A program made the translations under genes and the position numbers. DNA of 64,000 bases from Oscillospiraceae bacterium (GTDB lineage: Bacteria; Bacillota; Clostridia; Saccharofermentanales; Saccharofermentanaceae): assembly GCA_015069205.1 (NCBI GenBank), contig SVIZ01000001.1, positions 289,057 through 353,056 on the forward strand. The letters are read 5' to 3'. Below the pieces are notes generated by a model that saw only the letters and a program-made list of their open reading frames with translations, had not been told where the DNA came from and made no database searches. Below, one piece after another: positions 1 through 64,000 of this stretch. The stretch's first letter is position 1. Every line of letters begins with the position of its first letter.

Positions 1-496
1 TGTTGTGGGAGCCTGTCCTCGCAAAACCGATCTGGTCTGCCTGTTCAAGAAGGGCAAGAACATCAGACTGTGCAATATAGAGCGGTCCTTCGCTTGTAGT
101 AAGAAGGTTATCCGCTACATCAACTACATAGGAATTGCGGCAATATACCTTTCCTTTATTGTCAGTGATATAGACTGAACCGTTTGAACGGTATGTCTGG
201 GAATTAACGAACTTATCGATGATTCTGGAATTCTTGAAATTCTCTGTTCCGTCATCATTGATCGTGTATTCAAAAGGCTCACTCTGAAGTGAAATAACTG
301 AAGTAATGTCTGACGACAGATCGTTTGCGGCTGCCTGTGTACTGTGCTCGACCCTTAAAATGAGATTGTTATACATATTCTCATAAGAAAGGAACAACAG
401 GACTGCGAAAACAATCAGTGTTGTGAGTACTAAAAAAGATATGAGAAAAACGGCAAAGCCCGCCGACATCTGCTTACCATCAGCTCTCGGCGCCAT
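1..496 (-). CDS. Sensor histidine kinase, N-terminal part (cut by window edge)
   Basis: An open frame with no stop runs from an ATG at 496 to the left edge, giving about 165 residues. It begins MAPRADGKQMSAGF and has one strong membrane helix at about residues 12-35. A mostly hydrophilic, probably extracytoplasmic, sensing region follows. It lies 7 bases after an OmpR-family response regulator, the usual order for a regulator-kinase operon, which is the main basis for calling it a kinase. The HAMP, DHp and ATPase parts would lie outside the window, so the catalytic identity is inferred from context. The signal sensed cannot be read from this sequence. Confidence 0.7.
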   Translation of the reverse strand, partial: MAPRADGKQMSAGFAVFLISFLVLTTLIVFAVLLFLSYENMYNNLILRVEHSTQAAANDLSSDITSVISLQSEPFEYTINDDGTENFKNSRIIDKFVNSQTYRSNGSVYITDNKGKVYCRNSYVVDVADNLLTTSEGPLYIAQSDVLALLEQADQIGFARTGSHN

Positions 497-503
497 CGAT
501 CAA

Positions 504-1223
504 TTACCTCGTCTCGAATTTATAGCCCTTGCTCCAGACGGTCTTAATGCTCCAGTTCTGCTCTCTGTCAGGATTCTCGATCTTCTCTCTGATACGCTTG
601 ATGTGGACGTCGACCGTACGGGATTCTCCGTAGAAGTCGTATCCCCAAACGTTTTCAAGGAGCTGCTCTCTTGTGAATACTCTGTTGGGATTGGATGCAA
701 GGAAGAACAGAAGTTCAAGTTCCTTGGGGGGCATATAGATCTCGTTGCCGTCTACGCTTACAACGTAGCGGATCTTATCAACGGAGAAACCGGGATATGT
801 AATAACGTCTGCGGAACCTTCTTTGCTGTCTGAAGCAGCAGGTGCGGAATCACGCTTGTCTGTACGCCTTAATACGGCCTTAACTCTGGCAAGTACTTCT
901 TTAGGCTCGAATGGCTTCGGAATATAGTCATCAGCTCCGAGCTCAAGACCTACGATCTTATCGAGCGTATCTGTTCTTGCCGTAAGCATAATGATCGGGC
1001 AGTCAGAAGTCTTTCTGATCTCGCGGCAGATATCATTACCGTCCATGCCGGGAAGCATGAGATCCAATATCACGATATCCGGAACAAAACTGTTGAAAGC
1101 AGCAACGGCCTTGTCGCCCTGCATGCATGTGGATACCTGGTATCCCTCTTTCTCAAAATATAGTTTGAGAACTTCAATAATGCCCGGATCGTCATCCACG
1201 AGCAAAACCTTGTTAGCTGCCAT
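504..1223 (-). CDS. OmpR/PhoB-family response regulator
   Basis: The 239-residue protein has a receiver domain (about 5-118) with acidic residues D11/D12, the predicted phospho-acceptor D54 in ILDLMLPGMDG, T81 and K103. A winged-helix DNA-binding domain follows (about 140-236), with the YKF-type C-terminal strand typical of OmpR/PhoB proteins. The length is normal for the family. It is predicted to be phosphorylated by the kinase encoded just downstream and to act as a transcription factor. A good ribosome binding site (AGGGGTGA) precedes the ATG. The 15-bp palindrome TGTAACAATGTTACA lies about 40 bases upstream, next to the nrdR stop, and could be an operator. The regulon is unknown; its position after nrdR and ftsZ hints at envelope or growth control, but that is inference. 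Confidence 0.93.
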   Translation of the reverse strand: MAANKVLLVDDDPGIIEVLKLYFEKEGYQVSTCMQGDKAVAAFNSFVPDIVILDLMLPGMDGNDICREIRKTSDCPIIMLTARTDTLDKIVGLELGADDYIPKPFEPKEVLARVKAVLRRTDKRDSAPAASDSKEGSADVITYPGFSVDKIRYVVSVDGNEIYMPPKELELLFFLASNPNRVFTREQLLENVWGYDFYGESRTVDVHIKRIREKIENPDREQNWSIKTVWSKGYKFETR

Positions 1224-1264
1224 AAGATCACCCCTGCTCTACAACTTATTAGGTTTTCCTTGTC

Positions 1265-1279
1265 TGTAACAATGTTACA
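1265..1279. promoter_or_regulatory. 15-bp perfect palindrome between nrdR and the response regulator
   Basis: TGTAACAATGTTACA has two 7-bp arms around a central A/T pair. It overlaps the nrdR stop codon and precedes the response regulator gene. The same palindrome recurs at 49167-49181, and its 11-bp core recurs at 31589-31599 in front of a DUF4004 gene. Recurrence of a long dyad suggests a protein binding site, but no cognate regulator can be assigned from sequence. Confidence 0.4.
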
Positions 1280-1760
1280 AACCCTTATTATCTTCAACGG
1301 AAGCACCGTTTCCGACATCGAAATTGTTGATCTCGGCCGTATAAGAATCCAGATCAGTGAAATTCTTATAAACCGATGCGAAGCGGACGTAAGACACACG
1401 GTCAATGTCCATAAGCTTCGACATGATGAACTCGCCTATCTCTGACGAAGTTATCTCTTTATTAAACCTGGCATCGATCAGGTGAGTTATATCTGAACAG
1501 ATATTCTCTTTGACCTGCTGCGACACTCCGCGTTTCTGACAGGCTACGTCCAGACTTCTCATTATCTTTTCCGGATCGTATAACTGCTTAGTTCCGTCCT
1601 TCTTGACGACCATGGGCTTTAAGCCCTCAATCTTCTCTATCGTAGAGAATCTAGCTCCGCAAACGAGGCATACACGTCTTCTTCTGACAGCAAAGCCATC
1701 GTCAGTCGGCCTGGAATCAAGGACCTTGTCATCGTTCTCGCCGCATTTGGGACAGATCAC
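1275..1760 (-). CDS. nrdR: Transcriptional repressor NrdR
   Basis: The 161-residue protein starts with a zinc ribbon (C3, C6, C31, C34; CPKC and CLVC) and continues with an ATP-cone domain (about 46-136). This is the NrdR architecture. NrdR senses ATP/dATP and represses ribonucleotide reductase operons. The C-terminal tail is slightly longer than the usual 150 or so residues. The gene starts 17 bases after ftsZ and is probably co-transcribed with it. No ribonucleotide reductase gene is in the window, so its targets are elsewhere. Confidence 0.96.
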   Translation of the reverse strand: MICPKCGENDDKVLDSRPTDDGFAVRRRRVCLVCGARFSTIEKIEGLKPMVVKKDGTKQLYDPEKIMRSLDVACQKRGVSQQVKENICSDITHLIDARFNKEITSSEIGEFIMSKLMDIDRVSYVRFASVYKNFTDLDSYTAEINNFDVGNGASVEDNKGL

Positions 1761-1777
1761 GGACTTGACTCCCTAAA

Positions 1778-3154
1778 TTACTGTCCGTCCTTACCGAACA
1801 TGAACCAGGGCTTAGCTGACTTCTGAGCCTTCTCATCTGCCTGAGGAGCTACGTTAGCCTGAGGTCTGCCACCCATCTGTACGGGCTGCTGGGGAGCTGC
1901 CTGCTGGGGAACCGGCTGAGGCTGAACGGGAGCCTGCTGTACGGGCATCTGCTGAACGGGTGCCTGTGCAGGAGCCGGAGCAGGTGCGGGCTGAGCTACT
2001 GAATCGTCACCGAATCTGAATCCGGGCTGTGCTCTCTGTACCGGTACGGGTGCAGGTGCGGGCTCTGCCTGTCTGGGAGTATAGTCTGTTCTGGGCTGAG
2101 GATTTACAGGCTGTCTTGCACTGATCAACGTAGGATTCTCTCTGGAGAGAACTGATGTGCTTGCTCTGTGTCCTGCGGAAGCATTAACTGTTCCGTCAAA
2201 GCCTGAAGCGATAACTGTGATCATGAGCTCATCTTCGAGTGAATCATCAACAACCGCACCAACAATGATCTCTGCTTCGGGTGCAGCGGACTGACGAACG
2301 ATGGATGAAGCTGCATCGATCTCAGAAAGACGCATTCCTCTTCCGCCTGTGAAGTTAAGGATAACACCTGTAGCTCCTTCGATCGTTGTGTCGAGGAGAG
2401 GTGAATTGATAGCCTGCTTAATTGCAACTGTAGCTCTGTCTTCGCCGGAAGCACGGCCGATACCCATGTGGCAGATACCTGCATCCTTCATGACACGTGT
2501 AACGTCTGCCAAGTCGAGGTTGATGAGTCCGGGGATTGCTACGAGGTCGGAAATACCTGCGACACCGAACTTCAATACCTGGTCTGCCATATTGAATGCT
2601 TCTTCGAAGCTTGTGTTGTCATCAACTACGTCAAGGAGCTTATCGTTGGAAACTATGATGAGTGAATCTACTGACTTCTGGAGTTCTCTGATTCCGCGCT
2701 CTGCGTTAGCAGCTCTCTTAGCACCTTCGAATGTGAAAGGCGTTGTAACTACGGCTACTGTGAGGATTCCGAGATCTCTTGCGATCTGTGCGACTACGGG
2801 AGCTGCACCTGTACCTGTACCGCCGCCCATGCCTGCTGTGATGAAGAGCATATCTGTATTGGAAATAGCCTCAGCGATCTCGTCTCTGGACTCTTCTGCT
2901 GACTTCTCACCAACGCTGGGATCTGCACCGCAGCCCAAACCTCTGGTAACCTTCTCACCTATCTGTATCTTGATCTCTGCCTTGTTACGTGCAAGAGCCT
3001 GATTATCCGTATTAATCGCGATGAACGTGACGCCCTGGACACCACTCTCGACCATTCGGTTTACAGCGTTGCTTCCGCCGCCACCTACGCCGATTACCTT
3101 AATGCTTGCAACATTAGATTCGTCCATTGAATAGCTGTGCTTGCTCTCAGACAT
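1778..3154 (-). CDS. ftsZ: Cell division GTPase FtsZ
   Basis: This 458-residue tubulin homologue polymerises into the Z ring. Visible motifs are GGGGSNAV (about 24-31), the tubulin signature GGGTGTG (110-116) and the T7 synergy loop NLDLADV (212-218). After the globular core (to about 325) comes a Pro/Gln/Ala-rich linker of roughly 110 residues, ending in a short tail with [11 protein letters not shown]. That tail is less typical than the usual DIPxFL-type peptide. The gene is preceded by GGAGG and has its own promoter at 3239-3267. No ftsA precedes it, so membrane anchoring must rely on other proteins such as SepF, which is not in the window. Confidence 0.98.
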
Positions 3155-3238
3155 CCTTTTGTTCCTCCGTATCCTTTTATAGTTCCAACCGATAATTGAA
3201 AGAATTCTTGATTAAATAATTATTATTAACCATTCAAA

Positions 3239-3267
3239 ATTTTAACCTAAACACAAGTTTCAATCAA
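3239..3267 (-). promoter_or_regulatory. Predicted sigma-A promoter of ftsZ-nrdR
   Basis: On the minus strand a -35 TTGATT (3262-3267) and a -10 TAAAAT (3239-3244) are separated by 17 bases. They lie about 85 bases upstream of the ftsZ start. This allows ftsZ expression independent of the long upstream mra operon. Confidence 0.6.
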
Positions 3268-3269
3268 TA

Positions 3270-3292
3270 CGCACAGTACGATTTACTGTGCG
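3270..3292. other. 9-bp perfect inverted repeat just upstream of the ftsZ promoter
   Basis: CGCACAGTA and its exact complement TACTGTGCG flank a 5-base loop, directly upstream of the -35 box. No T-run follows on either strand, so it is a poor intrinsic terminator for ftsQ. A dyad operator or mRNA processing site is possible. Confidence 0.45.
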
Positions 3293-3348
3293 AATGTAAA
3301 GAAACTTTCATATTTATATTAGCACTAAATGGCTAAAAGCAAGTATTT

Positions 3349-4719
3349 TCAGTCGTATTCGTCGAAAATGTACTCGTCTCCGGTCATATCAAGGGCTCCG
3401 TCGACCGTGATCTTGTCGAATCCGTCGCCATTGAACACGTAGAGAAGCCAGGCCGTCTTGTCTCCTATGGACTCCGTACCGTTAAGCTTTATCTGGATAA
3501 GGTGACCTGACGGTGAATAGATCGTCAGGAAGATATAACCACTCGGAAGTATCCTTACTTCCGCAGTATTCTCAAACATCTGGTAATCACCGCCGACGCT
3601 TGCGTTATCGGCTGCCAGTATGGCTCCGAGCACTATTATCGCCTTTTTATAGTCGTTCATGTTGCTGATAACTACGGGTTTTCCGAGTTCGGCATATTTG
3701 ACCTCAAGGCCGCAGATAACCGGCCTTACGTTCTTCCCGGAATCAAATGAGGAAAGCTCAAGAACTATTCCGTCCTTATCAAGGGCAGCATAGCCGTCAG
3801 GTGTCCTGATATAACAGATCTTACTGCGTTCCTTCACCTTTATCTCAACGGTCGAAGGGAGTTTGATCGTGATCCTGATATCCTCGATATAAGGGTTTTC
3901 CTTCATTATGCGCTCTTCGGTCTTACCGTAATCGAGCTTTAAGATATCGAAAACATTTCCGCTGATGCCGCTCATGAGGTGGGAATCGTATTCAAGTCCG
4001 GCAGCAGCAAGGATCTCCTGGTCAGTTAAGGCGACATTGCCCTCAACGGTGGCATTCCTTACCCTGAATGCAGGATGGAACATGACAATGACTACCATGA
4101 TGACGACTAAAACAGCTAGGAATATCGCAAATATACTCTTGCCCGAAAGCGGAATGGCATCTCTCAGGTCAGTTTGCTTTGCAGGAGCAGTCTTTCCGGG
4201 AGCCTTTTGTCTGCGTTCTTCCGCCGGCTTGGCACCCTTATCTTCAGACTTGGATTTCTTCTTATCAGGAGTCTTTTCTCCGGAACCGTCATCCTCATCA
4301 GGCTCTTGTCCTTCTGACTCTTCTTCATCAGACTCGTCAGAATCTTCTTTATCTTCAGGCTCCTCACCTTTTTCTTCAGATGCTTTATCCTCAGCATCTT
4401 CGTCAGATGAAGACTTTCCGTCCTTTTCAGGCTCCTTGTCAGGCTCTTTTTCCGCCTCTTCCGGGGTCTCCTTCTCAGCTTGCTTTTCAGCCTTTACTTC
4501 CGGTTCATTTTCTTTGCCGGATTCCTTTTTGGGTTCCTCTTTTTCTTTGGACTCTTCTTTTCCGGATGACTCTTCTTTGCGCTCATGTTTGGGCTCAGGT
4601 TTAACAGCCTTCTTTTCAGGCTTTTTGGCCGGGACCTTCCTGTCTTTTTTCAAGGTCTCTTTTTCTTCATCTGAACCGCTGTCGCGACCGAATAATCTGT
4701 CTAATTCTTTGTCATCCAT
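3349..4719 (-). CDS. ftsQ: Cell division protein FtsQ/DivIB with long charged N-terminus
   Basis: The 456-residue protein has about 190 cytoplasmic residues made almost entirely of Lys, Glu, Asp, Ser and Pro. A single membrane helix follows (about 194-214), then a POTRA domain (about 217-290, starting FRVRNATVEGN) and the extracellular beta domain. FtsQ/DivIB links the early ring to FtsL and FtsI and controls septal synthesis. The N-terminal tail is several times longer than in most homologues. The gene follows murG by 18 bases, has no strong Shine-Dalgarno sequence and is likely translationally coupled. In many Bacillota murB or murC lies here; neither is present. Confidence 0.9.
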   Translation of the reverse strand: MDDKELDRLFGRDSGSDEEKETLKKDRKVPAKKPEKKAVKPEPKHERKEESSGKEESKEKEEPKKESGKENEPEVKAEKQAEKETPEEAEKEPDKEPEKDGKSSSDEDAEDKASEEKGEEPEDKEDSDESDEEESEGQEPDEDDGSGEKTPDKKKSKSEDKGAKPAEERRQKAPGKTAPAKQTDLRDAIPLSGKSIFAIFLAVLVVIMVVIVMFHPAFRVRNATVEGNVALTDQEILAAAGLEYDSHLMSGISGNVFDILKLDYGKTEERIMKENPYIEDIRITIKLPSTVEIKVKERSKICYIRTPDGYAALDKDGIVLELSSFDSGKNVRPVICGLEVKYAELGKPVVISNMNDYKKAIIVLGAILAADNASVGGDYQMFENTAEVRILPSGYIFLTIYSPSGHLIQIKLNGTESIGDKTAWLLYVFNGDGFDKITVDGALDMTGDEYIFDEYD

Positions 4720-4737
4720 AGGTACTATTGTATCAGT

Positions 4738-5859
4738 TTACTGACCATTACCAAGTGCCTCGATTATCGCATCGGTTATACGCTTTCCCGTATCCTTGAT
4801 GGCAAGACCCAGACTTGCTTTTCTTATCTCTTCCTGTTTGTTGCGGTCGTTTAAAAGATCAGTCAGGATGCTTTCCAGTTTTCCCTCTTTTACATCGTTG
4901 TCGCTGACAACGATTCCTGCACCTTTTGAAGCAAGTGAATTTGCGTTATACGTCTGGTGATCGTGAGCTGCAAACGGATAAGGCACCATGATGGCGCAAG
5001 CGCCCGTGGCGGTGATCTCCGCGCATGTGACCGCGCCCGCACGTAGGATGGAACAGTCAGCTGCAGACATATAAAGGTCAGGTCTGTCGATGTATTCTTT
5101 TATCTCGAGATTAGGGAGTTTTCTGACTTCATCGCTTATCTCGACGGAATTGTGTTTTCCTACTGAGATCACAAAATGAATGTCCTTGAACTCTTCCTTT
5201 ATCGCAGTGTTAAAAACGAAATTTGTAAGCGTAGCAGAACCAAGAGAACCGCCCATTATGAATACAAGTTTTGTATCTTCGGAAATGCCGAGTTCTTCTC
5301 TGGATCTTTCCCTTGTTCTTCCGAACATGTTGCTTCGTACGGGATTGCCGGTATAAACGACTTTTTTAGCTTTCGCGAAAATGGATTCCTGTCCGGGAAA
5401 TCCCGTCATTACAAGAGCGCTGCCTCTTGCAAAGAGTTTATTTGCCCTTCCCGGGAAAGCATTTGCCTCATGGATCATTACAGGCACTTTGCACTTCTTG
5501 GCAGCCATTATCAAAGGCGCACTTACATAACCGCCCGTGCTTATGACCGCATCAGGTTTGAATTCATTTATGAGTTTAATGCACTGCTTCTTTCCGCGGT
5601 TGTTCGCGCTTATTGCTTTAAGTGCTTTAGGCGTGGGTTTATAGGGCATAGGAAGAGCTTCAACATCTTTGAATTCATAACCTGCTTTGGGTACGAGTTC
5701 ACCTTCAAGTCCTATTTTTCTTCCCGTGAAAATGATCTTGCAGTCATCACCGTTTTCTTCTGCCACTTCGACAAGAAGGTCAGCAATGGCCAGGGCAGGA
5801 TTTATGTGCCCTGACGTTCCTCCGCCTGTGATCATGAAGCGTCTTTCCATCAGTGTCAC
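4738..5859 (-). CDS. murG: UDP-GlcNAc:lipid I transferase MurG
   Basis: MurG adds GlcNAc to lipid I to make lipid II on the inner membrane face. The protein is 373 residues with the glycine-rich GGGTSGH motif (12-18) and the C-terminal GT28 nucleotide-binding region (GAGxxxSDND area near the end). The first start is a GTG overlapping the ftsW stop as GTGA, which implies translational coupling. An ATG three codons later (5850) is the alternative. Length and motifs are standard. Confidence 0.97.
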   Translation of the reverse strand: MTLMERRFMITGGGTSGHINPALAIADLLVEVAEENGDDCKIIFTGRKIGLEGELVPKAGYEFKDVEALPMPYKPTPKALKAISANNRGKKQCIKLINEFKPDAVISTGGYVSAPLIMAAKKCKVPVMIHEANAFPGRANKLFARGSALVMTGFPGQESIFAKAKKVVYTGNPVRSNMFGRTRERSREELGISEDTKLVFIMGGSLGSATLTNFVFNTAIKEEFKDIHFVISVGKHNSVEISDEVRKLPNLEIKEYIDRPDLYMSAADCSILRAGAVTCAEITATGACAIMVPYPFAAHDHQTYNANSLASKGAGIVVSDNDVKEGKLESILTDLLNDRNKQEEIRKASLGLAIKDTGKRITDAIIEALGNGQ

Positions 5860-7286
5860 GCTCCGCGATTTAACATTCTCTTCTCTGCCTGTCTCTTCTT
5901 TCTCTCAAGACTTAATGTTCCGCTTCTGGATACAGACAGAATAAGACCGTAAGCGATAAGAAGTGTAACCTGCGCCGTACCGCCGTAGCTTACAAACGGA
6001 AGCGTTACACCCGTAGCAGGAATGACCTGCAGCTCAACCGATATATTCATTAAAACTTCGACGAATATCAGGGCCGTACACCCGGTCGCGATCGTCCGGG
6101 AGAACACGTCTTTGGCCCGCCAGCACACAATGACGCACATAATGAACATCACCATATACATCAGTATCAGCAAAACCCCTCCGACAAAGCCAGTCTCCTC
6201 AACATATATCGAGAAAATGTAGTCGTTCTGGGCCTCTGATACGTAGTTATATTTTGATCTGGAATTACCGAGACCAACACCCCACATTCCGCCTGAACCC
6301 AGTGCGTTGTGGGCGTTATCAACCTGTCTGGTATCGTCTCTGGTAAGACCTTCCTCTTCGTTATCGAGTTCTTCTTCATCCGCATTGAAGATAGCGATTC
6401 GCTTGAACACGTGTGCGTAGTTGTTCATGAATCTCTCACGCTTCTCGGCAGGTGTAATTGCAAGCACAAGAACACCTAAGATAATGCCGACTACCGCAAG
6501 AATGGTCATTCCCGTAAACCAGGACTTCGCGGAGATCTCAGAAACAAGAGCGCACATGAAAACAACAGCAGCAACGATAATGAAGCATGAAAGATGCGGC
6601 TGCAAGAGAATGATGACGTCGACGACGATACACATGGTTACCGGTATGATGAAGTCAACACCGGCATTAATGAGTGTCTTTGAAAGATGTGTCTTTGGTG
6701 ACTTGATCCTGCCTTCGCTCCTGAGTCTTGCGATAGTTGAACGGTAACCCGCAAATGCAACGATAAGGGCGACTTTGATGATCTCAGAACCCTGAAGCTG
6801 GATAGGTCCGATGTTGATCCAGCGGCTCGCACCGTGCTCACGTCCTACGCCGAGGATATGAGTTGCCACCGCAAGGCCGAAGCTCAGGATATATGCTGAA
6901 TAACAGATCCATTTCTGTCTGAAGAAGTCGATCGGGATGAATGCAACGATAAACATAACAACAAGCCCGGCAATTGTAAATCTGATCTGTCTGTTGAGAA
7001 ACCACGTGGAATCCTGGAACTGGCCGTAAGCATCAGGACCTGATACAGAATAAAGAATGATCAGACCGAATACGAGCAGGACGAAGATCATGAGGATCAT
7101 CGGGATGTTTGCTGACTTTACGGCCTTCTCAATTGATGCGGCATTGATACCGTCCATAACGTTCTTCGACGGCGGTTCGATGAGGCTGTCGATATCCGTT
7201 ACAGGGGCACGCTTAGGCTCGGGAGCATGGATCTTCTCTGTTCCCGGCATGTCAGGAATTATCGATTGTTTTTTCTTCTCTGCCAT
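5856..7286 (-). CDS. ftsW: Septal SEDS glycosyltransferase FtsW
   Basis: The 476-residue polytopic protein has about 10 membrane helices after an unusual cytoplasmic N-terminus of some 55 residues. It carries SEDS hallmarks such as the late LPFVSYGGT motif and the extracellular loop ending in RQVDNAHNALGSGG. It polymerises lipid II with the class B PBP encoded in the same cluster. It sits between murF and murG, where FtsW is normally found. A second SEDS gene (17770-18894) is more RodA-like, supporting assignment of this copy as FtsW. Only 3 bases separate it from murF, so mraY and murD are truly absent here. Confidence 0.93.
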   Translation of the reverse strand: MAEKKKQSIIPDMPGTEKIHAPEPKRAPVTDIDSLIEPPSKNVMDGINAASIEKAVKSANIPMILMIFVLLVFGLIILYSVSGPDAYGQFQDSTWFLNRQIRFTIAGLVVMFIVAFIPIDFFRQKWICYSAYILSFGLAVATHILGVGREHGASRWINIGPIQLQGSEIIKVALIVAFAGYRSTIARLRSEGRIKSPKTHLSKTLINAGVDFIIPVTMCIVVDVIILLQPHLSCFIIVAAVVFMCALVSEISAKSWFTGMTILAVVGIILGVLVLAITPAEKRERFMNNYAHVFKRIAIFNADEEELDNEEEGLTRDDTRQVDNAHNALGSGGMWGVGLGNSRSKYNYVSEAQNDYIFSIYVEETGFVGGVLLILMYMVMFIMCVIVCWRAKDVFSRTIATGCTALIFVEVLMNISVELQVIPATGVTLPFVSYGGTAQVTLLIAYGLILSVSRSGTLSLERKKRQAEKRMLNRGA

Positions 7287-7289
7287 TTG

Positions 7290-8744
7290 TCAGGCATTTC
7301 CTTTCTCTATAAAGCTCTTTGCCACTTTCTCAAAACCGAAGCTGTGAGAAGCTTTGAAGAGAATTGCATCACCATCTCTTACATAGTCTTCGAGACGTCT
7401 GCTTACGTCCTCCGTATCCTTACATTTTACTATTTCAAGATTCATATTTATCATATGTGCGCCTCTGATAAAATCATCGGCATTCTCACCCGTGACAAAC
7501 ACTCTGTCAAAATCATACGAAGCGCAGTCCTTACCCGTTAATTCATGAAGGCCTGAAGCAAAATCGCCGAGTTCGAGCATACCGCCCAAAGCTAATACTT
7601 TACGGTGTCCCCTGGCCTTTTTGGAGAAATTTAGAAACGCATTCTCCATTGATTCGGGAGATGCATTATATGCATCGTTCATGATCATATATTTTTTGGT
7701 TTCAGTGATCGCGCCTCTTCCGTCCATCGCACTTCTGTTGCTGATAACTTCAGCAATCTTCTTCTGTGTTTCAGACGAACTTGTGATGCCGGTTATGTAT
7801 GCACAGAAGATCGCAAAAAGCGCGTTTCTGATGCAGCTTTGTCCGTACATTCCGACGTTGAGAGGTACCTGAAATTCAGACCTCTCATCCATTCTCCTCA
7901 GCACAGCGCGGAAAGACATACCGCTATCTGTCTCCTTAACGTCAGTTGCGGATACGACAAGCGGACAGGGAAGGCCATCTTCTGAACCAGCCATTATGCC
8001 TGCAATGAAATTGTTTATCGGAAGCTCTTTTACGCAGTGATCGAAAAGTCTTCTGTCATCTGCGTTGACGGCAATGATACCTCCGTCCGTAAGTCCTTCG
8101 CAGATCTCCATCTTCGCTTTTAAGATGGCTTCCTTGCTTCCCAAAATACCGATATGTGAATAACCGACATTGGTGATGATCGCAATATCAGGTCTTGCTA
8201 TCTTAGTAAGATAAGAGATCTGACCTTCACCTCTCATGCCCATCTCGACAATAATGACTTCGCTGTCTTCAGGTGCGGAGAGAATAGTCTTGCTCATTCC
8301 GATCTCGTTGTTGTTATTGGCAACTGTCGAATGAACTTTAAGACCGGTCTTAAGGACTTCGGTGATCATAGTCCTTGTCGATGTCTTTCCGACTGAACCC
8401 GTTATAGCGATCACCTTGCATCCGAGCTTGAATCTGTAGTGGTTTGCAAGAAGTCCGAGTGCCTTTATTGTATCGTCGACAATGATTGCTATGGCACCTT
8501 CCGGTACTGCTTCCTCGTCGTTTGTAACAACCGCACAAGCACCGAGTTCTATTGCCTTTGCAAGGAATTTGTTACCGTCAAAATTCTCGCCCTGCAAAGC
8601 AATGAAGAGTTCACCTTCATTTATTGTTCTCGTATCAGTTGATACTCCGGAAACATTTATCGCCGTTGCAAAAACGATGGCATCGGTTTTTGATACCAGT
8701 TTTCCTCCGACAGCTTTCTTAACTTCTTCTAGGGTAAACATCAT
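7290..8744 (-). CDS. murF: UDP-MurNAc-tripeptide:D-Ala-D-Ala ligase MurF
   Basis: The 484-residue Mur ligase adds D-Ala-D-Ala to complete the pentapeptide precursor. The ATP-binding GSVGKTS loop is at 116-122, followed by the central domain with the NNNNEIG motif and the C-terminal ligase domain (DAYNASPES). The start overlaps the murE stop by 4 bases, so the pair is translationally coupled. All expected motifs are intact. Confidence 0.97.
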   Translation of the reverse strand: MMFTLEEVKKAVGGKLVSKTDAIVFATAINVSGVSTDTRTINEGELFIALQGENFDGNKFLAKAIELGACAVVTNDEEAVPEGAIAIIVDDTIKALGLLANHYRFKLGCKVIAITGSVGKTSTRTMITEVLKTGLKVHSTVANNNNEIGMSKTILSAPEDSEVIIVEMGMRGEGQISYLTKIARPDIAIITNVGYSHIGILGSKEAILKAKMEICEGLTDGGIIAVNADDRRLFDHCVKELPINNFIAGIMAGSEDGLPCPLVVSATDVKETDSGMSFRAVLRRMDERSEFQVPLNVGMYGQSCIRNALFAIFCAYITGITSSSETQKKIAEVISNRSAMDGRGAITETKKYMIMNDAYNASPESMENAFLNFSKKARGHRKVLALGGMLELGDFASGLHELTGKDCASYDFDRVFVTGENADDFIRGAHMINMNLEIVKCKDTEDVSRRLEDYVRDGDAILFKASHSFGFEKVAKSFIEKGNA

Positions 8745-10246
8745 ATATTTCTTTCCCGCTCTATTACAGCGTCTCTTGCCTGTTCAAGGTCATCAAAATG
8801 GATAGTCTTATCAGCAAAGATCTGATAGTCTTCATGACCCTTGCCTGCGATAAGAACAGTATCACCTTCCAAAGCAATGTTGACAGCAAGTCTTATGGCT
8901 TTGCTTCTGTCAGGTTCTATCTCATATTTTCCTTCTGTTTTGGATATGCCGGTAACGATATCCTGAATGATCGCATCAGGGTCTTCGTTTCTCGGATTAT
9001 CAGATGTGATGACAGTATGATCAGACATTCTGCCCGATACTTCACCCATCTCAAAACGTCTTGTTTTCGCGCGGTTTCCGCCGCATCCGAAAACAGTGAT
9101 TATCCTGCCTTCGGTATATTCTTTGAGCGTATCAAGAACGCTCTCAAGAGCAGCCGCGTTGTGTGCATAATCGACCAGGATATTTACTCCGAGATCATTT
9201 TCAACAGGCTGCATTCTTCCGGGCACGCTTATCGTCTCCAAAGCTGTCTTCACCGCTTCGATATCTATTCCTTCAACATATGCTGAACAGATCGCGCAAA
9301 GCGCGTTATAAACATTGAACTTACCGGGAAGGGCTACAAAGATATCTCCCTTATAGTATTCAGAATCGAGTTCGAAAATCGTACCCGTGACATGACCTCT
9401 TCTTTCAGGTCTTAAATTACGTGCAACAAAATCGGCACTGCCTTCAACGGAATATGTAAGAAGATCCACTTTTCCTTTGCAGTATTCTTCTACTCTGCCT
9501 GCGACCTCACAGTCGGCATTAAGGATTCCCATATCGCAGCTGTCGAAGATCTTCAATTTGCATGTGATGTAGTCTTCCATATCGGGATGCTCATTGGGGG
9601 CAATGTGATCTTCATAAAGATTCGTAAATGCTGCGGTGCGGTACTTAAGACCTCTTACCCTGTCGAGCTTTAAAGCCTGTGAGGAGACTTCCATGACAAG
9701 ATCAGAAGAGCCGCTCTTTACGAGCTTATCCATCATCTCATAGAGTTCTCTTGATTCAGGCGTGGTGTGTGATGAATGGATCTTCTCACCTGCGATGATG
9801 TTGCATACGGTTCCGATAAGTCCTGTATTCTTTCCGCTCTTTTCGAGTATCTCTCTTAACATAAAAGCCGTAGTGGTCTTTCCCTTTGTACCGGTAATAC
9901 CGAATACGTCAATACTATTCTCAGGATGGTCATAGAAATTCGCGCTCAGATCAGCAAGATGTTTATGCGTATCTTCAATCTCGATAACGGCAGCGCCGCC
10001 TGATAATGCTTTCAGTTCTTCTTCTGAGAAGCCTTCTCTCCTGCTGTCTGCAACTATTGCAGAAGCGCCCTGTTCAATTGCCTTGGAGGCAAATGTATGG
10101 CCGTCTACGGTAAAGCCGCAGACACATACGAAAAGAGAACCTGAAATTACTTTTCTTGAATCAAATTCAACAGAAGTGATCTCTGTATCAAGATCACCGG
10201 AAATAAGCTTATATTCCAGTCCGCTCAGAACTTTACGCAGCTGCAT
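8741..10246 (-). CDS. murE: UDP-MurNAc-L-Ala-D-Glu:meso-DAP ligase MurE
   Basis: The 501-residue ligase adds the third amino acid of the stem peptide. The P-loop GTKGKTT lies at 119-125, with TTPES near 161-165. DNPRNEDP at 416-423 is the motif linked to meso-diaminopimelate, rather than L-lysine, specificity in this family. This predicts DAP-type peptidoglycan for the organism. A 143-base gap separates it from the PBP upstream, larger than elsewhere in the cluster; I found no convincing promoter in it. Confidence 0.97.
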   Translation of the reverse strand: MQLRKVLSGLEYKLISGDLDTEITSVEFDSRKVISGSLFVCVCGFTVDGHTFASKAIEQGASAIVADSRREGFSEEELKALSGGAAVIEIEDTHKHLADLSANFYDHPENSIDVFGITGTKGKTTTAFMLREILEKSGKNTGLIGTVCNIIAGEKIHSSHTTPESRELYEMMDKLVKSGSSDLVMEVSSQALKLDRVRGLKYRTAAFTNLYEDHIAPNEHPDMEDYITCKLKIFDSCDMGILNADCEVAGRVEEYCKGKVDLLTYSVEGSADFVARNLRPERRGHVTGTIFELDSEYYKGDIFVALPGKFNVYNALCAICSAYVEGIDIEAVKTALETISVPGRMQPVENDLGVNILVDYAHNAAALESVLDTLKEYTEGRIITVFGCGGNRAKTRRFEMGEVSGRMSDHTVITSDNPRNEDPDAIIQDIVTGISKTEGKYEIEPDRSKAIRLAVNIALEGDTVLIAGKGHEDYQIFADKTIHFDDLEQARDAVIERERNI

Positions 10247-10363
10247 TACTTATACCCTCTTCTGTTTTGTATTGCGATATTTTTCGCGTATTGACCGACA
10301 ACTATATTAAATCAAAAAGATCAAATTCTATTGTGGCAAAAAGAATGAAATTAGCGTAGTTGA

Positions 10364-10379
10364 CACAAATATGTTTGTG
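10364..10379. other. Small dyad after the PBP stop
   Basis: CACAAA-TATG-TTTGTG forms a 6-bp stem with a 4-base loop, 11 bases after the PBP stop codon. No T-run follows, so it is a weak candidate for mRNA end formation or processing between the PBP and murE. Confidence 0.25.
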
Positions 10380-10389
10380 CGGCAGACCA

Positions 10390-12897
10390 CTATGTATCAT
10401 CTTCATCATGGTGTTCAGGCGGTAACGCGTCTGTAACACCGTCTTCTCCCCCGGGTACAGGTGCCGGAGTAGGCGTCGGCTGGGGCTGGCTTACTGTTCC
10501 GTTATTCGTCAGGGTTACGTAGATAATGTCACCCGCGTAAACCGTCGAACCTGATGTTACGCTCTGTGCAGTACAGATACCCTCAATGTCACTGTCGCTG
10601 TTGATCTTGCAGTTAAGGTTCATCTTAAGGCACGCTTCGATACACTCGATTGCAGACATACCGATCATATTCGGAACTCTGGTAGTGAGCATCTGTTCCT
10701 GCGATACACCTTCAGGATAAAGAACAACGACACCGGTCTTATAAAGCGTGTGATAGTAATCAGGATATGTTCTTGCGACGATGGTATCAGAAGTCATGTC
10801 GAGTGTTCCGTAAAGAGTCGAAAGTCCGTTTACGGAGATTCTTGAAGCTGCCTGTGAAGCAGGCATTCCGTCTACCTTCTGAACGTACCACTCCTTCAAA
10901 AGCTCATTGTATTCTTCTTCCGTGAATCTTCTCTCGACGCCCATGTAAGCGAGTGTGCCTTCAACGATCTTGGCAGCCGTGGAAGCGGCAGAAGATGAAC
11001 CTACGGAGAAATCTCTCGGTTTGTTTATTACGACGAGAACCGCGATCTTGGGATCGTAAGAGGGCGCATAGCATGAGAATGAAAGCACGTGTGCGCCTTT
11101 AAGTTCGCCGACGTCGATCGTGGATGTTGATGTCTTACCTGCGACTGAATATCCGGCTACTTTACCTGCAGAACCTGTACCGTCGGATACAACGCCTTCC
11201 ATCAGGACTCTGACTCTCTTGCATGTATCTTCAGAGAATACCGTACGTACTACTTCAGGCTCGATCTCGTCGATGATGTTTCCTTCCGGATCTGTTACGT
11301 ATTTAACGATGTGCGGAACAAGAAGGTCTCCGCCGTTGATGATAGCACAGTAAGAAGTAATGAGCTGGATAGGTGTAACCGTCGAAGACTCACCGTACGA
11401 GAGAACGGCCATATCGACTGCTGTCGGATTTTTATGAAAGATTCCCTTACCTTCAGCAGGAAGATCGATTCCCGTGTAATCATAGAAGCCGAGCATACGA
11501 ACATAAGAATAGTATTTTGTAATTCCTATTCTGTAAGCAAGCTGCGTAAAGATAGGGTTACATGAGTTGTGGAATGCATCTTCCAGTGTCTCCATGCCAT
11601 GGTTATAACCCATTGATTTCTGCATCCAGCAGGATATCGTGTGCTGTGACGAAATCGCGATCGGAGCATCATCAAACATTTCGTTTTCATTAGTGAGGTT
11701 TTCCTCGAATGCCATGCATGTTGTAAGTGACTTAAATGTAGAACCCGGCTCATATGTGTCGGAAACGCATCTGTTACGCCATGCATTTGCCATTACGTAC
11801 TGAACGCGGTCTTCAGCACTCATGAAATTCCATGTATCCATATCAGTTCCGTACGGCATTGCATAAGGATCATTCAAGTCATAATTCGGAAGCGATACCA
11901 TCGCATAAATGGCACCGGTATAAGGGTTCATCACGATCGCGCAGACACCGTCGATAGGATCATATTTATCGTATGCTTCCTTAGCAGCTTCCTCGGCAAT
12001 TCTCTGGATACTTATATCGATATTCGTAACGATATTATTTCCATCTGTTACCGGTATCGTAGTGGCATCAGAATACGGCAGAACACCTCCTGTGATTTCA
12101 TCAGTCTCAGAATATCTGTATCCGTCATAACCTGAAAGGACATCATTGTAATAAGCCTCAAGGCCATAAAGACCATTAAGGCTGACTCCGTCGTTTTTCG
12201 CATAACCGATTACCTGGGATGCGAGTGAACCATAGTTATAATATCTCTGGGGAACCGCTACAAAACCGAATCCCTTGACTTTATTATCTTTAAGATATGC
12301 TTCAAACTCATCCTTCGTAACCTGGGGAACGTTCTTTATGATGTCGCACCCTGCAACGTCATTTCTCTTATCGTTCTTATCAGTCGGATCCACAGGGATT
12401 ATCGAATCCATCTTCTCGTAAGTTACGCCGAGCACGGAAACACAACTCTGAATGATCTGCTCTCTTGTAAGCTCGGTTGAAGTAACCATCTTGGGTGAAC
12501 AGATTACGGTATAGTCATATGTATTGGATGCAAGAGGAACAAGGTTTGAATCGTAGATCATTCCTCTGCTCGCACTGTATGTCATGAGCGTCCACTGTTC
12601 ATCAGCAGCTGCTCTTGCGTACTTGTCGTAATCCGTTACGGTAGTCTTGTACAGGACATAGATCAGATATACGGAAAACAAAAGAACGATGCCCGTTACG
12701 ACACCGACCCAGGTCTTTGCCCAGAAGGTTGATCTCCTCTGCTTCGGAGCTTTGGGCTGAACTTCTTTCTGAGGCTGTTCAGGTTTATTCTCCGCCCGTG
12801 CCCTGACCTCAGATTCAGTAGGTATTATGGACTTGCCCTTTACGGGCATACTGTCATTATTTCTCGGGGTGCGCTGCATAGTAATCAGCCAATGCAT
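10390..12897 (-). CDS. Class B penicillin-binding protein with PASTA domain (FtsI/SpoVD-like)
   Basis: This 835-residue transpeptidase cross-links peptidoglycan with a SEDS partner. It has a cytoplasmic tail, one membrane helix (about 63-83), a dimerisation region and a transpeptidase domain with STFK (386-389, catalytic S386) and SCN (445-447). The third motif reads KTS (588-590) instead of the usual KTG. A PASTA domain (about 740-795) and a Pro/acidic tail follow. One PASTA domain resembles SpoVD, but the dcw position also suits the vegetative FtsI role; sequence alone does not decide. The start is uncertain: ATGs at 12897, 12879 and 12849 are in frame, none has a strong Shine-Dalgarno, and the first two overlap the ftsL-like gene. 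Confidence 0.93.
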   Translation of the reverse strand: MHWLITMQRTPRNNDSMPVKGKSIIPTESEVRARAENKPEQPQKEVQPKAPKQRRSTFWAKTWVGVVTGIVLLFSVYLIYVLYKTTVTDYDKYARAAADEQWTLMTYSASRGMIYDSNLVPLASNTYDYTVICSPKMVTSTELTREQIIQSCVSVLGVTYEKMDSIIPVDPTDKNDKRNDVAGCDIIKNVPQVTKDEFEAYLKDNKVKGFGFVAVPQRYYNYGSLASQVIGYAKNDGVSLNGLYGLEAYYNDVLSGYDGYRYSETDEITGGVLPYSDATTIPVTDGNNIVTNIDISIQRIAEEAAKEAYDKYDPIDGVCAIVMNPYTGAIYAMVSLPNYDLNDPYAMPYGTDMDTWNFMSAEDRVQYVMANAWRNRCVSDTYEPGSTFKSLTTCMAFEENLTNENEMFDDAPIAISSQHTISCWMQKSMGYNHGMETLEDAFHNSCNPIFTQLAYRIGITKYYSYVRMLGFYDYTGIDLPAEGKGIFHKNPTAVDMAVLSYGESSTVTPIQLITSYCAIINGGDLLVPHIVKYVTDPEGNIIDEIEPEVVRTVFSEDTCKRVRVLMEGVVSDGTGSAGKVAGYSVAGKTSTSTIDVGELKGAHVLSFSCYAPSYDPKIAVLVVINKPRDFSVGSSSAASTAAKIVEGTLAYMGVERRFTEEEYNELLKEWYVQKVDGMPASQAASRISVNGLSTLYGTLDMTSDTIVARTYPDYYHTLYKTGVVVLYPEGVSQEQMLTTRVPNMIGMSAIECIEACLKMNLNCKINSDSDIEGICTAQSVTSGSTVYAGDIIYVTLTNNGTVSQPQPTPTPAPVPGGEDGVTDALPPEHHDEDDT

Positions 12898-13531
12898 CCT
12901 TGGAATCGTTTACTTCATCTTCATCGATTCCGTCAGAATTATAGTTTGCTCTCGTGCGGAGTGAATCCGTATTCGGAATCGGAAGATTGATGACCTGGTT
13001 CTGGTTAGGATCCTGCATTCCCAAAGCGATTGCCTGGGCACGGATAACGTCCATGTCTGCAATACCGTTTGCTTCCTCTTCCGCGTTTACGATCTCTCTC
13101 TTGATGGTGTTGATCTGGTCCTTGAGATTGGAATTGTCTCTTGCAAGCTCCGAGAGCTCTGTCTGAGGATTGAGCAGGAGCATTACGAAAAATCCCAAAA
13201 GGATAATGAGTCCAATCGATACGATCGTCTCGAAAAGTCTTCTTCCGGTCAGTCTTCTGGACTTCTTTTTATTCTCAAGTCTGACCTTCGGATCTTCGTG
13301 ATCTTTTGCATACTGGACTGCTCTCTCGTGAACTGCTTCATAAGATACAACGGGATTCTCTTCAATGATCAGGGGTTCGTCTTCGATGACAGATGTAACG
13401 TCAGGTAAGACTTCACCGTTCTTGTAAACAAGATTGGTCTTTCCGGCAGACAGCACTTCATTAAGCGCTTCATCATTTGCGCCCACATCGAAGCTCTTTA
13501 TCTTTCTTTTCGATGTTACCTTAACTGCCAT
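12857..13531 (-). CDS. ftsL: FtsL/DivIC-like septum formation protein
   Basis: The 224-residue bitopic protein has a cytoplasmic N-terminus of about 100 residues, one membrane helix (about 103-122) and a short coiled coil (about 125-155). The motif around RAQAIALGMQDPNQNQVI is of the kind that ends the leucine-zipper region of FtsL-type proteins. It lies between rsmH and the PBP, the canonical ftsL position. FtsL works with DivIC and FtsQ to activate FtsW-FtsI. Sequence conservation of this family is low, so the call rests mainly on architecture and synteny. Both cytoplasmic and C-terminal tails are longer than usual. Confidence 0.8.
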   Translation of the reverse strand: MAVKVTSKRKIKSFDVGANDEALNEVLSAGKTNLVYKNGEVLPDVTSVIEDEPLIIEENPVVSYEAVHERAVQYAKDHEDPKVRLENKKKSRRLTGRRLFETIVSIGLIILLGFFVMLLLNPQTELSELARDNSNLKDQINTIKREIVNAEEEANGIADMDVIRAQAIALGMQDPNQNQVINLPIPNTDSLRTRANYNSDGIDEDEVNDSKDALADYYAAHPEK

Positions 13532-13559
13532 TACCTTTTATACTTACCCTTTGTATTTA

Positions 13560-14528
13560 TCAGTTGTACTGTTCGTTATCGTTTCTCTCGAAAACCCTGA
13601 GTTTTGAACTTCTCGCTCTCGGGTTGATGTCGATCTCTTCCTGTGTCGGTTCGATCGGCTTTTTGGTTATTACCGTGCCGAGTGACTTCTTGCCGCATAC
13701 ACATACAGGGAAATCTCTCGGACATGTACACGGGCTCTCTGCCGTTCTGAACGCTTCTTTGACTATTCTGTCTTCGAGCGAGTGGAATGAGATGATTGCC
13801 ATTCTTCCGCCCGGTTTGAGCTTTCTTATTCCGTCCCGGAGAAGTGACTCAAGGCCGTCAAGCTCGTGGTTTACTTCAATTCTTATTGCCTGGAAGCATC
13901 TCTTGGCAGGATGCTGGTCCTCGCCTCTTCCGTGGCCCGGCATATATTCTTTTATAGCTGCAGCGAGTTCCGTCGTTCTTGAGAAAGGCTTTGTTTTTCT
14001 TCTCTCAACGATTCCGTCTGCGATCCTTCCTGCGTGATGCTCTTCACCGTATTCTCTGAAGATCCTCTCGAGATCATCTCTTGAATATCTGTTAACTACT
14101 TCAGCAGCTGTGAGCCATTCGTTAGGATCCATTCTCATGTCCAAAGGACCGTTCTTCATATATGAGAATCCTCTCTCAGCCGTATCGAGCTGATATGAGG
14201 AGACACCGAGATCCGCCATGATGCCGTCGACCTTGCCGACCTTAAGGCTGCGGATGATATCATCAATATCCTTATAGTCTGATTTAACGGGCATCCAGTC
14301 GATTCCTGCAAATGCCTCTCTTCTCTCCATGCATGCTGCAAGAGCTGCATCATCCTTATCTATCGAGATAAGGATTCCCTGCCCCTTCATTCTGCGCGCG
14401 ATCTCGGCACTGTGGCTTCCTCCTCCTGCCGTACAATCGACGTAGATTCCGCCGGGTCTGACGTTAAGAGCGTCAACCGTCTGATATAGCAATACAGGGA
14501 TGTGGTCAAAATCAGAGACCTTCAACAT
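13560..14528 (-). CDS. rsmH: 16S rRNA m4C1402 methyltransferase RsmH
   Basis: The 322-residue protein (formerly MraW) N4-methylates C1402 of 16S rRNA using S-adenosylmethionine. The SAM-binding region YVDCTAGGGSHS lies near residue 30, with conserved DLGVSSYQLD and HSLEDRIVK motifs further on. It overlaps the end of mraZ by 17 bases in the standard mraZ-rsmH-ftsL order. Length is normal. Confidence 0.97.
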   Translation of the reverse strand: MLKVSDFDHIPVLLYQTVDALNVRPGGIYVDCTAGGGSHSAEIARRMKGQGILISIDKDDAALAACMERREAFAGIDWMPVKSDYKDIDDIIRSLKVGKVDGIMADLGVSSYQLDTAERGFSYMKNGPLDMRMDPNEWLTAAEVVNRYSRDDLERIFREYGEEHHAGRIADGIVERRKTKPFSRTTELAAAIKEYMPGHGRGEDQHPAKRCFQAIRIEVNHELDGLESLLRDGIRKLKPGGRMAIISFHSLEDRIVKEAFRTAESPCTCPRDFPVCVCGKKSLGTVITKKPIEPTQEEIDINPRARSSKLRVFERNDNEQYN

Positions 14529-14943
14529 AATACTTCGTCTCCAATCCTTCTATGCCGCTTAAGTCGTGATCTTCGTTGTCATAGAAATTCTTTGTACAGA
14601 TGTCTAATTTGCCGTCGTCATTAAAAACGCAGATCTCATCGCCGGGCTTAGCGCCGATCCTGTCCCAGAGCTCGCTGTTAACCGAAATGCGGCCCTGTGA
14701 ATCAACACTGACTTCACAAGCCTCACCAATGATCGTTCTCTTGATCTTACGAGCATTGGCATCCATTGTATTGAGCTTTGAAAGCTGGGGCTTTACCACA
14801 TTCTCAAAATGATCCTTTGAGTAAACGCACAAATAGCCGACATCGAGGCTGTTTGTTACTACAACCTCTGCGCCGAGCAATTCTTTTTGCTTCGAAGGGA
14901 TAAAGAATCTTCCCTTAGCGTCTACTTTCTTAATGTCTCTCAT
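14512..14943 (-). CDS. mraZ: Transcriptional regulator MraZ
   Basis: Starting at the ATG at 14943 (MRDIKKVDAKGRFFIPS) the protein is 143 residues, exactly the usual MraZ length. An upstream in-frame start at 15039 would add 32 residues rich in Trp and Asn with no family match, and would cover the proposed operator. Two SpoVT/AbrB-like beta domains are visible, with DAKGRFFIP in the first and DSQGRISVN in the second. MraZ forms a ring and represses its own mra/dcw operon at direct repeats near the promoter. It is the first gene of the cluster. Confidence 0.94.
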   Translation of the reverse strand: MRDIKKVDAKGRFFIPSKQKELLGAEVVVTNSLDVGYLCVYSKDHFENVVKPQLSKLNTMDANARKIKRTIIGEACEVSVDSQGRISVNSELWDRIGAKPGDEICVFNDDGKLDICTKNFYDNEDHDLSGIEGLETKYYVEGL

Positions 14944-15001
14944 TCTGAGTCTCTTACAAGCTTGATTTTGCGATGCTTGGAGGGTATCATTGCTGAAATC
15001 A

Positions 15002-15047
15002 GCCACTTTCCTCCACCAGAGTGGGAATTTTCTCCCCAAATCACCAC
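15002..15047 (-). promoter_or_regulatory. Possible MraZ operator repeats
   Basis: Between the promoter and mraZ the minus strand carries G-rich boxes GTGGT, TTGGGG, GTGGA and GTGGC. The last two are exactly 10 bases apart. MraZ of other bacteria binds TGGGN-type boxes repeated every 10 bp in front of its gene, so this is a plausible but degenerate operator. Confidence 0.4.
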
Positions 15048-15055
15048 ACAGTTGT

Positions 15056-15084
15056 ATTTTATTCGTAACATTCTTTTAATGCAA
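15056..15084 (-). promoter_or_regulatory. Predicted sigma-A promoter of the mra/dcw operon
   Basis: On the minus strand a -35 TTGCAT (15079-15084) is separated by exactly 17 bases from a -10 TAAAAT (15056-15061). Transcription would start near 15049, just before the candidate MraZ boxes. Confidence 0.65.
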
Positions 15085-15450
15085 GGGGAATTTTGTAATT
15101 TTTCGGAAATTTGTTAAAAAAATTTTCCAGGCCGTTCCAGAGGGGACCATCTCCCGAGAATCTCATACAGTTGAGCGGTTTTCTGTATGAATAGCCATGT
15201 TATTCCTGAAGCGCTTTGCACCAAATATCCCGCGCTTTACCAATATTTTTTCTATTTTTGTTAAAACAGGAAATGATTTAGGAAAAACTGCCCGTTTTTT
15301 CCTAAACCTTTTCCTGAATTTGCATATTTAGGAAAACTTCCGTAATTCCCAAGATGCTTCCCAAATTGACTTGGAATTGATTATAGAATCCGGATAATGC
15401 AAAAATCGGACACGATTCAGACCAAAAACGTGTCCTCCCGGCGCACTCCA
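15085..15450. other. Intergenic region, about 370 bases, with inverted AGGAAAA motifs
   Basis: No gene is supported in this AT-rich gap between the mra promoter and the terminators of the sucrose gene. It contains an inverted repeat TTAGGAAAAA/TTTTTCCTAA (15278-15305) and further copies of AGGAAA or TTTCCT at about 15268, 15310 and 15330, all within about 70 bases. These could be regulator sites for the mra operon or simply AT-rich repeats. Confidence 0.35.
15402..15435 (-). terminator. Second (distal) terminator of the lgt-rodA-sucrose operon
   Basis: GGACACG (15408-15414) pairs with CGTGTCC (15429-15435) around a 14-base loop. On the minus strand the stem is followed by GATTTTTG, giving a modest U-tract. 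It forms a tandem pair with the terminator at 15451-15474. Confidence 0.6.
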
Positions 15451-15474
15451 AGAAAAAGCGGCTATGAAAGCCGC
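15451..15474 (-). terminator. Rho-independent terminator after the GH32-PfkB gene
   Basis: GCGGCT (15458-15463) and AGCCGC (15469-15474) form a 6-bp GC-rich stem with a 5-base loop. On the minus strand TTTTTCT follows directly. It lies 11 bases after the stop codon. Confidence 0.85.
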
Positions 15475-15484
15475 CTAAAAAGTA

Positions 15485-17752
15485 TTACTTTATTTCCTTA
15501 TATTCAGGATACGAAGGTATCGCGCCTTTCCGCTGTACGCTTATGGCGCTGAAGCGGTTCGCGAAGTCCAGACATTCCTTGATTACCGGCAGAGAACAAT
15601 CAGCGAAGTTATCCTTCCCCACTCCTGATGTTCTGAGCTTCCACAGGAACGAACCGATGAATCCGTCACCCGCACCGGTAGTATCGATCGCATTAACATC
15701 AGGACTGACAGACGAAACGCATCCCGAAGAAGTGTAAGCATCTGCTCCGTCTTTGCCCTTCGTAAGTATCACGAGCTTAACGTTACCCTTAAACAGAGCA
15801 GGCAGTGCCTCATCAATCGAAGAGGTTCCTGCAATGAACTCAAGTTCCTCATCTGATATCTTCACTATGTCGCAGTCAGGAATGAATTCCCAAATGACAC
15901 GTTTTAATTCGTCTTTGTCATCCCAGAGCATGAATCTCAGATTGGGATCGAAGCTTATCAGCGCGCCCTGTCTTCTTGCTATGGTGACAGCAGCATGGTG
16001 TGCATCCCTCATCGGGAAGTCACCTAACGACACGCTGCAAAAATGCAGTGCATAACACCCATCCAGCATCTCGCCTGTTACCTGTGACGCGTCGAAAAGC
16101 ATGTCGGCAGACGGATTGCGGTAGAACGAATACGTATTCTTGCCGTCTTTGGTCTGGCTTACAAAAGCAAGGGCCGTATTGGCCACCGAAGTATAAGAAA
16201 TAAATGAAGTATCTACACCTGCATCATTCAGGGTTCTCTTGATGATGTCACCAAAAGGATCAAGCCCCAACTGAGTGATCATTCGCGACTTTCCGCCGAG
16301 TTTTGAGAATGCGCCGCACACATTGGCAGGTGCGCCGCCTGCCGCAGGCGAGAATGCACCTACTTCGTAAAACTCACAACCCTTCTTGTCAGGAATAAAA
16401 TCGATAAGCGCTTCACCGATTGCAACAAGAGTGTCGTTCAGCCTCAATGCAGTAACAGTTGCTAAGGCACCGTTCTCTTCGATCTTTACCTGACGGTATT
16501 CGGGATAAAATCTTGTCGACATGACATAGCGGCCGTCATTTACATATATTTCCAATGACGATACATCTGCTATGATGCGGAGCGAGTCAAGCGAATCGAG
16601 TTTTATCTTCCGCTCTTTTCTGCCATAACCTTCACCGTTCGCGAAATGCAGACTGAATACTCCTTCAGATCTATTCCATGTGATCTCAGCACCTGATACC
16701 GACAGCTTGAACTCCGATGCAAACTCTGATGCATTGACTTCAAACGGAAGCCCTTCCCAGGCTTCGCCGTCAACATTCTTTGCTTTCTTCTTCAACGAAG
16801 ATAATTCACGGATAGGATTCTGCAACAACTTACCGTCAGCACCGACGCTTAATTCGCGCGGCAGCGTCAGACAATGCTGCCAGCCAAGTTCAACGGTCGG
16901 ATTGGAATATGAATCGTCACCTATGCCCATCCATCCGATAAGAATTCTTCTTCCGTCAGGCAGTGCAAAAGTCTGCGGCGCATAGAAATCAAAACCGTAA
17001 TCAAGTTCTTCAAAACCATCAAGAGCATCGCCGTTAAATGTATAGTATCCGCTTTGGAATATATTCTGAAATCTGAATTCACCTTGCGGGATTCCCTGCG
17101 GACAGAAAGTCAGGAAGTTTCTGCCTTCCAATTCAAACATGTCAGGACACTCCCACATGTAGCCCATATCAGGGGCAGTAAGGCAGCCTTTGTATTCAAA
17201 GGAATCAATGTCCTTTCCTTCATATAGAAGAACGCATCCTTTATCGTCAACGGTTCGCGCTCCGAGAACCATCTTATAAACGCCATCTTCAAAACTTACT
17301 TTGGGATCTCTTACATGGCACGAACAAAACGAAGGATAATCACTGTTTCTGAGAAGGACTTTTTTAGATGACATCTCATAGCCGTCAGAAGAAGTGACAT
17401 GTATCACATTCGCACCGCGTCCTTCAAGAACATAATCGTAATCACCGTCTTCCATTACGTTGCCCGTATAGAAGAACTCAACATGATATCCGAGCGTCAC
17501 GGCAGAACCGGAGAATACACCGTCCTTGTCTTCAGGAAGGTCGGCATCAAGAACGATGCCTTTGTATTTCCACGAGAGCAGATCGGAACTTACATAGTGG
17601 CCCCAGCACCTTGTACTCTCACCATTGGGAGTGCCTGGCGAATACTGAAAATAAACGTGATAAAAGCCGTCAAAAAAACACAGTCCGTTCGGGTCGTTCA
17701 TCCAGCCTTCCGGCGGTTCGATATGAAGATTCTGTCTCCACTTACCCTTCAT
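15485..17752 (-). CDS. GH32 sucrose hydrolase fused to PfkB fructokinase
   Basis: From the ATG at 17752, which follows AGGAGG by 7 bases, the protein is 755 residues. Residues 1 to about 435 are glycoside hydrolase family 32: WMNDPNG (17-23, nucleophile D20), an RDPK transition-state motif and MWECPD with the acid/base Glu, then a shortened beta-sandwich. Residues about 440-755 are a complete PfkB sugar kinase starting LVAIGEALIDF, with AAGGAPANV and the DTTGAGDGF anion-hole/catalytic motif (690-698, D696). The linker is only a few residues and the frame is continuous. Predicted role: cleave sucrose or sucrose-6-phosphate and phosphorylate the released fructose. No transporter or PTS gene is adjacent. 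It is the last gene after lgt and rodA. Confidence 0.93.
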   Translation of the reverse strand: MKGKWRQNLHIEPPEGWMNDPNGLCFFDGFYHVYFQYSPGTPNGESTRCWGHYVSSDLLSWKYKGIVLDADLPEDKDGVFSGSAVTLGYHVEFFYTGNVMEDGDYDYVLEGRGANVIHVTSSDGYEMSSKKVLLRNSDYPSFCSCHVRDPKVSFEDGVYKMVLGARTVDDKGCVLLYEGKDIDSFEYKGCLTAPDMGYMWECPDMFELEGRNFLTFCPQGIPQGEFRFQNIFQSGYYTFNGDALDGFEELDYGFDFYAPQTFALPDGRRILIGWMGIGDDSYSNPTVELGWQHCLTLPRELSVGADGKLLQNPIRELSSLKKKAKNVDGEAWEGLPFEVNASEFASEFKLSVSGAEITWNRSEGVFSLHFANGEGYGRKERKIKLDSLDSLRIIADVSSLEIYVNDGRYVMSTRFYPEYRQVKIEENGALATVTALRLNDTLVAIGEALIDFIPDKKGCEFYEVGAFSPAAGGAPANVCGAFSKLGGKSRMITQLGLDPFGDIIKRTLNDAGVDTSFISYTSVANTALAFVSQTKDGKNTYSFYRNPSADMLFDASQVTGEMLDGCYALHFCSVSLGDFPMRDAHHAAVTIARRQGALISFDPNLRFMLWDDKDELKRVIWEFIPDCDIVKISDEELEFIAGTSSIDEALPALFKGNVKLVILTKGKDGADAYTSSGCVSSVSPDVNAIDTTGAGDGFIGSFLWKLRTSGVGKDNFADCSLPVIKECLDFANRFSAISVQRKGAIPSYPEYKEIK

Positions 17753-17762
17753 GACAAATCCT

Positions 17763-17774
17763 CCTGACGTCAGG
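17763..17774. other. 12-bp perfect palindrome across the rodA stop and sucrose-gene Shine-Dalgarno
   Basis: CCTGACGTCAGG spans the end of rodA and touches the AGGAGG of the GH32-PfkB gene. In mRNA it could fold back or dimerise and mask the ribosome site; on DNA it could bind a protein. Chance cannot be excluded for a 12-mer. Confidence 0.3.
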
Positions 17775-18894
17775 TATTCCGCGACATTGAAATATTGAGT
17801 ATAACCCCGAATGCAAGATAATTGATCAGCATGGCCGTGCCTCCGTAACTGATGAAAGGAAGAGGGATGCCCGTGATGGGAAGAAGTCCTACTGCCATGC
17901 CCATGTTTTCGATGTAATGGAATGCAAAATATCCGGTAAATCCCGTCAGCATGTACGAAGCGGATTTGGAAGGAACCTTGGCCGCAACGTAAAGACATCT
18001 GCACAGGAAGAAGAACGCGAGAACTATGACGGCGGTAGTGCCGATGAATCCCATGTGTTCTGATATGGCTGCGAAAATAAAGTCACTCTCCTTAACCGGA
18101 ACGCTCGTAAGGATTCCCGTGTGGTTTCCGGTAAGACCGCCGGAAGCGATGGCAGCTTTGGACTGCATCAGGTTATACTCCGAACGCGGGTCTGATCCCT
18201 GGAAAACGAGTGACAGGATCCTGTCCTTCTGATAAGGCTTTAAGTAGAAGAACCATACCGCAGGAACAACGATAACGATTATGGATGAGAACGCAAGAAG
18301 GAAGTATCTGTATCTTACACCCCATGTAAACAGCATGCATACGAATGTAAATACGATAACCATCGCCGTACCGAAGTCAGGCTGGGCAAGGATGAGAAGC
18401 ATCGGCGGCGCATAAACTGCAGCCATGATGCCGAAACCTTTAAGGAGCGTATATTCCTTGTTGTGCATCGACTCGAAAATATCAGCCGCCATCATGATGA
18501 GACCAAGCTTGGCAAGCTCGGATGGCTGGAAGTTACCGATGATAGGAAGATTGAGCCACGAGTCAGCACCCCAGGATGCAGCTAATGAATAACCATCGAT
18601 AGGTACAAGGATCAAAAGGAAAAGCGAAGCCGCATATAAGATTCGTCCGACGATCTTAAGCAAGTGTTCGTCGAGCAAACTGATGACGAGAGCGCCGACA
18701 ATACCTCCTACCGTGGCAACTATCTGTCTGTAGTAGTTACCGGGATATGCGGCATAACCTTTTGAAAGAACCTTCTGAAGAACATAAAGGCCGATTATCG
18801 TCATTGCCAGCACGGGCACGACAAGATAATAGTCGACGGTCTTAAGACCGTCTTTCCCGCGAAGTCTAACAACGCCGGAACCAGCCTTATCCAT
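17770..18894 (-). CDS. rodA: SEDS glycosyltransferase RodA (rod shape)
   Basis: The 374-residue polytopic protein has about 10 membrane helices and SEDS motifs (ASWGADSWLNLPIIGNFQPSE region, SEYNLMQSKAAIASGGLTGN, and LPFISYGGTAML near the end). The extracellular loop and final motif place it with RodA rather than FtsW, which is encoded at 5856-7286. It polymerises glycan during elongation with a partner PBP2 not found here. It starts 2 bases after lgt ends, so the two are coupled. Pairing with lgt and a sucrose enzyme is unusual. Confidence 0.9.
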   Translation of the reverse strand: MDKAGSGVVRLRGKDGLKTVDYYLVVPVLAMTIIGLYVLQKVLSKGYAAYPGNYYRQIVATVGGIVGALVISLLDEHLLKIVGRILYAASLFLLILVPIDGYSLAASWGADSWLNLPIIGNFQPSELAKLGLIMMAADIFESMHNKEYTLLKGFGIMAAVYAPPMLLILAQPDFGTAMVIVFTFVCMLFTWGVRYRYFLLAFSSIIVIVVPAVWFFYLKPYQKDRILSLVFQGSDPRSEYNLMQSKAAIASGGLTGNHTGILTSVPVKESDFIFAAISEHMGFIGTTAVIVLAFFFLCRCLYVAAKVPSKSASYMLTGFTGYFAFHYIENMGMAVGLLPITGIPLPFISYGGTAMLINYLAFGVILNISMSRNT

Positions 18895-18896
18895 TA

Positions 18897-19787
18897 TTAC
18901 TTCTTACCTTCTCCTGATGTCTCTTCTGCAAAGAGCTTCTTGGGAAAACCCTTCTTCTCGAATCTCTTGGTTCTTGCATATGCAATATAAATGAGGGCAG
19001 CAATGACAAAGATCAAAGAGAGAAGCTGTGAGATTCTGATGCTCGTATGACCGATATAAAGAGAATCCGTTCTCATGCCTTCGATGAAGAATCTTGCTGT
19101 TCCGTAAAGTGCGAAATATGCGCATGTAGTCTCAAAAGGAATCTTCGAACGCTTTCTGATATAAAGCAGGATAAAGAAGATCGCGAGGTCTGCAAGTGAC
19201 TCATAGATAAATGTCGGATGAACGGGCATTGTTGATACGAGATTCGGGCACTCTGTCTCAAGGTAACTCTGGATAGTAGAACTTGTCATGCCCCAGGGAA
19301 GTGTTGTTGTAGTACCGAAGCACTCCTGATTAAAGAAGTTGCCCCATCTTCCGATAGCCTGACCCAGAGGCAGATAAACTACGCAGTAATCAGCAAGTTC
19401 CATGAAAGGGATCTTTCTTACGCGGCACATAACGATACCGCCGATGAATACGAGGATGACACCGCCGTAAATTGCAAGTCCGCCGGATCTTAAGTCAAAG
19501 ATGGCTTTTAAGTTCTTGCCATAGTAATCCCAGTTGCATGCGACAAAATAAGCTCTTGCGCCGATGATCGCACAGGGAATGATCATAAGGATCGTATCGT
19601 AAACAAGTCCCTCAGGAAACTTCAGGCTCTTGGCCTGCTTAACAGCCAGGATAACGCTCAGCACAAGCGCAGCGGCGATCAGGAGACCGTACCAGTAAAC
19701 ATCAATGCTTCCGATGGTAAATGCAACCGGATTAACATTCAGTGTCCATCCCAGTCCCGGGAACTTAACATCAACGTAATTTATCAT
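18897..19787 (-). CDS. lgt: Prolipoprotein diacylglyceryl transferase Lgt
   Basis: The 296-residue membrane enzyme transfers diacylglycerol from phosphatidylglycerol to the lipobox cysteine of prolipoproteins. Seven or so membrane helices are visible, with the hallmark GRWGNFFNQE motif and conserved IGARAYF and EGMRTDSL segments. Its substrates include lipoproteins such as the BMP protein encoded at 47470-48684. It is first of a lgt-rodA-GH32/PfkB operon, with AAGGA just upstream of the ATG. Confidence 0.97.
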   Translation of the reverse strand: MINYVDVKFPGLGWTLNVNPVAFTIGSIDVYWYGLLIAAALVLSVILAVKQAKSLKFPEGLVYDTILMIIPCAIIGARAYFVACNWDYYGKNLKAIFDLRSGGLAIYGGVILVFIGGIVMCRVRKIPFMELADYCVVYLPLGQAIGRWGNFFNQECFGTTTTLPWGMTSSTIQSYLETECPNLVSTMPVHPTFIYESLADLAIFFILLYIRKRSKIPFETTCAYFALYGTARFFIEGMRTDSLYIGHTSIRISQLLSLIFVIAALIYIAYARTKRFEKKGFPKKLFAEETSGEGKK

Positions 19788-19886
19788 GTTTCCTTATCCT
19801 CCCTGCCCTTTTAATAAGGGTCAGTAAATCCCTGATATATTACCACAAAAAGAAGTATATAACTTTCGGCACTTCGTTTTTGCGGT

Positions 19887-20819
19887 TTAAGTGTGGTTTT
19901 TAATGTATTCCAAAGCCTGTTCCTTATTAAGATTTACGGCATTTATAAGCTCTTCCTTGGAAGTCATCTTCGACTCGGGCCTTAAGAAGTGCATGAGCCC
20001 GATCTCAAGATCAGCACCGTAGATATCTTCGTCAAAGTCGAAAATATATGTCTCGACGACATCGTTTACGGCATCTTCAAGCGTAGGTCTTCTGCCTATG
20101 TTTGTTACGCCGTAAAGAGTTCTTTTTCCCAGGTGCACGCGCGATACATATACGCCTCTTCTTACGACAAACTTATCTTCCGGCACGATGATGTTGGCTG
20201 TCGGAAATCCCATCTGCCTGCCCATCTGCTTGCCCTGAACGCATCTGCCGGAATAAACATAATCTCTTCCGCCACACAGGTCTCTTGCAAGATCGGCATC
20301 GCCTTCAGAAAGCGCATCCCTGAGCCATGTCGTGGATATCTTTTTATCCGTGCCTTCAAGCAGGTGATCCTTAACAACGATAACTCTTATGTCGTTTTCC
20401 TTAGCGAATGCTTTTATCATGGCGACATCGCCCTTTGCGTCTTTACCGAACCTGTAATCTTCGCCCATGATGAGCGTATCGGCAATGCAACGGTAAAGCA
20501 GGATGTTTCTTAAATATTCTTCAGGCTCCATGTCCTTAACTTCATCAAAATCCAATACCAGAAGTTCGTCAGCACCTGTCTGACTTACAAGCTTTAATCT
20601 TTCGGCCGGAGTATAAAGAGTCTTGCTGTCCTGCTTGAACAGATTCTTAAATGTCTGGACCGTTGAAGTAAGCCCGTCTCTTTCAGCTACTGAAACTGCT
20701 TTTTTGATTATGTCGAGGTGTCCCATATGAAGACCGTCGAACATGCCGAGTGCCAAAACTCGTCCCTTTGTTCCAAGAGGCAGGTCGTTAAGACTATATG
20801 TATTGCATGCTTTAATCAT
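19887..20819 (-). CDS. ribF: Bifunctional riboflavin kinase/FMN adenylyltransferase RibF
   Basis: The 310-residue enzyme makes FMN and FAD. The N-terminal nucleotidyltransferase domain has GMFDGLHMGH (25-34) and a later SSTW-like ISTTWLRD motif. The C-terminal riboflavin kinase domain includes GRQMGFPTANI and GVTNIGRRPT. It overlaps truB by 8 bases; truB-ribF adjacency is common in Bacillota. It is the last gene of the rimP-to-ribF run. Confidence 0.97.
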   Translation of the reverse strand: MIKACNTYSLNDLPLGTKGRVLALGMFDGLHMGHLDIIKKAVSVAERDGLTSTVQTFKNLFKQDSKTLYTPAERLKLVSQTGADELLVLDFDEVKDMEPEEYLRNILLYRCIADTLIMGEDYRFGKDAKGDVAMIKAFAKENDIRVIVVKDHLLEGTDKKISTTWLRDALSEGDADLARDLCGGRDYVYSGRCVQGKQMGRQMGFPTANIIVPEDKFVVRRGVYVSRVHLGKRTLYGVTNIGRRPTLEDAVNDVVETYIFDFDEDIYGADLEIGLMHFLRPESKMTSKEELINAVNLNKEQALEYIKNHT

Positions 20820-21753
20820 GAGCGTAAAGCCTCTCTATTCTCATTACCAATTCACCTTTTTCGACTGCAGGGAAAACAACGGCGATAAGTTTACCTTCAG
20901 ATGTTGCCCTGTAGTAGATCCGTTCTTCACCTTCGGTTTTCACATCAAAAGGGAAAGCAATCTTTCTGCCGAACATGATGTCTTTTGTCTGTTTAGCATC
21001 TAGCTTTATCTCCGGCAGGAAAGTAATCGTCTCAGAAGCATCTCGCACAAATGAGAAATCACCCGCTTCTACCATCTTCTGAAGTTCATCGGGAGTAAAT
21101 GCATCCTTTACGCTGAACTGACCGTTAATTGTCCTTCTCAAAGATTCTGCGTAAGCTCCGTAACCTGTGATGTCACCGAGATCAGAGCAGATCGTTCTTA
21201 TGTATGTTCCCTTTGAGCACAGACAGTCGAAATCAACTGCAAGTCCTTTTTCCGGCACTTCTATGTTTGTTATATCAAGGGAATAGATCGTAACGGGCGC
21301 AGGCTTCAGATCAGGCAGCTCGCCTTTTCTTGCAAGTTCATAAGCCTTTTTGCCATCGATCTTTTTCGCAGAATACGCAGGCGGAAGCTGCTCTTTTATG
21401 GCCTTGACTTTTAAGAATGCATCACGCACCGTTTTGTAATCAGTACGGGAGAGTTCATCAAGATCAGATTCAGTCGGATAGTTCTCGGAAATGAATTCTC
21501 CCGTCTTATCCATTGAATCTGTTCTCGCACCGAAAATGCATTTGCAGGAATAACCTTTATCAAAGCCTTCGCAGAATCTTAAGAACTTTAAGCCCTTGCC
21601 GACAAACACAGGAAGAAGACCCGTCGCAAACGGATCGAGCGTTCCAAGGTGTCCGACTTTTCTGGTGCCGAGAAGACCGCCGACGAAACGGTCGGTCTTA
21701 AATGAAGTCCATCCTTCAGGCTTATCTACAAGGATGAATCCGTCCTGAATCAT
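20812..21753 (-). CDS. truB: tRNA pseudouridine-55 synthase TruB
   Basis: The 313-residue protein converts U55 of the tRNA T-loop to pseudouridine. The motif HLGTLDPFATG contains catalytic D40. The KxxGP-like DKPEGWTS start and the C-terminal PUA-like region are present. It overlaps nrnA by 4 bases (ATGA), suggesting translational coupling. Confidence 0.97.
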   Translation of the reverse strand: MIQDGFILVDKPEGWTSFKTDRFVGGLLGTRKVGHLGTLDPFATGLLPVFVGKGLKFLRFCEGFDKGYSCKCIFGARTDSMDKTGEFISENYPTESDLDELSRTDYKTVRDAFLKVKAIKEQLPPAYSAKKIDGKKAYELARKGELPDLKPAPVTIYSLDITNIEVPEKGLAVDFDCLCSKGTYIRTICSDLGDITGYGAYAESLRRTINGQFSVKDAFTPDELQKMVEAGDFSFVRDASETITFLPEIKLDAKQTKDIMFGRKIAFPFDVKTEGEERIYYRATSEGKLIAVVFPAVEKGELVMRIERLYAHD

Positions 21754-22817
21754 AAAGCGTCCTGAACCTTGCTCACGATTTCTTCGGCAAGCTTGTAAAT
21801 ATCGATATTCTTTGCAGTAAAACCTGCAGCTCTTAAATGACCGCCTCCGCCGTAGATCTCGGCAAATTTGGAACAGTCAAAATAATCCTGTGATCTGATG
21901 TTGCCTCTGATCTCGCCGCTTTCAAGTTCTCTCAAGACTATGGCAAGTTCAACGCCGTCAATGTCACGCATTGCGGATACAACATCATCAACACCATCTG
22001 GTCCGGCATTGTATTCAACGAACTGTGAATAAGGAACCACAGTCATTGCGAATTTATCATCATAATAGAATTGAACTTCCAATCTTGCCTTTGCGGACAA
22101 ACGGAATTTCTGCTTTGTCTTTCTGTCGAAAAGGTTATAGCAGACTTCTGAGATATCTCCGCCGAGTTCAATGAGAAGTCCTGCGGTTTCAAGCGTCTCG
22201 GGACGCGTATTCTTAAATGTGAATCTTCCGGTATCCGTAACGATTCCGGCAAGTACTGCCTTGGCGGCATTGGAAGTAATGATGTCCTTCATTTCCTTTC
22301 CGGTAATGGCAGAGATCTGCTCTGCTACATAGAAGACCATCTCACTTGCAGATGAAGCATCGGGATCGATCCAGAGATTATCGGATCTTAAAGTTACCGA
22401 AGCATGGTGGTCGATGACGATCTTAGGTTCAACTGAATCAAATATCTCACTGCATATTCCCATTCTTGACGATTCGGAAATATCAGTCGCGATTACAGCA
22501 CCGATCTTCTTGCCTGCAAGAGTTCCTGATGTTGTGAATTCTTCTGCAAGATGCGTATTACCGTCGGGACGGAAAAACAGATCTTCGATCCCTAAGAACT
22601 TCATGTTCTCAGGCAAAGCTTCAGGAATGGCAACATAAGCAGAAACTCCAAAGCTTCTGATCATGGAGCAGATTCCCGATGCCGATCCGACACAGTCTCC
22701 GTCAACGCTCCTGTGAAGAAAGACCAGTATTACCTCGTCATTCTGTTTGGCTTTTTCAATAACGCTTAAGATGTTTTTCGCGCTTCTTGCGCTGCCTTCT
22801 TTATAGCGTTCTCTCAT
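21750..22817 (-). CDS. nrnA: DHH-family nanoRNase/pAp phosphatase
   Basis: The 355-residue protein has a DHH domain with HRSVDGDCVGS (35-45), a metal-binding variant of the usual HxNPDGDxxGS, and DHH at 136-138. The DHHA1 domain has GGGHLRAAG near residue 330. Members degrade 2-5 nt RNAs and dephosphorylate 3'-phosphoadenosine-5'-phosphate. Location between rbfA and truB is the classic NrnA context in Bacillota. The Asn-to-Ser, Pro-to-Val change in the first motif keeps the metal-ligand aspartates. Confidence 0.92.
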   Translation of the reverse strand: MRERYKEGSARSAKNILSVIEKAKQNDEVILVFLHRSVDGDCVGSASGICSMIRSFGVSAYVAIPEALPENMKFLGIEDLFFRPDGNTHLAEEFTTSGTLAGKKIGAVIATDISESSRMGICSEIFDSVEPKIVIDHHASVTLRSDNLWIDPDASSASEMVFYVAEQISAITGKEMKDIITSNAAKAVLAGIVTDTGRFTFKNTRPETLETAGLLIELGGDISEVCYNLFDRKTKQKFRLSAKARLEVQFYYDDKFAMTVVPYSQFVEYNAGPDGVDDVVSAMRDIDGVELAIVLRELESGEIRGNIRSQDYFDCSKFAEIYGGGGHLRAAGFTAKNIDIYKLAEEIVSKVQDAL

Positions 22818-22868
22818 TACGAATCTCCATTCTAATCTACCGGGTAAAAAGGAGTGGCAAAGAAGCAG

Positions 22869-23282
22869 TTACGCTTCTTCGCCACCTTCTTCCTTAGTTC
22901 CGTTTTTCTCTTCTCTTGCAAGACGTCTTGCTTCGTCTTCCTTGATCGTCTTATCGATCAAAGCCTCCATCCTGAGGGCATTGTTAAGAGTGTTATCAAG
23001 TTTGAAGCTGAGCTCGGGAGCGACTCTTAAGTTTATCTCCTGTACGGTCTCGTAGCGGATAAAACCTTTAGCATGCTCTATGGCTTCCATAGCTTCTTTT
23101 TGTGTCTTCTCATCGCCGTATACGGAGATGAACACTGTCGCATGAGATAAGTCGCGGCTCATCTTGACAGACGTAACAGACGTCAGCAAAGGAACTCTGG
23201 GATCCTTTAACTTTGTCGAGATTATTGTCGAGATGATCTTCTGGATCTCATCTCCGACTATCTCAGGTCTTCTGTTTTTCAT
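22869..23282 (-). CDS. rbfA: Ribosome-binding factor A
   Basis: The 137-residue KH-like protein aids late 30S maturation near helix 44 of 16S rRNA. The core (KDPRVPLLTSVTSVKMSRDLSHATVFISV, seen in pieces at about 36-65) is typical. The last 25 residues are a charged tail rich in Glu and Lys. It follows infB by 1 base. Confidence 0.95.
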   Translation of the reverse strand: MKNRRPEIVGDEIQKIISTIISTKLKDPRVPLLTSVTSVKMSRDLSHATVFISVYGDEKTQKEAMEAIEHAKGFIRYETVQEINLRVAPELSFKLDNTLNNALRMEALIDKTIKEDEARRLAREEKNGTKEEGGEEA

Positions 23283-23283
23283 A

Positions 23284-26145
23284 TCAGTCCCTCTTAACTT
23301 CGACGTTGCCGAATGCCTCGATAACGTCGCCGATCTTAATGTCGTTATACTTCTCGACTGTAAGACCGCACTCGTGTCCGGATACTACTTCTTTTACAGA
23401 ATCTTTCTCGTGCTGCAATGAACCGAGAACACCTGTATATACAACAACGTCATCTCTGATGACTCTGACGTTGGAAGATCTAAGTATCTTACCGTCCGTA
23501 ACATAGCATCCGCCGATAGTACCGATGCCGCTGACCTTGAAGAGCTGTCTGACTTCTGCATGACCCCAGACAACTTCCTCGATCTTAGGTGCGAGCATAC
23601 CCTTCATAGCGTTCTCGACATCTTCGATAGCATTATAGATAACGCTGTAGAGTCTGATGTCTACGCCTGTTTCCTTAGCCTTGTCAATGATCATCTGTGA
23701 AGGTCTTACGTTGAAGCCGATGATGATAGCGTTGGATACGTCAGCAAGAACGATATCGGACTCGTTGATCGCACCGACCGCGCCGTGGATAACATTGATC
23801 TTAACTTCATCGTTTGTGAGCTTCTCCAAAGACTGCTGTACGGCTTCGACAGAACCCTGGACATCAGCCTTGATGATGATGTTGAGGTCCTTAACGTCGC
23901 CTGCTGCCATCTGGGCTGCGAGTGTGTCAAGGCTCATCTTGGATGATCTGTGGAGCTGCTCTTCTCTCTGCTTGATCTTACGCTTTTCAACGAGCTGTCT
24001 TGCTGTCTTATCATCGTCTACGGCAAAGAGGATCTCACCTGCCTGAGGAACCTCAGGAAGACCTAAGATCTCAACAGGGATAGAAGGACCAGCCTTCTTG
24101 ATAGGAGTACCCTTATCATCGTACATGGCTCTTACGTTACCGAGGATAGGTCCGCATACAACTGTATCGCCCTGTCTCAAAGTACCGCGCTGGATGAGAA
24201 CTGATGCAACAGCACCTCTGTTCTTATCGAGCTTAGCCTCGATAACGGCACCCTTAGCCTGACCCTTGGGATCTGCCTTGAGTTCCATGACGTCTGCTGT
24301 GAGGAGAACGTTCTCGAGAAGTTCATCAATACCTGTACCCTGCTTAGCGGAAATAGGCACCATGATCGTCTGGCCGCCCCACTCTTCACAGATGAGACCA
24401 TACTGTGTAAGTTCCTGCTTAACTCTGTCAGGATTTGCGCCCGGCTTATCGATCTTGTTGATCGCAACGATGATCTCTGTATTAGCAGCCTTGGCGTGGT
24501 TGATAGCTTCGATCGTCTGAGGCATTACACCGTCGTCTGCAGCTACAACGAGGATAGCAATATCGGTGAACTGTGCACCTCTTGCTCTCATCGTGGTGAA
24601 CGCTTCGTGACCCGGGGTATCAAGGAATGTAATCTGACGTCCCTTGAGTCTTACGGTGTAAGCACCAATCTTCTGTGTGATACCGCCGGCTTCGCCTTCG
24701 GTTACGTTGGAAGATCTGATCTTATCGAGGAGTGATGTCTTACCATGGTCAACGTGACCCATAACAACGACGACCGGAGGTCTTGTCTCGAGGTTCTCCG
24801 GATTATCCTCATCGTTGAAAAGGATATCTTCCTCTGTCTTCTCCTCAAGAAGCTCTGCATTGATTCCGAAGCTGTCTGCAACGAGGCATGCCGTATCGAA
24901 ATCGAGTTCCTGGTTGATAGTAGCCATAACGCCGAGCTTCATCAAAGCCATGATGATGTCGGAACTCTTCTTGCCTATACCTTCGGCAAATTCCTTAACC
25001 GTGATGAAAGCAGGAATCTTGATCTCGGTGATTACCGGCTCAACGACAGCCTGCTGTGTTTCCTGCTTCTTTTTCTTCTTTCTGAATGAGAAATCATCGT
25101 AATCACCGTCACTGTTAACTCGTCCTGTGAACTGTGATGTACGGGACTGCTTTCTCTTATCGATGTTAGCGTTCTTCTCGCCGTCTCTTCTGTCGGCATT
25201 GTTATGCTTCTTGTCGAAAGCACTCTTCTCAGCATAAGAAGATCTGCTCTTCTTCGCATCTTCGATGGGAGCTTCTGCTCTCGGCTTGGGTGCTCTCTTA
25301 AACTGCGGACGTGAACCGTCTTCGTCCTTATCCTTATCAAAGCCTGCACCGCCCTGCTTCTGGAATCCGCCGCCTCTGTTGTTCTGGTATCCGCCGGAAC
25401 CGCCGCTTCTCATCGGGCTCTTCTTATCTCTTCCTGAATATGTGATTACAGTTGAACTTCTGATCGTCTCGCCTCTTGCGGGAACGTCAGGAAGTGAGAT
25501 AACCGCAGAAGAAAGTCTGGGCTTTGCAGGCTCAGGCTTAACTTCAGGCTTCTTTTCTTCCTTTACAGGTTCAGCCTTAACTTCAGGCTTCTTCTCTTCT
25601 TTAACTTCTTCCTTGACTTCAGCCTTTGCTTCAGGCTTTTCTTCGGGCTTTACTTCAGGTTCCTTCTTTTCAGGTTCCTCAGCCTTCTTTTCAGCCTTGG
25701 GAGCAGCCTTTGTTGTCTTCTTGGCAGACTTTTCTTCTGCCTTATCTTCAGAAGCAGCCTTTTTGGTCGTCTTCTTTGCAGTTTTTTCTTCAGCCGTATC
25801 TTCAGAAGATGCTGCCTTCTTTGCTGAAGTTTTCTTAGCAGGCTTTTCTTCTGCTTTATCTTCGGAAGCAGTCTTTTTGGTTGTCTTCTTTGCAGGCTTT
25901 TCTTCAACCGCCTCTTCAGAAGCAGCTGCCTTCTTTGCTGCAGTCTTCTTTGCAGGCTTCTCTTCTGCTGTCTCTACGGGAGCAGGTGCAGGTGCCGCAA
26001 CTTCAACCTTTACTTCTTCTGCAGGAGCTTCAGGTGCATCTTCAGTCTTTTTCTTATGTACACGGCCAAGTCTCATCTTCTTGGTGCCGGATACGCCTCC
26101 GGCAGTCAGGCCGCTCTTCTTGTTCTCATTATCTTCACTCATCAA
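23284..26145 (-). CDS. infB: Translation initiation factor IF-2
   Basis: The 953-residue GTPase places initiator tRNA on the ribosome. The conserved half starts near residue 390 and has GHVDHGKT (G1), DTPGHEAF (G3) and NKIDKPGAN (G4), then domains II-IV. The first 390 or so residues are low complexity. About 20-residue units built around [17 protein letters not shown] repeat several times, then Lys/Glu/Pro and Gly/Arg-rich segments follow. The N-terminus of IF-2 is known to vary, but this one is long and strongly repetitive. Its start overlaps rplGA by 4 bases. Confidence 0.98.
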
Positions 26146-26474
26146 GTATCTTCCTCCTCGTTGATATTCTCGAGTATGGCGGAAATCCCTTCCGCAAAGC
26201 TTTTGTCCGTAATAGCCGCAACTGTTCTGTTTGGCTTGCCTAATGCATCTCCTAATTCATCTGATGTCGCAAAACTGAAGCAGGCAATCTCTTTATCACT
26301 TGTCATGTTCTTCAGTATCTTATCGAGAGAGTTCCTTGAAATGTCGCGGGTTATTATCAGCAGCTCGACATTGCCCGAACGGATCGCGCCTTTTACCGCA
26401 TCGCTTCCCGATACGACTTTTCCGGCGCGGGCTGCAAGCCCTATCATTCCAAATGCTCTTTCCTTTTCAGTCAT
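26142..26474 (-). CDS. rplGA: L7Ae-family RNA-binding protein (YlxQ-like)
   Basis: The 110-residue protein begins with [23 protein letters not shown], the typical L7Ae/L30e/Gadd45 fold start of the YlxQ group, which binds kink-turn RNA. The gene lies between rnpM and infB, its conserved place. It overlaps rnpM by 1 base and infB by 4 bases, indicating tight co-translation. Confidence 0.92.
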
Positions 26475-26749
26475 CAGTTCTCTTCGATTCTTTCCAAAAG
26501 TGATTTTGCAAGGGCCTTTATCTCTTCATCTGTCAAAGGCTTCTTAAGTCCCTTGGAAAGCTTTGCTGCCTTCTTAAGCTCAGCAGTTATGCATTCTTCC
26601 CTGGGACAGAGATATGCTCCTCTTCCGGAAAGCTTTCCGGTGGGATCGAACATAACCTCTCCTTCGGGAGTCATGACAATACGCAGGAGATCACTTTTAT
26701 CTCTTACGGTTCTGCATGATACACAACTTCTTTGCGGCTTTTTCTTCAT
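26474..26749 (-). CDS. rnpM: RNase P modulator RnpM (YlxR family)
   Basis: The 91-residue basic protein has two cysteine pairs (C9/C12 and C48/C53) and the GRGAYLCP motif of the YlxR family. Members bind RNA and modulate RNase P. It sits between nusA and rplGA, the invariable Bacillota context. Confidence 0.93.
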   Translation of the reverse strand: MKKKPQRSCVSCRTVRDKSDLLRIVMTPEGEVMFDPTGKLSGRGAYLCPREECITAELKKAAKLSKGLKKPLTDEEIKALAKSLLERIEEN

Positions 26750-26769
26750 AACATTAACGCTCTGCAGGA

Positions 26770-27942
26770 TTATTCCTCTTTGCCGGCTTCATCATCAACA
26801 ACAGTGAAGTCATCGATAAGTGCCTTGGATGCTTCTACGCTCTCGTCAGACTCTTTCTTGATATCGATCTTGAAACCTGTAAGTCTTGCAGCGAGACGTA
26901 CATTCTGGCCGCTCTTACCGATTGCAAGAGAGAACTGCTGGTCAGGAACGATAACCTTGGCGTATCTCTCGACTTCTCCGTTCTCGTTTGTTGTGATCTC
27001 TGTATCAACTCTTGAAACCTTTGCAGGCTGGAGAGCTTCGCTGATGAAGAGAGCAGGATCTTCCTTCCAGTCAACGATGTCGATCTTCTCCTCAGCAAGC
27101 TCGTTCATGATCTGCTGGACTCTCTGGCCTCTCTGGCCAACGCAGGAACCCTTTGCATCGATATCGGGATCTTTTGAGTAAACAGCGATCTTTGTTCTTG
27201 AACCTGCTTCTCTTGCAACTGATCTGATAACAACATCGCCTGCCTTGATCTCAGGTACTTCAAGCTCGAAAAGCTTTGTTACGAGTCTTGCATCGGTTCT
27301 TGAAAGAACAACGGAAGGTCTGCCGTTTGCTTCCTCAACGCCCATTACGAGGAACTTCATGATCTTGTCCTGATCGTAATGCTCGTTTCTGTTGTTTCTG
27401 ATCTGACCGTCGTGCTTAACGATAGCTTCAGCACGGCCGATATTTACATATACGTTTCTTGCGTCCTTACGAACGATGGTGCCGGAAGTGATCTCGCCGA
27501 TCTTGCCGGAGAATTCCTTCTCGATCTTCATGCTCTCAGCATCTCTGAGCTTCTGGTTGATAGCATTCTTAGCGGCGCTTGCAGCAAGGCGTCCCAAGTC
27601 TTCAACATCGATACCGATCTCGATCTCGTCTCCGACTTCAACATCCTCATATCCAAGCTCCTTAGCAGCTTCGATGGAAATCTCGTTTGCCTCATCTACG
27701 ACATCGTCAACTACTTCAGCGAGCTTATATACATAAATCTCACCTGACTCTCTGTCGATCTCGGCGCTTACGGACTTGATATCCTGCTTGTTGCCACCGA
27801 ACTCACGTCTGTATGCAGCTACAAGACCGCTCTCGATCGCCTGGAATACTTCTTCCTCGTCGATGTCTCTTTCCTCTGCGAGGAGCTTAACGAGACTGAC
27901 TATTGTATCCTTAGGTTCCTCTTCATTCTTCTTTCTGGGCAT
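26770..27942 (-). CDS. nusA: Transcription elongation/termination factor NusA
   Basis: The 390-residue protein has the N-terminal RNA polymerase-binding domain (about 1-128), an S1 domain (about 133-200) and two KH domains (about 230-345). It lacks the C-terminal acidic repeats found in proteobacteria, as is normal for Bacillota. A strong AGGAGG precedes the ATG. NusA promotes pausing at hairpins, which is relevant to the terminator-like hairpin in the leader of this operon (28445-28472). Confidence 0.97.
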   Translation of the reverse strand: MPRKKNEEEPKDTIVSLVKLLAEERDIDEEEVFQAIESGLVAAYRREFGGNKQDIKSVSAEIDRESGEIYVYKLAEVVDDVVDEANEISIEAAKELGYEDVEVGDEIEIGIDVEDLGRLAASAAKNAINQKLRDAESMKIEKEFSGKIGEITSGTIVRKDARNVYVNIGRAEAIVKHDGQIRNNRNEHYDQDKIMKFLVMGVEEANGRPSVVLSRTDARLVTKLFELEVPEIKAGDVVIRSVAREAGSRTKIAVYSKDPDIDAKGSCVGQRGQRVQQIMNELAEEKIDIVDWKEDPALFISEALQPAKVSRVDTEITTNENGEVERYAKVIVPDQQFSLAIGKSGQNVRLAARLTGFKIDIKKESDESVEASKALIDDFTVVDDEAGKEE

Positions 27943-27959
27943 TTTATATTTCCTCCTGC

Positions 27960-28424
27960 TTAAAATTCTATGTGACGTACGGCCTTAGCGATCTCCTCTA
28001 ATGCGAGGGTCAGCTCTTCTCCGTTATCAAACACAAATGTTGCCTTATCACCTTCTGCGCCTTTGATGACCGCAGTAAAGTTCTTCTTGCCTTCCAAAGG
28101 CTTATAGAGAGTAACGTCTGCTTTCTCTCCGCTGTATCTGTTGTAGTCCTTTTCAGTCTCCAAAGGTCTTGTAAGGCCGGGAGAGGATACTTCAAAGAAA
28201 TCAGGATCGATGGAAGCTGAAGCATCGATGACGGGATCTACCGCACGGCTTACAGTCTCGCAGTCATCGATTCCGATGCCGCCCTTTTTGTCGATGTAGA
28301 GCGTCAGGACCATTCCCCTGGCTTCTTTAACATAAGAACAGTCAACAAGGTCAAAACCGAGTCCGGCTACGACAGGTTCAGCGAGTTCAAACGCTTCCTG
28401 TGCCACCTTAGATCTTTTAGCCAA
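27960..28424 (-). CDS. rimP: Ribosome maturation factor RimP
   Basis: The best start is the TTG at 28424, because AAAGGAGA lies 6 bases upstream. It gives 154 residues beginning LAKRSKVAQEAFELAEPVV, the normal RimP length. An upstream in-frame ATG (28457) would start inside the leader hairpin and has no ribosome site. The two-domain RimP fold is indicated by GLDLVDCSYV-like and SSPGLTRPL motifs (SSPGLTRPLETEKDY). RimP helps 30S assembly and is normally the first gene of the nusA-infB operon, as here. Confidence 0.93.
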   Translation of the reverse strand: MAKRSKVAQEAFELAEPVVAGLGFDLVDCSYVKEARGMVLTLYIDKKGGIGIDDCETVSRAVDPVIDASASIDPDFFEVSSPGLTRPLETEKDYNRYSGEKADVTLYKPLEGKKNFTAVIKGAEGDKATFVFDNGEELTLALEEIAKAVRHIEF

Positions 28425-28444
28425 TTTATTTCTCCTTTTACAAC

Positions 28445-28472
28445 AAAAAACGGACACGCAAAACGCTGTCCG
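28445..28472 (-). terminator. Terminator-like hairpin in the rimP-nusA leader (possible attenuator)
   Basis: On the minus strand CGGACA (28467-28472) pairs with TGTCCG (28451-28456) around a 10-base loop and is followed by six Ts (28445-28450). It ends 5 bases before the rimP Shine-Dalgarno AAAGGAGA. A terminator in front of the first gene, with no gene upstream on that strand, suggests conditional termination of the operon. Confidence 0.65.
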
Positions 28473-28582
28473 TTCGATAAAAACTCTTTTATGAACTCGG
28501 TAATTTTACCATATTAGAAAAAATAACGCAAACCGAAAAATGTTCCTGATTTTTTACATTTTAATATTCATTTCAGGTGCCA

Positions 28583-28590
28583 ATTATACT
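28583..28590. promoter_or_regulatory. Overlapping divergent -10 boxes
   Basis: TATAAT on the minus strand (28583-28588) and TATACT on the plus strand (28585-28590) overlap between rimP and the P-loop gene. Neither has a convincing -35 at 17 bases. If both are used, transcription of the two directions would be mutually exclusive. Confidence 0.35.
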
Positions 28591-28645
28591 AAAATAAATA
28601 TATCCAAATATCCAATGGAAATATGATCCCCAAAGGAGACATTTT

Positions 28646-29053
28646 ATGATTAAACTTATTGCAGGACCTAAGGGCACGGGCAAGACAGCAAAGCTCGTCG
28701 ATGACATTAACGCAGTTGCGGCTACAGACAGTAACGTAGTATGCCTCGAACGCGGTAACAGATTAGACCAGCTTCTCAAGCCCACAGTTCGTCTTGTAAA
28801 TATGAAGGAATACCCCATCGAAGGTTTTGACCAGGTTCTCGCTTTTATCTGCGGCATCTGCTCCAAAGATTACGACTTAACACATATCTATGTTGACGCG
28901 ATCTGCAAAGTTGCCAACAACTACGATCCCGAAGGCCTTGGCGCATTCCTTTTGAAGCTTGACGCATTCTTGAAGGACACGCCTGTTACAGCTACTATCC
29001 TTTACAGTGGCGAGATCGACAGCCTTCCCGAAGAAGCAAGAAAGTTTGCCTGA
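28646..29053 (+). CDS. Small P-loop ATP-binding protein of unknown function
   Basis: The 135-residue soluble protein begins MIKLIAGPKGTGKTAKLVDD with a clear Walker A motif (7-14). A plausible Walker B is the hydrophobic strand ending in IYVD (THIYVDAICK). It is shorter than most ATPases and has no other domain I can name. The Shine-Dalgarno AAAGGAG and its own terminator mark it as an independent unit divergent from rimP. Function is unknown; binding of nucleotide is inferred from the P-loop only. Confidence 0.75.
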   Translation: MIKLIAGPKGTGKTAKLVDDINAVAATDSNVVCLERGNRLDQLLKPTVRLVNMKEYPIEGFDQVLAFICGICSKDYDLTHIYVDAICKVANNYDPEGLGAFLLKLDAFLKDTPVTATILYSGEIDSLPEEARKFA

Positions 29054-29078
29054 TCTACAATTTAATACCGTAAAACTT

Positions 29079-29108
29079 CCCGGGTCTGTTATGCAGTCCG
29101 GGGTTTTT
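29079..29108 (+). terminator. Terminator of the P-loop gene
   Basis: CCCGG (29079-29083) pairs with CCGGG (29098-29102), followed by TTTTT. Confidence 0.7.
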
Positions 29109-29137
29109 AATAACAATCCATCAGGAGGGAAAATATT

Positions 29138-29587
29138 ATGGGTTTAATTTCAGAATTCAAGGAATTCGCACTCAAGGGCAATGTAGTTGATATGGCTATC
29201 GGTGTTATCGTCGGTGCTGCTTTCAAGGATATCGTAACTTCCTTTACAGACAGTTTCATTAATCCTTTGATTGCTTCTGTCGGCGGAGCTGAGATTGCAG
29301 GATCTATCAGACTTCCCTGGGTTGACTACACAGGACTTACAATGGAAGAGATCCAGAGCCTTTCACTTAACTACGGTGCTTTCTTAACAGCCATCATCAA
29401 TTTCCTTATCATGGCTATCATCCTTTTCATTATGCTTAAGGCTATCAATACACTTAAGAGTGGCATTGGCAAGAAGCTTAAGAAGGGCAAGAAGGAAGAA
29501 CCCGCACCTGCACCTGAGCCGTCCGAAGAAGTTAAGCTCCTCACTGAGATCAGAGACTCCCTCAAGGCACAGACAGCTAAGAAATAA
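29138..29587 (+). CDS. mscL: Large-conductance mechanosensitive channel MscL
   Basis: The 149-residue protein starts MGLISEFKEFALKGNVVDMAIGVIVGAAF, the MscL N-terminal helix and pore-lining TM1 (about 15-45). TM2 lies at about 78-102, followed by a Lys-rich cluster and a C-terminal helix. MscL opens on membrane stretch to release solutes during osmotic downshock. The periplasmic loop is of normal length. AGGAGG precedes the ATG. Confidence 0.97.
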   Translation: MGLISEFKEFALKGNVVDMAIGVIVGAAFKDIVTSFTDSFINPLIASVGGAEIAGSIRLPWVDYTGLTMEEIQSLSLNYGAFLTAIINFLIMAIILFIMLKAINTLKSGIGKKLKKGKKEEPAPAPEPSEEVKLLTEIRDSLKAQTAKK

Positions 29588-29612
29588 CATCAGGTTACTT
29601 TACTTAAAGATT

Positions 29613-29642
29613 AAAGGGCATCTCATCCGAGGTGCCCTTTTT
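29613..29642 (+). terminator. Terminator after mscL, probably shared with the convergent gene
   Basis: An 11-bp stem AAAGGGCATCT/AGGTGCCCTTT (one G-U pair) is followed by TTTTT on the plus strand. On the minus strand it ends in TTTAATCTTT, so it may also stop the convergent gene at 29663-30382. Confidence 0.8.
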
Positions 29643-29662
29643 GATGCTCAGTTATTCAGTTT

Positions 29663-30382
29663 TTACTCCAGCAAACCGATTGCTTCGTAAAAGTCTGCCG
29701 CCCTGTCAGTCCGAATGAGGATAAGCACCCTTTCCATGTAATACTTCGTCCTGAATCTTGACGGAACAAGATTCTGATATTCGCTGACGCCTTTTTTCTT
29801 GATGGTGAGCTTTCTCATACTCTCTGAAGTATGTGTCTCAAGATCTCTTTGTCTTTTACGGATCATGTATTCCTCTTCACCAAGCTGTTCGTTAAGCCTG
29901 TCTCTTTTGCGGCTGGCATGAATACCGCCAAAGATCAGAATACCGACAGCAACAGCTATAGCAATAAAAAATGAGGCGAGAAATCCGTCCAGATCATCAT
30001 TTCCGGCACTGATAATGATGCCTATAATATAAACAACGTTAAGAGCAAGGTATGCCAAAATGAAAAAAGGCCAGAAAAATCTGAACATGGAATAACGTCT
30101 GCCTGATAAGACAACAGGTTTCTTAAGCGCTGTCTGGTTATCGTTAATCTCCCTCTGAAGTCTCTCGATAGCCGAATACTCATCCCTGAGTTTTTCAGCA
30201 AGTGCAATGCTCTCTTCTTTGCTCATCTGTGGACGTGCCTGTTCAGATACCACAGTTTCTTTGCCGGTTTCAGCTACAGCAAATGCTTCCGTATTTGCAT
30301 GCCTGTCGATCAGTTGTCCGCACAAGAAACAAAACACATCATCTTCTTTGAGCAGTGCCCCGCATTTTCTGCAATATGCCAT
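29663..30382 (-). CDS. Zinc-ribbon membrane protein with coiled coils
   Basis: The 239-residue protein begins with a zinc ribbon (C4, C7, C18, C21: YCRKCG and FCFLCG). A probable coiled coil follows (about 55-85), then two membrane helices (about 103-125 and 132-155) and another charged helical stretch (about 160-190). The rest has no domain I recognise. Zinc-ribbon plus membrane helix proteins are common in Clostridia and often of unknown role. The clostripain-like protein at 39533-42535 has a similar N-terminal ribbon. Confidence 0.7.
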   Translation of the reverse strand: MAYCRKCGALLKEDDVFCFLCGQLIDRHANTEAFAVAETGKETVVSEQARPQMSKEESIALAEKLRDEYSAIERLQREINDNQTALKKPVVLSGRRYSMFRFFWPFFILAYLALNVVYIIGIIISAGNDDLDGFLASFFIAIAVAVGILIFGGIHASRKRDRLNEQLGEEEYMIRKRQRDLETHTSESMRKLTIKKKGVSEYQNLVPSRFRTKYYMERVLILIRTDRAADFYEAIGLLE

Positions 30383-30455
30383 ATAAATCTACCCCCCTGT
30401 AATCTATTTCGGAATGAATCCCACAACATTCACGTTTAAAATAAATTATACCAAC

Positions 30456-30494
30456 AAAAACGGTCGGGATTTGTAAATCCGATCCCGGCCGTTT
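30456..30494 (-). terminator. Terminator of the DUF4004-ArsR operon
   Basis: A long hairpin with AAACGG/CCGTTT outer pairs (30458-30494) and an inner CGGGAT/ATCCCG stem is followed on the minus strand by TTTTTG. Confidence 0.8.
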
Positions 30495-30517
30495 ATGGAT
30501 TTATTTAAGATTGCGGA

Positions 30518-30907
30518 TCAATCTTTCTTCTTCTTTTTGCCCTTGTCCTTTTTCTTCTTTTTCTTGCTCTTCTTCAGCTCTTTGTCAGTGTTATCAGAAG
30601 AGTCTTTTGCCTTCTCTGTCTTTTTCGAGCCTGACTTAAGAGATTCAATACCTGAAAGGACAAGATCGATTGTGTCTTTGTTTACGGAGTAGTAAGCAAA
30701 TCTTCCTCTTCTTTCTACATTCACAAGACCTGCTTCCTTAAGGCATGACATGTGATGTGACAAAGTAGGCTGTGTGAAATCGAATTCGGAAAGAATGTCC
30801 TTTGCCGTAAGTTCGCCTTTCGAAGATATCAGGGATAGGATCTTAAACCTGACACTTTCTGACAGTACACTTAATACTTCGATAAGCTGCTTGTCGATCT
30901 CAACCAT
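30518..30907 (-). CDS. ArsR-family regulator with poly-lysine tail
   Basis: Residues about 5-95 form an ArsR-type winged helix (LSVLSESVRFKILSLI, then FTQPTLSHHMSCLKEAGLV as the recognition helix). The last 35 residues are almost all Lys, Asp, Glu and Ser. No obvious metal-binding cysteine pair is present: the single Cys is in the HMSCLK recognition region, where ArsR/SmtB sensors carry an ELCVCD motif instead. The gene lies 8 bases after a DUF4004 gene and before a strong terminator, so the two form an operon. The signal is unknown; the tail may bind nucleic acid non-specifically. Confidence 0.85.
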   Translation of the reverse strand: MVEIDKQLIEVLSVLSESVRFKILSLISSKGELTAKDILSEFDFTQPTLSHHMSCLKEAGLVNVERRGRFAYYSVNKDTIDLVLSGIESLKSGSKKTEKAKDSSDNTDKELKKSKKKKKKDKGKKKKKD

Positions 30908-30915
30908 AAGATTTA

Positions 30916-31542
30916 TCAGGCAATGAGCTGATCCTTGAGAGCTTCTTCGAACTCACCGAGATTTGCACAAGCGATGATCTCAGTATTGTCTTCTAAAAGG
31001 ATCTCGTCTTCGCCTCTTACGAGAACGGTCATCGGAACGCCCATCTTGCGGAGTAAAATGAGCTGGTATTCCTTTGATGTCTCAGAGGAGAGATACTTGC
31101 AAAGAAGTCTTAATACCTGCTTTGCATCTTCGAGATAGATTCCGGAAAGCTTCATAAGATGATCGATTACATACATCGCGAAAACATCGTTGAAGTCAAG
31201 AAGATCCTTCATCGGGAAAACAGAAGTGAATGCTGTAAGTGACATTCTGCCAACGATCTCGAGATCCTTGAAATCCTGCATAGGGATCTTGAAGCTCTCT
31301 ACGTTAGCAGAGAAAAGCTCCTGCATCTGGTCAACGGAAAGTTCGCTTTTGAGATCCTTGATGCGCGCGATCCTTGCGGTGATCTTCTCTTCGGGGAAGA
31401 AGGTAGCCTGTCCGATCTCCGTTGCCTTATGAATAAACCAACTCTCAGGAATCAGGCCCTGACGCTTCCAGCGGTAGAGCGTACCATAAGAGATTCCTTC
31501 CTTAGTAAGCAGATCTTTCTTTGAAATAAGTCTGTCGTCCAT
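30916..31542 (-). CDS. DUF4004/YhbD-family protein with MerR-like HTH
   Basis: The 208-residue protein opens with DRLISKKDLLTKEGISYGTLYRWKRQGLIPESWF, a MerR-like helix-turn-helix that defines the YhbD (DUF4004) family. The rest is helical with a C-terminal alpha/beta segment. Family function is not established; DNA binding is inferred. It is co-transcribed with an ArsR regulator. The dyad TAACAATGTTA (31589-31599) lies about 47 bases upstream, possibly overlapping the promoter, which would suit autoregulation. Confidence 0.8.
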   Translation of the reverse strand: MDDRLISKKDLLTKEGISYGTLYRWKRQGLIPESWFIHKATEIGQATFFPEEKITARIARIKDLKSELSVDQMQELFSANVESFKIPMQDFKDLEIVGRMSLTAFTSVFPMKDLLDFNDVFAMYVIDHLMKLSGIYLEDAKQVLRLLCKYLSSETSKEYQLILLRKMGVPMTVLVRGEDEILLEDNTEIIACANLGEFEEALKDQLIA

Positions 31543-31588
31543 ATAACCATTTCCCCTCTTTTCTTATCTTGATATCCCGATTGTAGAA

Positions 31589-31599
31589 TAACAATGTTA
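31589..31599. promoter_or_regulatory. TAACAATGTTA dyad in front of the DUF4004-ArsR operon
   Basis: This 11-bp perfect palindrome is the core of the 15-bp dyad seen at 1265-1279 and 49167-49181. On the minus strand it directly precedes a possible -10 TATTCT. Confidence 0.4.
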
Positions 31600-31638
31600 C
31601 AACCATGAGACATCAGGATAAAAAGAAGGCAACAAATA

Positions 31639-31672
31639 AGGGCTGCCCCGCATTCAAATGCAGGACAGCCCT
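31639..31672 (-). terminator. Terminator of the Ala/Lys-rich membrane protein gene
   Basis: AGGGCTG (31639-31645) pairs with CAGCCCT (31666-31672), with an inner GCATT/AATGC stem. On the minus strand it is followed by TATTTGTTG, a modest U-tract. Confidence 0.75.
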
Positions 31673-31701
31673 AGGGTTTACCAATGTTACGATCTGAAAG
31701 A

Positions 31702-32361
31702 TCAGACTATGTTTACTGAACCGGCGATCTCTCTTAAACTGTTCAGAACGTTACTTCTGATCTCTGCAGGAAGAGCAACTCCGATAACGATAAGTGCAAT
31801 AAGTGCGATGACTATTGCGATGATGTAATAAGCAAGGATCGCCTTCTCGAAGTTCTTAACATTCCTGTTGCGTCCTGCAATAGAAAGGAAGATAGTAGCG
31901 ATAAATCCGACAAACGGAATAGCGCTCAAGAATGCGAGCCAGAAATACTTGGATGTTGATACAGGTCTGTACTGCGGAGGGCATGCATCGATAAGTGCCT
32001 GCTGTGCAGCTCTCTTCTGTCTCTTCTTCTCAAGTCTGGCATCTGCCTTCTCTTTGGCAGCCTTTGCCTTCTCTGCTTCCTTATCTGCTGCGGCCTGCTT
32101 CTTGGCAGCCTCTTTTGCTGCCTGTTCCTCGGCCTTCTTGGCAGCCTTTGCAGCTGCGTCTGCTTCTTTTACTGCTTCCTTTGCTGCTTCTTTGCCTGCT
32201 GCGGAAGCTGTCACTGCAGCCGCTGCAGCTGCTTCGCCTGCATCTATAGCCTTTTCTTCAGCTGCTTCTACAACAGCAGCTTCTTCCTTAGCAACCTCTT
32301 CTACTGCTTCTGCAGCCTCAGAGATCTCAGGTTCCATCTTATCGTTCAAATCGTCTGCCAT
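31702..32361 (-). CDS. Ala/Lys/Glu-rich helical protein with two C-terminal membrane helices
   Basis: In the 219-residue protein, residues 1-125 consist almost only of Ala, Glu, Lys and Asp, predicted to be a very long helix or coiled coil. A short segment with CPPQYRPVS leads to two membrane helices (about 139-161 and 174-197). The membrane part resembles small two-helix proteins such as DUF4190/TM2-like families. No function can be assigned. The Lys/Ala repeats resemble the N-terminus of IF-2 and other charged proteins in this genome. It has its own Shine-Dalgarno (AAGGGAG) and terminator. Confidence 0.75.
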   Translation of the reverse strand: MADDLNDKMEPEISEAAEAVEEVAKEEAAVVEAAEEKAIDAGEAAAAAAVTASAAGKEAAKEAVKEADAAAKAAKKAEEQAAKEAAKKQAAADKEAEKAKAAKEKADARLEKKRQKRAAQQALIDACPPQYRPVSTSKYFWLAFLSAIPFVGFIATIFLSIAGRNRNVKNFEKAILAYYIIAIVIALIALIVIGVALPAEIRSNVLNSLREIAGSVNIV

Positions 32362-32418
32362 ATGAGAGCTCCCTTCTTGTCATAATAAATTGAGTATATC
32401 ACAAAACAAACCGCTTGT

Positions 32419-34056
32419 TTACTTTGCATACCAGCGGTGTCTTCTCCTGTAAGACCTTATTACGCGTACGAGTCCGTCACAGATCGCAACCGATCCTACG
32501 ATCATCATGTAAACCTTAAGTGTGCTTTCAGGAGCAAACAGGATGTAGATTCCGCTGACAGCCCAAACAGCGCTTAAGATTATCATAATGACAGCATATT
32601 TCCTGTTATGTGTCTTTTTCGCTTTGGCCATTCCGTTATATGACGCCGCGAAAAGCAAAGCTGCAAAGATTCCGCTCGCCATGACAAAGAGAGCGCCTTC
32701 CTTTACAAACGTTATTACCGTGGTTGCTACAAGCGCAAAGGAAACAATTGCATCTACAAGATGAGGCTGGAAATTCCAGTTGTCTTTTTTCATTTTCTTT
32801 ATGGTGAGCGAAATAGAAATAACCGTAGCAGTAACAAGAAGAATGCTTACAAAAAAGAAAAGGAATTCTTCAGGTATAAGAAAGCCGATGAGTCCGGCAA
32901 TCATCATGGCAAGACCTTTTGCCAGTTCTGATCTTCTGAACTGCCTTACAACGCCTGATCTGTTTAGTTTTTTGCCTTCTCCGTCAAAGAACATCTGATC
33001 CGGCAATGCAGCAGCCGCGATTCTTAAGCCTCTATCGTCACCTAATACGACATTAAGAATTCTTTCCCATCCTTTGGTACCCTGGGCAGTGAATTCTTCA
33101 ATAGTCTGTGTTCCGTCTTCACTCATGGAATCAAAGAAGGCATTGATGAATCTTCTTCTCTCGTTAATGTCAACGGAATAGATCCACTTATCGATACCCA
33201 TGTTGATCCTTTCAGCCAAAGGATCCAGACCTTCAGATGATAAAAGAAGATCACCATGGTCGATCCCCCAGGAGCAGAGTTCATGCTGCTCGGCCATCTG
33301 CTTGTCACTTTTGACGATGTAACTGTCATCTATCTCCGGTGCGAACAGACTTCCGACAACTGAGAACTCGGGAATGATCCTCGTAGTCTTGGGATTTGCT
33401 CTCTTGATGAGATCTTCTTTTAAGACTTCCGGACAGAATCCGGGACCGTCATTGGAATAAATATGTTCAACTCTGCCGAAAAGATCATCAGGCAGAACAG
33501 CTGCAGCATAAACCGCGAGATTACCGCCTTTTGAATGACCTCCGACAAATACGGTATCAAACGATCTAAGAGCATTGCGGAGATAATCTTCTGCCATGGT
33601 CTGCGAAGAAGTCAGCATAAAGCTTGTCATGAAATCTTCCTTCCAACCGGCGATCGTGCTGTCCGTGCCTCTGTAAGCTACAAAGGCCCAGCCGCCTTTC
33701 TTCTCGGGCGAGAAGGTCATTGCGGAAAACTGTATGGAGTCTTCTTCGTTGAGAATATCCGTGAAGGAGGAGATATAAAGGTCACCGAATCTTTTCGAGT
33801 TTGCGGCAGCCTTAACGAGCGCCGTAAAACGCTCGCTGTCATCGGGTGCCATTTTCCTGATCGAAAAACCGAGATTGGTAAGCGACATGACTGCTTCCCT
33901 GAGCGTCATTACACCGCCTTCTTCGTTGATCTCGGGAATGTCTTTAAGGTCGAGATAAGATAACTGACAGAGCACGATGTTATCGACTCTTGAAAAGGGC
34001 CTGCCTTCAAAGCCGGTACCGCCTACCCAGCGGACATAATCAGTTATGTTATCCAT
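32419..34056 (-). CDS. DUF2974 (Mbeg1-like) lipase-type hydrolase with C-terminal membrane domain
   Basis: The N-terminal half (about 1-370) is an alpha/beta hydrolase of the DUF2974 family. It has AFVAYRGTDSTIAGWKEDF and the nucleophile elbow GHSKG (173-177, S175). The C-terminal part from about residue 385 has five or six hydrophobic helices resembling DUF308-like membrane modules. DUF2974 members are annotated as lipase-like, but substrates are not known. There is no signal peptide, so the hydrolase probably faces the cytoplasm. The gene follows the NodB gene by 9 bases. Membrane tethering suggests a lipid or lipid-linked substrate (inference). Confidence 0.85.
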   Translation of the reverse strand: MDNITDYVRWVGGTGFEGRPFSRVDNIVLCQLSYLDLKDIPEINEEGGVMTLREAVMSLTNLGFSIRKMAPDDSERFTALVKAAANSKRFGDLYISSFTDILNEEDSIQFSAMTFSPEKKGGWAFVAYRGTDSTIAGWKEDFMTSFMLTSSQTMAEDYLRNALRSFDTVFVGGHSKGGNLAVYAAAVLPDDLFGRVEHIYSNDGPGFCPEVLKEDLIKRANPKTTRIIPEFSVVGSLFAPEIDDSYIVKSDKQMAEQHELCSWGIDHGDLLLSSEGLDPLAERINMGIDKWIYSVDINERRRFINAFFDSMSEDGTQTIEEFTAQGTKGWERILNVVLGDDRGLRIAAAALPDQMFFDGEGKKLNRSGVVRQFRRSELAKGLAMMIAGLIGFLIPEEFLFFFVSILLVTATVISISLTIKKMKKDNWNFQPHLVDAIVSFALVATTVITFVKEGALFVMASGIFAALLFAASYNGMAKAKKTHNRKYAVIMIILSAVWAVSGIYILFAPESTLKVYMMIVGSVAICDGLVRVIRSYRRRHRWYAK

Positions 34057-34065
34057 ACCTTAAGA

Positions 34066-35469
34066 TTATCTGTTTTCTATTGAATAGTAAACAACTCCGT
34101 CTTCAAGTCCGCCCTGCTTAAGGATTCCCATCTCTTCTACGGTAACGCACTGGAAACCTGCATCAACAAGCGCGGGAACGATTCTAGCTGTTGCATTGGC
34201 TGTAGATTCATAGAGGTCATGCATAAGAACTATGTCACCGTCTTTTACCTTGCCGACTATTGCATTATATACCTTATCCGCATTTCTGCTCTCCCAGTCA
34301 CGTGAATCGACGCTCCACAAGATGATCGGGCATCCGCATACTTCCTTAAGCGTATCATCCCATCTGCCTTCAGGAGGTCTTAAACATGTGGAGGGCTTAC
34401 CTGTAATCCTGATAAGCTCGTCATCTGTTCCCTTAAGAACATCTATCTGGCCTTCTCCGTCAAGATCGGTAAGTCTGTTATGGCTGTATGTGTGGTTGCC
34501 CTGCTCACAGCCAAGCTCATACTCGCGGATTGCAGCTTCCTCATTCCAGGAGATCCTGTCTCCTACTATGAAGAATGTACACTTCTGTCCGTATTCCTCG
34601 TAAACATCGAGGATTGCATCCGTATAGATCGAAGGACCGTCATCGTAAGTTAAAGCGACCATCGGCTGGTTGCCGTCAACCTCACGTGTGATGTTGCCTT
34701 CATCATCGAAATAGTAAAGGTGATTATCTCCAACAGCTCTCTCATTTCTGATCATCTTGCCTGCGATAAAACCATGTCTTGAACCTTCAACTTCAATGAT
34801 GCCGTCGATTCCTTCACCGGTTATCTCATCAAAATAATATCTGTCTTCTTTGATATCGACCCAGCCCTTAGTCATGAGGCCGGTCTCTTCATCAAAGTAA
34901 TACTGCTTGTCCTCAATTATCTGGAGGCCCTTTGATACCTTTCCGGTGTCGGGATCGGCATAATACTTTCCATCCTCATTGCCGAACAGGCCCTTTGTAA
35001 CAGTGAATGATTCAGGTGAGAAATAATAAAGGCTGCCGTCGATCTCAGTCCAGTCTGAAGCGGCATTACCCGTGTTGAGATCAAAATAGAATGTACCCTC
35101 ATCAGACTTATACCAGCCTGTCTTCATGATGCCTGTCTCAACACTGTAGTATCTGAGAGCACCGTTTACGGTCTGGAAACCTGTCATCATTACACCGTCA
35201 GCATCAAACAGATACTTGTTGCCGTCGATAATGGTCTCGCCCTTAGCCATGATGTGGGTTTCTTCATCAAAATATCGTCTGGTTCCGTCTTCAGGCATAA
35301 CGTGCATACCTGAATACTCTTCGCCATGCTCATCGTAATAGAAAGCAGCATCACCGGAATAGACCCAGCCTCTGTTCGCGCCGGACCTTACTTCACAACC
35401 CCATGCAACAGTACTGAGAACAGCTGTAATAGCCGCCATGACAAATACTGCAAAAATATTCTTAACCAT
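34066..35469 (-). CDS. Secreted polysaccharide deacetylase with cell-wall binding repeats
   Basis: The 467-residue protein has a signal peptide (about 1-24, ending AWG-C). Next come about eight choline-binding/glucan-binding-type repeats of the YYFDEETGLMTKGW kind (about 30-250). A NodB domain (about 260-455) follows, with TYDDGPS, the metal-binding HTYSH and RPPEGRWDD motifs. It is predicted to sit on the envelope and remove acetyl groups from peptidoglycan or another polysaccharide. Repeats N-terminal to NodB are the usual layout. AAGGAG precedes the ATG. It may be co-transcribed with the DUF2974 gene. Confidence 0.93.
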   Translation of the reverse strand: MVKNIFAVFVMAAITAVLSTVAWGCEVRSGANRGWVYSGDAAFYYDEHGEEYSGMHVMPEDGTRRYFDEETHIMAKGETIIDGNKYLFDADGVMMTGFQTVNGALRYYSVETGIMKTGWYKSDEGTFYFDLNTGNAASDWTEIDGSLYYFSPESFTVTKGLFGNEDGKYYADPDTGKVSKGLQIIEDKQYYFDEETGLMTKGWVDIKEDRYYFDEITGEGIDGIIEVEGSRHGFIAGKMIRNERAVGDNHLYYFDDEGNITREVDGNQPMVALTYDDGPSIYTDAILDVYEEYGQKCTFFIVGDRISWNEEAAIREYELGCEQGNHTYSHNRLTDLDGEGQIDVLKGTDDELIRITGKPSTCLRPPEGRWDDTLKEVCGCPIILWSVDSRDWESRNADKVYNAIVGKVKDGDIVLMHDLYESTANATARIVPALVDAGFQCVTVEEMGILKQGGLEDGVVYYSIENR

Positions 35470-35590
35470 ATCAATCTCCTTGTGATACTCCTAAATTCCC
35501 CTCGCTAGTTTATCACGGTGTCACAAGCAGTTGTGGTACATTTATGTTACAGAATAACGGACCTTTTTGCCGTTTATTTATGCACGCTGA

Positions 35591-36037
35591 TTAAGTTCCA
35601 CGCACCTCTTTAAGAAGGCTCTTAAGCAGAAGATACCTTTCGTATTTCTCCTGCTTTGCAAAATGAACCTCACGGCTCTGAGGATTGGTATTATCAAAAA
35701 CAAGGCTTGCGGCCTCATCACCGAACTGCTCGATGGTAAGGTCATACTGCTTCCCGTCTATTACGTTATAGCAATGGTAGTTTCCGCCCGGTCTTAAGAT
35801 CCCGTATACTTCTCCTCCAAAGATATCCTGAACAAGAAAAGCAGTGATGGAGCACTGTCCCAAAGTAATGTTGTCTTCACTCCAGTCAACACGGAGCCTC
35901 GGCGCACATGTCTCTATCCTCCAGATGCCATCCGACAGCACATCGAAAAGATCCAGAAGCGAATCGAGCCTGTATTCACTGTTATCAACCGGCTTTACTG
36001 TATCTGCGGTCCCGTGCCCGAGAAACTTATAATCCAT
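35591..36037 (-). CDS. YunG-family protein
   Basis: The 148-residue soluble protein matches the YunG pattern: a conserved CS near GQCSITAFLVQDIFGGEV, HCYNVIDGKQYDLTIEQFG, and a C-terminal helix starting RYLLLKSLL. The Cys, His and Asp spacing resembles papain or transglutaminase folds, so a cysteine hydrolase role is possible but unproven. It has AAAGGGAG in front and its own promoter (36066-36094). The hairpin array begins 12 bases beyond that promoter. Confidence 0.75.
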   Translation of the reverse strand: MDYKFLGHGTADTVKPVDNSEYRLDSLLDLFDVLSDGIWRIETCAPRLRVDWSEDNITLGQCSITAFLVQDIFGGEVYGILRPGGNYHCYNVIDGKQYDLTIEQFGDEAASLVFDNTNPQSREVHFAKQEKYERYLLLKSLLKEVRGT

Positions 36038-36065
36038 CTTTTATCTCCCTTTGGGTTTTGAAAAT

Positions 36066-36094
36066 ATAATACACGCGTGGGGTCGTGGTTGCAA
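36066..36094 (-). promoter_or_regulatory. Predicted promoter of the YunG-like gene
   Basis: The -35 TTGCAA (36089-36094) and -10 TATTAT (36066-36071) are 17 bases apart, and the -10 has an upstream TG. Hairpin 1 of the array starts 12 bases upstream of the -35. The plus strand has TATAAT at 36065-36070 but no good -35. Confidence 0.6.
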
Positions 36095-36105
36095 AAGTGC
36101 GGGGG

Positions 36106-36363
36106 TACCTACTAAATCGCGAAAATGAAAAATAGTAGGTATGTTTTCGAGATGTTAGCGTGCGTGAAACCGAAGAACATACCTACTAAAATTCGAAAAC
36201 GCAAATTAGTAGGTATAGTTTTCGAGAATATAGAGTGATTTTGAGGCTCGCGATACCTACTAAATTTCAAATTTGCATTTTAGTAGGTACATTTGCCAGA
36301 AAGTCGAAGTCCTGAATCCTCTTTTTATACCTACTAAATCGCGAAAACCGTTTTTAGTAGGTA
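36106..36363. repeat. Class A subarray: four 36-nt TACCTACTAA/TTAGTAGGTA hairpins
   Basis: Hairpins lie at 36106-36141, 36180-36215, 36254-36289 and 36328-36363, each exactly 36 nt, separated by exactly 38 nt. Perfect arm lengths are 9, 10, 11 and 11 bp. Loops differ, though two share TCGCGAAAA. Spacers 1 and 2 share GTTTTCGAGA near their start. Confidence 0.92.
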
Positions 36364-36365
36364 CT

Positions 36366-36625
36366 TACCCACTAAACTCCGATTTTTATAAAGTTAGTGG
36401 GTAATTTTCCAAAGCCGAAACTTAATTCACAAGATCATTTACCCACTAAACATCGAATATCTGCGAGTTAGTGGGTAAATTTTCGAAGTTATAACGCGAT
36501 TTAAATGATTCCTTACCCACTAACCTGTTACTTTTTGAAGTTTAGTGGGTATTCTCATCGAAAACATAAACGGAAAAGAAACTAAAATACCCACTAAATC
36601 GGGATTTTCCGTCGTTTAGTGGGTA
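36366..36625. repeat. Class B subarray: four 38-nt TACCCACTAA/TTAGTGGGTA hairpins
   Basis: Hairpins lie at 36366-36403, 36440-36477, 36514-36551 and 36588-36625, each exactly 38 nt, separated by exactly 36 nt. Arms are 10-11 bp and extend outward to 13 bp in the second (36437-36480). It begins 2 bases after class A ends. The last hairpin runs into the U-tract of the hpf terminator. Confidence 0.92.
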
Positions 36626-36651
36626 AAAAAGAGGCTGCCATAAAGGCAGCC
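36625..36651 (-). terminator. Rho-independent terminator of hpf
   Basis: GGCTGCC (36633-36639) pairs with GGCAGCC (36645-36651) around a 5-base loop. On the minus strand it is followed by TCTTTTTT, whose end abuts hairpin 8 of the array. Confidence 0.88.
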
Positions 36652-36680
36652 CCCGGATATATTTTTAACTTGATCAGATA

Positions 36681-37223
36681 TCAGTATTCAGGTTCGAGTA
36701 ATCCGTAACCTCCGTCATATCTCTTGTAAACAACACATACTGAATTTGTATCACTGTCGAGATATACGAAGAAATCGTGTCCGAGCATCTCAAGCTGAAG
36801 GATAGCATCTTCGGATGTCATGGGTCTTAAAGCGAACTGCTTGCGCTTTGTGATCTTATCATCCTTCTCGTCAACGAAGTCGAAATCTGCTCCGCCGTCA
36901 TCCTCGAGATAATTAACAATTCCCGGGAAGTCCTTCTTTCTCTTAAGGAACTTGGTCTTCTGTCTTCTGATCTGAGATTCAAGCTTATCGACTGTTCTGT
37001 CAACTGCTGTAAGGATATCCTCATCGCTTGCCTCAGCCCTTAAGATCTTGCCGTCGAATTTCATTGTGATCTCAACGATCATCTCGGGACCTTCAGGTCT
37101 GATACGGACATTGAGTGAACCTTCATCGCCGAAGTACTTGTCGAACTTAGACATCTTGGCGGCGATCTTCTCTTCAAGTCTTGTACCGATGCGAATTCCG
37201 TTGCCCTGTGTAGTGATCTTCAT
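36681..37223 (-). CDS. hpf: Long-form ribosome hibernation promoting factor HPF
   Basis: The 180-residue protein has the N-terminal S30AE/RaiA domain (about 1-100, starting MKITTQGNGIRIG) and the C-terminal dimerisation domain (about 125-178, KRKQFALRPMTSEDAILQLEML in pieces). Long HPF pairs ribosomes into 100S dimers in slow growth. The gene has its own promoter region and terminator, so it is monocistronic. Shine-Dalgarno AAGGGAG precedes the ATG. The hairpin array lies directly beyond its terminator. Confidence 0.97.
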   Translation of the reverse strand: MKITTQGNGIRIGTRLEEKIAAKMSKFDKYFGDEGSLNVRIRPEGPEMIVEITMKFDGKILRAEASDEDILTAVDRTVDKLESQIRRQKTKFLKRKKDFPGIVNYLEDDGGADFDFVDEKDDKITKRKQFALRPMTSEDAILQLEMLGHDFFVYLDSDTNSVCVVYKRYDGGYGLLEPEY

Positions 37224-37275
37224 AAAATCACTCCCTTCCGTTTTGAAGTTTCAAAAGGCTTTGACCTTTGATTAA

Positions 37276-37281
37276 ATTATA
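37276..37281 (-). promoter_or_regulatory. Candidate -10 of hpf
   Basis: TATAAT on the minus strand lies about 53 bases before the hpf start. No consensus -35 is present at 17-18 bases, so an activator or an alternative sigma factor may be involved. Confidence 0.4.
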
Positions 37282-37323
37282 AACGATTGAGGGAGCGAAT
37301 TAAGTTAAATTTGTATTAATTCA

Positions 37324-37836
37324 TCAGTCTTCGTGCTCAGACCAGATGTTTGCGCCGCCGCGGTCAAGAGCAACAAGGCCGGTACGGCACATCTCGATGA
37401 TGTCGAACTTCTTCATATACTCGATGAATGCATCGATCTTCTGGCTGTCACCTGTGGCTTCGATGCTGATCGCTTCATCTGTGAAGTCGATGATCTTCGT
37501 GCGGAAAATATTTGTCGCTTCAACGATGTCAGCATGCTGCTGTTCGGTGTTCCTGACCTTTATGAGAAGAAGTTCTCTCTTGATACATTCTTCTGCAGAA
37601 AGAACGATGACTTTTTTAACGTTGTAGAGTTTACGGAGCTGGGACACAACCTGATCCTTCTCGTTCTTCTCTGCACTTAAAGTGATAGTGATACGGGAAT
37701 ACTCAGGAGATTCCGTCTCACCTACCGTGAGGGAATCGATGTTATATCCGCGTCTTGTGAACATGGCGGTAACACGTGAGAGGACACCATACTGGTTATC
37801 AACGTAGATCGCAATGATTATCTTATTTTTCTGCAT
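37324..37836 (-). CDS. ilvN: Acetolactate synthase small (regulatory) subunit IlvN/IlvH
   Basis: The 170-residue protein has an N-terminal ACT domain (about 4-78, IIAIYVDNQYGVLSRVTAMFTRRGYNI in pieces) that binds branched-chain amino acids for feedback inhibition. A second ACT-like region (about 82-160) follows. It overlaps the large-subunit gene by 14 bases, which favours stoichiometric synthesis. Confidence 0.95.
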   Translation of the reverse strand: MQKNKIIIAIYVDNQYGVLSRVTAMFTRRGYNIDSLTVGETESPEYSRITITLSAEKNEKDQVVSQLRKLYNVKKVIVLSAEECIKRELLLIKVRNTEQQHADIVEATNIFRTKIIDFTDEAISIEATGDSQKIDAFIEYMKKFDIIEMCRTGLVALDRGGANIWSEHED

Positions 37837-39505
37837 CGCTGATATCCTCCCTCCTCAAGATGAGATTGTTGAATGTTCCGCCCGGTTTTAACATCGGAAG
37901 AACAACGCTGTCGGTCTTTATCGTAAGATCGATCACAGCAGGTCCTTTTACCTTATACGCTTTCTTAAAAGCTTCTTCAAAAGACTCTTTGTCGGTTGCT
38001 TTAAAACCCTTGGCACCAAAAGCCTGTGCGAGCTTAACGAAGTCTGTCTTACGGTCAAGCGTGGTATTTGAATATCTTCCGTCGAAGAATATCTTCTGCC
38101 ACTGTCTTACCATTCCCAGTGCATGGTTGTTAAAGATAACTATCGTTACGGGAACATTGTATGTAACCGCAGTTGCAAGTTCATTAAGACACATGCCGAA
38201 GCTTCCGTCACCTGTGATAAGAACGCTTCTCTTACCTGTTCCCATATAGCTTCCGATGGCAGCGCCAAGACCGAATCCCATGGTTCCCAGACCGCCCGAT
38301 GTGATCCATGTGCGCTTGTTTCTGAACTTGAAGAACTGTGCTGTCCAGCACTGATGCTGACCTACGTCAGTAACGATCCTTGTGTCGGGTTTTACGATAT
38401 CGGAAATGATGTTGATCGTATCACGCGGCAGGAAAGGAAGTCCTTCGTATGCATCTGCCTCTCTCTGCTTGAGCTGCTCAACTTTCTTGATCCATTCCGT
38501 ATTCTTGCGCTGGGGAACTGCATGTGTAAGATGCTTTACAAAATCTTTTATGTCACAGCAGACACCGAGATCAACAGGAATATTCTTGCCGATTTCGGCA
38601 CGGTCACAGTCAACGTGGATCTTTGTAGCGGAGAGAGAAAACTTCTCCGTTTTTCCCGTTGCCCTGTCCGAAAATCTAACGCCCAGAGCGAGTATCAAAT
38701 CTGCTTTTGCAAGCGCAACAGAGGATGCATAACGTCCGTGCATTCCCTGCATTCCCAAAAATCTCGGAGAGTCGGAAGGTATCTCAGAAAGTCCCATCAT
38801 GGAACATCCGATTACGGCATCGAGTTTGTCGGCAAGTTTGATTATGTCTTCGCCGAGTTCTGTTCTTACGGCACCGCCGCCGAAATAGATATAAGGTCTT
38901 TTGGATTCCTTGATAAGCTGTACTGCTTTATCAATATCTTCTGTGTTACATCCGGGAAGGACTTCAGGTTTCTCGACAGGCTTTTTCTTGTAATCGAAAA
39001 CAGCCTCCTGGACATCTTTAGGAATATCGATCAGGACCGGACCTGGTCTTCCGGACTGTGCTATCTCAAAAGCTTTTCTCACAACATCTGCGAGCTTGGA
39101 AATCTTGTGTACGAAGAAGTTGTGTTTTGTGATGGGAAGAGTAATGCCGGTGATATCGATCTCCTGGAACGAGTCTCTTCCGATCATGGAATTGCTTACG
39201 TTGCCCGTAATGGCAACAAGCGGGATCGAATCAAGATAGGCCGTGGCGATTCCTGTGACAAGGTTGGTTGCACCGGGACCGGAAGTCGCAATAACGACTC
39301 CGGTCTTTCCGGTGGATCTTGCATAACCATCTGCTGCGTGAACAGCACCTTCTTCGTGAGCGGTCAGGATGTGCTTGATCTTATCCTGCTTGTCGTAGAG
39401 TTTGTCATAGATATCAACGACCATTCCGCCCGGAAAACCGAACACCGTATCAACACCTTGTTCTAACAAGGTCTCGACAAGTATCTGTGCCCCGGTCATC
39501 TTCAT
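37823..39505 (-). CDS. ilvB: Acetolactate synthase large (catalytic) subunit
   Basis: The 560-residue ThDP enzyme condenses pyruvate to acetolactate, or pyruvate with 2-oxobutyrate, for valine, leucine and isoleucine synthesis. FGFPGG (22-27), HEEGAVHAADGYAR with the ThDP-activating Glu at 51, and GDGSFGMCLNELAT (ThDP/Mg motif) are present. AGAGGA precedes the ATG. Only 27 bases separate it from the upstream protease gene, so there is no room for a T-box leader. Confidence 0.96.
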   Translation of the reverse strand: MKMTGAQILVETLLEQGVDTVFGFPGGMVVDIYDKLYDKQDKIKHILTAHEEGAVHAADGYARSTGKTGVVIATSGPGATNLVTGIATAYLDSIPLVAITGNVSNSMIGRDSFQEIDITGITLPITKHNFFVHKISKLADVVRKAFEIAQSGRPGPVLIDIPKDVQEAVFDYKKKPVEKPEVLPGCNTEDIDKAVQLIKESKRPYIYFGGGAVRTELGEDIIKLADKLDAVIGCSMMGLSEIPSDSPRFLGMQGMHGRYASSVALAKADLILALGVRFSDRATGKTEKFSLSATKIHVDCDRAEIGKNIPVDLGVCCDIKDFVKHLTHAVPQRKNTEWIKKVEQLKQREADAYEGLPFLPRDTINIISDIVKPDTRIVTDVGQHQCWTAQFFKFRNKRTWITSGGLGTMGFGLGAAIGSYMGTGKRSVLITGDGSFGMCLNELATAVTYNVPVTIVIFNNHALGMVRQWQKIFFDGRYSNTTLDRKTDFVKLAQAFGAKGFKATDKESFEEAFKKAYKVKGPAVIDLTIKTDSVVLPMLKPGGTFNNLILRREDISDAEK

Positions 39506-39532
39506 TCTTTAAATCCTCTTATTCAATCAATC

Positions 39533-42500
39533 TCATTCAACCTGGCAGACAGAAATAATAGTTCTGTTGTTTGCGCCCTTTAAGTTAACGGTGATAATGT
39601 AATATCCCGGCTGTACGCCGCCTGTATAGTCGAAGTGATATGCGTATCCTTCACCTTCTTCGACACATGTAGCAACACCGCTATATACATCTGCCTGAAG
39701 CTCCCTGTCAGAGAACATGGTGTCAGGGCTGTAGTAGAACTCAAATTCGAATTCTTCATCAGAGTATTCTGAAGTGTACGCTACAAGTGAGATCGTTGAA
39801 GTACCGGAAGGATAGATGCAGTCATCGGAGAATGTTCCGTCTTCAAATACCCATTCAATGTCGTCTGCTGCACCAACGGCGTTGCTTGAATCGTAAGTGA
39901 CGACGAAACCGAGCATTGTTGTTGCATCAAGTGTACCCTCATCGTAGTTGCCGCCGTTTGAATAGCCGTTATCGCCTCTTTCAACGTTGATCTCGTAAGC
40001 AGGCTTACCGGGTCTTAACGGGAGATAATAATCATTGTTGTATACATCGTAAAGATCGAATGCGATGTAGCACTCAACGTCATCGTAATTAACTGTTGAA
40101 TAGTTGTAAAGCTCGAGAGCCTTCTCGTATGAAACAGCATCACCGAGTTCAGAGTATTCCATAGTCTGGGTATTGCCGTCATAGTATTCCTTGACGAATA
40201 TGATCTGATCATTTTCGGTGAACTGGCTACCCTGATTTACATCATAAGTATCGTTAATGATATCAGCATTATAATAGCCGATGATCGTACCATCCTTATC
40301 ATCAGAGCTGAAAGCGATTACGACATATGATGTCTGACCGTTTACAAGGGCCTCGGCACCGATGTACTTGTACCACTTACCGTCATCAGCAACCTCGTAC
40401 TTAAGGCACTCGCAGGTTACGAATCCGAAATTCTTGAAGTAAACCCAGTTGATAGGGTTTTCGAGAATGATGTATCCGTTGCTGTCAACAGTGTACTGGT
40501 CATCTGTACCGAAATAGTAGATTTTGTCCTGTTCATCAGGATCAATGATAGCAAGTGTTACCTTGACTTCACGGATGATCTTCCAGTCTTCTTCTGTAAG
40601 CGTGATAGCTTCATATTCACCCATGTCAACAACAAGGCTGGAGATATCATATACGTTACCGGATTCGATGGAGTTAGCATCTGCAGGCTGGACATACCAG
40701 TCACCTGCATAGTTTGTAGCCTGAAGGATATAGAGTTCCTTACTTACGAACTTGTCATAGAACTGGATCGTTGTGTCACTGTAACCCAATGTAACGAATG
40801 TAAGTCTTGCTTCATCGTAGTACTGGGGATAGAGGTAAGGTGAATATGTTGTCATACCGTGAGCATATGTGTAAGAGTTGTTGCTCTCGGTGAAAACACA
40901 GTTACCTACTTCGTTTACGAGCTTGCTTGCAGCTCTCTCAATGTTAGCATCACCACAGTTGATGTACTTGTTCGCAAGTGTTGTAAGGTCTACAGAGTCT
41001 GTTGATTCGAATGAACCGCAGTCATCTCTGAGCTGTACGAACTCAATGTAACCCTCTGTTGTGAATACTCTGGTGTCAAGGGCAGCAATGAAAGCTTCAT
41101 ATGCTTCAAATACTTCATTGATATTGTCAGTATCAATAGCAGACATGCATGTATCGATACCGAAGTATCCTGTGGTCTGCTGTGTTGTTTCTACGGTATC
41201 CATGTAGTCTCTTACGATGAACTCACCATAGTCCTTGGCTGTACCGTTGAAGTCAGGTCCGATGTAGTTAAGAAAGTTTGTATAGTTGATACCGATATCA
41301 TAGTAAGCACTTCCCCATGTAGGGCTCTCTGCTGCAATGATGTACTCAGTATAAGGATCAAGCGCCTTGGCAACTTCGAGAGATCCCATGAGACATGCAT
41401 TGAAGATGATCGACTCAAACTCGATATCGCAGTTACCGATAGCCTGAGCCATCTCGATCTCAGTAAGTGTACCGTCGTGAATTTCATCGTAACCGAATCC
41501 CAACGGAACTCCGCCGCCGTGATCCCACAATACGAGGATGTATTTCTCAGCCGGATAGTTCTCCTTTGAGAACTTAACGAAGTCTTCAAGAGTTTCAGGC
41601 TCAACCATGCTTACGTCACCTAGATCTGAAAGTTTCTCGATGTTACCGTTTGCGATGGAGAAACGCTGCGTAATGCCGTCTGTCATATAATTGTTTCTGA
41701 AGTCAGTACAGCCGCCAACCTGAAGTACGAGGTTGAGATCGGAATTAGGTGTAGCTGCCATCATTTCCTTAACATCAGCAGAGAGGCAGGAAGCAGTAGA
41801 CTCAAGGTCTGTTCCGATCGCATATACCATGATGGTTCTTTCGGCGAGTTCGGAAACAGGCTCTGTAACAGTAGTCTCTGTTTCATCTTCTGTTGTTCTC
41901 TTTGTACGCTCAGTTTCTTCCGTCTTATTGTTAATGAAAACTGCAACTGCGATTATCGCGCCGACGATAATTACAAGACCTGCTGCAGTAAGACCGATGA
42001 TGAGACCCAGAACACCCTTCTTCTTTTTCTTGGGTGCTTCAGTCGTAGCTGCAGGCTGTGCTGCGGGAGCAATCGGAGCTGCATCTCCAAAAGCAGACTG
42101 TACGGGAGCTGCACCAACAGGAGCTGGTGCAGGAGCCGGGGCAGGTGCTGCTGCAGGAACTGCTGCTTCAACAGGTGCCGGAGCAGGTGCCGGAGCGGGT
42201 GCTGCAGGAACTGCTGCTTCTACAGGAGCTGCCTCTACAACGGGTTCAACAACCGGTGCAGGTTCCGGGATGGGTTCCGGAATCGGTGCAGGTGCGGGTT
42301 CAACTGGAGCTGCAACGACTGGTTCGGACGTTACTTCTGCAACAGGAGTTACGGGAGTTACAGGAACTACCGGAGCCACAGGAGCAGATGCTGGTTCAAC
42401 AATGGGTGCGGGAATTCCCGGAGCAGAGCCGGCTGCAGGAGCTGACGTATACACCAGGTGTGTCAGATCATTTCCGCATCCGCCACAAAACTTTTCGGAG

Positions 42501-42535
42501 CCGTTAAGTTCTTTTCCACAATTCGGACAATGCAT
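39533..42535 (-). CDS. Zinc-ribbon, membrane-anchored clostripain-like (C11) protease
   Basis: The 1000-residue protein has four parts. A zinc ribbon (C3, C6, C17, C20) is followed by a Pro/Ala/Val-rich segment (about 30-165) and one membrane helix after KKKKK (about 174-202). A clostripain domain (about 232-560) carries the dyad H339 (WDHGGG) and C381 (NACLMG). The remaining 400 or so residues are rich in Asp, Tyr and Asn and may form beta domains. C11 peptidases cleave after Arg or Lys. With the ribbon inside, the protease would face outward, an unusual arrangement. It lies between a flavodiiron gene and ilvB, with no clear functional link. Confidence 0.88.
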   Translation of the reverse strand: MHCPNCGKELNGSEKFCGGCGNDLTHLVYTSAPAAGSAPGIPAPIVEPASAPVAPVVPVTPVTPVAEVTSEPVVAAPVEPAPAPIPEPIPEPAPVVEPVVEAAPVEAAVPAAPAPAPAPAPVEAAVPAAAPAPAPAPAPVGAAPVQSAFGDAAPIAPAAQPAATTEAPKKKKKGVLGLIIGLTAAGLVIIVGAIIAVAVFINNKTEETERTKRTTEDETETTVTEPVSELAERTIMVYAIGTDLESTASCLSADVKEMMAATPNSDLNLVLQVGGCTDFRNNYMTDGITQRFSIANGNIEKLSDLGDVSMVEPETLEDFVKFSKENYPAEKYILVLWDHGGGVPLGFGYDEIHDGTLTEIEMAQAIGNCDIEFESIIFNACLMGSLEVAKALDPYTEYIIAAESPTWGSAYYDIGINYTNFLNYIGPDFNGTAKDYGEFIVRDYMDTVETTQQTTGYFGIDTCMSAIDTDNINEVFEAYEAFIAALDTRVFTTEGYIEFVQLRDDCGSFESTDSVDLTTLANKYINCGDANIERAASKLVNEVGNCVFTESNNSYTYAHGMTTYSPYLYPQYYDEARLTFVTLGYSDTTIQFYDKFVSKELYILQATNYAGDWYVQPADANSIESGNVYDISSLVVDMGEYEAITLTEEDWKIIREVKVTLAIIDPDEQDKIYYFGTDDQYTVDSNGYIILENPINWVYFKNFGFVTCECLKYEVADDGKWYKYIGAEALVNGQTSYVVIAFSSDDKDGTIIGYYNADIINDTYDVNQGSQFTENDQIIFVKEYYDGNTQTMEYSELGDAVSYEKALELYNYSTVNYDDVECYIAFDLYDVYNNDYYLPLRPGKPAYEINVERGDNGYSNGGNYDEGTLDATTMLGFVVTYDSSNAVGAADDIEWVFEDGTFSDDCIYPSGTSTISLVAYTSEYSDEEFEFEFYYSPDTMFSDRELQADVYSGVATCVEEGEGYAYHFDYTGGVQPGYYIITVNLKGANNRTIISVCQVE

Positions 42536-42555
42536 TTGTTCACCTCTTTTTGTAT

Positions 42556-43764
42556 TTACTTATTCCTAATATCGTTATCAATGGCTTCGGCAAGCGCTTC
42601 GATGCCATGCCTCGTTGCATCATTGCCGGATGACTTGATTGTAACCGTTTCCCCGGTAATTTTGCAATTTTTGAGTCCTTCGAGTAGCGGAAGGATATTT
42701 TTCGCTGCGCTTGGAGCCCATGTACCATTCTCTATGACAGAGAACGACCTTGCGGTCAATCCGTGAGCAGCAAGCTCTCTTACCGCATGCTCGACCGGAG
42801 AATACACATTATTGTTATATGTAGGCGTTGCGATGACAATGTGACTGTATGTGAAAGCAGCGGCAATGATGTCAGAAATATCCGTAGCCGATGCGTCCAG
42901 GATAACAGAATCGATCCCCCTCTTATCAAGCTCTGTCATGAGGACTTCTGCTGCATTTGCAGTATGTCCGTAGATAGAACCAGTTAGAATAAATACGCCT
43001 TCAACTTCAGGAGTATAAGAACCCCATGTCTTGTAGCAGTTGATGATCTTATCGATGTCCTTGCGCCATACATAAGAATGTAGAGGACAGATCATCTTGA
43101 TATCAAGCTGTGAAGCCTTATTTATCGCCGCAACAGTCTGCATGCCGTACTTGCCGACGATGTTTGTGTAATAGCGGCGCGCTTCGCCAAGAAGATCTTT
43201 TTCAAAGTCCTTACCGTCTGCAAATATGGAACCGTTTATAGCGCCGTAACTTCCGAATGCATCAGCACTGAAAAGTATACCTTCTGTCTCATCGAAACTC
43301 AGCATGACCTCAGGCCAGTGGACCATAGGTGCGAATACGAATCTAAGCTTGTGATCGCCCAATGTCAGTTCATCACCGTCTTTTACGACAACGGCTCTTG
43401 CAGAGTAATCCTTCCCGGGGAAGAACTGCGAAATGAACTGAAGTGTCTTTGCGTTAACGATCACCTTAGCATCTGCATTCGCATCAAGAACTTCAGCAAG
43501 AGTTGCAGAGTGATCGGGTTCCATATGATGAACGACAACATAATCAAGAGTACGTCCCGCAAGACAATACTCCAGATTCTCGAAAAAGATATCAGCCGTC
43601 TCACTGCCGACCGTGTCAAATAAAACGGTAGCGCCGCAGTCGAGGAAATATGAATTGTAATTCATTCCGGAATTCAGCTTATATACATTTTCGAACTTCT
43701 GAATTTTGCGGTCGATCCCTCCGATCCACGTCAGATCATCAGTAAGTTTCCTGATGTTATACAT
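42556..43764 (-). CDS. A-type flavodiiron protein (FprA-like)
   Basis: The 402-residue protein has a metallo-beta-lactamase-like diiron domain with HxExDH (H80, E82, D84, H85) and later metal ligands in HWPEV and HSYVW. A flavodoxin domain follows, starting near residue 255 with GSIYGHTANAAEVL. Such enzymes reduce oxygen to water or nitric oxide to nitrous oxide and protect anaerobes. No rubredoxin domain is fused (class A). AAGGAGGAG precedes the ATG. This supports an anaerobic host. Confidence 0.94.
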   Translation of the reverse strand: MYNIRKLTDDLTWIGGIDRKIQKFENVYKLNSGMNYNSYFLDCGATVLFDTVGSETADIFFENLEYCLAGRTLDYVVVHHMEPDHSATLAEVLDANADAKVIVNAKTLQFISQFFPGKDYSARAVVVKDGDELTLGDHKLRFVFAPMVHWPEVMLSFDETEGILFSADAFGSYGAINGSIFADGKDFEKDLLGEARRYYTNIVGKYGMQTVAAINKASQLDIKMICPLHSYVWRKDIDKIINCYKTWGSYTPEVEGVFILTGSIYGHTANAAEVLMTELDKRGIDSVILDASATDISDIIAAAFTYSHIVIATPTYNNNVYSPVEHAVRELAAHGLTARSFSVIENGTWAPSAAKNILPLLEGLKNCKITGETVTIKSSGNDATRHGIEALAEAIDNDIRNK

Positions 43765-43776
43765 AGATTCTCCTCC

Positions 43777-44769
43777 TTATCTGTCCTCTCGGTAGTAATT
43801 GCGTCCGATCGCCTCCGGTTCTCCGCTTTGCTTTTTCTTTGAAAGTGAAGATGTAATAAGTACGAGGAGCGTTATGATGAACGGCAATGCCGAGAAGAAG
43901 TGTGATGGTATTTTGGTAAGCCAGCCAAGTGCATCCGGGAAGGTATATGCAAGCGCTGCGTTCTGGACTCTCAACGTGTTGAAGAAACCGAAAATGAGAG
44001 TTCCGAGAATTGCCTTTGCAGGGCTCCAGTTAGCGAAGATAACGAGTGCTATAGAGATCCAGCCGTAACCGTTGATCCAGCAGTTAGAACCTTCGAAAGT
44101 ACCGCCCATGTTAAGTCCCATGTAAAGACCGCCCAAGCCCATGATGCCTGAACCGATTATGATGTGAATATACTTGTACATAGCAACATTGACACCTAAA
44201 GAGTCTGCAGCTGCAGGGTTCTCACCGATTGCGCGGAGCTTTAATCCGGGTACAGTTTTCTTAAAGTAGAGCCACATTAAGATCGCGATGGCGATGCCGA
44301 GATAAACAAGGATTCCGTGAGAGAAAATTGCTTTTCCGAGGAACGGAATATCAGAAAGACCGGGAATGTGTATCGGCTGCGAATGAGCATCCAATCTTGT
44401 GCCTGAAAGCTGCGGCCAACCGCCTGCACTGTTGGACAATGCGTTTCCGATGAAATAATAGAAAGCAACACCGAATGTAGTGATCGTAAGACCCGTTACG
44501 TTCTGGTTTGCCTGAAGAGTAACAGTTAAGAACGAGAATAAGAGTCCGACAAGTCCTGATGCGATGAAGCTTACAAGACATGCGACAAAAAGACTGTCGC
44601 ATTTAGCGCCTGCAAGATAACCTGCTACTGCGCCTATTGCCATCGTGCCTTCGACACCGAGATTCAGTGAGCCTGATTTCTCGATCATGATCTCACCTGT
44701 CGTACCGTAAAGAAGCGGTATGTTATAAACGATTATGTTAAAGAGGAACAACGTAAATACTTCAAGCAT
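43777..44769 (-). CDS. Nucleoside-type ABC transporter permease 2
   Basis: The 330-residue protein has 8-9 membrane helices and belongs to the BPD_transp_2 group that pairs with BMP lipoproteins (NupQ/YufQ-like). It includes the RAIGENPAAADSLGVN coupling segment. It overlaps the companion permease by 8 bases and is last in the xpt-BMP-ATPase-permease-permease run. Substrate is probably a purine nucleoside, inferred from family and neighbours. Confidence 0.93.
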   Translation of the reverse strand: MLEVFTLFLFNIIVYNIPLLYGTTGEIMIEKSGSLNLGVEGTMAIGAVAGYLAGAKCDSLFVACLVSFIASGLVGLLFSFLTVTLQANQNVTGLTITTFGVAFYYFIGNALSNSAGGWPQLSGTRLDAHSQPIHIPGLSDIPFLGKAIFSHGILVYLGIAIAILMWLYFKKTVPGLKLRAIGENPAAADSLGVNVAMYKYIHIIIGSGIMGLGGLYMGLNMGGTFEGSNCWINGYGWISIALVIFANWSPAKAILGTLIFGFFNTLRVQNAALAYTFPDALGWLTKIPSHFFSALPFIITLLVLITSSLSKKKQSGEPEAIGRNYYREDR

Positions 44770-45865
44770 TCTTAGCGTCCTCCTTTCTTACGAGTCTGAA
44801 GTTAGCGATGAAGTCTGCAACCAAAACAGAGAACAGGATTATTCCCTGCAAAAGATCTGCGAAATTAACGTCGATGGCAGGATACTGCGTTGCTGCAGCC
44901 TGGCATCCGTATTGCAGGATCGATATGAGGATTGACGTTACAAAAACCGCAGGAACGCTGAGTTTACTGAGCCATGCAACGATGATTCCCGTCCAGCCCA
45001 CGTCATTTGTGATGGTGTCGGAAATCGTGCCTGCAGAAGATACGGTAAGCGCTGCTGCAAGACCGATAAGAGCAGAAGAAATAAACATAGTTCTTAGAAC
45101 GATCTTGCCTACTCCCATGCCGGCATATTTTGCAGTTGCACTGCTGTCGCCGACGACTGAGATCTCATAACCCTGCTTTGTGTATTTAAGGTAAATGTAG
45201 ATTACTGCAGTAAGTAAGATCGCTATGATCACAGCCCACAAAAGCTTGAACCTTCCGAGAGGGATTCCGCCCATTATCGCAGACTCGGGAAATGAGCCGA
45301 AAATAGGTCTTTCGGAATCTTCTCTTAAGAAAAAATTCCAGTCTGCTTTTGTATCGCCGATATACCTTATGACATAGAGCATTATGTAGTTGAGCATCAA
45401 TGTCATGAGTGTCTCATTCGTGTTGAACTTAACCTTGAGGGCAGCGATCACAACACCGATTATTCCGCTTGAGATCATTGCCGCAAGGCACATCAGAACT
45501 ACTGTTATGAAATTGGGAACTCCGGAACAGTTGAATGCCACGATCGATGCACAGATCGCACCTATCAGGAACTCACCTTCACCTCCGATATTCCAGAATC
45601 GCATCTTGAACGAAAGGCTCAATGCAAGTGATGTGATAAGGAGCGGAACGAAGATCTTAAGAAGACCTTCGATGCTCTTATAACCATATTTGTTTCCGAC
45701 AAGTCCGATCGTAAACATCTTGCCGTAATATTCAAACGGATTGATACCGAGAATCGCAAGAATGACCGCACCTATAGCAAGTGATACAAGAAGTCCGATA
45801 GCATAGTAGATGAGTGTTCGTGAGAGCTTTGAATCCGCTCTTCTTACCAGATGATATCTTCTCAT
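44762..45865 (-). CDS. Nucleoside-type ABC transporter permease 1
   Basis: The 367-residue membrane protein has about 9 helices and is related to NupP/YufP. The coupling helix region reads YEISVVGDSSATAKYAGMGV. It overlaps the ATPase stop by 1 base. Together with the downstream permease it would form the membrane channel of a BMP-type importer. Confidence 0.93.
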   Translation of the reverse strand: MRRYHLVRRADSKLSRTLIYYAIGLLVSLAIGAVILAILGINPFEYYGKMFTIGLVGNKYGYKSIEGLLKIFVPLLITSLALSLSFKMRFWNIGGEGEFLIGAICASIVAFNCSGVPNFITVVLMCLAAMISSGIIGVVIAALKVKFNTNETLMTLMLNYIMLYVIRYIGDTKADWNFFLREDSERPIFGSFPESAIMGGIPLGRFKLLWAVIIAILLTAVIYIYLKYTKQGYEISVVGDSSATAKYAGMGVGKIVLRTMFISSALIGLAAALTVSSAGTISDTITNDVGWTGIIVAWLSKLSVPAVFVTSILISILQYGCQAAATQYPAIDVNFADLLQGIILFSVLVADFIANFRLVRKEDAKNA

Positions 45866-47439
45866 TAGGCTTTGCCCTCCTCATCAGTAATAGCGGAATC
45901 TTTGGCAATACCGTCTGTCTTGCCTTCTTTGTTGACGATGTTAAGAGTGCCCGTCATCATGAGACCGATATCTTCTTTAGTGGTGTGATCGCTGTTAACG
46001 ACACCCTGAAGTTTGCCGTGACAGATGACCATGATCTTGTCGCAGAGTGAGAGCATTACGTCAAGGTCCTCACCAACGAAAAGAATGCCGACTCCCTTCT
46101 TCTTTTCATCATTCAAAATGTTATAGATCGTGTAAGAAGAGTTGATATCAAGACCTCTTACGGGATATGCGGTAATGAGTACGTTAGGGCCTGATTTTAT
46201 CTCTCTGCCGAGCAGTACTTTCTGTACGTTACCGCCGGAAAGACGCCTTACCGGAGTCTCAGTCGAAGGTGTGATTATCTCAAGCTTGTCGATTACTTTC
46301 TGTGCTTCCTCACGTGCGGATTTACGGTCAACAAAAATACCCTTTGCCTCATTGTAATTCTTGAGGATCATGTTATCCGTGATCGAGAGCGAAGGCGCAA
46401 GTCCCATACCCAGACGGTCTTCAGGAATGAAGCTCATCGAGATGCCGTGATCCAGTATCTTTTTAGGAGACATTCCGACGATGCTCTCGCCTTCATGTAT
46501 CATCTGTCCGTCTTCGATCTTACGAAGTCCTGCAATGGCTTCGCAGAGTTCTTTCTGTCCTGAACCTGCAATGCCCGCAACGCCTAAGATCTCTCCGCCT
46601 CTGATGTAGAAATTGATGTGATCGACGGCAATGGCACCCTCGTCATTTTTAACCGTAAGATCTCTTATCTCAAGAAGCGGATGAGTCTTCTCGATGATGG
46701 GTCTGTCAATGTTAAGCGTGATCTTTCTTCCTACCATGAGTTCGGTAAGAGTCTTCTCATCAGTCACTTTGGTTACGACCGTTCCGATATAATCGCCGTG
46801 TCTTAAGACTGCGACTCTGTCAGAGATTGCCATAACTTCATTGAGCTTATGTGTGATTATGATGATCGAATGTCCCTCTTCCTTCATCTTGCGGAGCACG
46901 GCGAAAAGTTTATCTATCTCCTGAACGGTAAGTACCGCAGTAGGTTCGTCGAGGATGATTATTTTCGCGCCGTAACAAAGGACCTTCAGGATTTCCAATG
47001 TCTGTTTCTCGGAAACTGCCATATTGGCAACTACCTTGTCCAGATCTATATCAAAGCCGAATTTAGCGGCTGTATCTTCTATTTTTTTGCGGACGTCTGC
47101 ACCATGGAAGATGCGTCCTTCTCCCCTCATTCCGATACGGATATTCTCGAGAGCCGTAAATCTCTCGACCAGCTTAAAGTGCTGGTGAACCATTCCTATT
47201 CCAAGTTTGCCGGAGTCTTCAGGTGAGTTGATCTCTACCTTTTTTCCGTCGATAAAAATAGAACCGCTGTCGGGCATGTAGATGCCCGACAGCATGTTCA
47301 TGAGTGTCGTTTTTCCTGATCCGTTCTCGCCAAGGAGAGCCAATATCTCACCTTTGGCAAGAGAAAGATTGATGTTTTTATTGGCCGCCACAGGGCCGAA
47401 GCTTTTAGATATTCCCTTTAGCTCTATGGCATATTCCAT
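45865..47439 (-). CDS. Nucleoside-type ABC transporter ATPase with two ABC domains
   Basis: The 524-residue protein contains two nucleotide-binding domains. The first has Walker A GENGSGKTT near residue 37 and Walker B IIILDEPTAV. The second is degenerate, with VAGIAGSGQKEL replacing a classic Walker A, and has LSGGNVQKVLLGRE as its signature. One degenerate P-loop is normal for this sugar/nucleoside ATPase group (NupO/YufO, RbsA-like). It lies 30 bases after the BMP gene. Confidence 0.95.
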   Translation of the reverse strand: MEYAIELKGISKSFGPVAANKNINLSLAKGEILALLGENGSGKTTLMNMLSGIYMPDSGSIFIDGKKVEINSPEDSGKLGIGMVHQHFKLVERFTALENIRIGMRGEGRIFHGADVRKKIEDTAAKFGFDIDLDKVVANMAVSEKQTLEILKVLCYGAKIIILDEPTAVLTVQEIDKLFAVLRKMKEEGHSIIIITHKLNEVMAISDRVAVLRHGDYIGTVVTKVTDEKTLTELMVGRKITLNIDRPIIEKTHPLLEIRDLTVKNDEGAIAVDHINFYIRGGEILGVAGIAGSGQKELCEAIAGLRKIEDGQMIHEGESIVGMSPKKILDHGISMSFIPEDRLGMGLAPSLSITDNMILKNYNEAKGIFVDRKSAREEAQKVIDKLEIITPSTETPVRRLSGGNVQKVLLGREIKSGPNVLITAYPVRGLDINSSYTIYNILNDEKKKGVGILFVGEDLDVMLSLCDKIMVICHGKLQGVVNSDHTTKEDIGLMMTGTLNIVNKEGKTDGIAKDSAITDEEGKA

Positions 47440-47469
47440 AAAACACCCCTCGAATCAAATTACTTGTTA

Positions 47470-48684
47470 TCAGTTAACCTGAGTAACGCCTTCTACATAG
47501 TAGTTCATTGAACCCTGGATAACGCCGTCGTCAACAGAAGGGCCGCCTGCTACTACGATCTCTGTACCGTCATTTGCAATGAGAGCAGCATTTGTCTTCT
47601 CTACTGCAACAGATCCTGTATCGCCGCTGAAAGAAAGCTTAACGCCTGAGAATACATCCCACTCACCGGAGATCATCATCTTCTTGGCAAGCTCGATTGC
47701 TTCCTTTGTCTGAGGCTCGCAGTTGGCTGAGAGCTCTGAAACGTCAACGAGACCTGCGTTGAGACCTTCATAGTAGTTGCCTACTGTTGTCATGAATGTA
47801 GCAGGATTCTCCATAGCAGCCTTCATAGCTGTTGCATAGTAAGCATCCCAGTTCCATACAGGTGCTGCGAGGTGAGCATTGGGAGCTTCCTTTGTCATGT
47901 CTGAGTTGTAGCCGCATCCGAAAACGCCCTTCTCGTTAGCAACGATCTGAGGCTGAGCGGAGTCACAGTGCTGAGCGATAACGCCGCATCCGTATGTGTC
48001 GATGAGAGTCTCAGCTGCCTGTCTCTCGAGTTCCTGATCGCCCCATGTAGAGATCTCGTAAACGAAAACCTGTGCATCAGGGTTAACTGCCAAAGCGCCC
48101 ATAGCGAAAGCATTGATGCCTGAGCATGTCTCAGCGTACTCTGTACCCCAGGCAGAAACATAACCCAAATTGTTGTTGCCTGTAGCAAGAGACTTGTAAC
48201 CTGCAGCGATACCTGCAAGGTAACGTGCCTGGTAGATTCTTCCGAAATAGTTATTGAAGTTTGTATCGTTTGAAAGATAACCTGTTGCGTGAGAGAAAAT
48301 GATGTCAGGATATTCTTTAGCCTTCTCATCGAAAGCATTGAGGTAACCAAAGCTGATACCGAAGATGATGTTGCATCCGTTACCGGCGAGCTGGTCGATA
48401 GCCTGCTTAACCTTCTCGTCATCCTCAGGTACGTTGTCTACGATGTAGAGATCCTTTGTAGGATCAAGACCTACCTGCTTCATAGCTTCGGTGATACCGT
48501 GATGATGAGCATAGGTATAACCTGATGTGTCATTCTGGCTGTTGATGTAGATCGCACCAACCTTAAAGTCAGAAGCCGCACCCTTGTCCCCCTCTGTTTC
48601 TTTAGCCGCATTACAGCCTGCAAGAGCAAATACGGAAGTAACCGCAAGAGCTGCCGTGACTATCAAAGAAATCAACTTCTTCAT
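47470..48684 (-). CDS. BMP-family substrate-binding lipoprotein
   Basis: The start is the ATG at 48684, since GGAGG lies 7 bases upstream; an earlier in-frame ATG at 48702 lacks this. The protein has 404 residues, with a lipoprotein signal peptide and lipobox LAGC (lipidated C24). The BMP domain (VGAIYINSQNDTSGYTYAHHHGI onward, in pieces) binds nucleosides in characterised homologues. Lgt for its lipidation is encoded at 18897-19787. It follows xpt by 59 bases, suggesting purine nucleoside uptake coupled to salvage. Confidence 0.93.
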   Translation of the reverse strand: MKKLISLIVTAALAVTSVFALAGCNAAKETEGDKGAASDFKVGAIYINSQNDTSGYTYAHHHGITEAMKQVGLDPTKDLYIVDNVPEDDEKVKQAIDQLAGNGCNIIFGISFGYLNAFDEKAKEYPDIIFSHATGYLSNDTNFNNYFGRIYQARYLAGIAAGYKSLATGNNNLGYVSAWGTEYAETCSGINAFAMGALAVNPDAQVFVYEISTWGDQELERQAAETLIDTYGCGVIAQHCDSAQPQIVANEKGVFGCGYNSDMTKEAPNAHLAAPVWNWDAYYATAMKAAMENPATFMTTVGNYYEGLNAGLVDVSELSANCEPQTKEAIELAKKMMISGEWDVFSGVKLSFSGDTGSVAVEKTNAALIANDGTEIVVAGGPSVDDGVIQGSMNYYVEGVTQVN

Positions 48685-48700
48685 AAATTGCCTCCAGTTC

Positions 48701-48729
48701 AAAAATTTATATGCAGAGCAAATGCATAT
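48701..48729 (-). terminator. Weak hairpin between xpt and the BMP gene
   Basis: ATATGCA (48709-48715) pairs with TGCATAT (48723-48729) around a 7-base loop; AAATTTTT follows on the minus strand. The AT-rich stem and delayed T-run make it a weak terminator or mRNA stabiliser that could set the xpt:BMP ratio. Confidence 0.35.
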
Positions 48730-48743
48730 TCTGAAATTAAGAC

Positions 48744-49331
48744 TCAGGCCTGCTGCCTGAACTCGAGTGAGTCGTCGGTCATCTTGTCAATAATTGCCAG
48801 TGACTCTACCCTGATACCCTCGGCACGGAGTTTGTCTCCTCCGCCCTGGAACCCCTTCTCGATGGCAATAGCGCAGCCGGCAAGTTTTGCACCTGCCTCG
48901 TTTACTATCTCGATGAGTCCTGTAAGGGCATTTCCTTTTGCAAGGAAGTCATCGACAATGAGCACGGTGTCTTCTGAAGTGATGTAATCACTCGACACTG
49001 CGATGTCATAAGTCTGCTGATGGGTGTAGGAATAAACCTTGGATGTGAGGATATTTCCGGTGAGATTTAACGTGGAATGCTTCTTTGCAAAGACCACCGG
49101 AAGGCCCATGGAAAGGCCAGCCGCAAAAGCAATGGCAATGCCCGAAGATTCGATGGTTAACACCTTTGTAACATTGTTACATGCGAAAAGCCGTGCGATT
49201 TCATCCCCCATATCCTTAAGGAGCTTTGTATCGATCTGCTGGTTTAGAAAACTACCCACCTTCAGCACTTCGCCGGGCAGGATCTGACCTTCTTCAAGGA
49301 TCCTTTGTTCTAACTCGCGGATACTGATCAC
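48744..49331 (-). CDS. xpt: Xanthine phosphoribosyltransferase
   Basis: The enzyme converts xanthine and PRPP to XMP. The PRPP motif VLIVDDFLAKGNAL and ESSGIAIAFAAG are clear. The GTG at 49331 gives 195 residues, but it lies inside GGAGGTGATC, which matches the anti-Shine-Dalgarno sequence over 10 bases. The next in-frame start-like codon is ATC at 49322, 8 bases after GGAGG. It aligns with the Met1 of Bacillus Xpt as I recall it, so a rare AUC start is possible. No purine riboswitch is present upstream. It heads the purine transport operon. Confidence 0.95.
   Translation of the reverse strand: MISIRELEQRILEEGQILPGEVLKVGSFLNQQIDTKLLKDMGDEIARLFACNNVTKVLTIESSGIAIAFAAGLSMGLPVVFAKKHSTLNLTGNILTSKVYSYTHQQTYDIAVSSDYITSEDTVLIVDDFLAKGNALTGLIEIVNEAGAKLAGCAIAIEKGFQGGGDKLRAEGIRVESLAIIDKMTDDSLEFRQQA
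49167..49181. other. TGTAACATTGTTACA palindrome inside xpt
   Basis: This 15-bp perfect palindrome, identical to that at 1265-1279, encodes Cys-Asn-Asn-Val-Thr within xpt. It could be an intragenic operator or a coincidence of codon choice. Confidence 0.35.
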
Positions 49332-49358
49332 CTCCCCAAGGAATTATCCACGTTAATA

Positions 49359-49387
49359 ATATTATAATTATTACAAAATAGTGTCAA
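49359..49387 (-). promoter_or_regulatory. Predicted strong promoter of the xpt operon
   Basis: A perfect -35 TTGACA (49382-49387) is followed after 17 bases by TAATAT (49359-49364); a TATAAT two bases earlier is an alternative. It lies about 30 bases before the xpt start, so the leader is too short for a purine riboswitch. Confidence 0.7.
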
Positions 49388-49432
49388 ACTTAATTGGCAC
49401 TACTTTTAGCACTAATTCGGCTCAAATAATTG

Positions 49433-50089
49433 TCAGTTTTGCGGTATGTAATCAGACACGGCAAGTGATATTGCGTCAGGAAGGGCCTCAGCCAGATCCA
49501 TGCCGCCTGCCTTTACCGTTTCAACAGGGATAAGATTTTCGGTATAACCTGCTCCGAGACAGTAATACAGGGACGATCCGAGACCCCTTTTGAATCTTCT
49601 GTAGGATAAGATCTCGCCCAGAACTTCAGAAGCTTCATCGCCGATTGCAAGAACCGGAACCCCATTCTTTGAAATGGCATCGAGAAGTGCGGCTTTTCCG
49701 TCATCTGAAATTACCGGGTTCCCTGTAATGACGATCATCATGTGTGCGGAATATTCCCTGGGGATCTCTTCATTTACGAGAACTCCGTCAGGATTGTATT
49801 CCTCGAAATGAAAAGAAGGAGCTCTTACCGGAATGGTTTCCTTTGTAATATTTCCGGGTGCTATGACATTTACAACAGGAGACAGATGCTCTAACTCCTG
49901 CGGAAGTTCACCTATCCAATATATGGTAATGTCAGATTCAGCTATGGCATCCAGATTAGCTTCAACTTCGGCTTTTCTGTCAATGACCGCCTGTCTTTGC
50001 GTACTTGAACCAAACAGCATGGCAAGGAAAAAGAAAAAACCTGCTGTAAGAAAAACAAGTACTATGAGTCCGGCCTTGCTCTTATTCAT
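49433..50089 (-). CDS. Membrane-anchored protein of unknown function
   Basis: The 218-residue protein has an N-terminal membrane helix (about 7-27) followed by a probably extracytoplasmic domain with Rossmann-like strands (HMMIVITGNPVISDDGKAALLDAISKNGV in pieces). This resembles a ThuA-like or DUF4350-like fold, but I cannot assign a family. The C-terminus is hydrophilic. It follows the SseB-like gene by 2 bases, so the two are very probably co-transcribed. Confidence 0.7.
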   Translation of the reverse strand: MNKSKAGLIVLVFLTAGFFFFLAMLFGSSTQRQAVIDRKAEVEANLDAIAESDITIYWIGELPQELEHLSPVVNVIAPGNITKETIPVRAPSFHFEEYNPDGVLVNEEIPREYSAHMMIVITGNPVISDDGKAALLDAISKNGVPVLAIGDEASEVLGEILSYRRFKRGLGSSLYYCLGAGYTENLIPVETVKAGGMDLAEALPDAISLAVSDYIPQN

Positions 50090-50091
50090 TA

Positions 50092-50832
50092 TCAGTCTTT
50101 CCTGCTTACGAATGGTTTAACGTTTTGGATTACCTGCTTTGCAAAATCCTCGTTGCTTGATACGACCATCGCATCCATGTTATCGAGATAAGGAAGACAG
50201 TATTTTCTAAGGTTATCGAGCGTGTATTTCAAGGGTTCACCCTCGCCTTCAGCGTTTGCGACCACAAGCCAGATAAGCCTGTCGGTACCGTTTTCGCGCA
50301 TAAGCCTTACCCAGATATCTGATACCGTGGGTTCGATGAGGAGATATCCTTCCAAAGCTTTCTTAAGTTCCGGCGGATAGCGGTCAGGCTCTCCGACCTT
50401 TGCCGTACCGTCGCCTCCGATTCCCATCTGGGCAGCAATCATCTTGAGCATGTCCTTACCGAAGAGAACTTCTTCTGAACCGGGATTGATGACAAAACCG
50501 GAAAGGTCCATCTTAGGTGACATAACTACATCAATGAGATCTGCAAAACCTGCGATTACACCGTTCTGCGGTTCCTTCTTATTCTCGAAAGCGACTTCGA
50601 AGCTGTCGGAATCACAGTAGACAACCATGTATTTTTTGCCCTTGGAATCGCTTACGGCATGAAAACTGTAATTGCCGTCCGTACCGTCAACGGGAACAAG
50701 GAATTTTGCAACTGCCGCTTCTTTTAAGACAGCGATCATGTTCTCTTCGGAATTATCATTGCGGATGGAACCTAAGAGTTCTACCAGTTTCTCATTTTCT
50801 ATTCTCTCGATCTTGTTTGAATCTTCACTCAT
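50092..50832 (-). CDS. SseB-family protein
   Basis: The 246-residue soluble protein has the SseB N-terminal domain (about 15-115: KFLVPVDG, SDSKGKKYMVVYCDSDSF, NPGSEEVLFGKDM in pieces). A C-terminal SseB-type region follows (about 150-240). The name comes from enhanced serine sensitivity in E. coli; biochemical role is unknown. It lies between an AEC transporter and a membrane-anchored unknown protein, and all three are closely spaced. Confidence 0.85.
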   Translation of the reverse strand: MSEDSNKIERIENEKLVELLGSIRNDNSEENMIAVLKEAAVAKFLVPVDGTDGNYSFHAVSDSKGKKYMVVYCDSDSFEVAFENKKEPQNGVIAGFADLIDVVMSPKMDLSGFVINPGSEEVLFGKDMLKMIAAQMGIGGDGTAKVGEPDRYPPELKKALEGYLLIEPTVSDIWVRLMRENGTDRLIWLVVANAEGEGEPLKYTLDNLRKYCLPYLDNMDAMVVSSNEDFAKQVIQNVKPFVSRKD

Positions 50833-50850
50833 TTCCTTATCCTCTTATCT

Positions 50851-51780
50851 TCAGAATACTGCTTTAACCGCCCATGCCCAGAACATTATCGTAACGAGCA
50901 TGAATACCATTGATAACGATACCGTGCGCGCGGAAAAATGCGGAGCCACTTCGTAGTTCTCGGCAAATATAACATTCATCGAGCCGCACGGCAAAGCACA
51001 CATCAGAACAACCACACTCTTTGTCTCCGGTGCTATTGTAACCCAGTTTGAGATAAGCAGCACGGCGCCCATGACAAGAGCCGGCAGAACAATGAGTCTT
51101 AATGCCGATACGACGTATGCCTTCTTGTCAGTAAGAAGCTTCTTGATGTTAACGCTTGCAAGCATCGATCCCATTACAATCATTGACATCGGGACAGTCA
51201 TGTCACCGATGAGCTTAAACGTATCTGAAATAAATCCGGGCATTCTCCACGGAATGATGAACATGACGATCGCAACGATCGATGCAACCGACACCGAACT
51301 CTTGAACATGTCGAGCAGTGCAAATCTCGGCTTTTTCGAGAACAGATATACAGCATATGTGTAAAAGAAAAGGTTATAGCAAAGATTAAATACTGCAGCG
51401 AGCAAAAGTCCGTAGCTTCCGTAAAGCGCTTCCATCAGAGGGAAACCTACAAAGCCGGTATTCGCAAAGACAGTGCAGGTGATCATTATCCTCTTCTCAT
51501 CTTCAAGAATGTTGACTTTTTTCAAAGATAATCTCAGCGCGATAAGTGATACCGCATAGTATCCGATCGCAATAGCAGCACATGCGATCATTCCGTTTAC
51601 GGCATCCGTGGAATACGTATGCTGGCTTGAATTGATGATCATGAAAGGCAGAACAGCCTTAAGCAGGATATCCGATAACGCACGCTCACCTGTGCTGCCT
51701 ATCACCTTGGATTTGTTTAACGCAAAACCTAAGAGCAGAAAAACGAATATCTTGAAAAATACGATGTAAACCTGAACCAT
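50851..51780 (-). CDS. AEC-family (auxin efflux carrier-like) transporter
   Basis: The 309-residue protein has about 10 membrane helices in two halves with the central cross-over typical of AEC carriers. Conserved pieces include TCTVFANTGFVGFPLMEALYG (split), and SMIVMGSMLA. Bacterial AEC members export or import small organic acids such as malate or malonate; the substrate here is unknown. It starts 4 bases after the glycerol kinase stop. Confidence 0.92.
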   Translation of the reverse strand: MVQVYIVFFKIFVFLLLGFALNKSKVIGSTGERALSDILLKAVLPFMIINSSQHTYSTDAVNGMIACAAIAIGYYAVSLIALRLSLKKVNILEDEKRIMITCTVFANTGFVGFPLMEALYGSYGLLLAAVFNLCYNLFFYTYAVYLFSKKPRFALLDMFKSSVSVASIVAIVMFIIPWRMPGFISDTFKLIGDMTVPMSMIVMGSMLASVNIKKLLTDKKAYVVSALRLIVLPALVMGAVLLISNWVTIAPETKSVVVLMCALPCGSMNVIFAENYEVAPHFSARTVSLSMVFMLVTIMFWAWAVKAVF

Positions 51781-51784
51781 TAGA

Positions 51785-53323
51785 TCAGTCGTTGCCGGAA
51801 AGAAGTGTTGCTCTTACGGCAGAACGATATCCCTCCATCTTCTCGGATACTTCAAATGCTGACATATCAGGTTCGTAAGAAGCACCTGCCTTATAGAACT
51901 CACCCGTCTTTTCAACAGACTCGAAAATCCCGGCCTGAATTCCTGCTGCCAGTCCCGCACCCATGGCGGTCATCTCGTCACTTAACGCTCTCGTGATCGT
52001 GACTCCCAGAAGATCAGACTGAAGTTGCATGAGGAAGCTGCTCGCGCACACTCCGCCGTCCACCTTCATTTGTCCGGCCTTAATGCCCGTATCATCAGTC
52101 ATGAGGTTAACCAGTTCAGTAACCTGATATGCTATTGATTCAACACCGGCCCTGATGATCTGTGCTCTGCCCGTACCTCTGGTGAGGCCCGTTAAAACAC
52201 CTCTTGCGTCAGGCTTCCAGTATGGTGCGCCCAAACCCGTAAATGCCGGAACTAAATATACACCGCCGGTGTCTTCAATGGAATTGCAAAATTCATCACA
52301 ATCTTTAGGATTTTCGATAAATCCGAGCTCATCTTTCAGCCAGCTTATGACTGAACCTGCCTGGAAGATACTTCCTTCCAACGCATAGTTTGTTACTCCG
52401 TTAATGGACCACGCACATGAAGTAAGAAGTCCGTTTTTGGAGAATACAGGCTCGGTACCGAGATTCATCAGTGTGAAGCTTCCGGTTCCGTATGTGGTCT
52501 TGGAATCGCCTTTGTTTATTGCATTCTGGCCGAGCAATGCTGCCGGCTGGTCGCCAAGAACGCCTGTGATATGAACACCGTTTACCGACATAAGATCCTT
52601 GACCTCATCATCAGTAAAACCGTTGCTACTAAGATACTCTTCATCGAGTTCGATCATGCCGTAATCGGCGCAGGATTCGAGAGGTTTTGCAAGCGAGTTT
52701 ACAGGTATTCCGAACAATTCCAAAAACTCTTTATCATATGCTTTTTTGGATATGTCGAAAAGCATCGTTCTTGAACAGTTGGAATAATCCGAAGCATAAG
52801 ATCTTCCGTTTGTAAGTCTGTATACAAGGAACCCGTCGATCGTTGAAAGACAGGCTTCTCCGCTTAAGCAGCGCTCTCTTAAACCCTTGATGTTTTCGAG
52901 CAGCCAGAGCATCTTCGTGGCAGAGAAATACGGGTCGATCTTAAGACCTGTTATCTCTGTGATCCTTCTGCCCTGCTCCCTGATCTCAGGGCGTCTGCAA
53001 ATGTCGGAAGTTCTTCTGCACTGCCATACGATCGCCTGAGTAAAAGGCTTTCCGGAAGGAGAGAATGCGACAGTCGTCTCACGCTGGTTTGTGATGCCCA
53101 TGCTGATGATACTGCCCTTTGCTTCCGGGTGCTCTTTCAACAGCATCGCAATAGCTTTAAGGACGGATACATATATCTCCTCTGCATCGTGGCTTACCCA
53201 GCCCGGCTGCGGATAATACTGCTTGAAAGGCACATGCGTACCCTGTGACAGATTACCTTCTTCATCAAGAAGAAATGCCTTGGTCGAAGTAGTTCCCTGA
53301 TCGATGCAAAGAATATATCTCAT
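51785..53323 (-). CDS. glpK: Glycerol kinase-like FGGY kinase
   Basis: The 512-residue FGGY kinase has the phosphate-binding DQGTTSTK start, FKQYYPQPGWVSHDAEEI, GITNQRETT and YGTGSFTLMNLG, the combination seen in glycerol kinases. It would phosphorylate glycerol to glycerol-3-phosphate. No glycerol facilitator or glycerol-3-phosphate dehydrogenase is adjacent. It follows malQ by 11 bases. Related FGGY kinases with other substrates cannot be fully excluded. Confidence 0.9.
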   Translation of the reverse strand: MRYILCIDQGTTSTKAFLLDEEGNLSQGTHVPFKQYYPQPGWVSHDAEEIYVSVLKAIAMLLKEHPEAKGSIISMGITNQRETTVAFSPSGKPFTQAIVWQCRRTSDICRRPEIREQGRRITEITGLKIDPYFSATKMLWLLENIKGLRERCLSGEACLSTIDGFLVYRLTNGRSYASDYSNCSRTMLFDISKKAYDKEFLELFGIPVNSLAKPLESCADYGMIELDEEYLSSNGFTDDEVKDLMSVNGVHITGVLGDQPAALLGQNAINKGDSKTTYGTGSFTLMNLGTEPVFSKNGLLTSCAWSINGVTNYALEGSIFQAGSVISWLKDELGFIENPKDCDEFCNSIEDTGGVYLVPAFTGLGAPYWKPDARGVLTGLTRGTGRAQIIRAGVESIAYQVTELVNLMTDDTGIKAGQMKVDGGVCASSFLMQLQSDLLGVTITRALSDEMTAMGAGLAAGIQAGIFESVEKTGEFYKAGASYEPDMSAFEVSEKMEGYRSAVRATLLSGND

Positions 53324-53334
53324 GAGGCTCCTCC

Positions 53335-54960
53335 TTATCTGAAATAGATCCTGTTGAGATTTCTGTACCAGTCGTTATCTATAGAATCAAAGTCTTCCTT
53401 TGTAAACCTTACGACCCAGTTGCCTGTAGGCGTTCCGGGAATGTTCATTCTCGTATCTCCGCCGTATCCGAGCATGTCCTGGATCGGAATGATCGTAACA
53501 TCAGCATGGCTCATCCAGAGTGTCCTGATGATCGCTCTGCAGGAACCGCTGTGCGTACCGCCGTCACCCCAGTTATCGCCTATAAAACCGCAGTATTCAA
53601 GGCATGTCTTTCTGACTTCCTCAGGACTGTCCCAAAGCCATCCGAGCAATGTGTTATTGTCGTGCGTTCCTGTATAAGCAACGCAGTTATTGATAAAGTT
53701 GTGAGGAAGGAATGAGCTGTTATCACCGGGATAGAATGCAAATTCCATAACTCTCATGCCGGGGATTCCGACCTTGCCCATAAACTCCATGAGGTCAGGT
53801 GTAACCTCACCAAGGTCCTCTGCTATAAGGCGCGATCTGTCCTTGAACTTTTTGTCGTATGCATCGAAGAAATCAAGGCCGGGTCCCGGAATCCACTTAC
53901 CGTCTCTGGCATTCTCTGCATTCGCATCGATCTCACAGTAAGATGAGAATGCGCGGAAGTGATCGATCCTCAAGTAATCGAAGAGCTTGAAGTTATCTTC
54001 AAGTCTGCTCATCCACCACGCATAGTGGTCATCTTTCATCTTCTTCCAGTCGTAGATGGGGTTGCCCCAAAGCTGACCGTCTTCGCAGAAATAATCCGGC
54101 GGAACGCCTGCAACGCTCTCGAAAACAAGAGCCTCCGGCTTGGGTTTTCTGGGTTCCTTTAAAGGTTCACCGTCTTTACCGGTCTCACCCTTCTCGAGTG
54201 CCTTTTTATAATTGTCCAGAGCTTTCTCATAATCTTTCAGGACCTTATTCACTTTGGTAGCCGAAGCCATTTTGAACAGATCCCTGCTTGCCCAGACATC
54301 AGCCGAATCACCAGAAACATAGAACGGGATATCACCGATAAGAGAGATTCCGAGATCGTTGATCTCCTTCTTGATCTGTGCCCATTCATCGAAGAACAGA
54401 TACTGTACAAAACCGTGATATCTGTAATTGGGATCATTCTTAAGTTCTGCAACAGCAGACTTGTCGTAGTTGCGGAGTCTTGAATCAGACCATTCCCACC
54501 ACGGCTTTCCGAAGTCTGCATCCTTTACCGTCTGGTAAGCTGCAACATCCTGGACCCACTTGTTGTCCTTGATGAACTTATCTGCTTTTGCGAGAAGATC
54601 CTTGTCTGCACGCTCAAAAGCTTTTCTTAAAAGCTCATCCCTGTTGGTCCTTAAGAAATCGTAATCTATTCTCCACTTATTCTGTGTGTACTCTGCCTGC
54701 TGTACCTCTGCAGGTGAGAGAAGTCCTCTGTCTAAAAGTCTTCTCGGGTCGATAAACAGCCAGTTGCCTGCAAATGCCGAGAAACTCTGGTAAGGGGAAT
54801 TACCCATTCCGGGATATGAGAACGGCAGGACCTGCCAGTATTTCATTCCCTGAGATGCCAATTGCTTTGCGAAGTCAATTGCCTCCTGTCCCATCACGCC
54901 CGTACCAAACGGTCCCGGGAGTGAGCTGATATGCATCAGAACGCCTCCGCCACGTATCAT
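53335..54960 (-). CDS. malQ: 4-alpha-glucanotransferase (amylomaltase) MalQ
   Basis: The 541-residue GH77 enzyme transfers alpha-1,4-glucan chains. MalQ motifs are present: HISSLPGPFGTG, YWQVLPFSYPGMGNSPYQSFSAFAG (in pieces), DYLRIDHFRAF with the catalytic Asp, AEDLGEV and GTHDNNT. A Lys/Glu/Pro insertion near residues 240-275 (ALEKGETGKDGEPLKEPRKP, in part) lengthens it slightly. It suggests maltodextrin or glycogen use. It heads the malQ-glpK-AEC run, divergent from prfC. Confidence 0.95.
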   Translation of the reverse strand: MIRGGGVLMHISSLPGPFGTGVMGQEAIDFAKQLASQGMKYWQVLPFSYPGMGNSPYQSFSAFAGNWLFIDPRRLLDRGLLSPAEVQQAEYTQNKWRIDYDFLRTNRDELLRKAFERADKDLLAKADKFIKDNKWVQDVAAYQTVKDADFGKPWWEWSDSRLRNYDKSAVAELKNDPNYRYHGFVQYLFFDEWAQIKKEINDLGISLIGDIPFYVSGDSADVWASRDLFKMASATKVNKVLKDYEKALDNYKKALEKGETGKDGEPLKEPRKPKPEALVFESVAGVPPDYFCEDGQLWGNPIYDWKKMKDDHYAWWMSRLEDNFKLFDYLRIDHFRAFSSYCEIDANAENARDGKWIPGPGLDFFDAYDKKFKDRSRLIAEDLGEVTPDLMEFMGKVGIPGMRVMEFAFYPGDNSSFLPHNFINNCVAYTGTHDNNTLLGWLWDSPEEVRKTCLEYCGFIGDNWGDGGTHSGSCRAIIRTLWMSHADVTIIPIQDMLGYGGDTRMNIPGTPTGNWVVRFTKEDFDSIDNDWYRNLNRIYFR

Positions 54961-54975
54961 TATTTGTAATTCCCT

Positions 54976-55032
54976 TCTTTCTTATATATAATTACTTGTC
55001 TTTGAAACAAGAATCTTTAATTAGAATATTAT
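54976..55032. promoter_or_regulatory. Divergent promoter region malQ/prfC
   Basis: On the minus strand TTGTTT and TATATA are 16 bases apart in front of malQ. On the plus strand TTGAAA (55002-55007) and TATTAT (55027-55032) are 19 bases apart in front of prfC. Both are imperfect and share the same 90-base gap. Confidence 0.35.
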
Positions 55033-55050
55033 ACATTTATTGAGGGTAAA

Positions 55051-56655
55051 ATGAATTCAGTTGATGAAATTAAAAGGCGCCGCACATTTGCGATCATATC
55101 GCACCCGGACGCAGGTAAGACTACTATCACAGAGAAACTTCTCCTTTACGGAGGAGCCATCCATCAGGCTGGCTCGGTAAAAGCCCGTAAGGCTGCGCGC
55201 CATGCCACATCCGACTGGATGGAGATTGAGAAGAAGCGTGGTATCTCGGTAACCTCATCAGTAATGCAGTTCGAATACGACGGCTGCCACATCAATATCC
55301 TTGATACCCCCGGTCACCAGGACTTCTCGGAAGACACATACAGAACGCTGTGTGCAGCTGATGCTGCAGTAATGGTACTTGACGGTGCGAAGGGTGTCGA
55401 GACACAGACGATCAAGCTTTTCCAGGTATGTAGAAGACGCGGTATCCCGATCTTCACATTCATCAACAAGATGGACCGTGCCGCAAAGAATCCTTTTGAC
55501 CTCATGGACGAACTCGAAAAGGTATTGGGCATCAGATCAGTCCCCATCAACTGGCCTATTGGTACCGACGGTGACTTCGAAGGCGTTTACGAGAGAGAAT
55601 CACGCAACGTTCTTCTCTTCGACCGAGAAAATAACGACCACGGTGCATCAATGGTTACTCAGAGCGTATCAGGCATCGAAGATCCGAAGCTTGACGAGAT
55701 GCTCATGCCGGGCCACCTCGAGACACTCAGAAACGACATCGAACTTCTCGACATGGCAGGCGACGAACTTGATATGGATAAGGTTCTCAAAGGAGAGTTG
55801 ACACCCGTATTCTTCGGTTCGGCAATCACCAACTTCGGTGTTGAGCCGTTCCTTAAGCACTTCCTTAAGATGAGTCCCGGCCCTGCCGTTCATAACACGA
55901 CAGACGGCATTATCGAACCTGAAGATCCAATGTTCTCTGGCTTCGTATTCAAGATCCAGGCAAACATGGATCCTTCACACAGAGACCGTATGGCATTCAT
56001 CCGTATCTGTTCCGGCCAGTATGAGAAGAACATGACTGTTAACCTCATGCGTACAGGCAAGAAGATCACTCTCGCACAGCCCCAGCAGTTCATGGCACAG
56101 GACAGAGCCATCACGGAAGAGGCTTACGCAGGCGACATCATCGGTATCTTCGATCCCGGTAACTTCAGGATCGGCGATACGATCATATCTACAAACCGCA
56201 AATTTGAGTTCGATCCTATCCCGGTATTCGCACCTGAAAACTTCGCACGTGTAGAGCCTAAGGATTCCATGAAGCGCAAGCAGTTCCTTAAGGGTATCGA
56301 GCAGCTTTCTCAGGAAGGTGCAGTCCAGCTCTACAAGCAGCCGAACATCGGTACCGAGACATACGTAATGGGCGTCGTCGGTATTCTCCAGTTCGACGTT
56401 CTTGAATACAGACTCAAGTCAGAATACAACGTTGATATCGTAAGAACACCTCTGCCCTACCGTCTCGCACGCTGGGCAAAATCAGAAGTCGAAGGATTCG
56501 ATGCAAAGGAGCTCACTCTCACTTCAACATCACTTCTCGTCTTGGACAGAGACGATGAACCGGTAGTTCTTTTCGAGTCCGAATGGGCAGTCGACTGGGC
56601 CATCGATCACAACGAGAAGTTCAAGCTTACTTTCGAGAATATCAATTCAAAGTAA
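55051..56655 (+). CDS. prfC: Peptide chain release factor 3
   Basis: The 534-residue translational GTPase recycles RF1/RF2 after peptide release. G1 is ISHPDAGKTT (16-25), G3 DTPGHQDFSED and G4 NKMDR. The C-terminal domains contain the RF3-specific VGILQFDVLEYRLKSEY (in pieces). GAGGG precedes the ATG. It is one of only three plus-strand genes and stands alone with its own strong terminator. Confidence 0.97.
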   Translation: MNSVDEIKRRRTFAIISHPDAGKTTITEKLLLYGGAIHQAGSVKARKAARHATSDWMEIEKKRGISVTSSVMQFEYDGCHINILDTPGHQDFSEDTYRTLCAADAAVMVLDGAKGVETQTIKLFQVCRRRGIPIFTFINKMDRAAKNPFDLMDELEKVLGIRSVPINWPIGTDGDFEGVYERESRNVLLFDRENNDHGASMVTQSVSGIEDPKLDEMLMPGHLETLRNDIELLDMAGDELDMDKVLKGELTPVFFGSAITNFGVEPFLKHFLKMSPGPAVHNTTDGIIEPEDPMFSGFVFKIQANMDPSHRDRMAFIRICSGQYEKNMTVNLMRTGKKITLAQPQQFMAQDRAITEEAYAGDIIGIFDPGNFRIGDTIISTNRKFEFDPIPVFAPENFARVEPKDSMKRKQFLKGIEQLSQEGAVQLYKQPNIGTETYVMGVVGILQFDVLEYRLKSEYNVDIVRTPLPYRLARWAKSEVEGFDAKELTLTSTSLLVLDRDDEPVVLFESEWAVDWAIDHNEKFKLTFENINSK

Positions 56656-56685
56656 GAGCATTTGAAAACGATGTAATTACAAGTG

Positions 56686-56721
56686 AACCCCGGAAGTCAG
56701 ATAAAAACTTCCGGGGTTTAT
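56686..56721 (+). terminator. Rho-independent terminator of prfC
   Basis: A 12-bp perfect stem AACCCCGGAAGT/ACTTCCGGGGTT with a 9-base loop is followed by TATTTC. It lies between convergent prfC and the adenosine deaminase-like gene and could block read-through in both directions. Confidence 0.85.
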
Positions 56722-56744
56722 TTCTTGCTTAGAAACTTTGATCT

Positions 56745-57683
56745 TTAAATTTTTCTCAGCCCGTTAATGCGTATATCATCAAGTTCTTCCGCATTCAGGC
56801 AGCCGCATTGATAAAGCCGCAGATATTCCTTGGAAACATCAGAATCAAAGATCAGCACATCATCAGAGCCGATAGTTACATCAACACCGTTCCTGTAAAG
56901 CTTTGCGATCGGATGAGCTTTCAACTCCGCTACTCTGCCAAGAAGATAATTACTGGAAGGAGTAATGTTCAGCCTGATGTGATTATCCGCAAGGAATTTG
57001 ATCACAGAAGGATCTTCTGCAGCTGCTATGCCATGCTGAACCTCATCAAGTTCCAGGCATTCTACGGCAAAGCGTACATCCTCTGCAGTTCCCCACTCAC
57101 CGACATGCGCCTTCAGCCTGAACCCTTCTGCTTTTGCACGCCTGTAGATGGACTTGAAGTTTTCTATCGGCTGCGCAAGTTCATCTCCATACAGATCAAT
57201 TGAATAAAAAGCCTTGCATCCCCAGAAATGAGACAGGCATTCTTCCAGATAAGCAATGCCACAGTGCCTTGACATTCCTATCTGTAATCTAAGCTCTATC
57301 TCCGGTGCAATCTCGCTGTGTGCCTCCTCGAAAGCACCCACAAGTTCTTCTATGTCGCCGCAAAAAAACTCACCAAGTCCCCAGACATCCTCACCGATCT
57401 CCAGGATACTTACTCCGTCTTCCCTGGCCTGAGCAAAAGCCGCCTTAATAAGCATTCTGCGGCCTTCAGCCGAGTTAAAATAGTCACCTATGTTCGCGGC
57501 ATTCCATTCATGCATTTCATCCATCGAATGGAGCGGCGTCTTGACCGGCTGAATATCCCTTCCGGCATGCTCTTTCAAATAGCTCCTGCTCCCACCGAGA
57601 ACAAAGTGATTATGCAGGTCAGCCTTTTTACATTTACGAATATCCGTAAGACTGCCTTGTTTAACCGCATCTATGAATTCCAT
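56745..57683 (-). CDS. Adenosine deaminase-like metal hydrolase
   Basis: The 312-residue protein has the ADA-type HNH motif (H24, H26), KAHVGEWG with the catalytic Glu, LDEVQHG and TIGSDD, all in order. Typical adenosine deaminases are 330-350 residues; the C-terminal helices here are shortened. Adenosine deamination to inosine is likely and would feed hpt and xpt salvage, but other aminohydrolase substrates are possible. It is monocistronic between prfC and the ftsH terminator. Confidence 0.88.
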   Translation of the reverse strand: MEFIDAVKQGSLTDIRKCKKADLHNHFVLGGSRSYLKEHAGRDIQPVKTPLHSMDEMHEWNAANIGDYFNSAEGRRMLIKAAFAQAREDGVSILEIGEDVWGLGEFFCGDIEELVGAFEEAHSEIAPEIELRLQIGMSRHCGIAYLEECLSHFWGCKAFYSIDLYGDELAQPIENFKSIYRRAKAEGFRLKAHVGEWGTAEDVRFAVECLELDEVQHGIAAAEDPSVIKFLADNHIRLNITPSSNYLLGRVAELKAHPIAKLYRNGVDVTIGSDDVLIFDSDVSKEYLRLYQCGCLNAEELDDIRINGLRKI

Positions 57684-57773
57684 ATGTTATCCCTATGCTT
57701 TTTGTAATTACACTAAACTATTGTCTTGACTAAAGAACAATGTACTGCATTCCTTTAATATGATAGCAGAAAT

Positions 57774-57805
57774 AAAAAAGGTATCCCGGAAAAACCTGAG
57801 ATACC
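57774..57805 (-). terminator. Rho-independent terminator of the tilS-hpt-ftsH operon
   Basis: GGTATC (57780-57785) pairs with GATACC (57800-57805), with further inner pairing; the minus strand continues TTTTTTATTT. Confidence 0.85.
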
Positions 57806-57830
57806 CTGTTTTATTAGTTTGTTGATCTGA

Positions 57831-59873
57831 TCAGTCTGTCGGACCGGGTTCGATGGAATCATCGTTATCAGCCTGATTTTCAGAAACTGACTCGGAAGGT
57901 CCGGGTGCAGGTGCAGGAGCCGGTGCAACATATGTTGTCTCTTCCGTCTTCTCAACATCTACAGAAGAAGTTGTGTCGATTCCTGAATAATCCTGAGGAT
58001 AAACAGCGCTCAAGTCACCGTTTGCCTCGTAGATCTTCTCAAAGTCAGGACCATCAACTGTGAGCTTGTCGATAAGTCTTGTAGCAAGACCTTCGACGAT
58101 ATTCTTCTTCTCGATGAGTATTCTCTTAGTATCTTCATAGCATGTATCGATGATCTGCTTGATCTCTTCGTCAATTGCAGCTGCTGTCTGGTCAGAATAG
58201 CTCTGGACCTGACCCATCGAGTAACCAAGGAAGACTTCCTCATTCTCATCACCGAATACAAGGTTGCGGAACTTCTTTGAAAGACCATAACGCTTGATCA
58301 TATCTTTAGCGATGTTGTTGCACTGCTGCAGGTCAGATGATGCGCCTGTTGATACTTCACCAAGGAAGACCTCTTCTGCGGCACGGCCGCCCAAAGACAT
58401 CTTGATGGTATCAAGGAGCATCTTCTCTGTGTAGAAATCAGTATCTTCGATCGGCTTATAAGCTGTGAAACCTCCTGCTCTTCCGACAGGAACGATGGTT
58501 ACACGGTCAACCTTTTCGAACTCTGATGTAGCACGAAGAACTACTGCGTGACCTGCTTCATGGTAAGCAGTAAGTTTCTTAACCTTGTCGCTGAGCTTCT
58601 TGGAATTCTTCTGGGGACCCATCTGAACTCTGAATGTAGCATCAGTGATCTCCTGCATCGTAATTTCTTTCTTGTTATGACGTGCAGTCATGAGAGCGGC
58701 TTCATTGAGAAGGTTCTCAAGATCGGCACCTGTAAATCCGACTGTGGACAAAGCAACTTCGTGAAGGCTTACGTCCTTTGCAAGAGGCTTCTTGCGTGCG
58801 TGGATCTTAAGGATCGCCTCACGCTCATCTGCGTCAGGCATGTTGACCATGATACGTCTGTCGAAACGGCCCGGACGGAGAAGTGCGGGGTCGAGAACGT
58901 CAACACGGTTTGTAGCAGCCATAACGATAACGTTGGAGTTAACATCGAAGCCGTCCATCTCAACTAGGATCTGGTTCAATGTCTGCTCACGCTCATCCTG
59001 ACCGCCGCCGAGACCTGCGCCTCTCTTACGGCCGACTGCATCGATCTCATCGATGAATACAACAGAAGGAGCTTCCTTCTTAGCATCTGAGAAAAGTGAT
59101 CTAACACGTGAAGCACCAACACCGACGAGCATTTCAACGAAGTCGGAACCTGAAATATAGAAGAACTTAACGCCTGCCTCACCTGCTACGGCTCTTGCAA
59201 GCAATGTCTTACCTGTACCCGGGGCACCATAGAGAAGAACACCCTTAGGGATCTTAGCTCCAAGCTGCTGGTATTTCTTAGGATTTTTAAGGAAATCTAC
59301 GATCTCCTGAAGTTCTTCCTTCTCTTCGACTGAACCTGCAACGTCAGAGAACTTAACCTTATCCTTATTAGGATCGGATACTCTCGCGCGGTTGCTTCCG
59401 AAGCTGAATACGCTGTTGCCGTCCCTGCTCTGTCTCGTGATGCTGAGGAACAGGACAACCACGATAACCAGTGAGATGCCGAACATAACAACATTAACTA
59501 CGATCGACCAGTCGAAAGGTTCAGTATAGTTGTAGCCGTCGATCTTACCCAGAGCCTTTGCTTTGTCGAGCTTCAAAACGAGATCGTCGACAAACTCATA
59601 AGGGATATCCTGAGTAACTTCAACATCAAGACCCTGTTCGTTCTTGTAGTTAACGACAACTGTCGTTCCCTTGATCTCAACTAGACTGACTTCATTCTCA
59701 TCATCATCAATGATGGCCATGACGTCAGACATTGTAGCCTTTTCCTTCTGACCGTAGTTGCCACCGAAAACGATAGTCGAGAATGCGATCAAAATGACTA
59801 TCATCAGGACGTAGAAGAATAATCCTCCGCCTATCGGTCTAAAACTCTTTTCACTCTTATCCTTATCAGACAC
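57831..59873 (-). CDS. ftsH: ATP-dependent zinc metalloprotease FtsH
   Basis: The 680-residue membrane protease degrades misfolded and regulatory membrane proteins. TM1 is about 17-36 and TM2 about 123-145, flanking an extracytoplasmic domain. The AAA domain has Walker A GAPGTGKT (216-223), Walker B FIDEID and the second region of homology. The zinc site is HEAGH (438-442). The C-terminal tail after about 625 is acidic and Pro/Ala-rich. It is last of the tilS-hpt-ftsH operon. Confidence 0.97.
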
Positions 59874-59879
59874 TTTCTC

Positions 59880-60413
59880 TTATTCCTTTCTTACGATTCT
59901 GACATCGTCGAAATCTCTATATTTGCCGTCAAGGTCAAGACCATATCCGACAATGAATTCATCCGGGATCGTGATCCCGTTGTAATCCGGTTTAAGGTCG
60001 TTCACTCTTCTGCTCGGCTTATCGAAAGCTGTACAGATCTTAAGTGACTTGGGTCCTCTTTCAAGGAGCTTTTCCTTAAGCAGGGCCAGTGTTCTTCCGG
60101 TATCAATGATATCTTCAACGATAAGAACGTTCATATCCTTGATATCGTATGACATATCTTTCTTTATCTTGAGTTCTCCTGTAGAGAACTCGCCTACATA
60201 AGATGAAACCTGCATGAAATCAACAATGACAGGCATCTCAAGGCGTCTTACAAGATCGGCAGTAAAAATGAAAGCTCCTGTAAGGATTCCGACAACAACA
60301 AGAGGCTCGCCCTTGTAATCACGGTTAAGCTCGGTGCTTACCCGATCCAACATCTGCTCTATCTCGTCATGAGATATCAATACCTTGTCAGTATTAATAG
60401 ACATTGTCTTCAC
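59880..60413 (-). CDS. hpt: Hypoxanthine(-guanine) phosphoribosyltransferase
   Basis: The 177-residue enzyme salvages hypoxanthine and guanine with PRPP. The PRPP motif VLIVEDIIDTGRTL and SSYVGEF-type loop are present. It overlaps tilS by 4 bases and precedes ftsH by 6, the conserved Bacillota order. In Bacillus the tilS-hprT pair regulates ftsH; whether that holds here is unknown. The start could be ATG at 60413 or 60404. Confidence 0.96.
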   Translation of the reverse strand: MKTMSINTDKVLISHDEIEQMLDRVSTELNRDYKGEPLVVVGILTGAFIFTADLVRRLEMPVIVDFMQVSSYVGEFSTGELKIKKDMSYDIKDMNVLIVEDIIDTGRTLALLKEKLLERGPKSLKICTAFDKPSRRVNDLKPDYNGITIPDEFIVGYGLDLDGKYRDFDDVRIVRKE

Positions 60414-61948
60414 TGCCTTTCTACCGCAAACATTATCATTTCTCCGGACGTTGTGCCTTCAGGCATGCTTGCGATGTATCTTTCACGGCTTATGGCATTC
60501 GTGAAACCAATACCGTGTCCGTATCCCGGCAACCACAATATTTCTCCGTCTCTTTCGATAAAGATGATCTGCTTTCTGGCAGATTCGGGGATCTTAAGAT
60601 CAGTCATCAGACGGTTTAGATCTTTGCCGCCGGAAGAACCGGCTCTTCTGAATCTTAGAGTTCCCTTGATTCCGTTGCAGTTGCCAATCGTGATCCTGCC
60701 GTCCTCAAATGCGCTTCGGGGACAAAACCACAACAAGTTATTATACTCTAACTCATTCTCATTCTCAATTATTCTTACTTTTAATATTAAGGCAGAATTA
60801 GGGATTTTAACTACCAGATCACTGTCCTTTTTGTAATTCTCCAGGTCAATATCGACATTTAACGGCTCTTCTGAAGTCAAAAAGCCCATTTTTTGAGCAA
60901 TTCCTGCGGAAAGCCCGCTTATCTTATCTTCAGTCACAAACGCGAAAATGTCCCCATGTCTGAAGGCTTTACGGCCAAAAGGCATATCAAGGAGCATCTG
61001 CCCGGACGGTTCCTGTCCGATAAGCGAAAAACAGTCTTTTAAGTGAATCTCCTCAAAATCGACAAGATCTCCAAACGTCTCAAGCCACAGGGCTCTGATC
61101 ACACGTGATCTTATGGCAGGATGCATCTCTTTGAGTTTGGATGCGGAAATAACGGGATACCCTGACAGCTTATCTCTCGATGAAGCATAAGCTTTTCCTG
61201 CTTCCGCTGAAATATAATCCAGATCATCGCTTAAGAGCTTATAGGCTCTTGTAAGGGGCATTGCGGGATCTTCATTGTAGTATTCGCCGATCTTAGGAAG
61301 GAAATCATTTCTCCAGGTATTACGTGTTCCGTCTGTAGAAAGATTTGTCTGATCGATAGCGTATCTGACCCCGAGAGTATCAAGATAATCTACCAGTTCG
61401 CTCTTCTTAAGACATAATAGAGGCCTGATTATCCTTCCGGCAACTGGCTTGGGATTAACAAGCCCTTCGAGACCTGAACCCCTGAAAAGATTCATCATCA
61501 TTGTCTCTGCAATATCGTCTTTGTGGTGGGCGATTGCGATGCGGACTGTTTTCCCGCTCTTCTTTTCCAAAGCCTGCGCAAATTGCTCAAAAGCCTCATA
61601 GCGCAGGATCCTTCCGGCTGTCTCTTCCGAGATATGGTTAAAATCTGCAAAACCCTTGCAGTCAAAATCCAGCACCTTCAATTCAACATAATTGTCATTG
61701 CAAAGCTCTTTAACAAGTTCCACTTCTTCATCACAGACCCCGGGTCTTAAGTGATGATTGCAGTGAAACGCATAGATATCACAATCAATATCAAAACAAT
61801 TTCTAAGGCCCTTAAGGATATGAAGCAGCGCAACGGAATCAGGGCCTCCTGACAGGCCGACTACAATAATTCCGCAATCAAAAAGTCCTTTGCTTACACC
61901 GAAGTCAAGGACCCTGTCTAAGATTTCAACTGTCTCTTCTTTTTTCAA
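60410..61948 (-). CDS. tilS: tRNA(Ile) lysidine synthetase TilS
   Basis: The 512-residue enzyme modifies C34 of the AUA-reading tRNA(Ile) with lysine. The PP-loop SGGPDS is at 33-38, with AIAHHKDDIAETMMMNLFRGSGLEGL (in pieces) and RPLL motifs. The C-terminal TilS domains are present. It is slightly longer than average. It is essential in most bacteria and follows dnaB by 3 bases. Confidence 0.95.
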   Translation of the reverse strand: MKKEETVEILDRVLDFGVSKGLFDCGIIVVGLSGGPDSVALLHILKGLRNCFDIDCDIYAFHCNHHLRPGVCDEEVELVKELCNDNYVELKVLDFDCKGFADFNHISEETAGRILRYEAFEQFAQALEKKSGKTVRIAIAHHKDDIAETMMMNLFRGSGLEGLVNPKPVAGRIIRPLLCLKKSELVDYLDTLGVRYAIDQTNLSTDGTRNTWRNDFLPKIGEYYNEDPAMPLTRAYKLLSDDLDYISAEAGKAYASSRDKLSGYPVISASKLKEMHPAIRSRVIRALWLETFGDLVDFEEIHLKDCFSLIGQEPSGQMLLDMPFGRKAFRHGDIFAFVTEDKISGLSAGIAQKMGFLTSEEPLNVDIDLENYKKDSDLVVKIPNSALILKVRIIENENELEYNNLLWFCPRSAFEDGRITIGNCNGIKGTLRFRRAGSSGGKDLNRLMTDLKIPESARKQIIFIERDGEILWLPGYGHGIGFTNAISRERYIASMPEGTTSGEMIMFAVERQ

Positions 61949-61951
61949 AAC

Positions 61952-63559
61952 TTAGAATCCGTCCGGGAAACTGTCATTTGCCTGTGCAAAGAAATCATCA
62001 CCTTCAGGCGGAATATCCGCATTATCAGGCATGGGAGGTTCCGGAATAGGACCATCATCCGTGGTCACGCTGTCAAAGTTATAGTTCTGGGAAGCGGCAT
62101 CACCGTCAACCGTTCTTGTATATGAACTTCCGCCCTCTTCAGGATCTTTCTCATTATGTTCGATAAACAGCGTCTTTCTGGGAACCCACCAAACTGAATC
62201 TCTGCCTGTCTTACCATGACGGTTCTTGGACAGATAGATGAATGCAGGCTTTGCATCGTTGTTATCTTTGAAATTGACCTGTTCAGGAGCGTCTTCTGAG
62301 CCGCCTTCCTCGTCTTTTTTCTTATAGTAATCAGGTCTGTCGATAAACATTACTGTATCGGCATCCTGCTCGATCGCACCTGAGTCTCTCAAGTCGGAAA
62401 GCTGCGGCGTGTGATCATCTCTTTGTGCAGCGCCTCTGGACAGCTGTGAAAGCGCAATAAACGGAATATTGAATTCCTTGGCAAGGAGCTTTAGGCTTCT
62501 GGAAATATCGGTAACCTCTTCGTTACGTGATCTTCCGCTCTTGCCGGGCATCGTCATAAGCTGGAGATAGTCGATGATTACGAGTCTCGGCTTATTGGGA
62601 CCTGCAAACAGCTGCTGAAGCTTGGACTTCATCGTGATAGGGTTGGTATCCGAATTATCATCGATAAAGATGGGATATTCAGCAAGTTTCTCAAGTGCAT
62701 GGTCGATCTGTTTTTTATCACTGTCGGTCATCTTGTGAGAGTAGATGATCTCACTGACCGGTTTATTCATGAATGTGGACATAAGTCTCGAAGCGATCTC
62801 CTGCTTACTCATTTCGAGTGAGAAAATAGCAACGGGATTCTGATAGCTTGCTACATTAGCAGCCATGTTTATGGCAAGAGCTGACTTACCCATACTGGGT
62901 CGTGCAGCAAGAATGTTAAGCGAGCCGGGTCTTAATCCGCCCAGCATCGAGTCGAGTCTGGGATAGCCGAGCTTGACCTTACCGCCGGAACTGTCATCTT
63001 TAAGTTCAGACGTGATCTCGTTCATCGTGAGCTTAAGGATATCAGGCATGCCTTCAAAACCCTTTGTCTCGCCGACACCGCGAAGACGTGAGATCTCACC
63101 GATCGCATAATCGACTGCTTCATTTGAACGGAGTCCGCCGCTCAATGTCTTTTTCCTGATATCTTCTACAGCATTAAGAAGCTTGGTCCTGCTGCTGCGT
63201 TCCTTGATAGCATCGATATATCCATTAAATGCAGAAGATACGGCAGTCTGGTCGCCTACACGGTAAACATATCTCTGGCCGCCTGCCTTATCGGAGAGGC
63301 CTCTGCGGTCAATCTCGGCATAAACCGTAATACGGTCGATCTTTTTGTTCTCGAGGAACATATCGGAGATGACATTGAAAATGATGCGGTTGCGCACATC
63401 GGTAAAATCGCCTTCTTCGATCCTGTTCTCTACTGTGCCGAGGATAGCCGTATCCTTGCGCATGCAAAGAGCGAGCAGGGCCATCTCGGCTTCGACTTCA
63501 TTATTGTCGAAAGAGCCCTGGTCGATGAGATTGTTCATGTAGTCCTGATTATCAGCCAT
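61952..63559 (-). CDS. dnaB: Replicative DNA helicase DnaB/DnaC
   Basis: The 535-residue hexameric helicase has the N-terminal DnaB domain (about 20-125) and a RecA-like domain with Walker A ARPSMGKSA (219-227) and Walker B LVIIDYLQLM. The C-terminal 80 residues are an acidic, Pro-rich extension beyond the usual end. No intein is present. It follows rplI by 18 bases, the usual rplI-dnaB order, often found near the replication origin. Confidence 0.96.
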   Translation of the reverse strand: MADNQDYMNNLIDQGSFDNNEVEAEMALLALCMRKDTAILGTVENRIEEGDFTDVRNRIIFNVISDMFLENKKIDRITVYAEIDRRGLSDKAGGQRYVYRVGDQTAVSSAFNGYIDAIKERSSRTKLLNAVEDIRKKTLSGGLRSNEAVDYAIGEISRLRGVGETKGFEGMPDILKLTMNEITSELKDDSSGGKVKLGYPRLDSMLGGLRPGSLNILAARPSMGKSALAINMAANVASYQNPVAIFSLEMSKQEIASRLMSTFMNKPVSEIIYSHKMTDSDKKQIDHALEKLAEYPIFIDDNSDTNPITMKSKLQQLFAGPNKPRLVIIDYLQLMTMPGKSGRSRNEEVTDISRSLKLLAKEFNIPFIALSQLSRGAAQRDDHTPQLSDLRDSGAIEQDADTVMFIDRPDYYKKKDEEGGSEDAPEQVNFKDNNDAKPAFIYLSKNRHGKTGRDSVWWVPRKTLFIEHNEKDPEEGGSSYTRTVDGDAASQNYNFDSVTTDDGPIPEPPMPDNADIPPEGDDFFAQANDSFPDGF

Positions 63560-63577
63560 ATCTCGATAAGATTCTTA

Positions 63578-64000
63578 TCATGCGCCTGTTACGACTTCAA
63601 CGTTGATATCGGCAGATACCTGGGGGTGAAGCTTAACTCTTGTCTTGAACATTCCTGTGTTCTTGATGGGGTTAGAGATAACGACTTTCTTCTTGTCGAT
63701 ATCAAAACCTTCCTTCTTAAGGCTGTCGGAAATATCCTGTGCAGTAACCGCACCATAGAGTCTTCCGTCAGCACCGCCTCTGGCAACTACCTTGAAAACC
63801 TTGCCGTCAAGGATCTTCTTGTTCTCCTGAGCTGCGAGAAGTGCTCTTCTCTCATGCTCAGCCTTGGCGCCGGTCTGAAGCTTTACTTCGTTAAGATTTG
63901 CGGAAGTTACTTCCTTGGCAAGTCCTTTCTTAAACAGAAAATTTCTGGCATATCCGTCGCTTACGTTAACGACCTCATTTGTCTTGCCTACATTCTTTAC
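63578..64000 (-). CDS. rplI: Ribosomal protein bL9, 5' end outside window
   Basis: The frame is open from the right edge to a TGA at 63578-63580, giving 140 residues that start [20 protein letters not shown]. Only about the first 8 residues are missing relative to normal bL9. The N-terminal rRNA-binding domain, long connecting helix and C-terminal domain are all visible. It lies directly upstream of dnaB. Confidence 0.95.

What the first reader, a model, noticed from the sequence alone, without database searches (positions are those of the whole stretch)
36106..36625. Array of eight regularly spaced hairpins between hpf and a YunG-like gene
Directly seen: eight inverted repeats with 9-11 bp or longer perfect arms occupy 520 non-coding bases. 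Starts are at 36106, 36180, 36254, 36328, 36366, 36440, 36514 and 36588. Arms are conserved while loops and spacers are not, so selection appears to act on the dyads and their positions. I know of no named RNA, CRISPR, REP/MITE or att element with this layout. The closest analogies are plasmid centromere arrays such as sopC, or multi-site regulator platforms. This is the best candidate for an undescribed system in the window.
Basis: partly seen in the sequence, partly recalled or inferred. Interest (0 to 1): 0.93.

Follow-up and report, generated by a model that had tools for sequence, protein, structure and literature searches.

The report
Phased dyad tetrads of a nuclease
This genome carries, between two ordinary genes, two side-by-side sets of four short mirror-image DNA sites spaced by about seven helix turns; sets of the same design, with differing spellings, stand directly in front of many genes for a predicted, undescribed nuclease, which likely docks on them and would copy or overwrite such sets elsewhere in the genome.

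Summary
The eight dyads are real: two abutting four-dyad arrays, TACCTACTAA-N16-TTAGTAGGTA x4, then TACCCACTAA-N18-TTAGTGGGTA x4. The family is dispersed: all 57 exact half-sites in the genome lie in dyads; relatives occur in many herbivore-gut Clostridia. Arms are conserved, loops and linkers are not, yet lengths hold, and dyad centres sit near multiples of a helix turn (R 0.77 at 10.5 bp, n = 174). Arm deviations are mostly uncompensated (138 one-arm, 15 two-arm), which argues for protein-bound duplex DNA, not hairpins. The likely partner is an uncharacterised ~265-aa protein with a predicted PD-(D/E)XK domain. Of 90 loci read, 44 carry such an array upstream, 6 downstream, 0 shuffled; arms differ between gene copies. 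Outside the family the upstream bias is not shown (3 of 14 upstream, 2 downstream). One arm read off a nuclease gene was dispersed in that genome alone (18 dyads); a second was not dispersed. Between sister genomes whole arrays are swapped at two loci, once with the junction inside a dyad. It works like REPIN-RAYT, but no RAYT was found. Binding, cutting and copying are untested.

The parts
36106..36363 (.). T-type four-dyad array (tetrad): TACCTACTAA-N16-TTAGTAGGTA at 36106, 36180, 36254, 36328; linkers 38-38-38
   Evidence: same arm as the array about 19 nt upstream of the own nuclease-like gene G000:C27:134149-134952
36364..36365 (.). 2-nt junction between the two tetrads
   Evidence: 2-3 nt junctions also in L040, L056, L058, L069, L070, L104
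36366..36625 (.). C-type four-dyad array (tetrad): TACCCACTAA-N18-TTAGTGGGTA at 36366, 36440, 36514, 36588; linkers 36-36-36
   Evidence: C-type is the arm upstream of the orthologous nuclease-like gene in L085 and L103
36626..36653 (-). terminator-like hairpin plus T run of the hpf-like gene, directly abutting the last dyad
   Evidence: read from the sequence
36681..37223 (-). hpf-like gene (Ribosomal_S30AE plus C-terminal domain), flank
35591..36037 (-). YunG-family gene, flank; its start codon is 69 nt from the array

Best explanation
The eight dyads are two abutting four-dyad arrays of a dispersed, lineage-specific repeat that is likely bound as double-stranded DNA by a predicted PD-(D/E)XK nuclease, a protein family whose genes often carry an array of the same design directly upstream. 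Shown: dyad anatomy, helical spacing, arm conservation over diverged loops and linkers, dispersal, the upstream array at about half of the nuclease loci read in the window's family, arm differences between gene copies, and different arrays at the same site in sister genomes. Inferred: a dimer reads each dyad through the variable N-terminal coiled-coil/beta domain; four dimers line up on one face of the helix and bend the DNA at the A/T centres and phased A/T tracts; the nuclease domain acts at or near the array. Inferred: break and repair from another array copy spreads arrays to intergenic sites and lets a new specificity (T-type) overwrite the older one (C-type), so the window shows a new array placed beside an old one. 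On this reading it is a drive-like, REPIN/RAYT-like element with a different enzyme class. Any benefit to the host is unknown.
Against: No binding, cutting or copying was measured. 46 of 90 nuclease loci show no detected upstream array, among them two of the four own loci read. Outside the family the upstream bias is not shown: 3 of 14 upstream and 2 of 14 downstream at the same threshold. The second forward test failed: AGCCCACTWA from G047 occurs once, at its own gene. In RUG13324 the upstream arm is T, but C-type dyads outnumber T-type ones among its loci read. Arms correlate with the C-terminal domain as well as with the N-terminal one, so the reading domain is not identified. Two-arm deviations (15) exceed independence (2.9), a weak symmetric signal. 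Genomes with arrays can lack a detected homologue: G042 (15 dyads, 80% complete) and G046 (16 dyads, 78% complete). TACCGTCCCAA dyads in the own genome have no identified enzyme; two of its six homologues were not read. I saw no target-site duplication in the alignments viewed and made no systematic test.
Confidence: 0.6

Rival explanations
1. Autoregulatory operators and decoys: the nuclease-like protein represses its own gene through the upstream array, and dispersed arrays are decoys or local regulatory sites (for example roadblocks at gene ends), with no role in cutting or copying.
For: Arrays end 15-48 nt before the predicted start codon in 11 loci. Dispersed arrays are rarely divergent: 15 convergent, 27 codirectional and 4 divergent of 46 (two of the 46, L020 and L036, are chance pairs; orthologous loci are counted apart; no genomic background was computed). 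In one search, 0 of 12 were called divergent, but L154 is in truth divergent once its nuclease gene is counted, so 1 of 12. Array position is kept between species at several loci.
Against: Conserved catalytic-type residues, dozens of trans copies, and different whole arrays at the same site in sister genomes go beyond simple autoregulation.
Confidence: 0.2
2. Guide-RNA array: loops and linkers are spacers of an RNA-guided nuclease, as in TIGR-Tas arrays.
Against: Loop centres are nearly all A/T, and between G005 copies the loops look like diverging copies, not acquired spacers. Between the arms only the A/T centre and the bases next to the arms are constrained; no box C/D-like motif stands out. 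The array has no phage or plasmid match better than E 0.1. Spacing follows the DNA helix.
Confidence: 0.06
3. RNA hairpins: transcribed hairpins in 3' or 5' UTRs that stabilise or terminate mRNA, or an RNA antitoxin of the type III toxin-antitoxin kind.
For: Arms can pair; arrays lie near gene ends or directly before a nuclease gene.
Against: 138 one-arm against 15 two-arm deviations, and no excess of G-U over A-C at mismatches (46 against 56, summed); 9 against 0 in G005; helical spacing; no Rfam match at gathering score.
Confidence: 0.06
4. Chromosome-organising or centromere-like sites for an unlinked DNA-binding protein, with the nuclease association secondary (for example the nuclease homes to such sites).
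For: Phased multi-dimer platform; some loci keep an array across species; two array-bearing genomes lack a detected nuclease homologue.
Against: Arms differ between genus-mates and between gene copies and match the array upstream of the local nuclease gene, which a conserved housekeeping protein would not explain.
Confidence: 0.08

Closest known systems
REP / REPIN elements with RAYT (REP-associated tyrosine transposase)
   Same: Extragenic, dispersed, class-specific inverted repeats with a cognate enzyme gene next to its own class; several classes per genome; spacer length kept while sequence drifts (PMC3116915, passages).
   Different: No Y1/HUH transposase found in the own genome; the linked protein is predicted PD-(D/E)XK; arm changes mostly uncompensated, whereas REPIN compensatory changes are reported as common; helically phased sets of four; different whole arrays at the same site in sister genomes.
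BIME arrays of enterobacteria (recalled, not tested)
   Same: Runs of palindromic units with set linkers at gene ends.
   Different: In BIMEs the whole unit is conserved; here only 10-bp arms are, and arms are private to a lineage and gene copy.
I-Bth0305I homing endonuclease / Vsr / Bax1 nuclease domains
   Different: Sequence relation not detected; E209 is followed by H rather than the canonical X-K; different N-terminal domain; arrays upstream.
PDC-S68 / PDC-S69 phage-defence candidates (PADLOC)
   Same: The C-terminal 120 residues match the C-terminus of PDC-S68 (E about 1e-25).
   Different: PDC-S68 models are about 1,200 aa; here a 265-aa stand-alone protein.
TIGR-Tas
   Same: Nuclease gene next to an array of short constant and variable parts (passages).
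   Different: Inverted arms without box C/D-like conservation, no clear Nop domain, helical spacing, A/T-restricted loop centres.
Plasmid centromeres such as sopC (recalled)
   Same: Repeated short dyads at fixed pitch.
   Different: Dispersed on the chromosome, units of four, lineage-private, no partition genes among the neighbours profiled.

Membership tests
REPIN/RAYT | dispersed extragenic palindromic repeats in many copies | tested here: met
   own genome: 57 exact half-sites, all in dyads; G005: 51 exact dyads
REPIN/RAYT | cognate HUH tyrosine transposase (Y1_Tnp) encoded in the genome | tested here: not met
   PF01797: 0 matches in the own genome (98.6% complete); control rings in 5 of 14 genomes
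REPIN/RAYT | arms pair as single-stranded hairpins, compensatory changes common | tested here: not met
   138 one-arm against 15 two-arm deviations; 9 against 0
PD-(D/E)XK nuclease (the linked protein) | predicted core fold | tested here: met
PD-(D/E)XK nuclease (the linked protein) | conserved acidic residues in the core | tested here: met
   E163 89/90, D194 89/90, E209 88/90
PD-(D/E)XK nuclease (the linked protein) | canonical lysine two after the (D/E) | tested here: not met
   E209-H210-x in the alignment; variants are known in the superfamily (recalled)
PD-(D/E)XK nuclease (the linked protein) | nuclease activity | not testable with these tools
   no experiment
TIGR-Tas | Nop domain in the protein | tested here: inconclusive
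TIGR-Tas | box C/D-bearing repeats around two spacers of about 9 nt | tested here: not met
   between the arms only the A/T centre and arm-adjacent bases are constrained
CRISPR array | near-identical direct repeats | tested here: not met
   conserved parts are 10-bp inverted arms; loops 48% and linkers 45% identical between 10 G005 arrays
Type III toxin-antitoxin (ToxIN) | near-identical tandem RNA repeats upstream of a ToxN-fold RNase | tested here: not met
   loops diverge; no Pfam match of the own protein at E up to 10; predicted PD-(D/E)XK core
Partition centromere (sopC/parS) | adjacent partition genes | tested here: not met
   none among the neighbours profiled
Rfam RNA families | match at gathering score | tested here: not met
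   window 34000-38500

The most novel reading that the evidence does not exclude
A drive-like genetic system with private passwords: an undescribed, widespread nuclease family in gut Clostridia reads lineage-specific 10-bp half-sites set out as helically phased tetrads, keeps an array at its own gene, seeds copies at intergenic sites across the chromosome, and overwrites older arrays when its specificity changes. The window is caught with a new (T) and an old (C) array side by side.
Probability: 0.45. Interest if true: 0.93.

Novelty: categorically new. Interest (0 to 1): 0.88.

Why it matters
It gives a multi-copy protein family with no Pfam match (2,767 proteins at E up to 1e-5, none of the 120 listed with a Pfam domain) a likely DNA partner whose target can, at about half of the loci read in the window's family, be read straight from the sequence upstream of the gene. 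Dozens of protein/target pairs with diverging 10-bp specificities would be a natural data set for decoding how a new DNA-reading domain chooses its site, and sequence-private nucleases are of practical use. It would also be a second, independent solution to the REPIN/RAYT problem of enzyme-linked dispersed repeats, here on duplex DNA with strict helical geometry and visible takeover of one array type by another.

Tried and rejected
RAYT/IS200 mobiliser: rejected, no Y1_Tnp in the own genome. Avoidance of the half-site elsewhere in the genome: looked striking (0 of 57 exact half-sites outside dyads), but only 0.5-3.4 are expected by Markov models, so not claimed. RNA structure: no Rfam match at gathering score and mostly uncompensated arms. 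Phage or plasmid origin: best E 7 and 0.1, covering 7% or less, and the three viral-contig hits are single dyads treated as chance. Recurrent neighbour in the first set of loci: mostly housekeeping genes; one search already grouped the nuclease-like gene, but it was recognised only. Literature: nine paper searches listed nothing on such arrays or this protein family; most subscription papers are not held. Read as passages only: PMC3116915, PMC12045711, PMC8040213; all others were seen only in listings. Sequence search of solved structures for the nuclease and PHROGs: nothing useful. Domain assignment of arm reading by correlation: not separable. A single period from G005 alone is not informative (best 12.55), because nearly all its pitches are 51-53; pooled, 11.05 fits slightly better than 10.5.

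Selections. The 90 nuclease loci are not a random sample: 30 were returned automatically and 60 were taken in order from the listed hits. One was dropped because a flank was under 300 nt. The G005 arrays read are those shown in a capped list (34 of 51 dyads, all on contig C1). Eleven were read; L148 (two exact dyads plus a degenerate piece) was left out of the tetrad statistics, and L150 has a weak fifth dyad that was also left out. Dyad counts leave out 8 duplicate loci and 27 chance-like loci, mostly single dyads. One search leaves out duplicate or orthologous loci and counts each pitch once per array. Neighbour orientation counts leave out singles and loci with an ORF over the array. Identities such as G087 = YAD3003, G053 = RGIG2731, G105 = CAMYXF, G093 = RUG13324 and G042 = Firm_13 are inferred from equal contig lengths or positions.

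Full report
What is there. The reported array is exact. It reads as two blocks of four dyads. The first is TACCTACTAA-N16-TTAGTAGGTA with 38-bp linkers; the second is TACCCACTAA-N18-TTAGTGGGTA with 36-bp linkers. They are separated by 2 nt. It lies between the terminator-like hairpin of an hpf-like gene and a YunG-family gene, both on the minus strand. The same array lies at the same place in two separately assembled relatives (L056, L040), whose aligned DNA is 95.9% and 95.3% identical.

It is one of many. In the own genome the exact pattern occurs 22 times, control 0. All 57 exact half-sites lie in dyads, in arrays, pairs and one single dyad on contigs C12, C19, C27, C31 and C36. A scan of 84,980 species genomes gave 98 stretches. 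Those with several dyads come mostly from herbivore-gut Clostridia bins, plus two Treponema bins; many of the single dyads from unrelated bacteria look like chance. In the window's family 17 of 115 genomes match a pattern with any base at position 5. Presence is patchy (43, 22, 22, 19, 16, 15, 15, 14 dyads in the richest genomes, 0 in 98), and some genera use TACCGACTAA.

Geometry. Of 183 distinct linkers up to 60 nt, 178 are 2-3, 15-16, 25-26, 35-38 or 57 bp; the other five are 17, 23, 28, 52 and 60. Over 174 array/pitch values, dyad centres are spaced near 39-41, 50-54, 61-66, 73-75, 95 and 104-105 bp; 56, 59, 89, 91, 98 and 108 occur once each. The resultant is 0.77 at 10.5 bp (0.81 at the best period of 11.05) against a 99% null of 0.22. 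The loop centre is 82-100% A/T by loop length, 97% for the commonest, and A/T content oscillates outward with about one peak per turn, most clearly in the 74-bp class; the arms themselves fix positions of about 8-18. Deviations from the arm consensus are mostly on one arm only: 138 against 15 on both, with 2.9 expected by independence, in 268 dyads. Position 5 is the exception: it matches within 244 of 268 dyads (125 expected) and defines the T, C and G types. Together this fits two-fold symmetric protein binding to duplex DNA far better than base-paired hairpins.

A fixed unit of four. The key comparison came from genus-mate G005. At the same hpf-yunG site it carries an array with unrelated arms, TGTATCGAAA-N19-TTTCGATACA. 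That arm occurs 51 times in G005, once in G020 and in none of the other 113 genomes. I read 11 G005 arrays. Ten are four dyads with linkers 14-12-14 (nine) or 14-13-14 (one); one of the ten has a weak fifth dyad, and the eleventh, L148, has only two exact dyads. Among the ten, arms are 98% identical, loops 48%, linkers 45%, and the outer flanks are mostly unrelated. In the own genome, four of the six multi-dyad T-type arrays have four dyads; the others have five and six.

The linked gene. In G005 one tetrad stands directly before a gene homologous to the gene that follows the comEC-side T-type array of the own genome. A profile of this family finds it in 108 of 115 family genomes, 1-11 copies each, 6 in the own genome, and 2,767 proteins in the large database, none of the 120 listed with a Pfam domain. 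I read 90 loci (not a random choice; see Tried and rejected). An array of at least two like dyads lies in the upstream 520 nt of 44, in the downstream 520 nt of 6, and in 0 shuffled upstream sequences; at the stricter score of 24 the counts are 20, 0 and 0. An independent repeat statistic gives 44, 6 and 0 of 89. The arms differ from copy to copy (for example TTTACCCCAA, TTATCCCAAA, TGTATCGGTA, TTCTACTAAA, GCATACCAAA), and the pitches are again mostly near 52, 62-64, 74 and 104. A further own copy (G000:C31:25505-26290) has TTACTTACTG five times at pitch 73, ending 22 nt before its start; the other two own copies read show no array by the same score. Outside the family, 3 of 14 loci have an upstream array and 2 of 14 a downstream one, so the upstream bias is not shown there. 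Two Lachnospiraceae bins from ruminant forestomachs also carry an array near a homologue (L076, L052).

Tests of the link. At the orthologous gene the upstream arm is T in own and RUG13324, C in YAD3003 and RGIG2731, G in CAMYXF and TGTATCGAAA in G005, and the dispersed arrays of those genomes include the same arm; in RUG13324, however, C-type dyads outnumber T-type ones among the loci read. Forward predictions: TTTACCCCAA, read off nuclease locus L200, occurs 18 times in that genome (G087) and in none of the other 114. The 17 listed dyads fall into seven clusters, one of them the gene's own array; two clusters are complete 14-12-14 tetrads. AGCCCACTWA, read off the gene in G047, occurs only once, at its own gene. 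Similar proteins have similar arms (Mantel r 0.28, p 0.0005), but N- and C-terminal parts cannot be told apart. Against the link: G042 and G046 hold 15 and 16 dyads but no detected homologue; they are 80% and 78% complete.

Replacement. Between the own genome and sister RUG13324 two loci have closely matching flanks but different arrays. At L010/L072 (flanks 94.8% over 2,442 bp and 91.1% over 575 bp) RUG13324 and, with diverged loops, YAD3003 have a C-type tetrad, while the own genome has a T-type array whose last dyad is a hybrid, T-type left arm and C-type right arm. At L007/L080 (right flank 94.3% over 3,365 bp; left flank similar by eye) a T-type array sits where RUG13324 has a C-type one, both followed by TACCGTCCCAA dyads; which type came first there is inferred, not shown. 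Recent inter-locus copies are seen elsewhere (Horse255 98% over 271 bp, RGIG8631 95% over 372 bp, SIG305 92% over 335 bp). This suggests exchange at the dyads and, in the own genome, ongoing takeover by the T type.

Reading. The most likely mechanism is a nuclease-linked, drive-like repeat system: dimers dock on dyads, four in a row on one face, and the nuclease leads to copying and overwriting of arrays. Docking is supported by anatomy and association; cutting and copying are inferred. Autoregulation with decoys is the main rival and could coexist. It works like REPIN/RAYT but fails its defining enzyme and hairpin features. I rate it categorically new on the searches made, which do not cover most subscription journals.

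Noticed in passing
L009, L013, L024, L025, L095, L111, L057, L112, L042, L043 (own: C19:121048-121265, C31:15652-15869): A second arrangement: two dyads about 180 bp apart, the first followed by GGGGGTATAT and the second by an ATACCCCCTGGGGGTAT-like palindrome that resembles a CsoR-type operator (recalled); at L057 it lies between an EamA gene and a Trns_repr_metal gene, with homologous flanking genes at L112.
   Followed up: partly
L007:503-660, L010 left of the array, L120 (G105) after the hpf array: A third dyad class, TACCGTCCCAA...TTGGGACGGTA, next to T-, C- or G-type arrays, with no identified nuclease gene.
   Followed up: partly
L121 (G094), downstream of hpf: Degenerate dyad remnants at the same site in a genome whose hpf-like protein is 99% identical, suggesting arrays decay when not maintained.
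   Followed up: no
L030, L035: Two Treponema bins carry the same mixed T/C-type array with linkers 15 and 57; cross-phylum transfer or misbinned contigs.
   Followed up: no
L027:2292-2600: Run of ACAGACTAAAA-type dyads at pitch about 53 beside one TACCTACTAA dyad in a Lachnospiraceae bin.
   Followed up: no
L076:1801-2643 minus: Nuclease-like gene beside an eight-dyad T-type array is interrupted by an in-frame stop in this assembly.
   Followed up: partly
L075:5247-5573: Longer tandem repeat of about 95 bp (ATTACCACACCG...) beside a three-dyad array in Firm_13.
   Followed up: no
L251 downstream of its nuclease-like gene: Long tandem array of GCACGGAC...GTCCGTGC dyads on the 3' side instead of the 5' side.
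   Followed up: no
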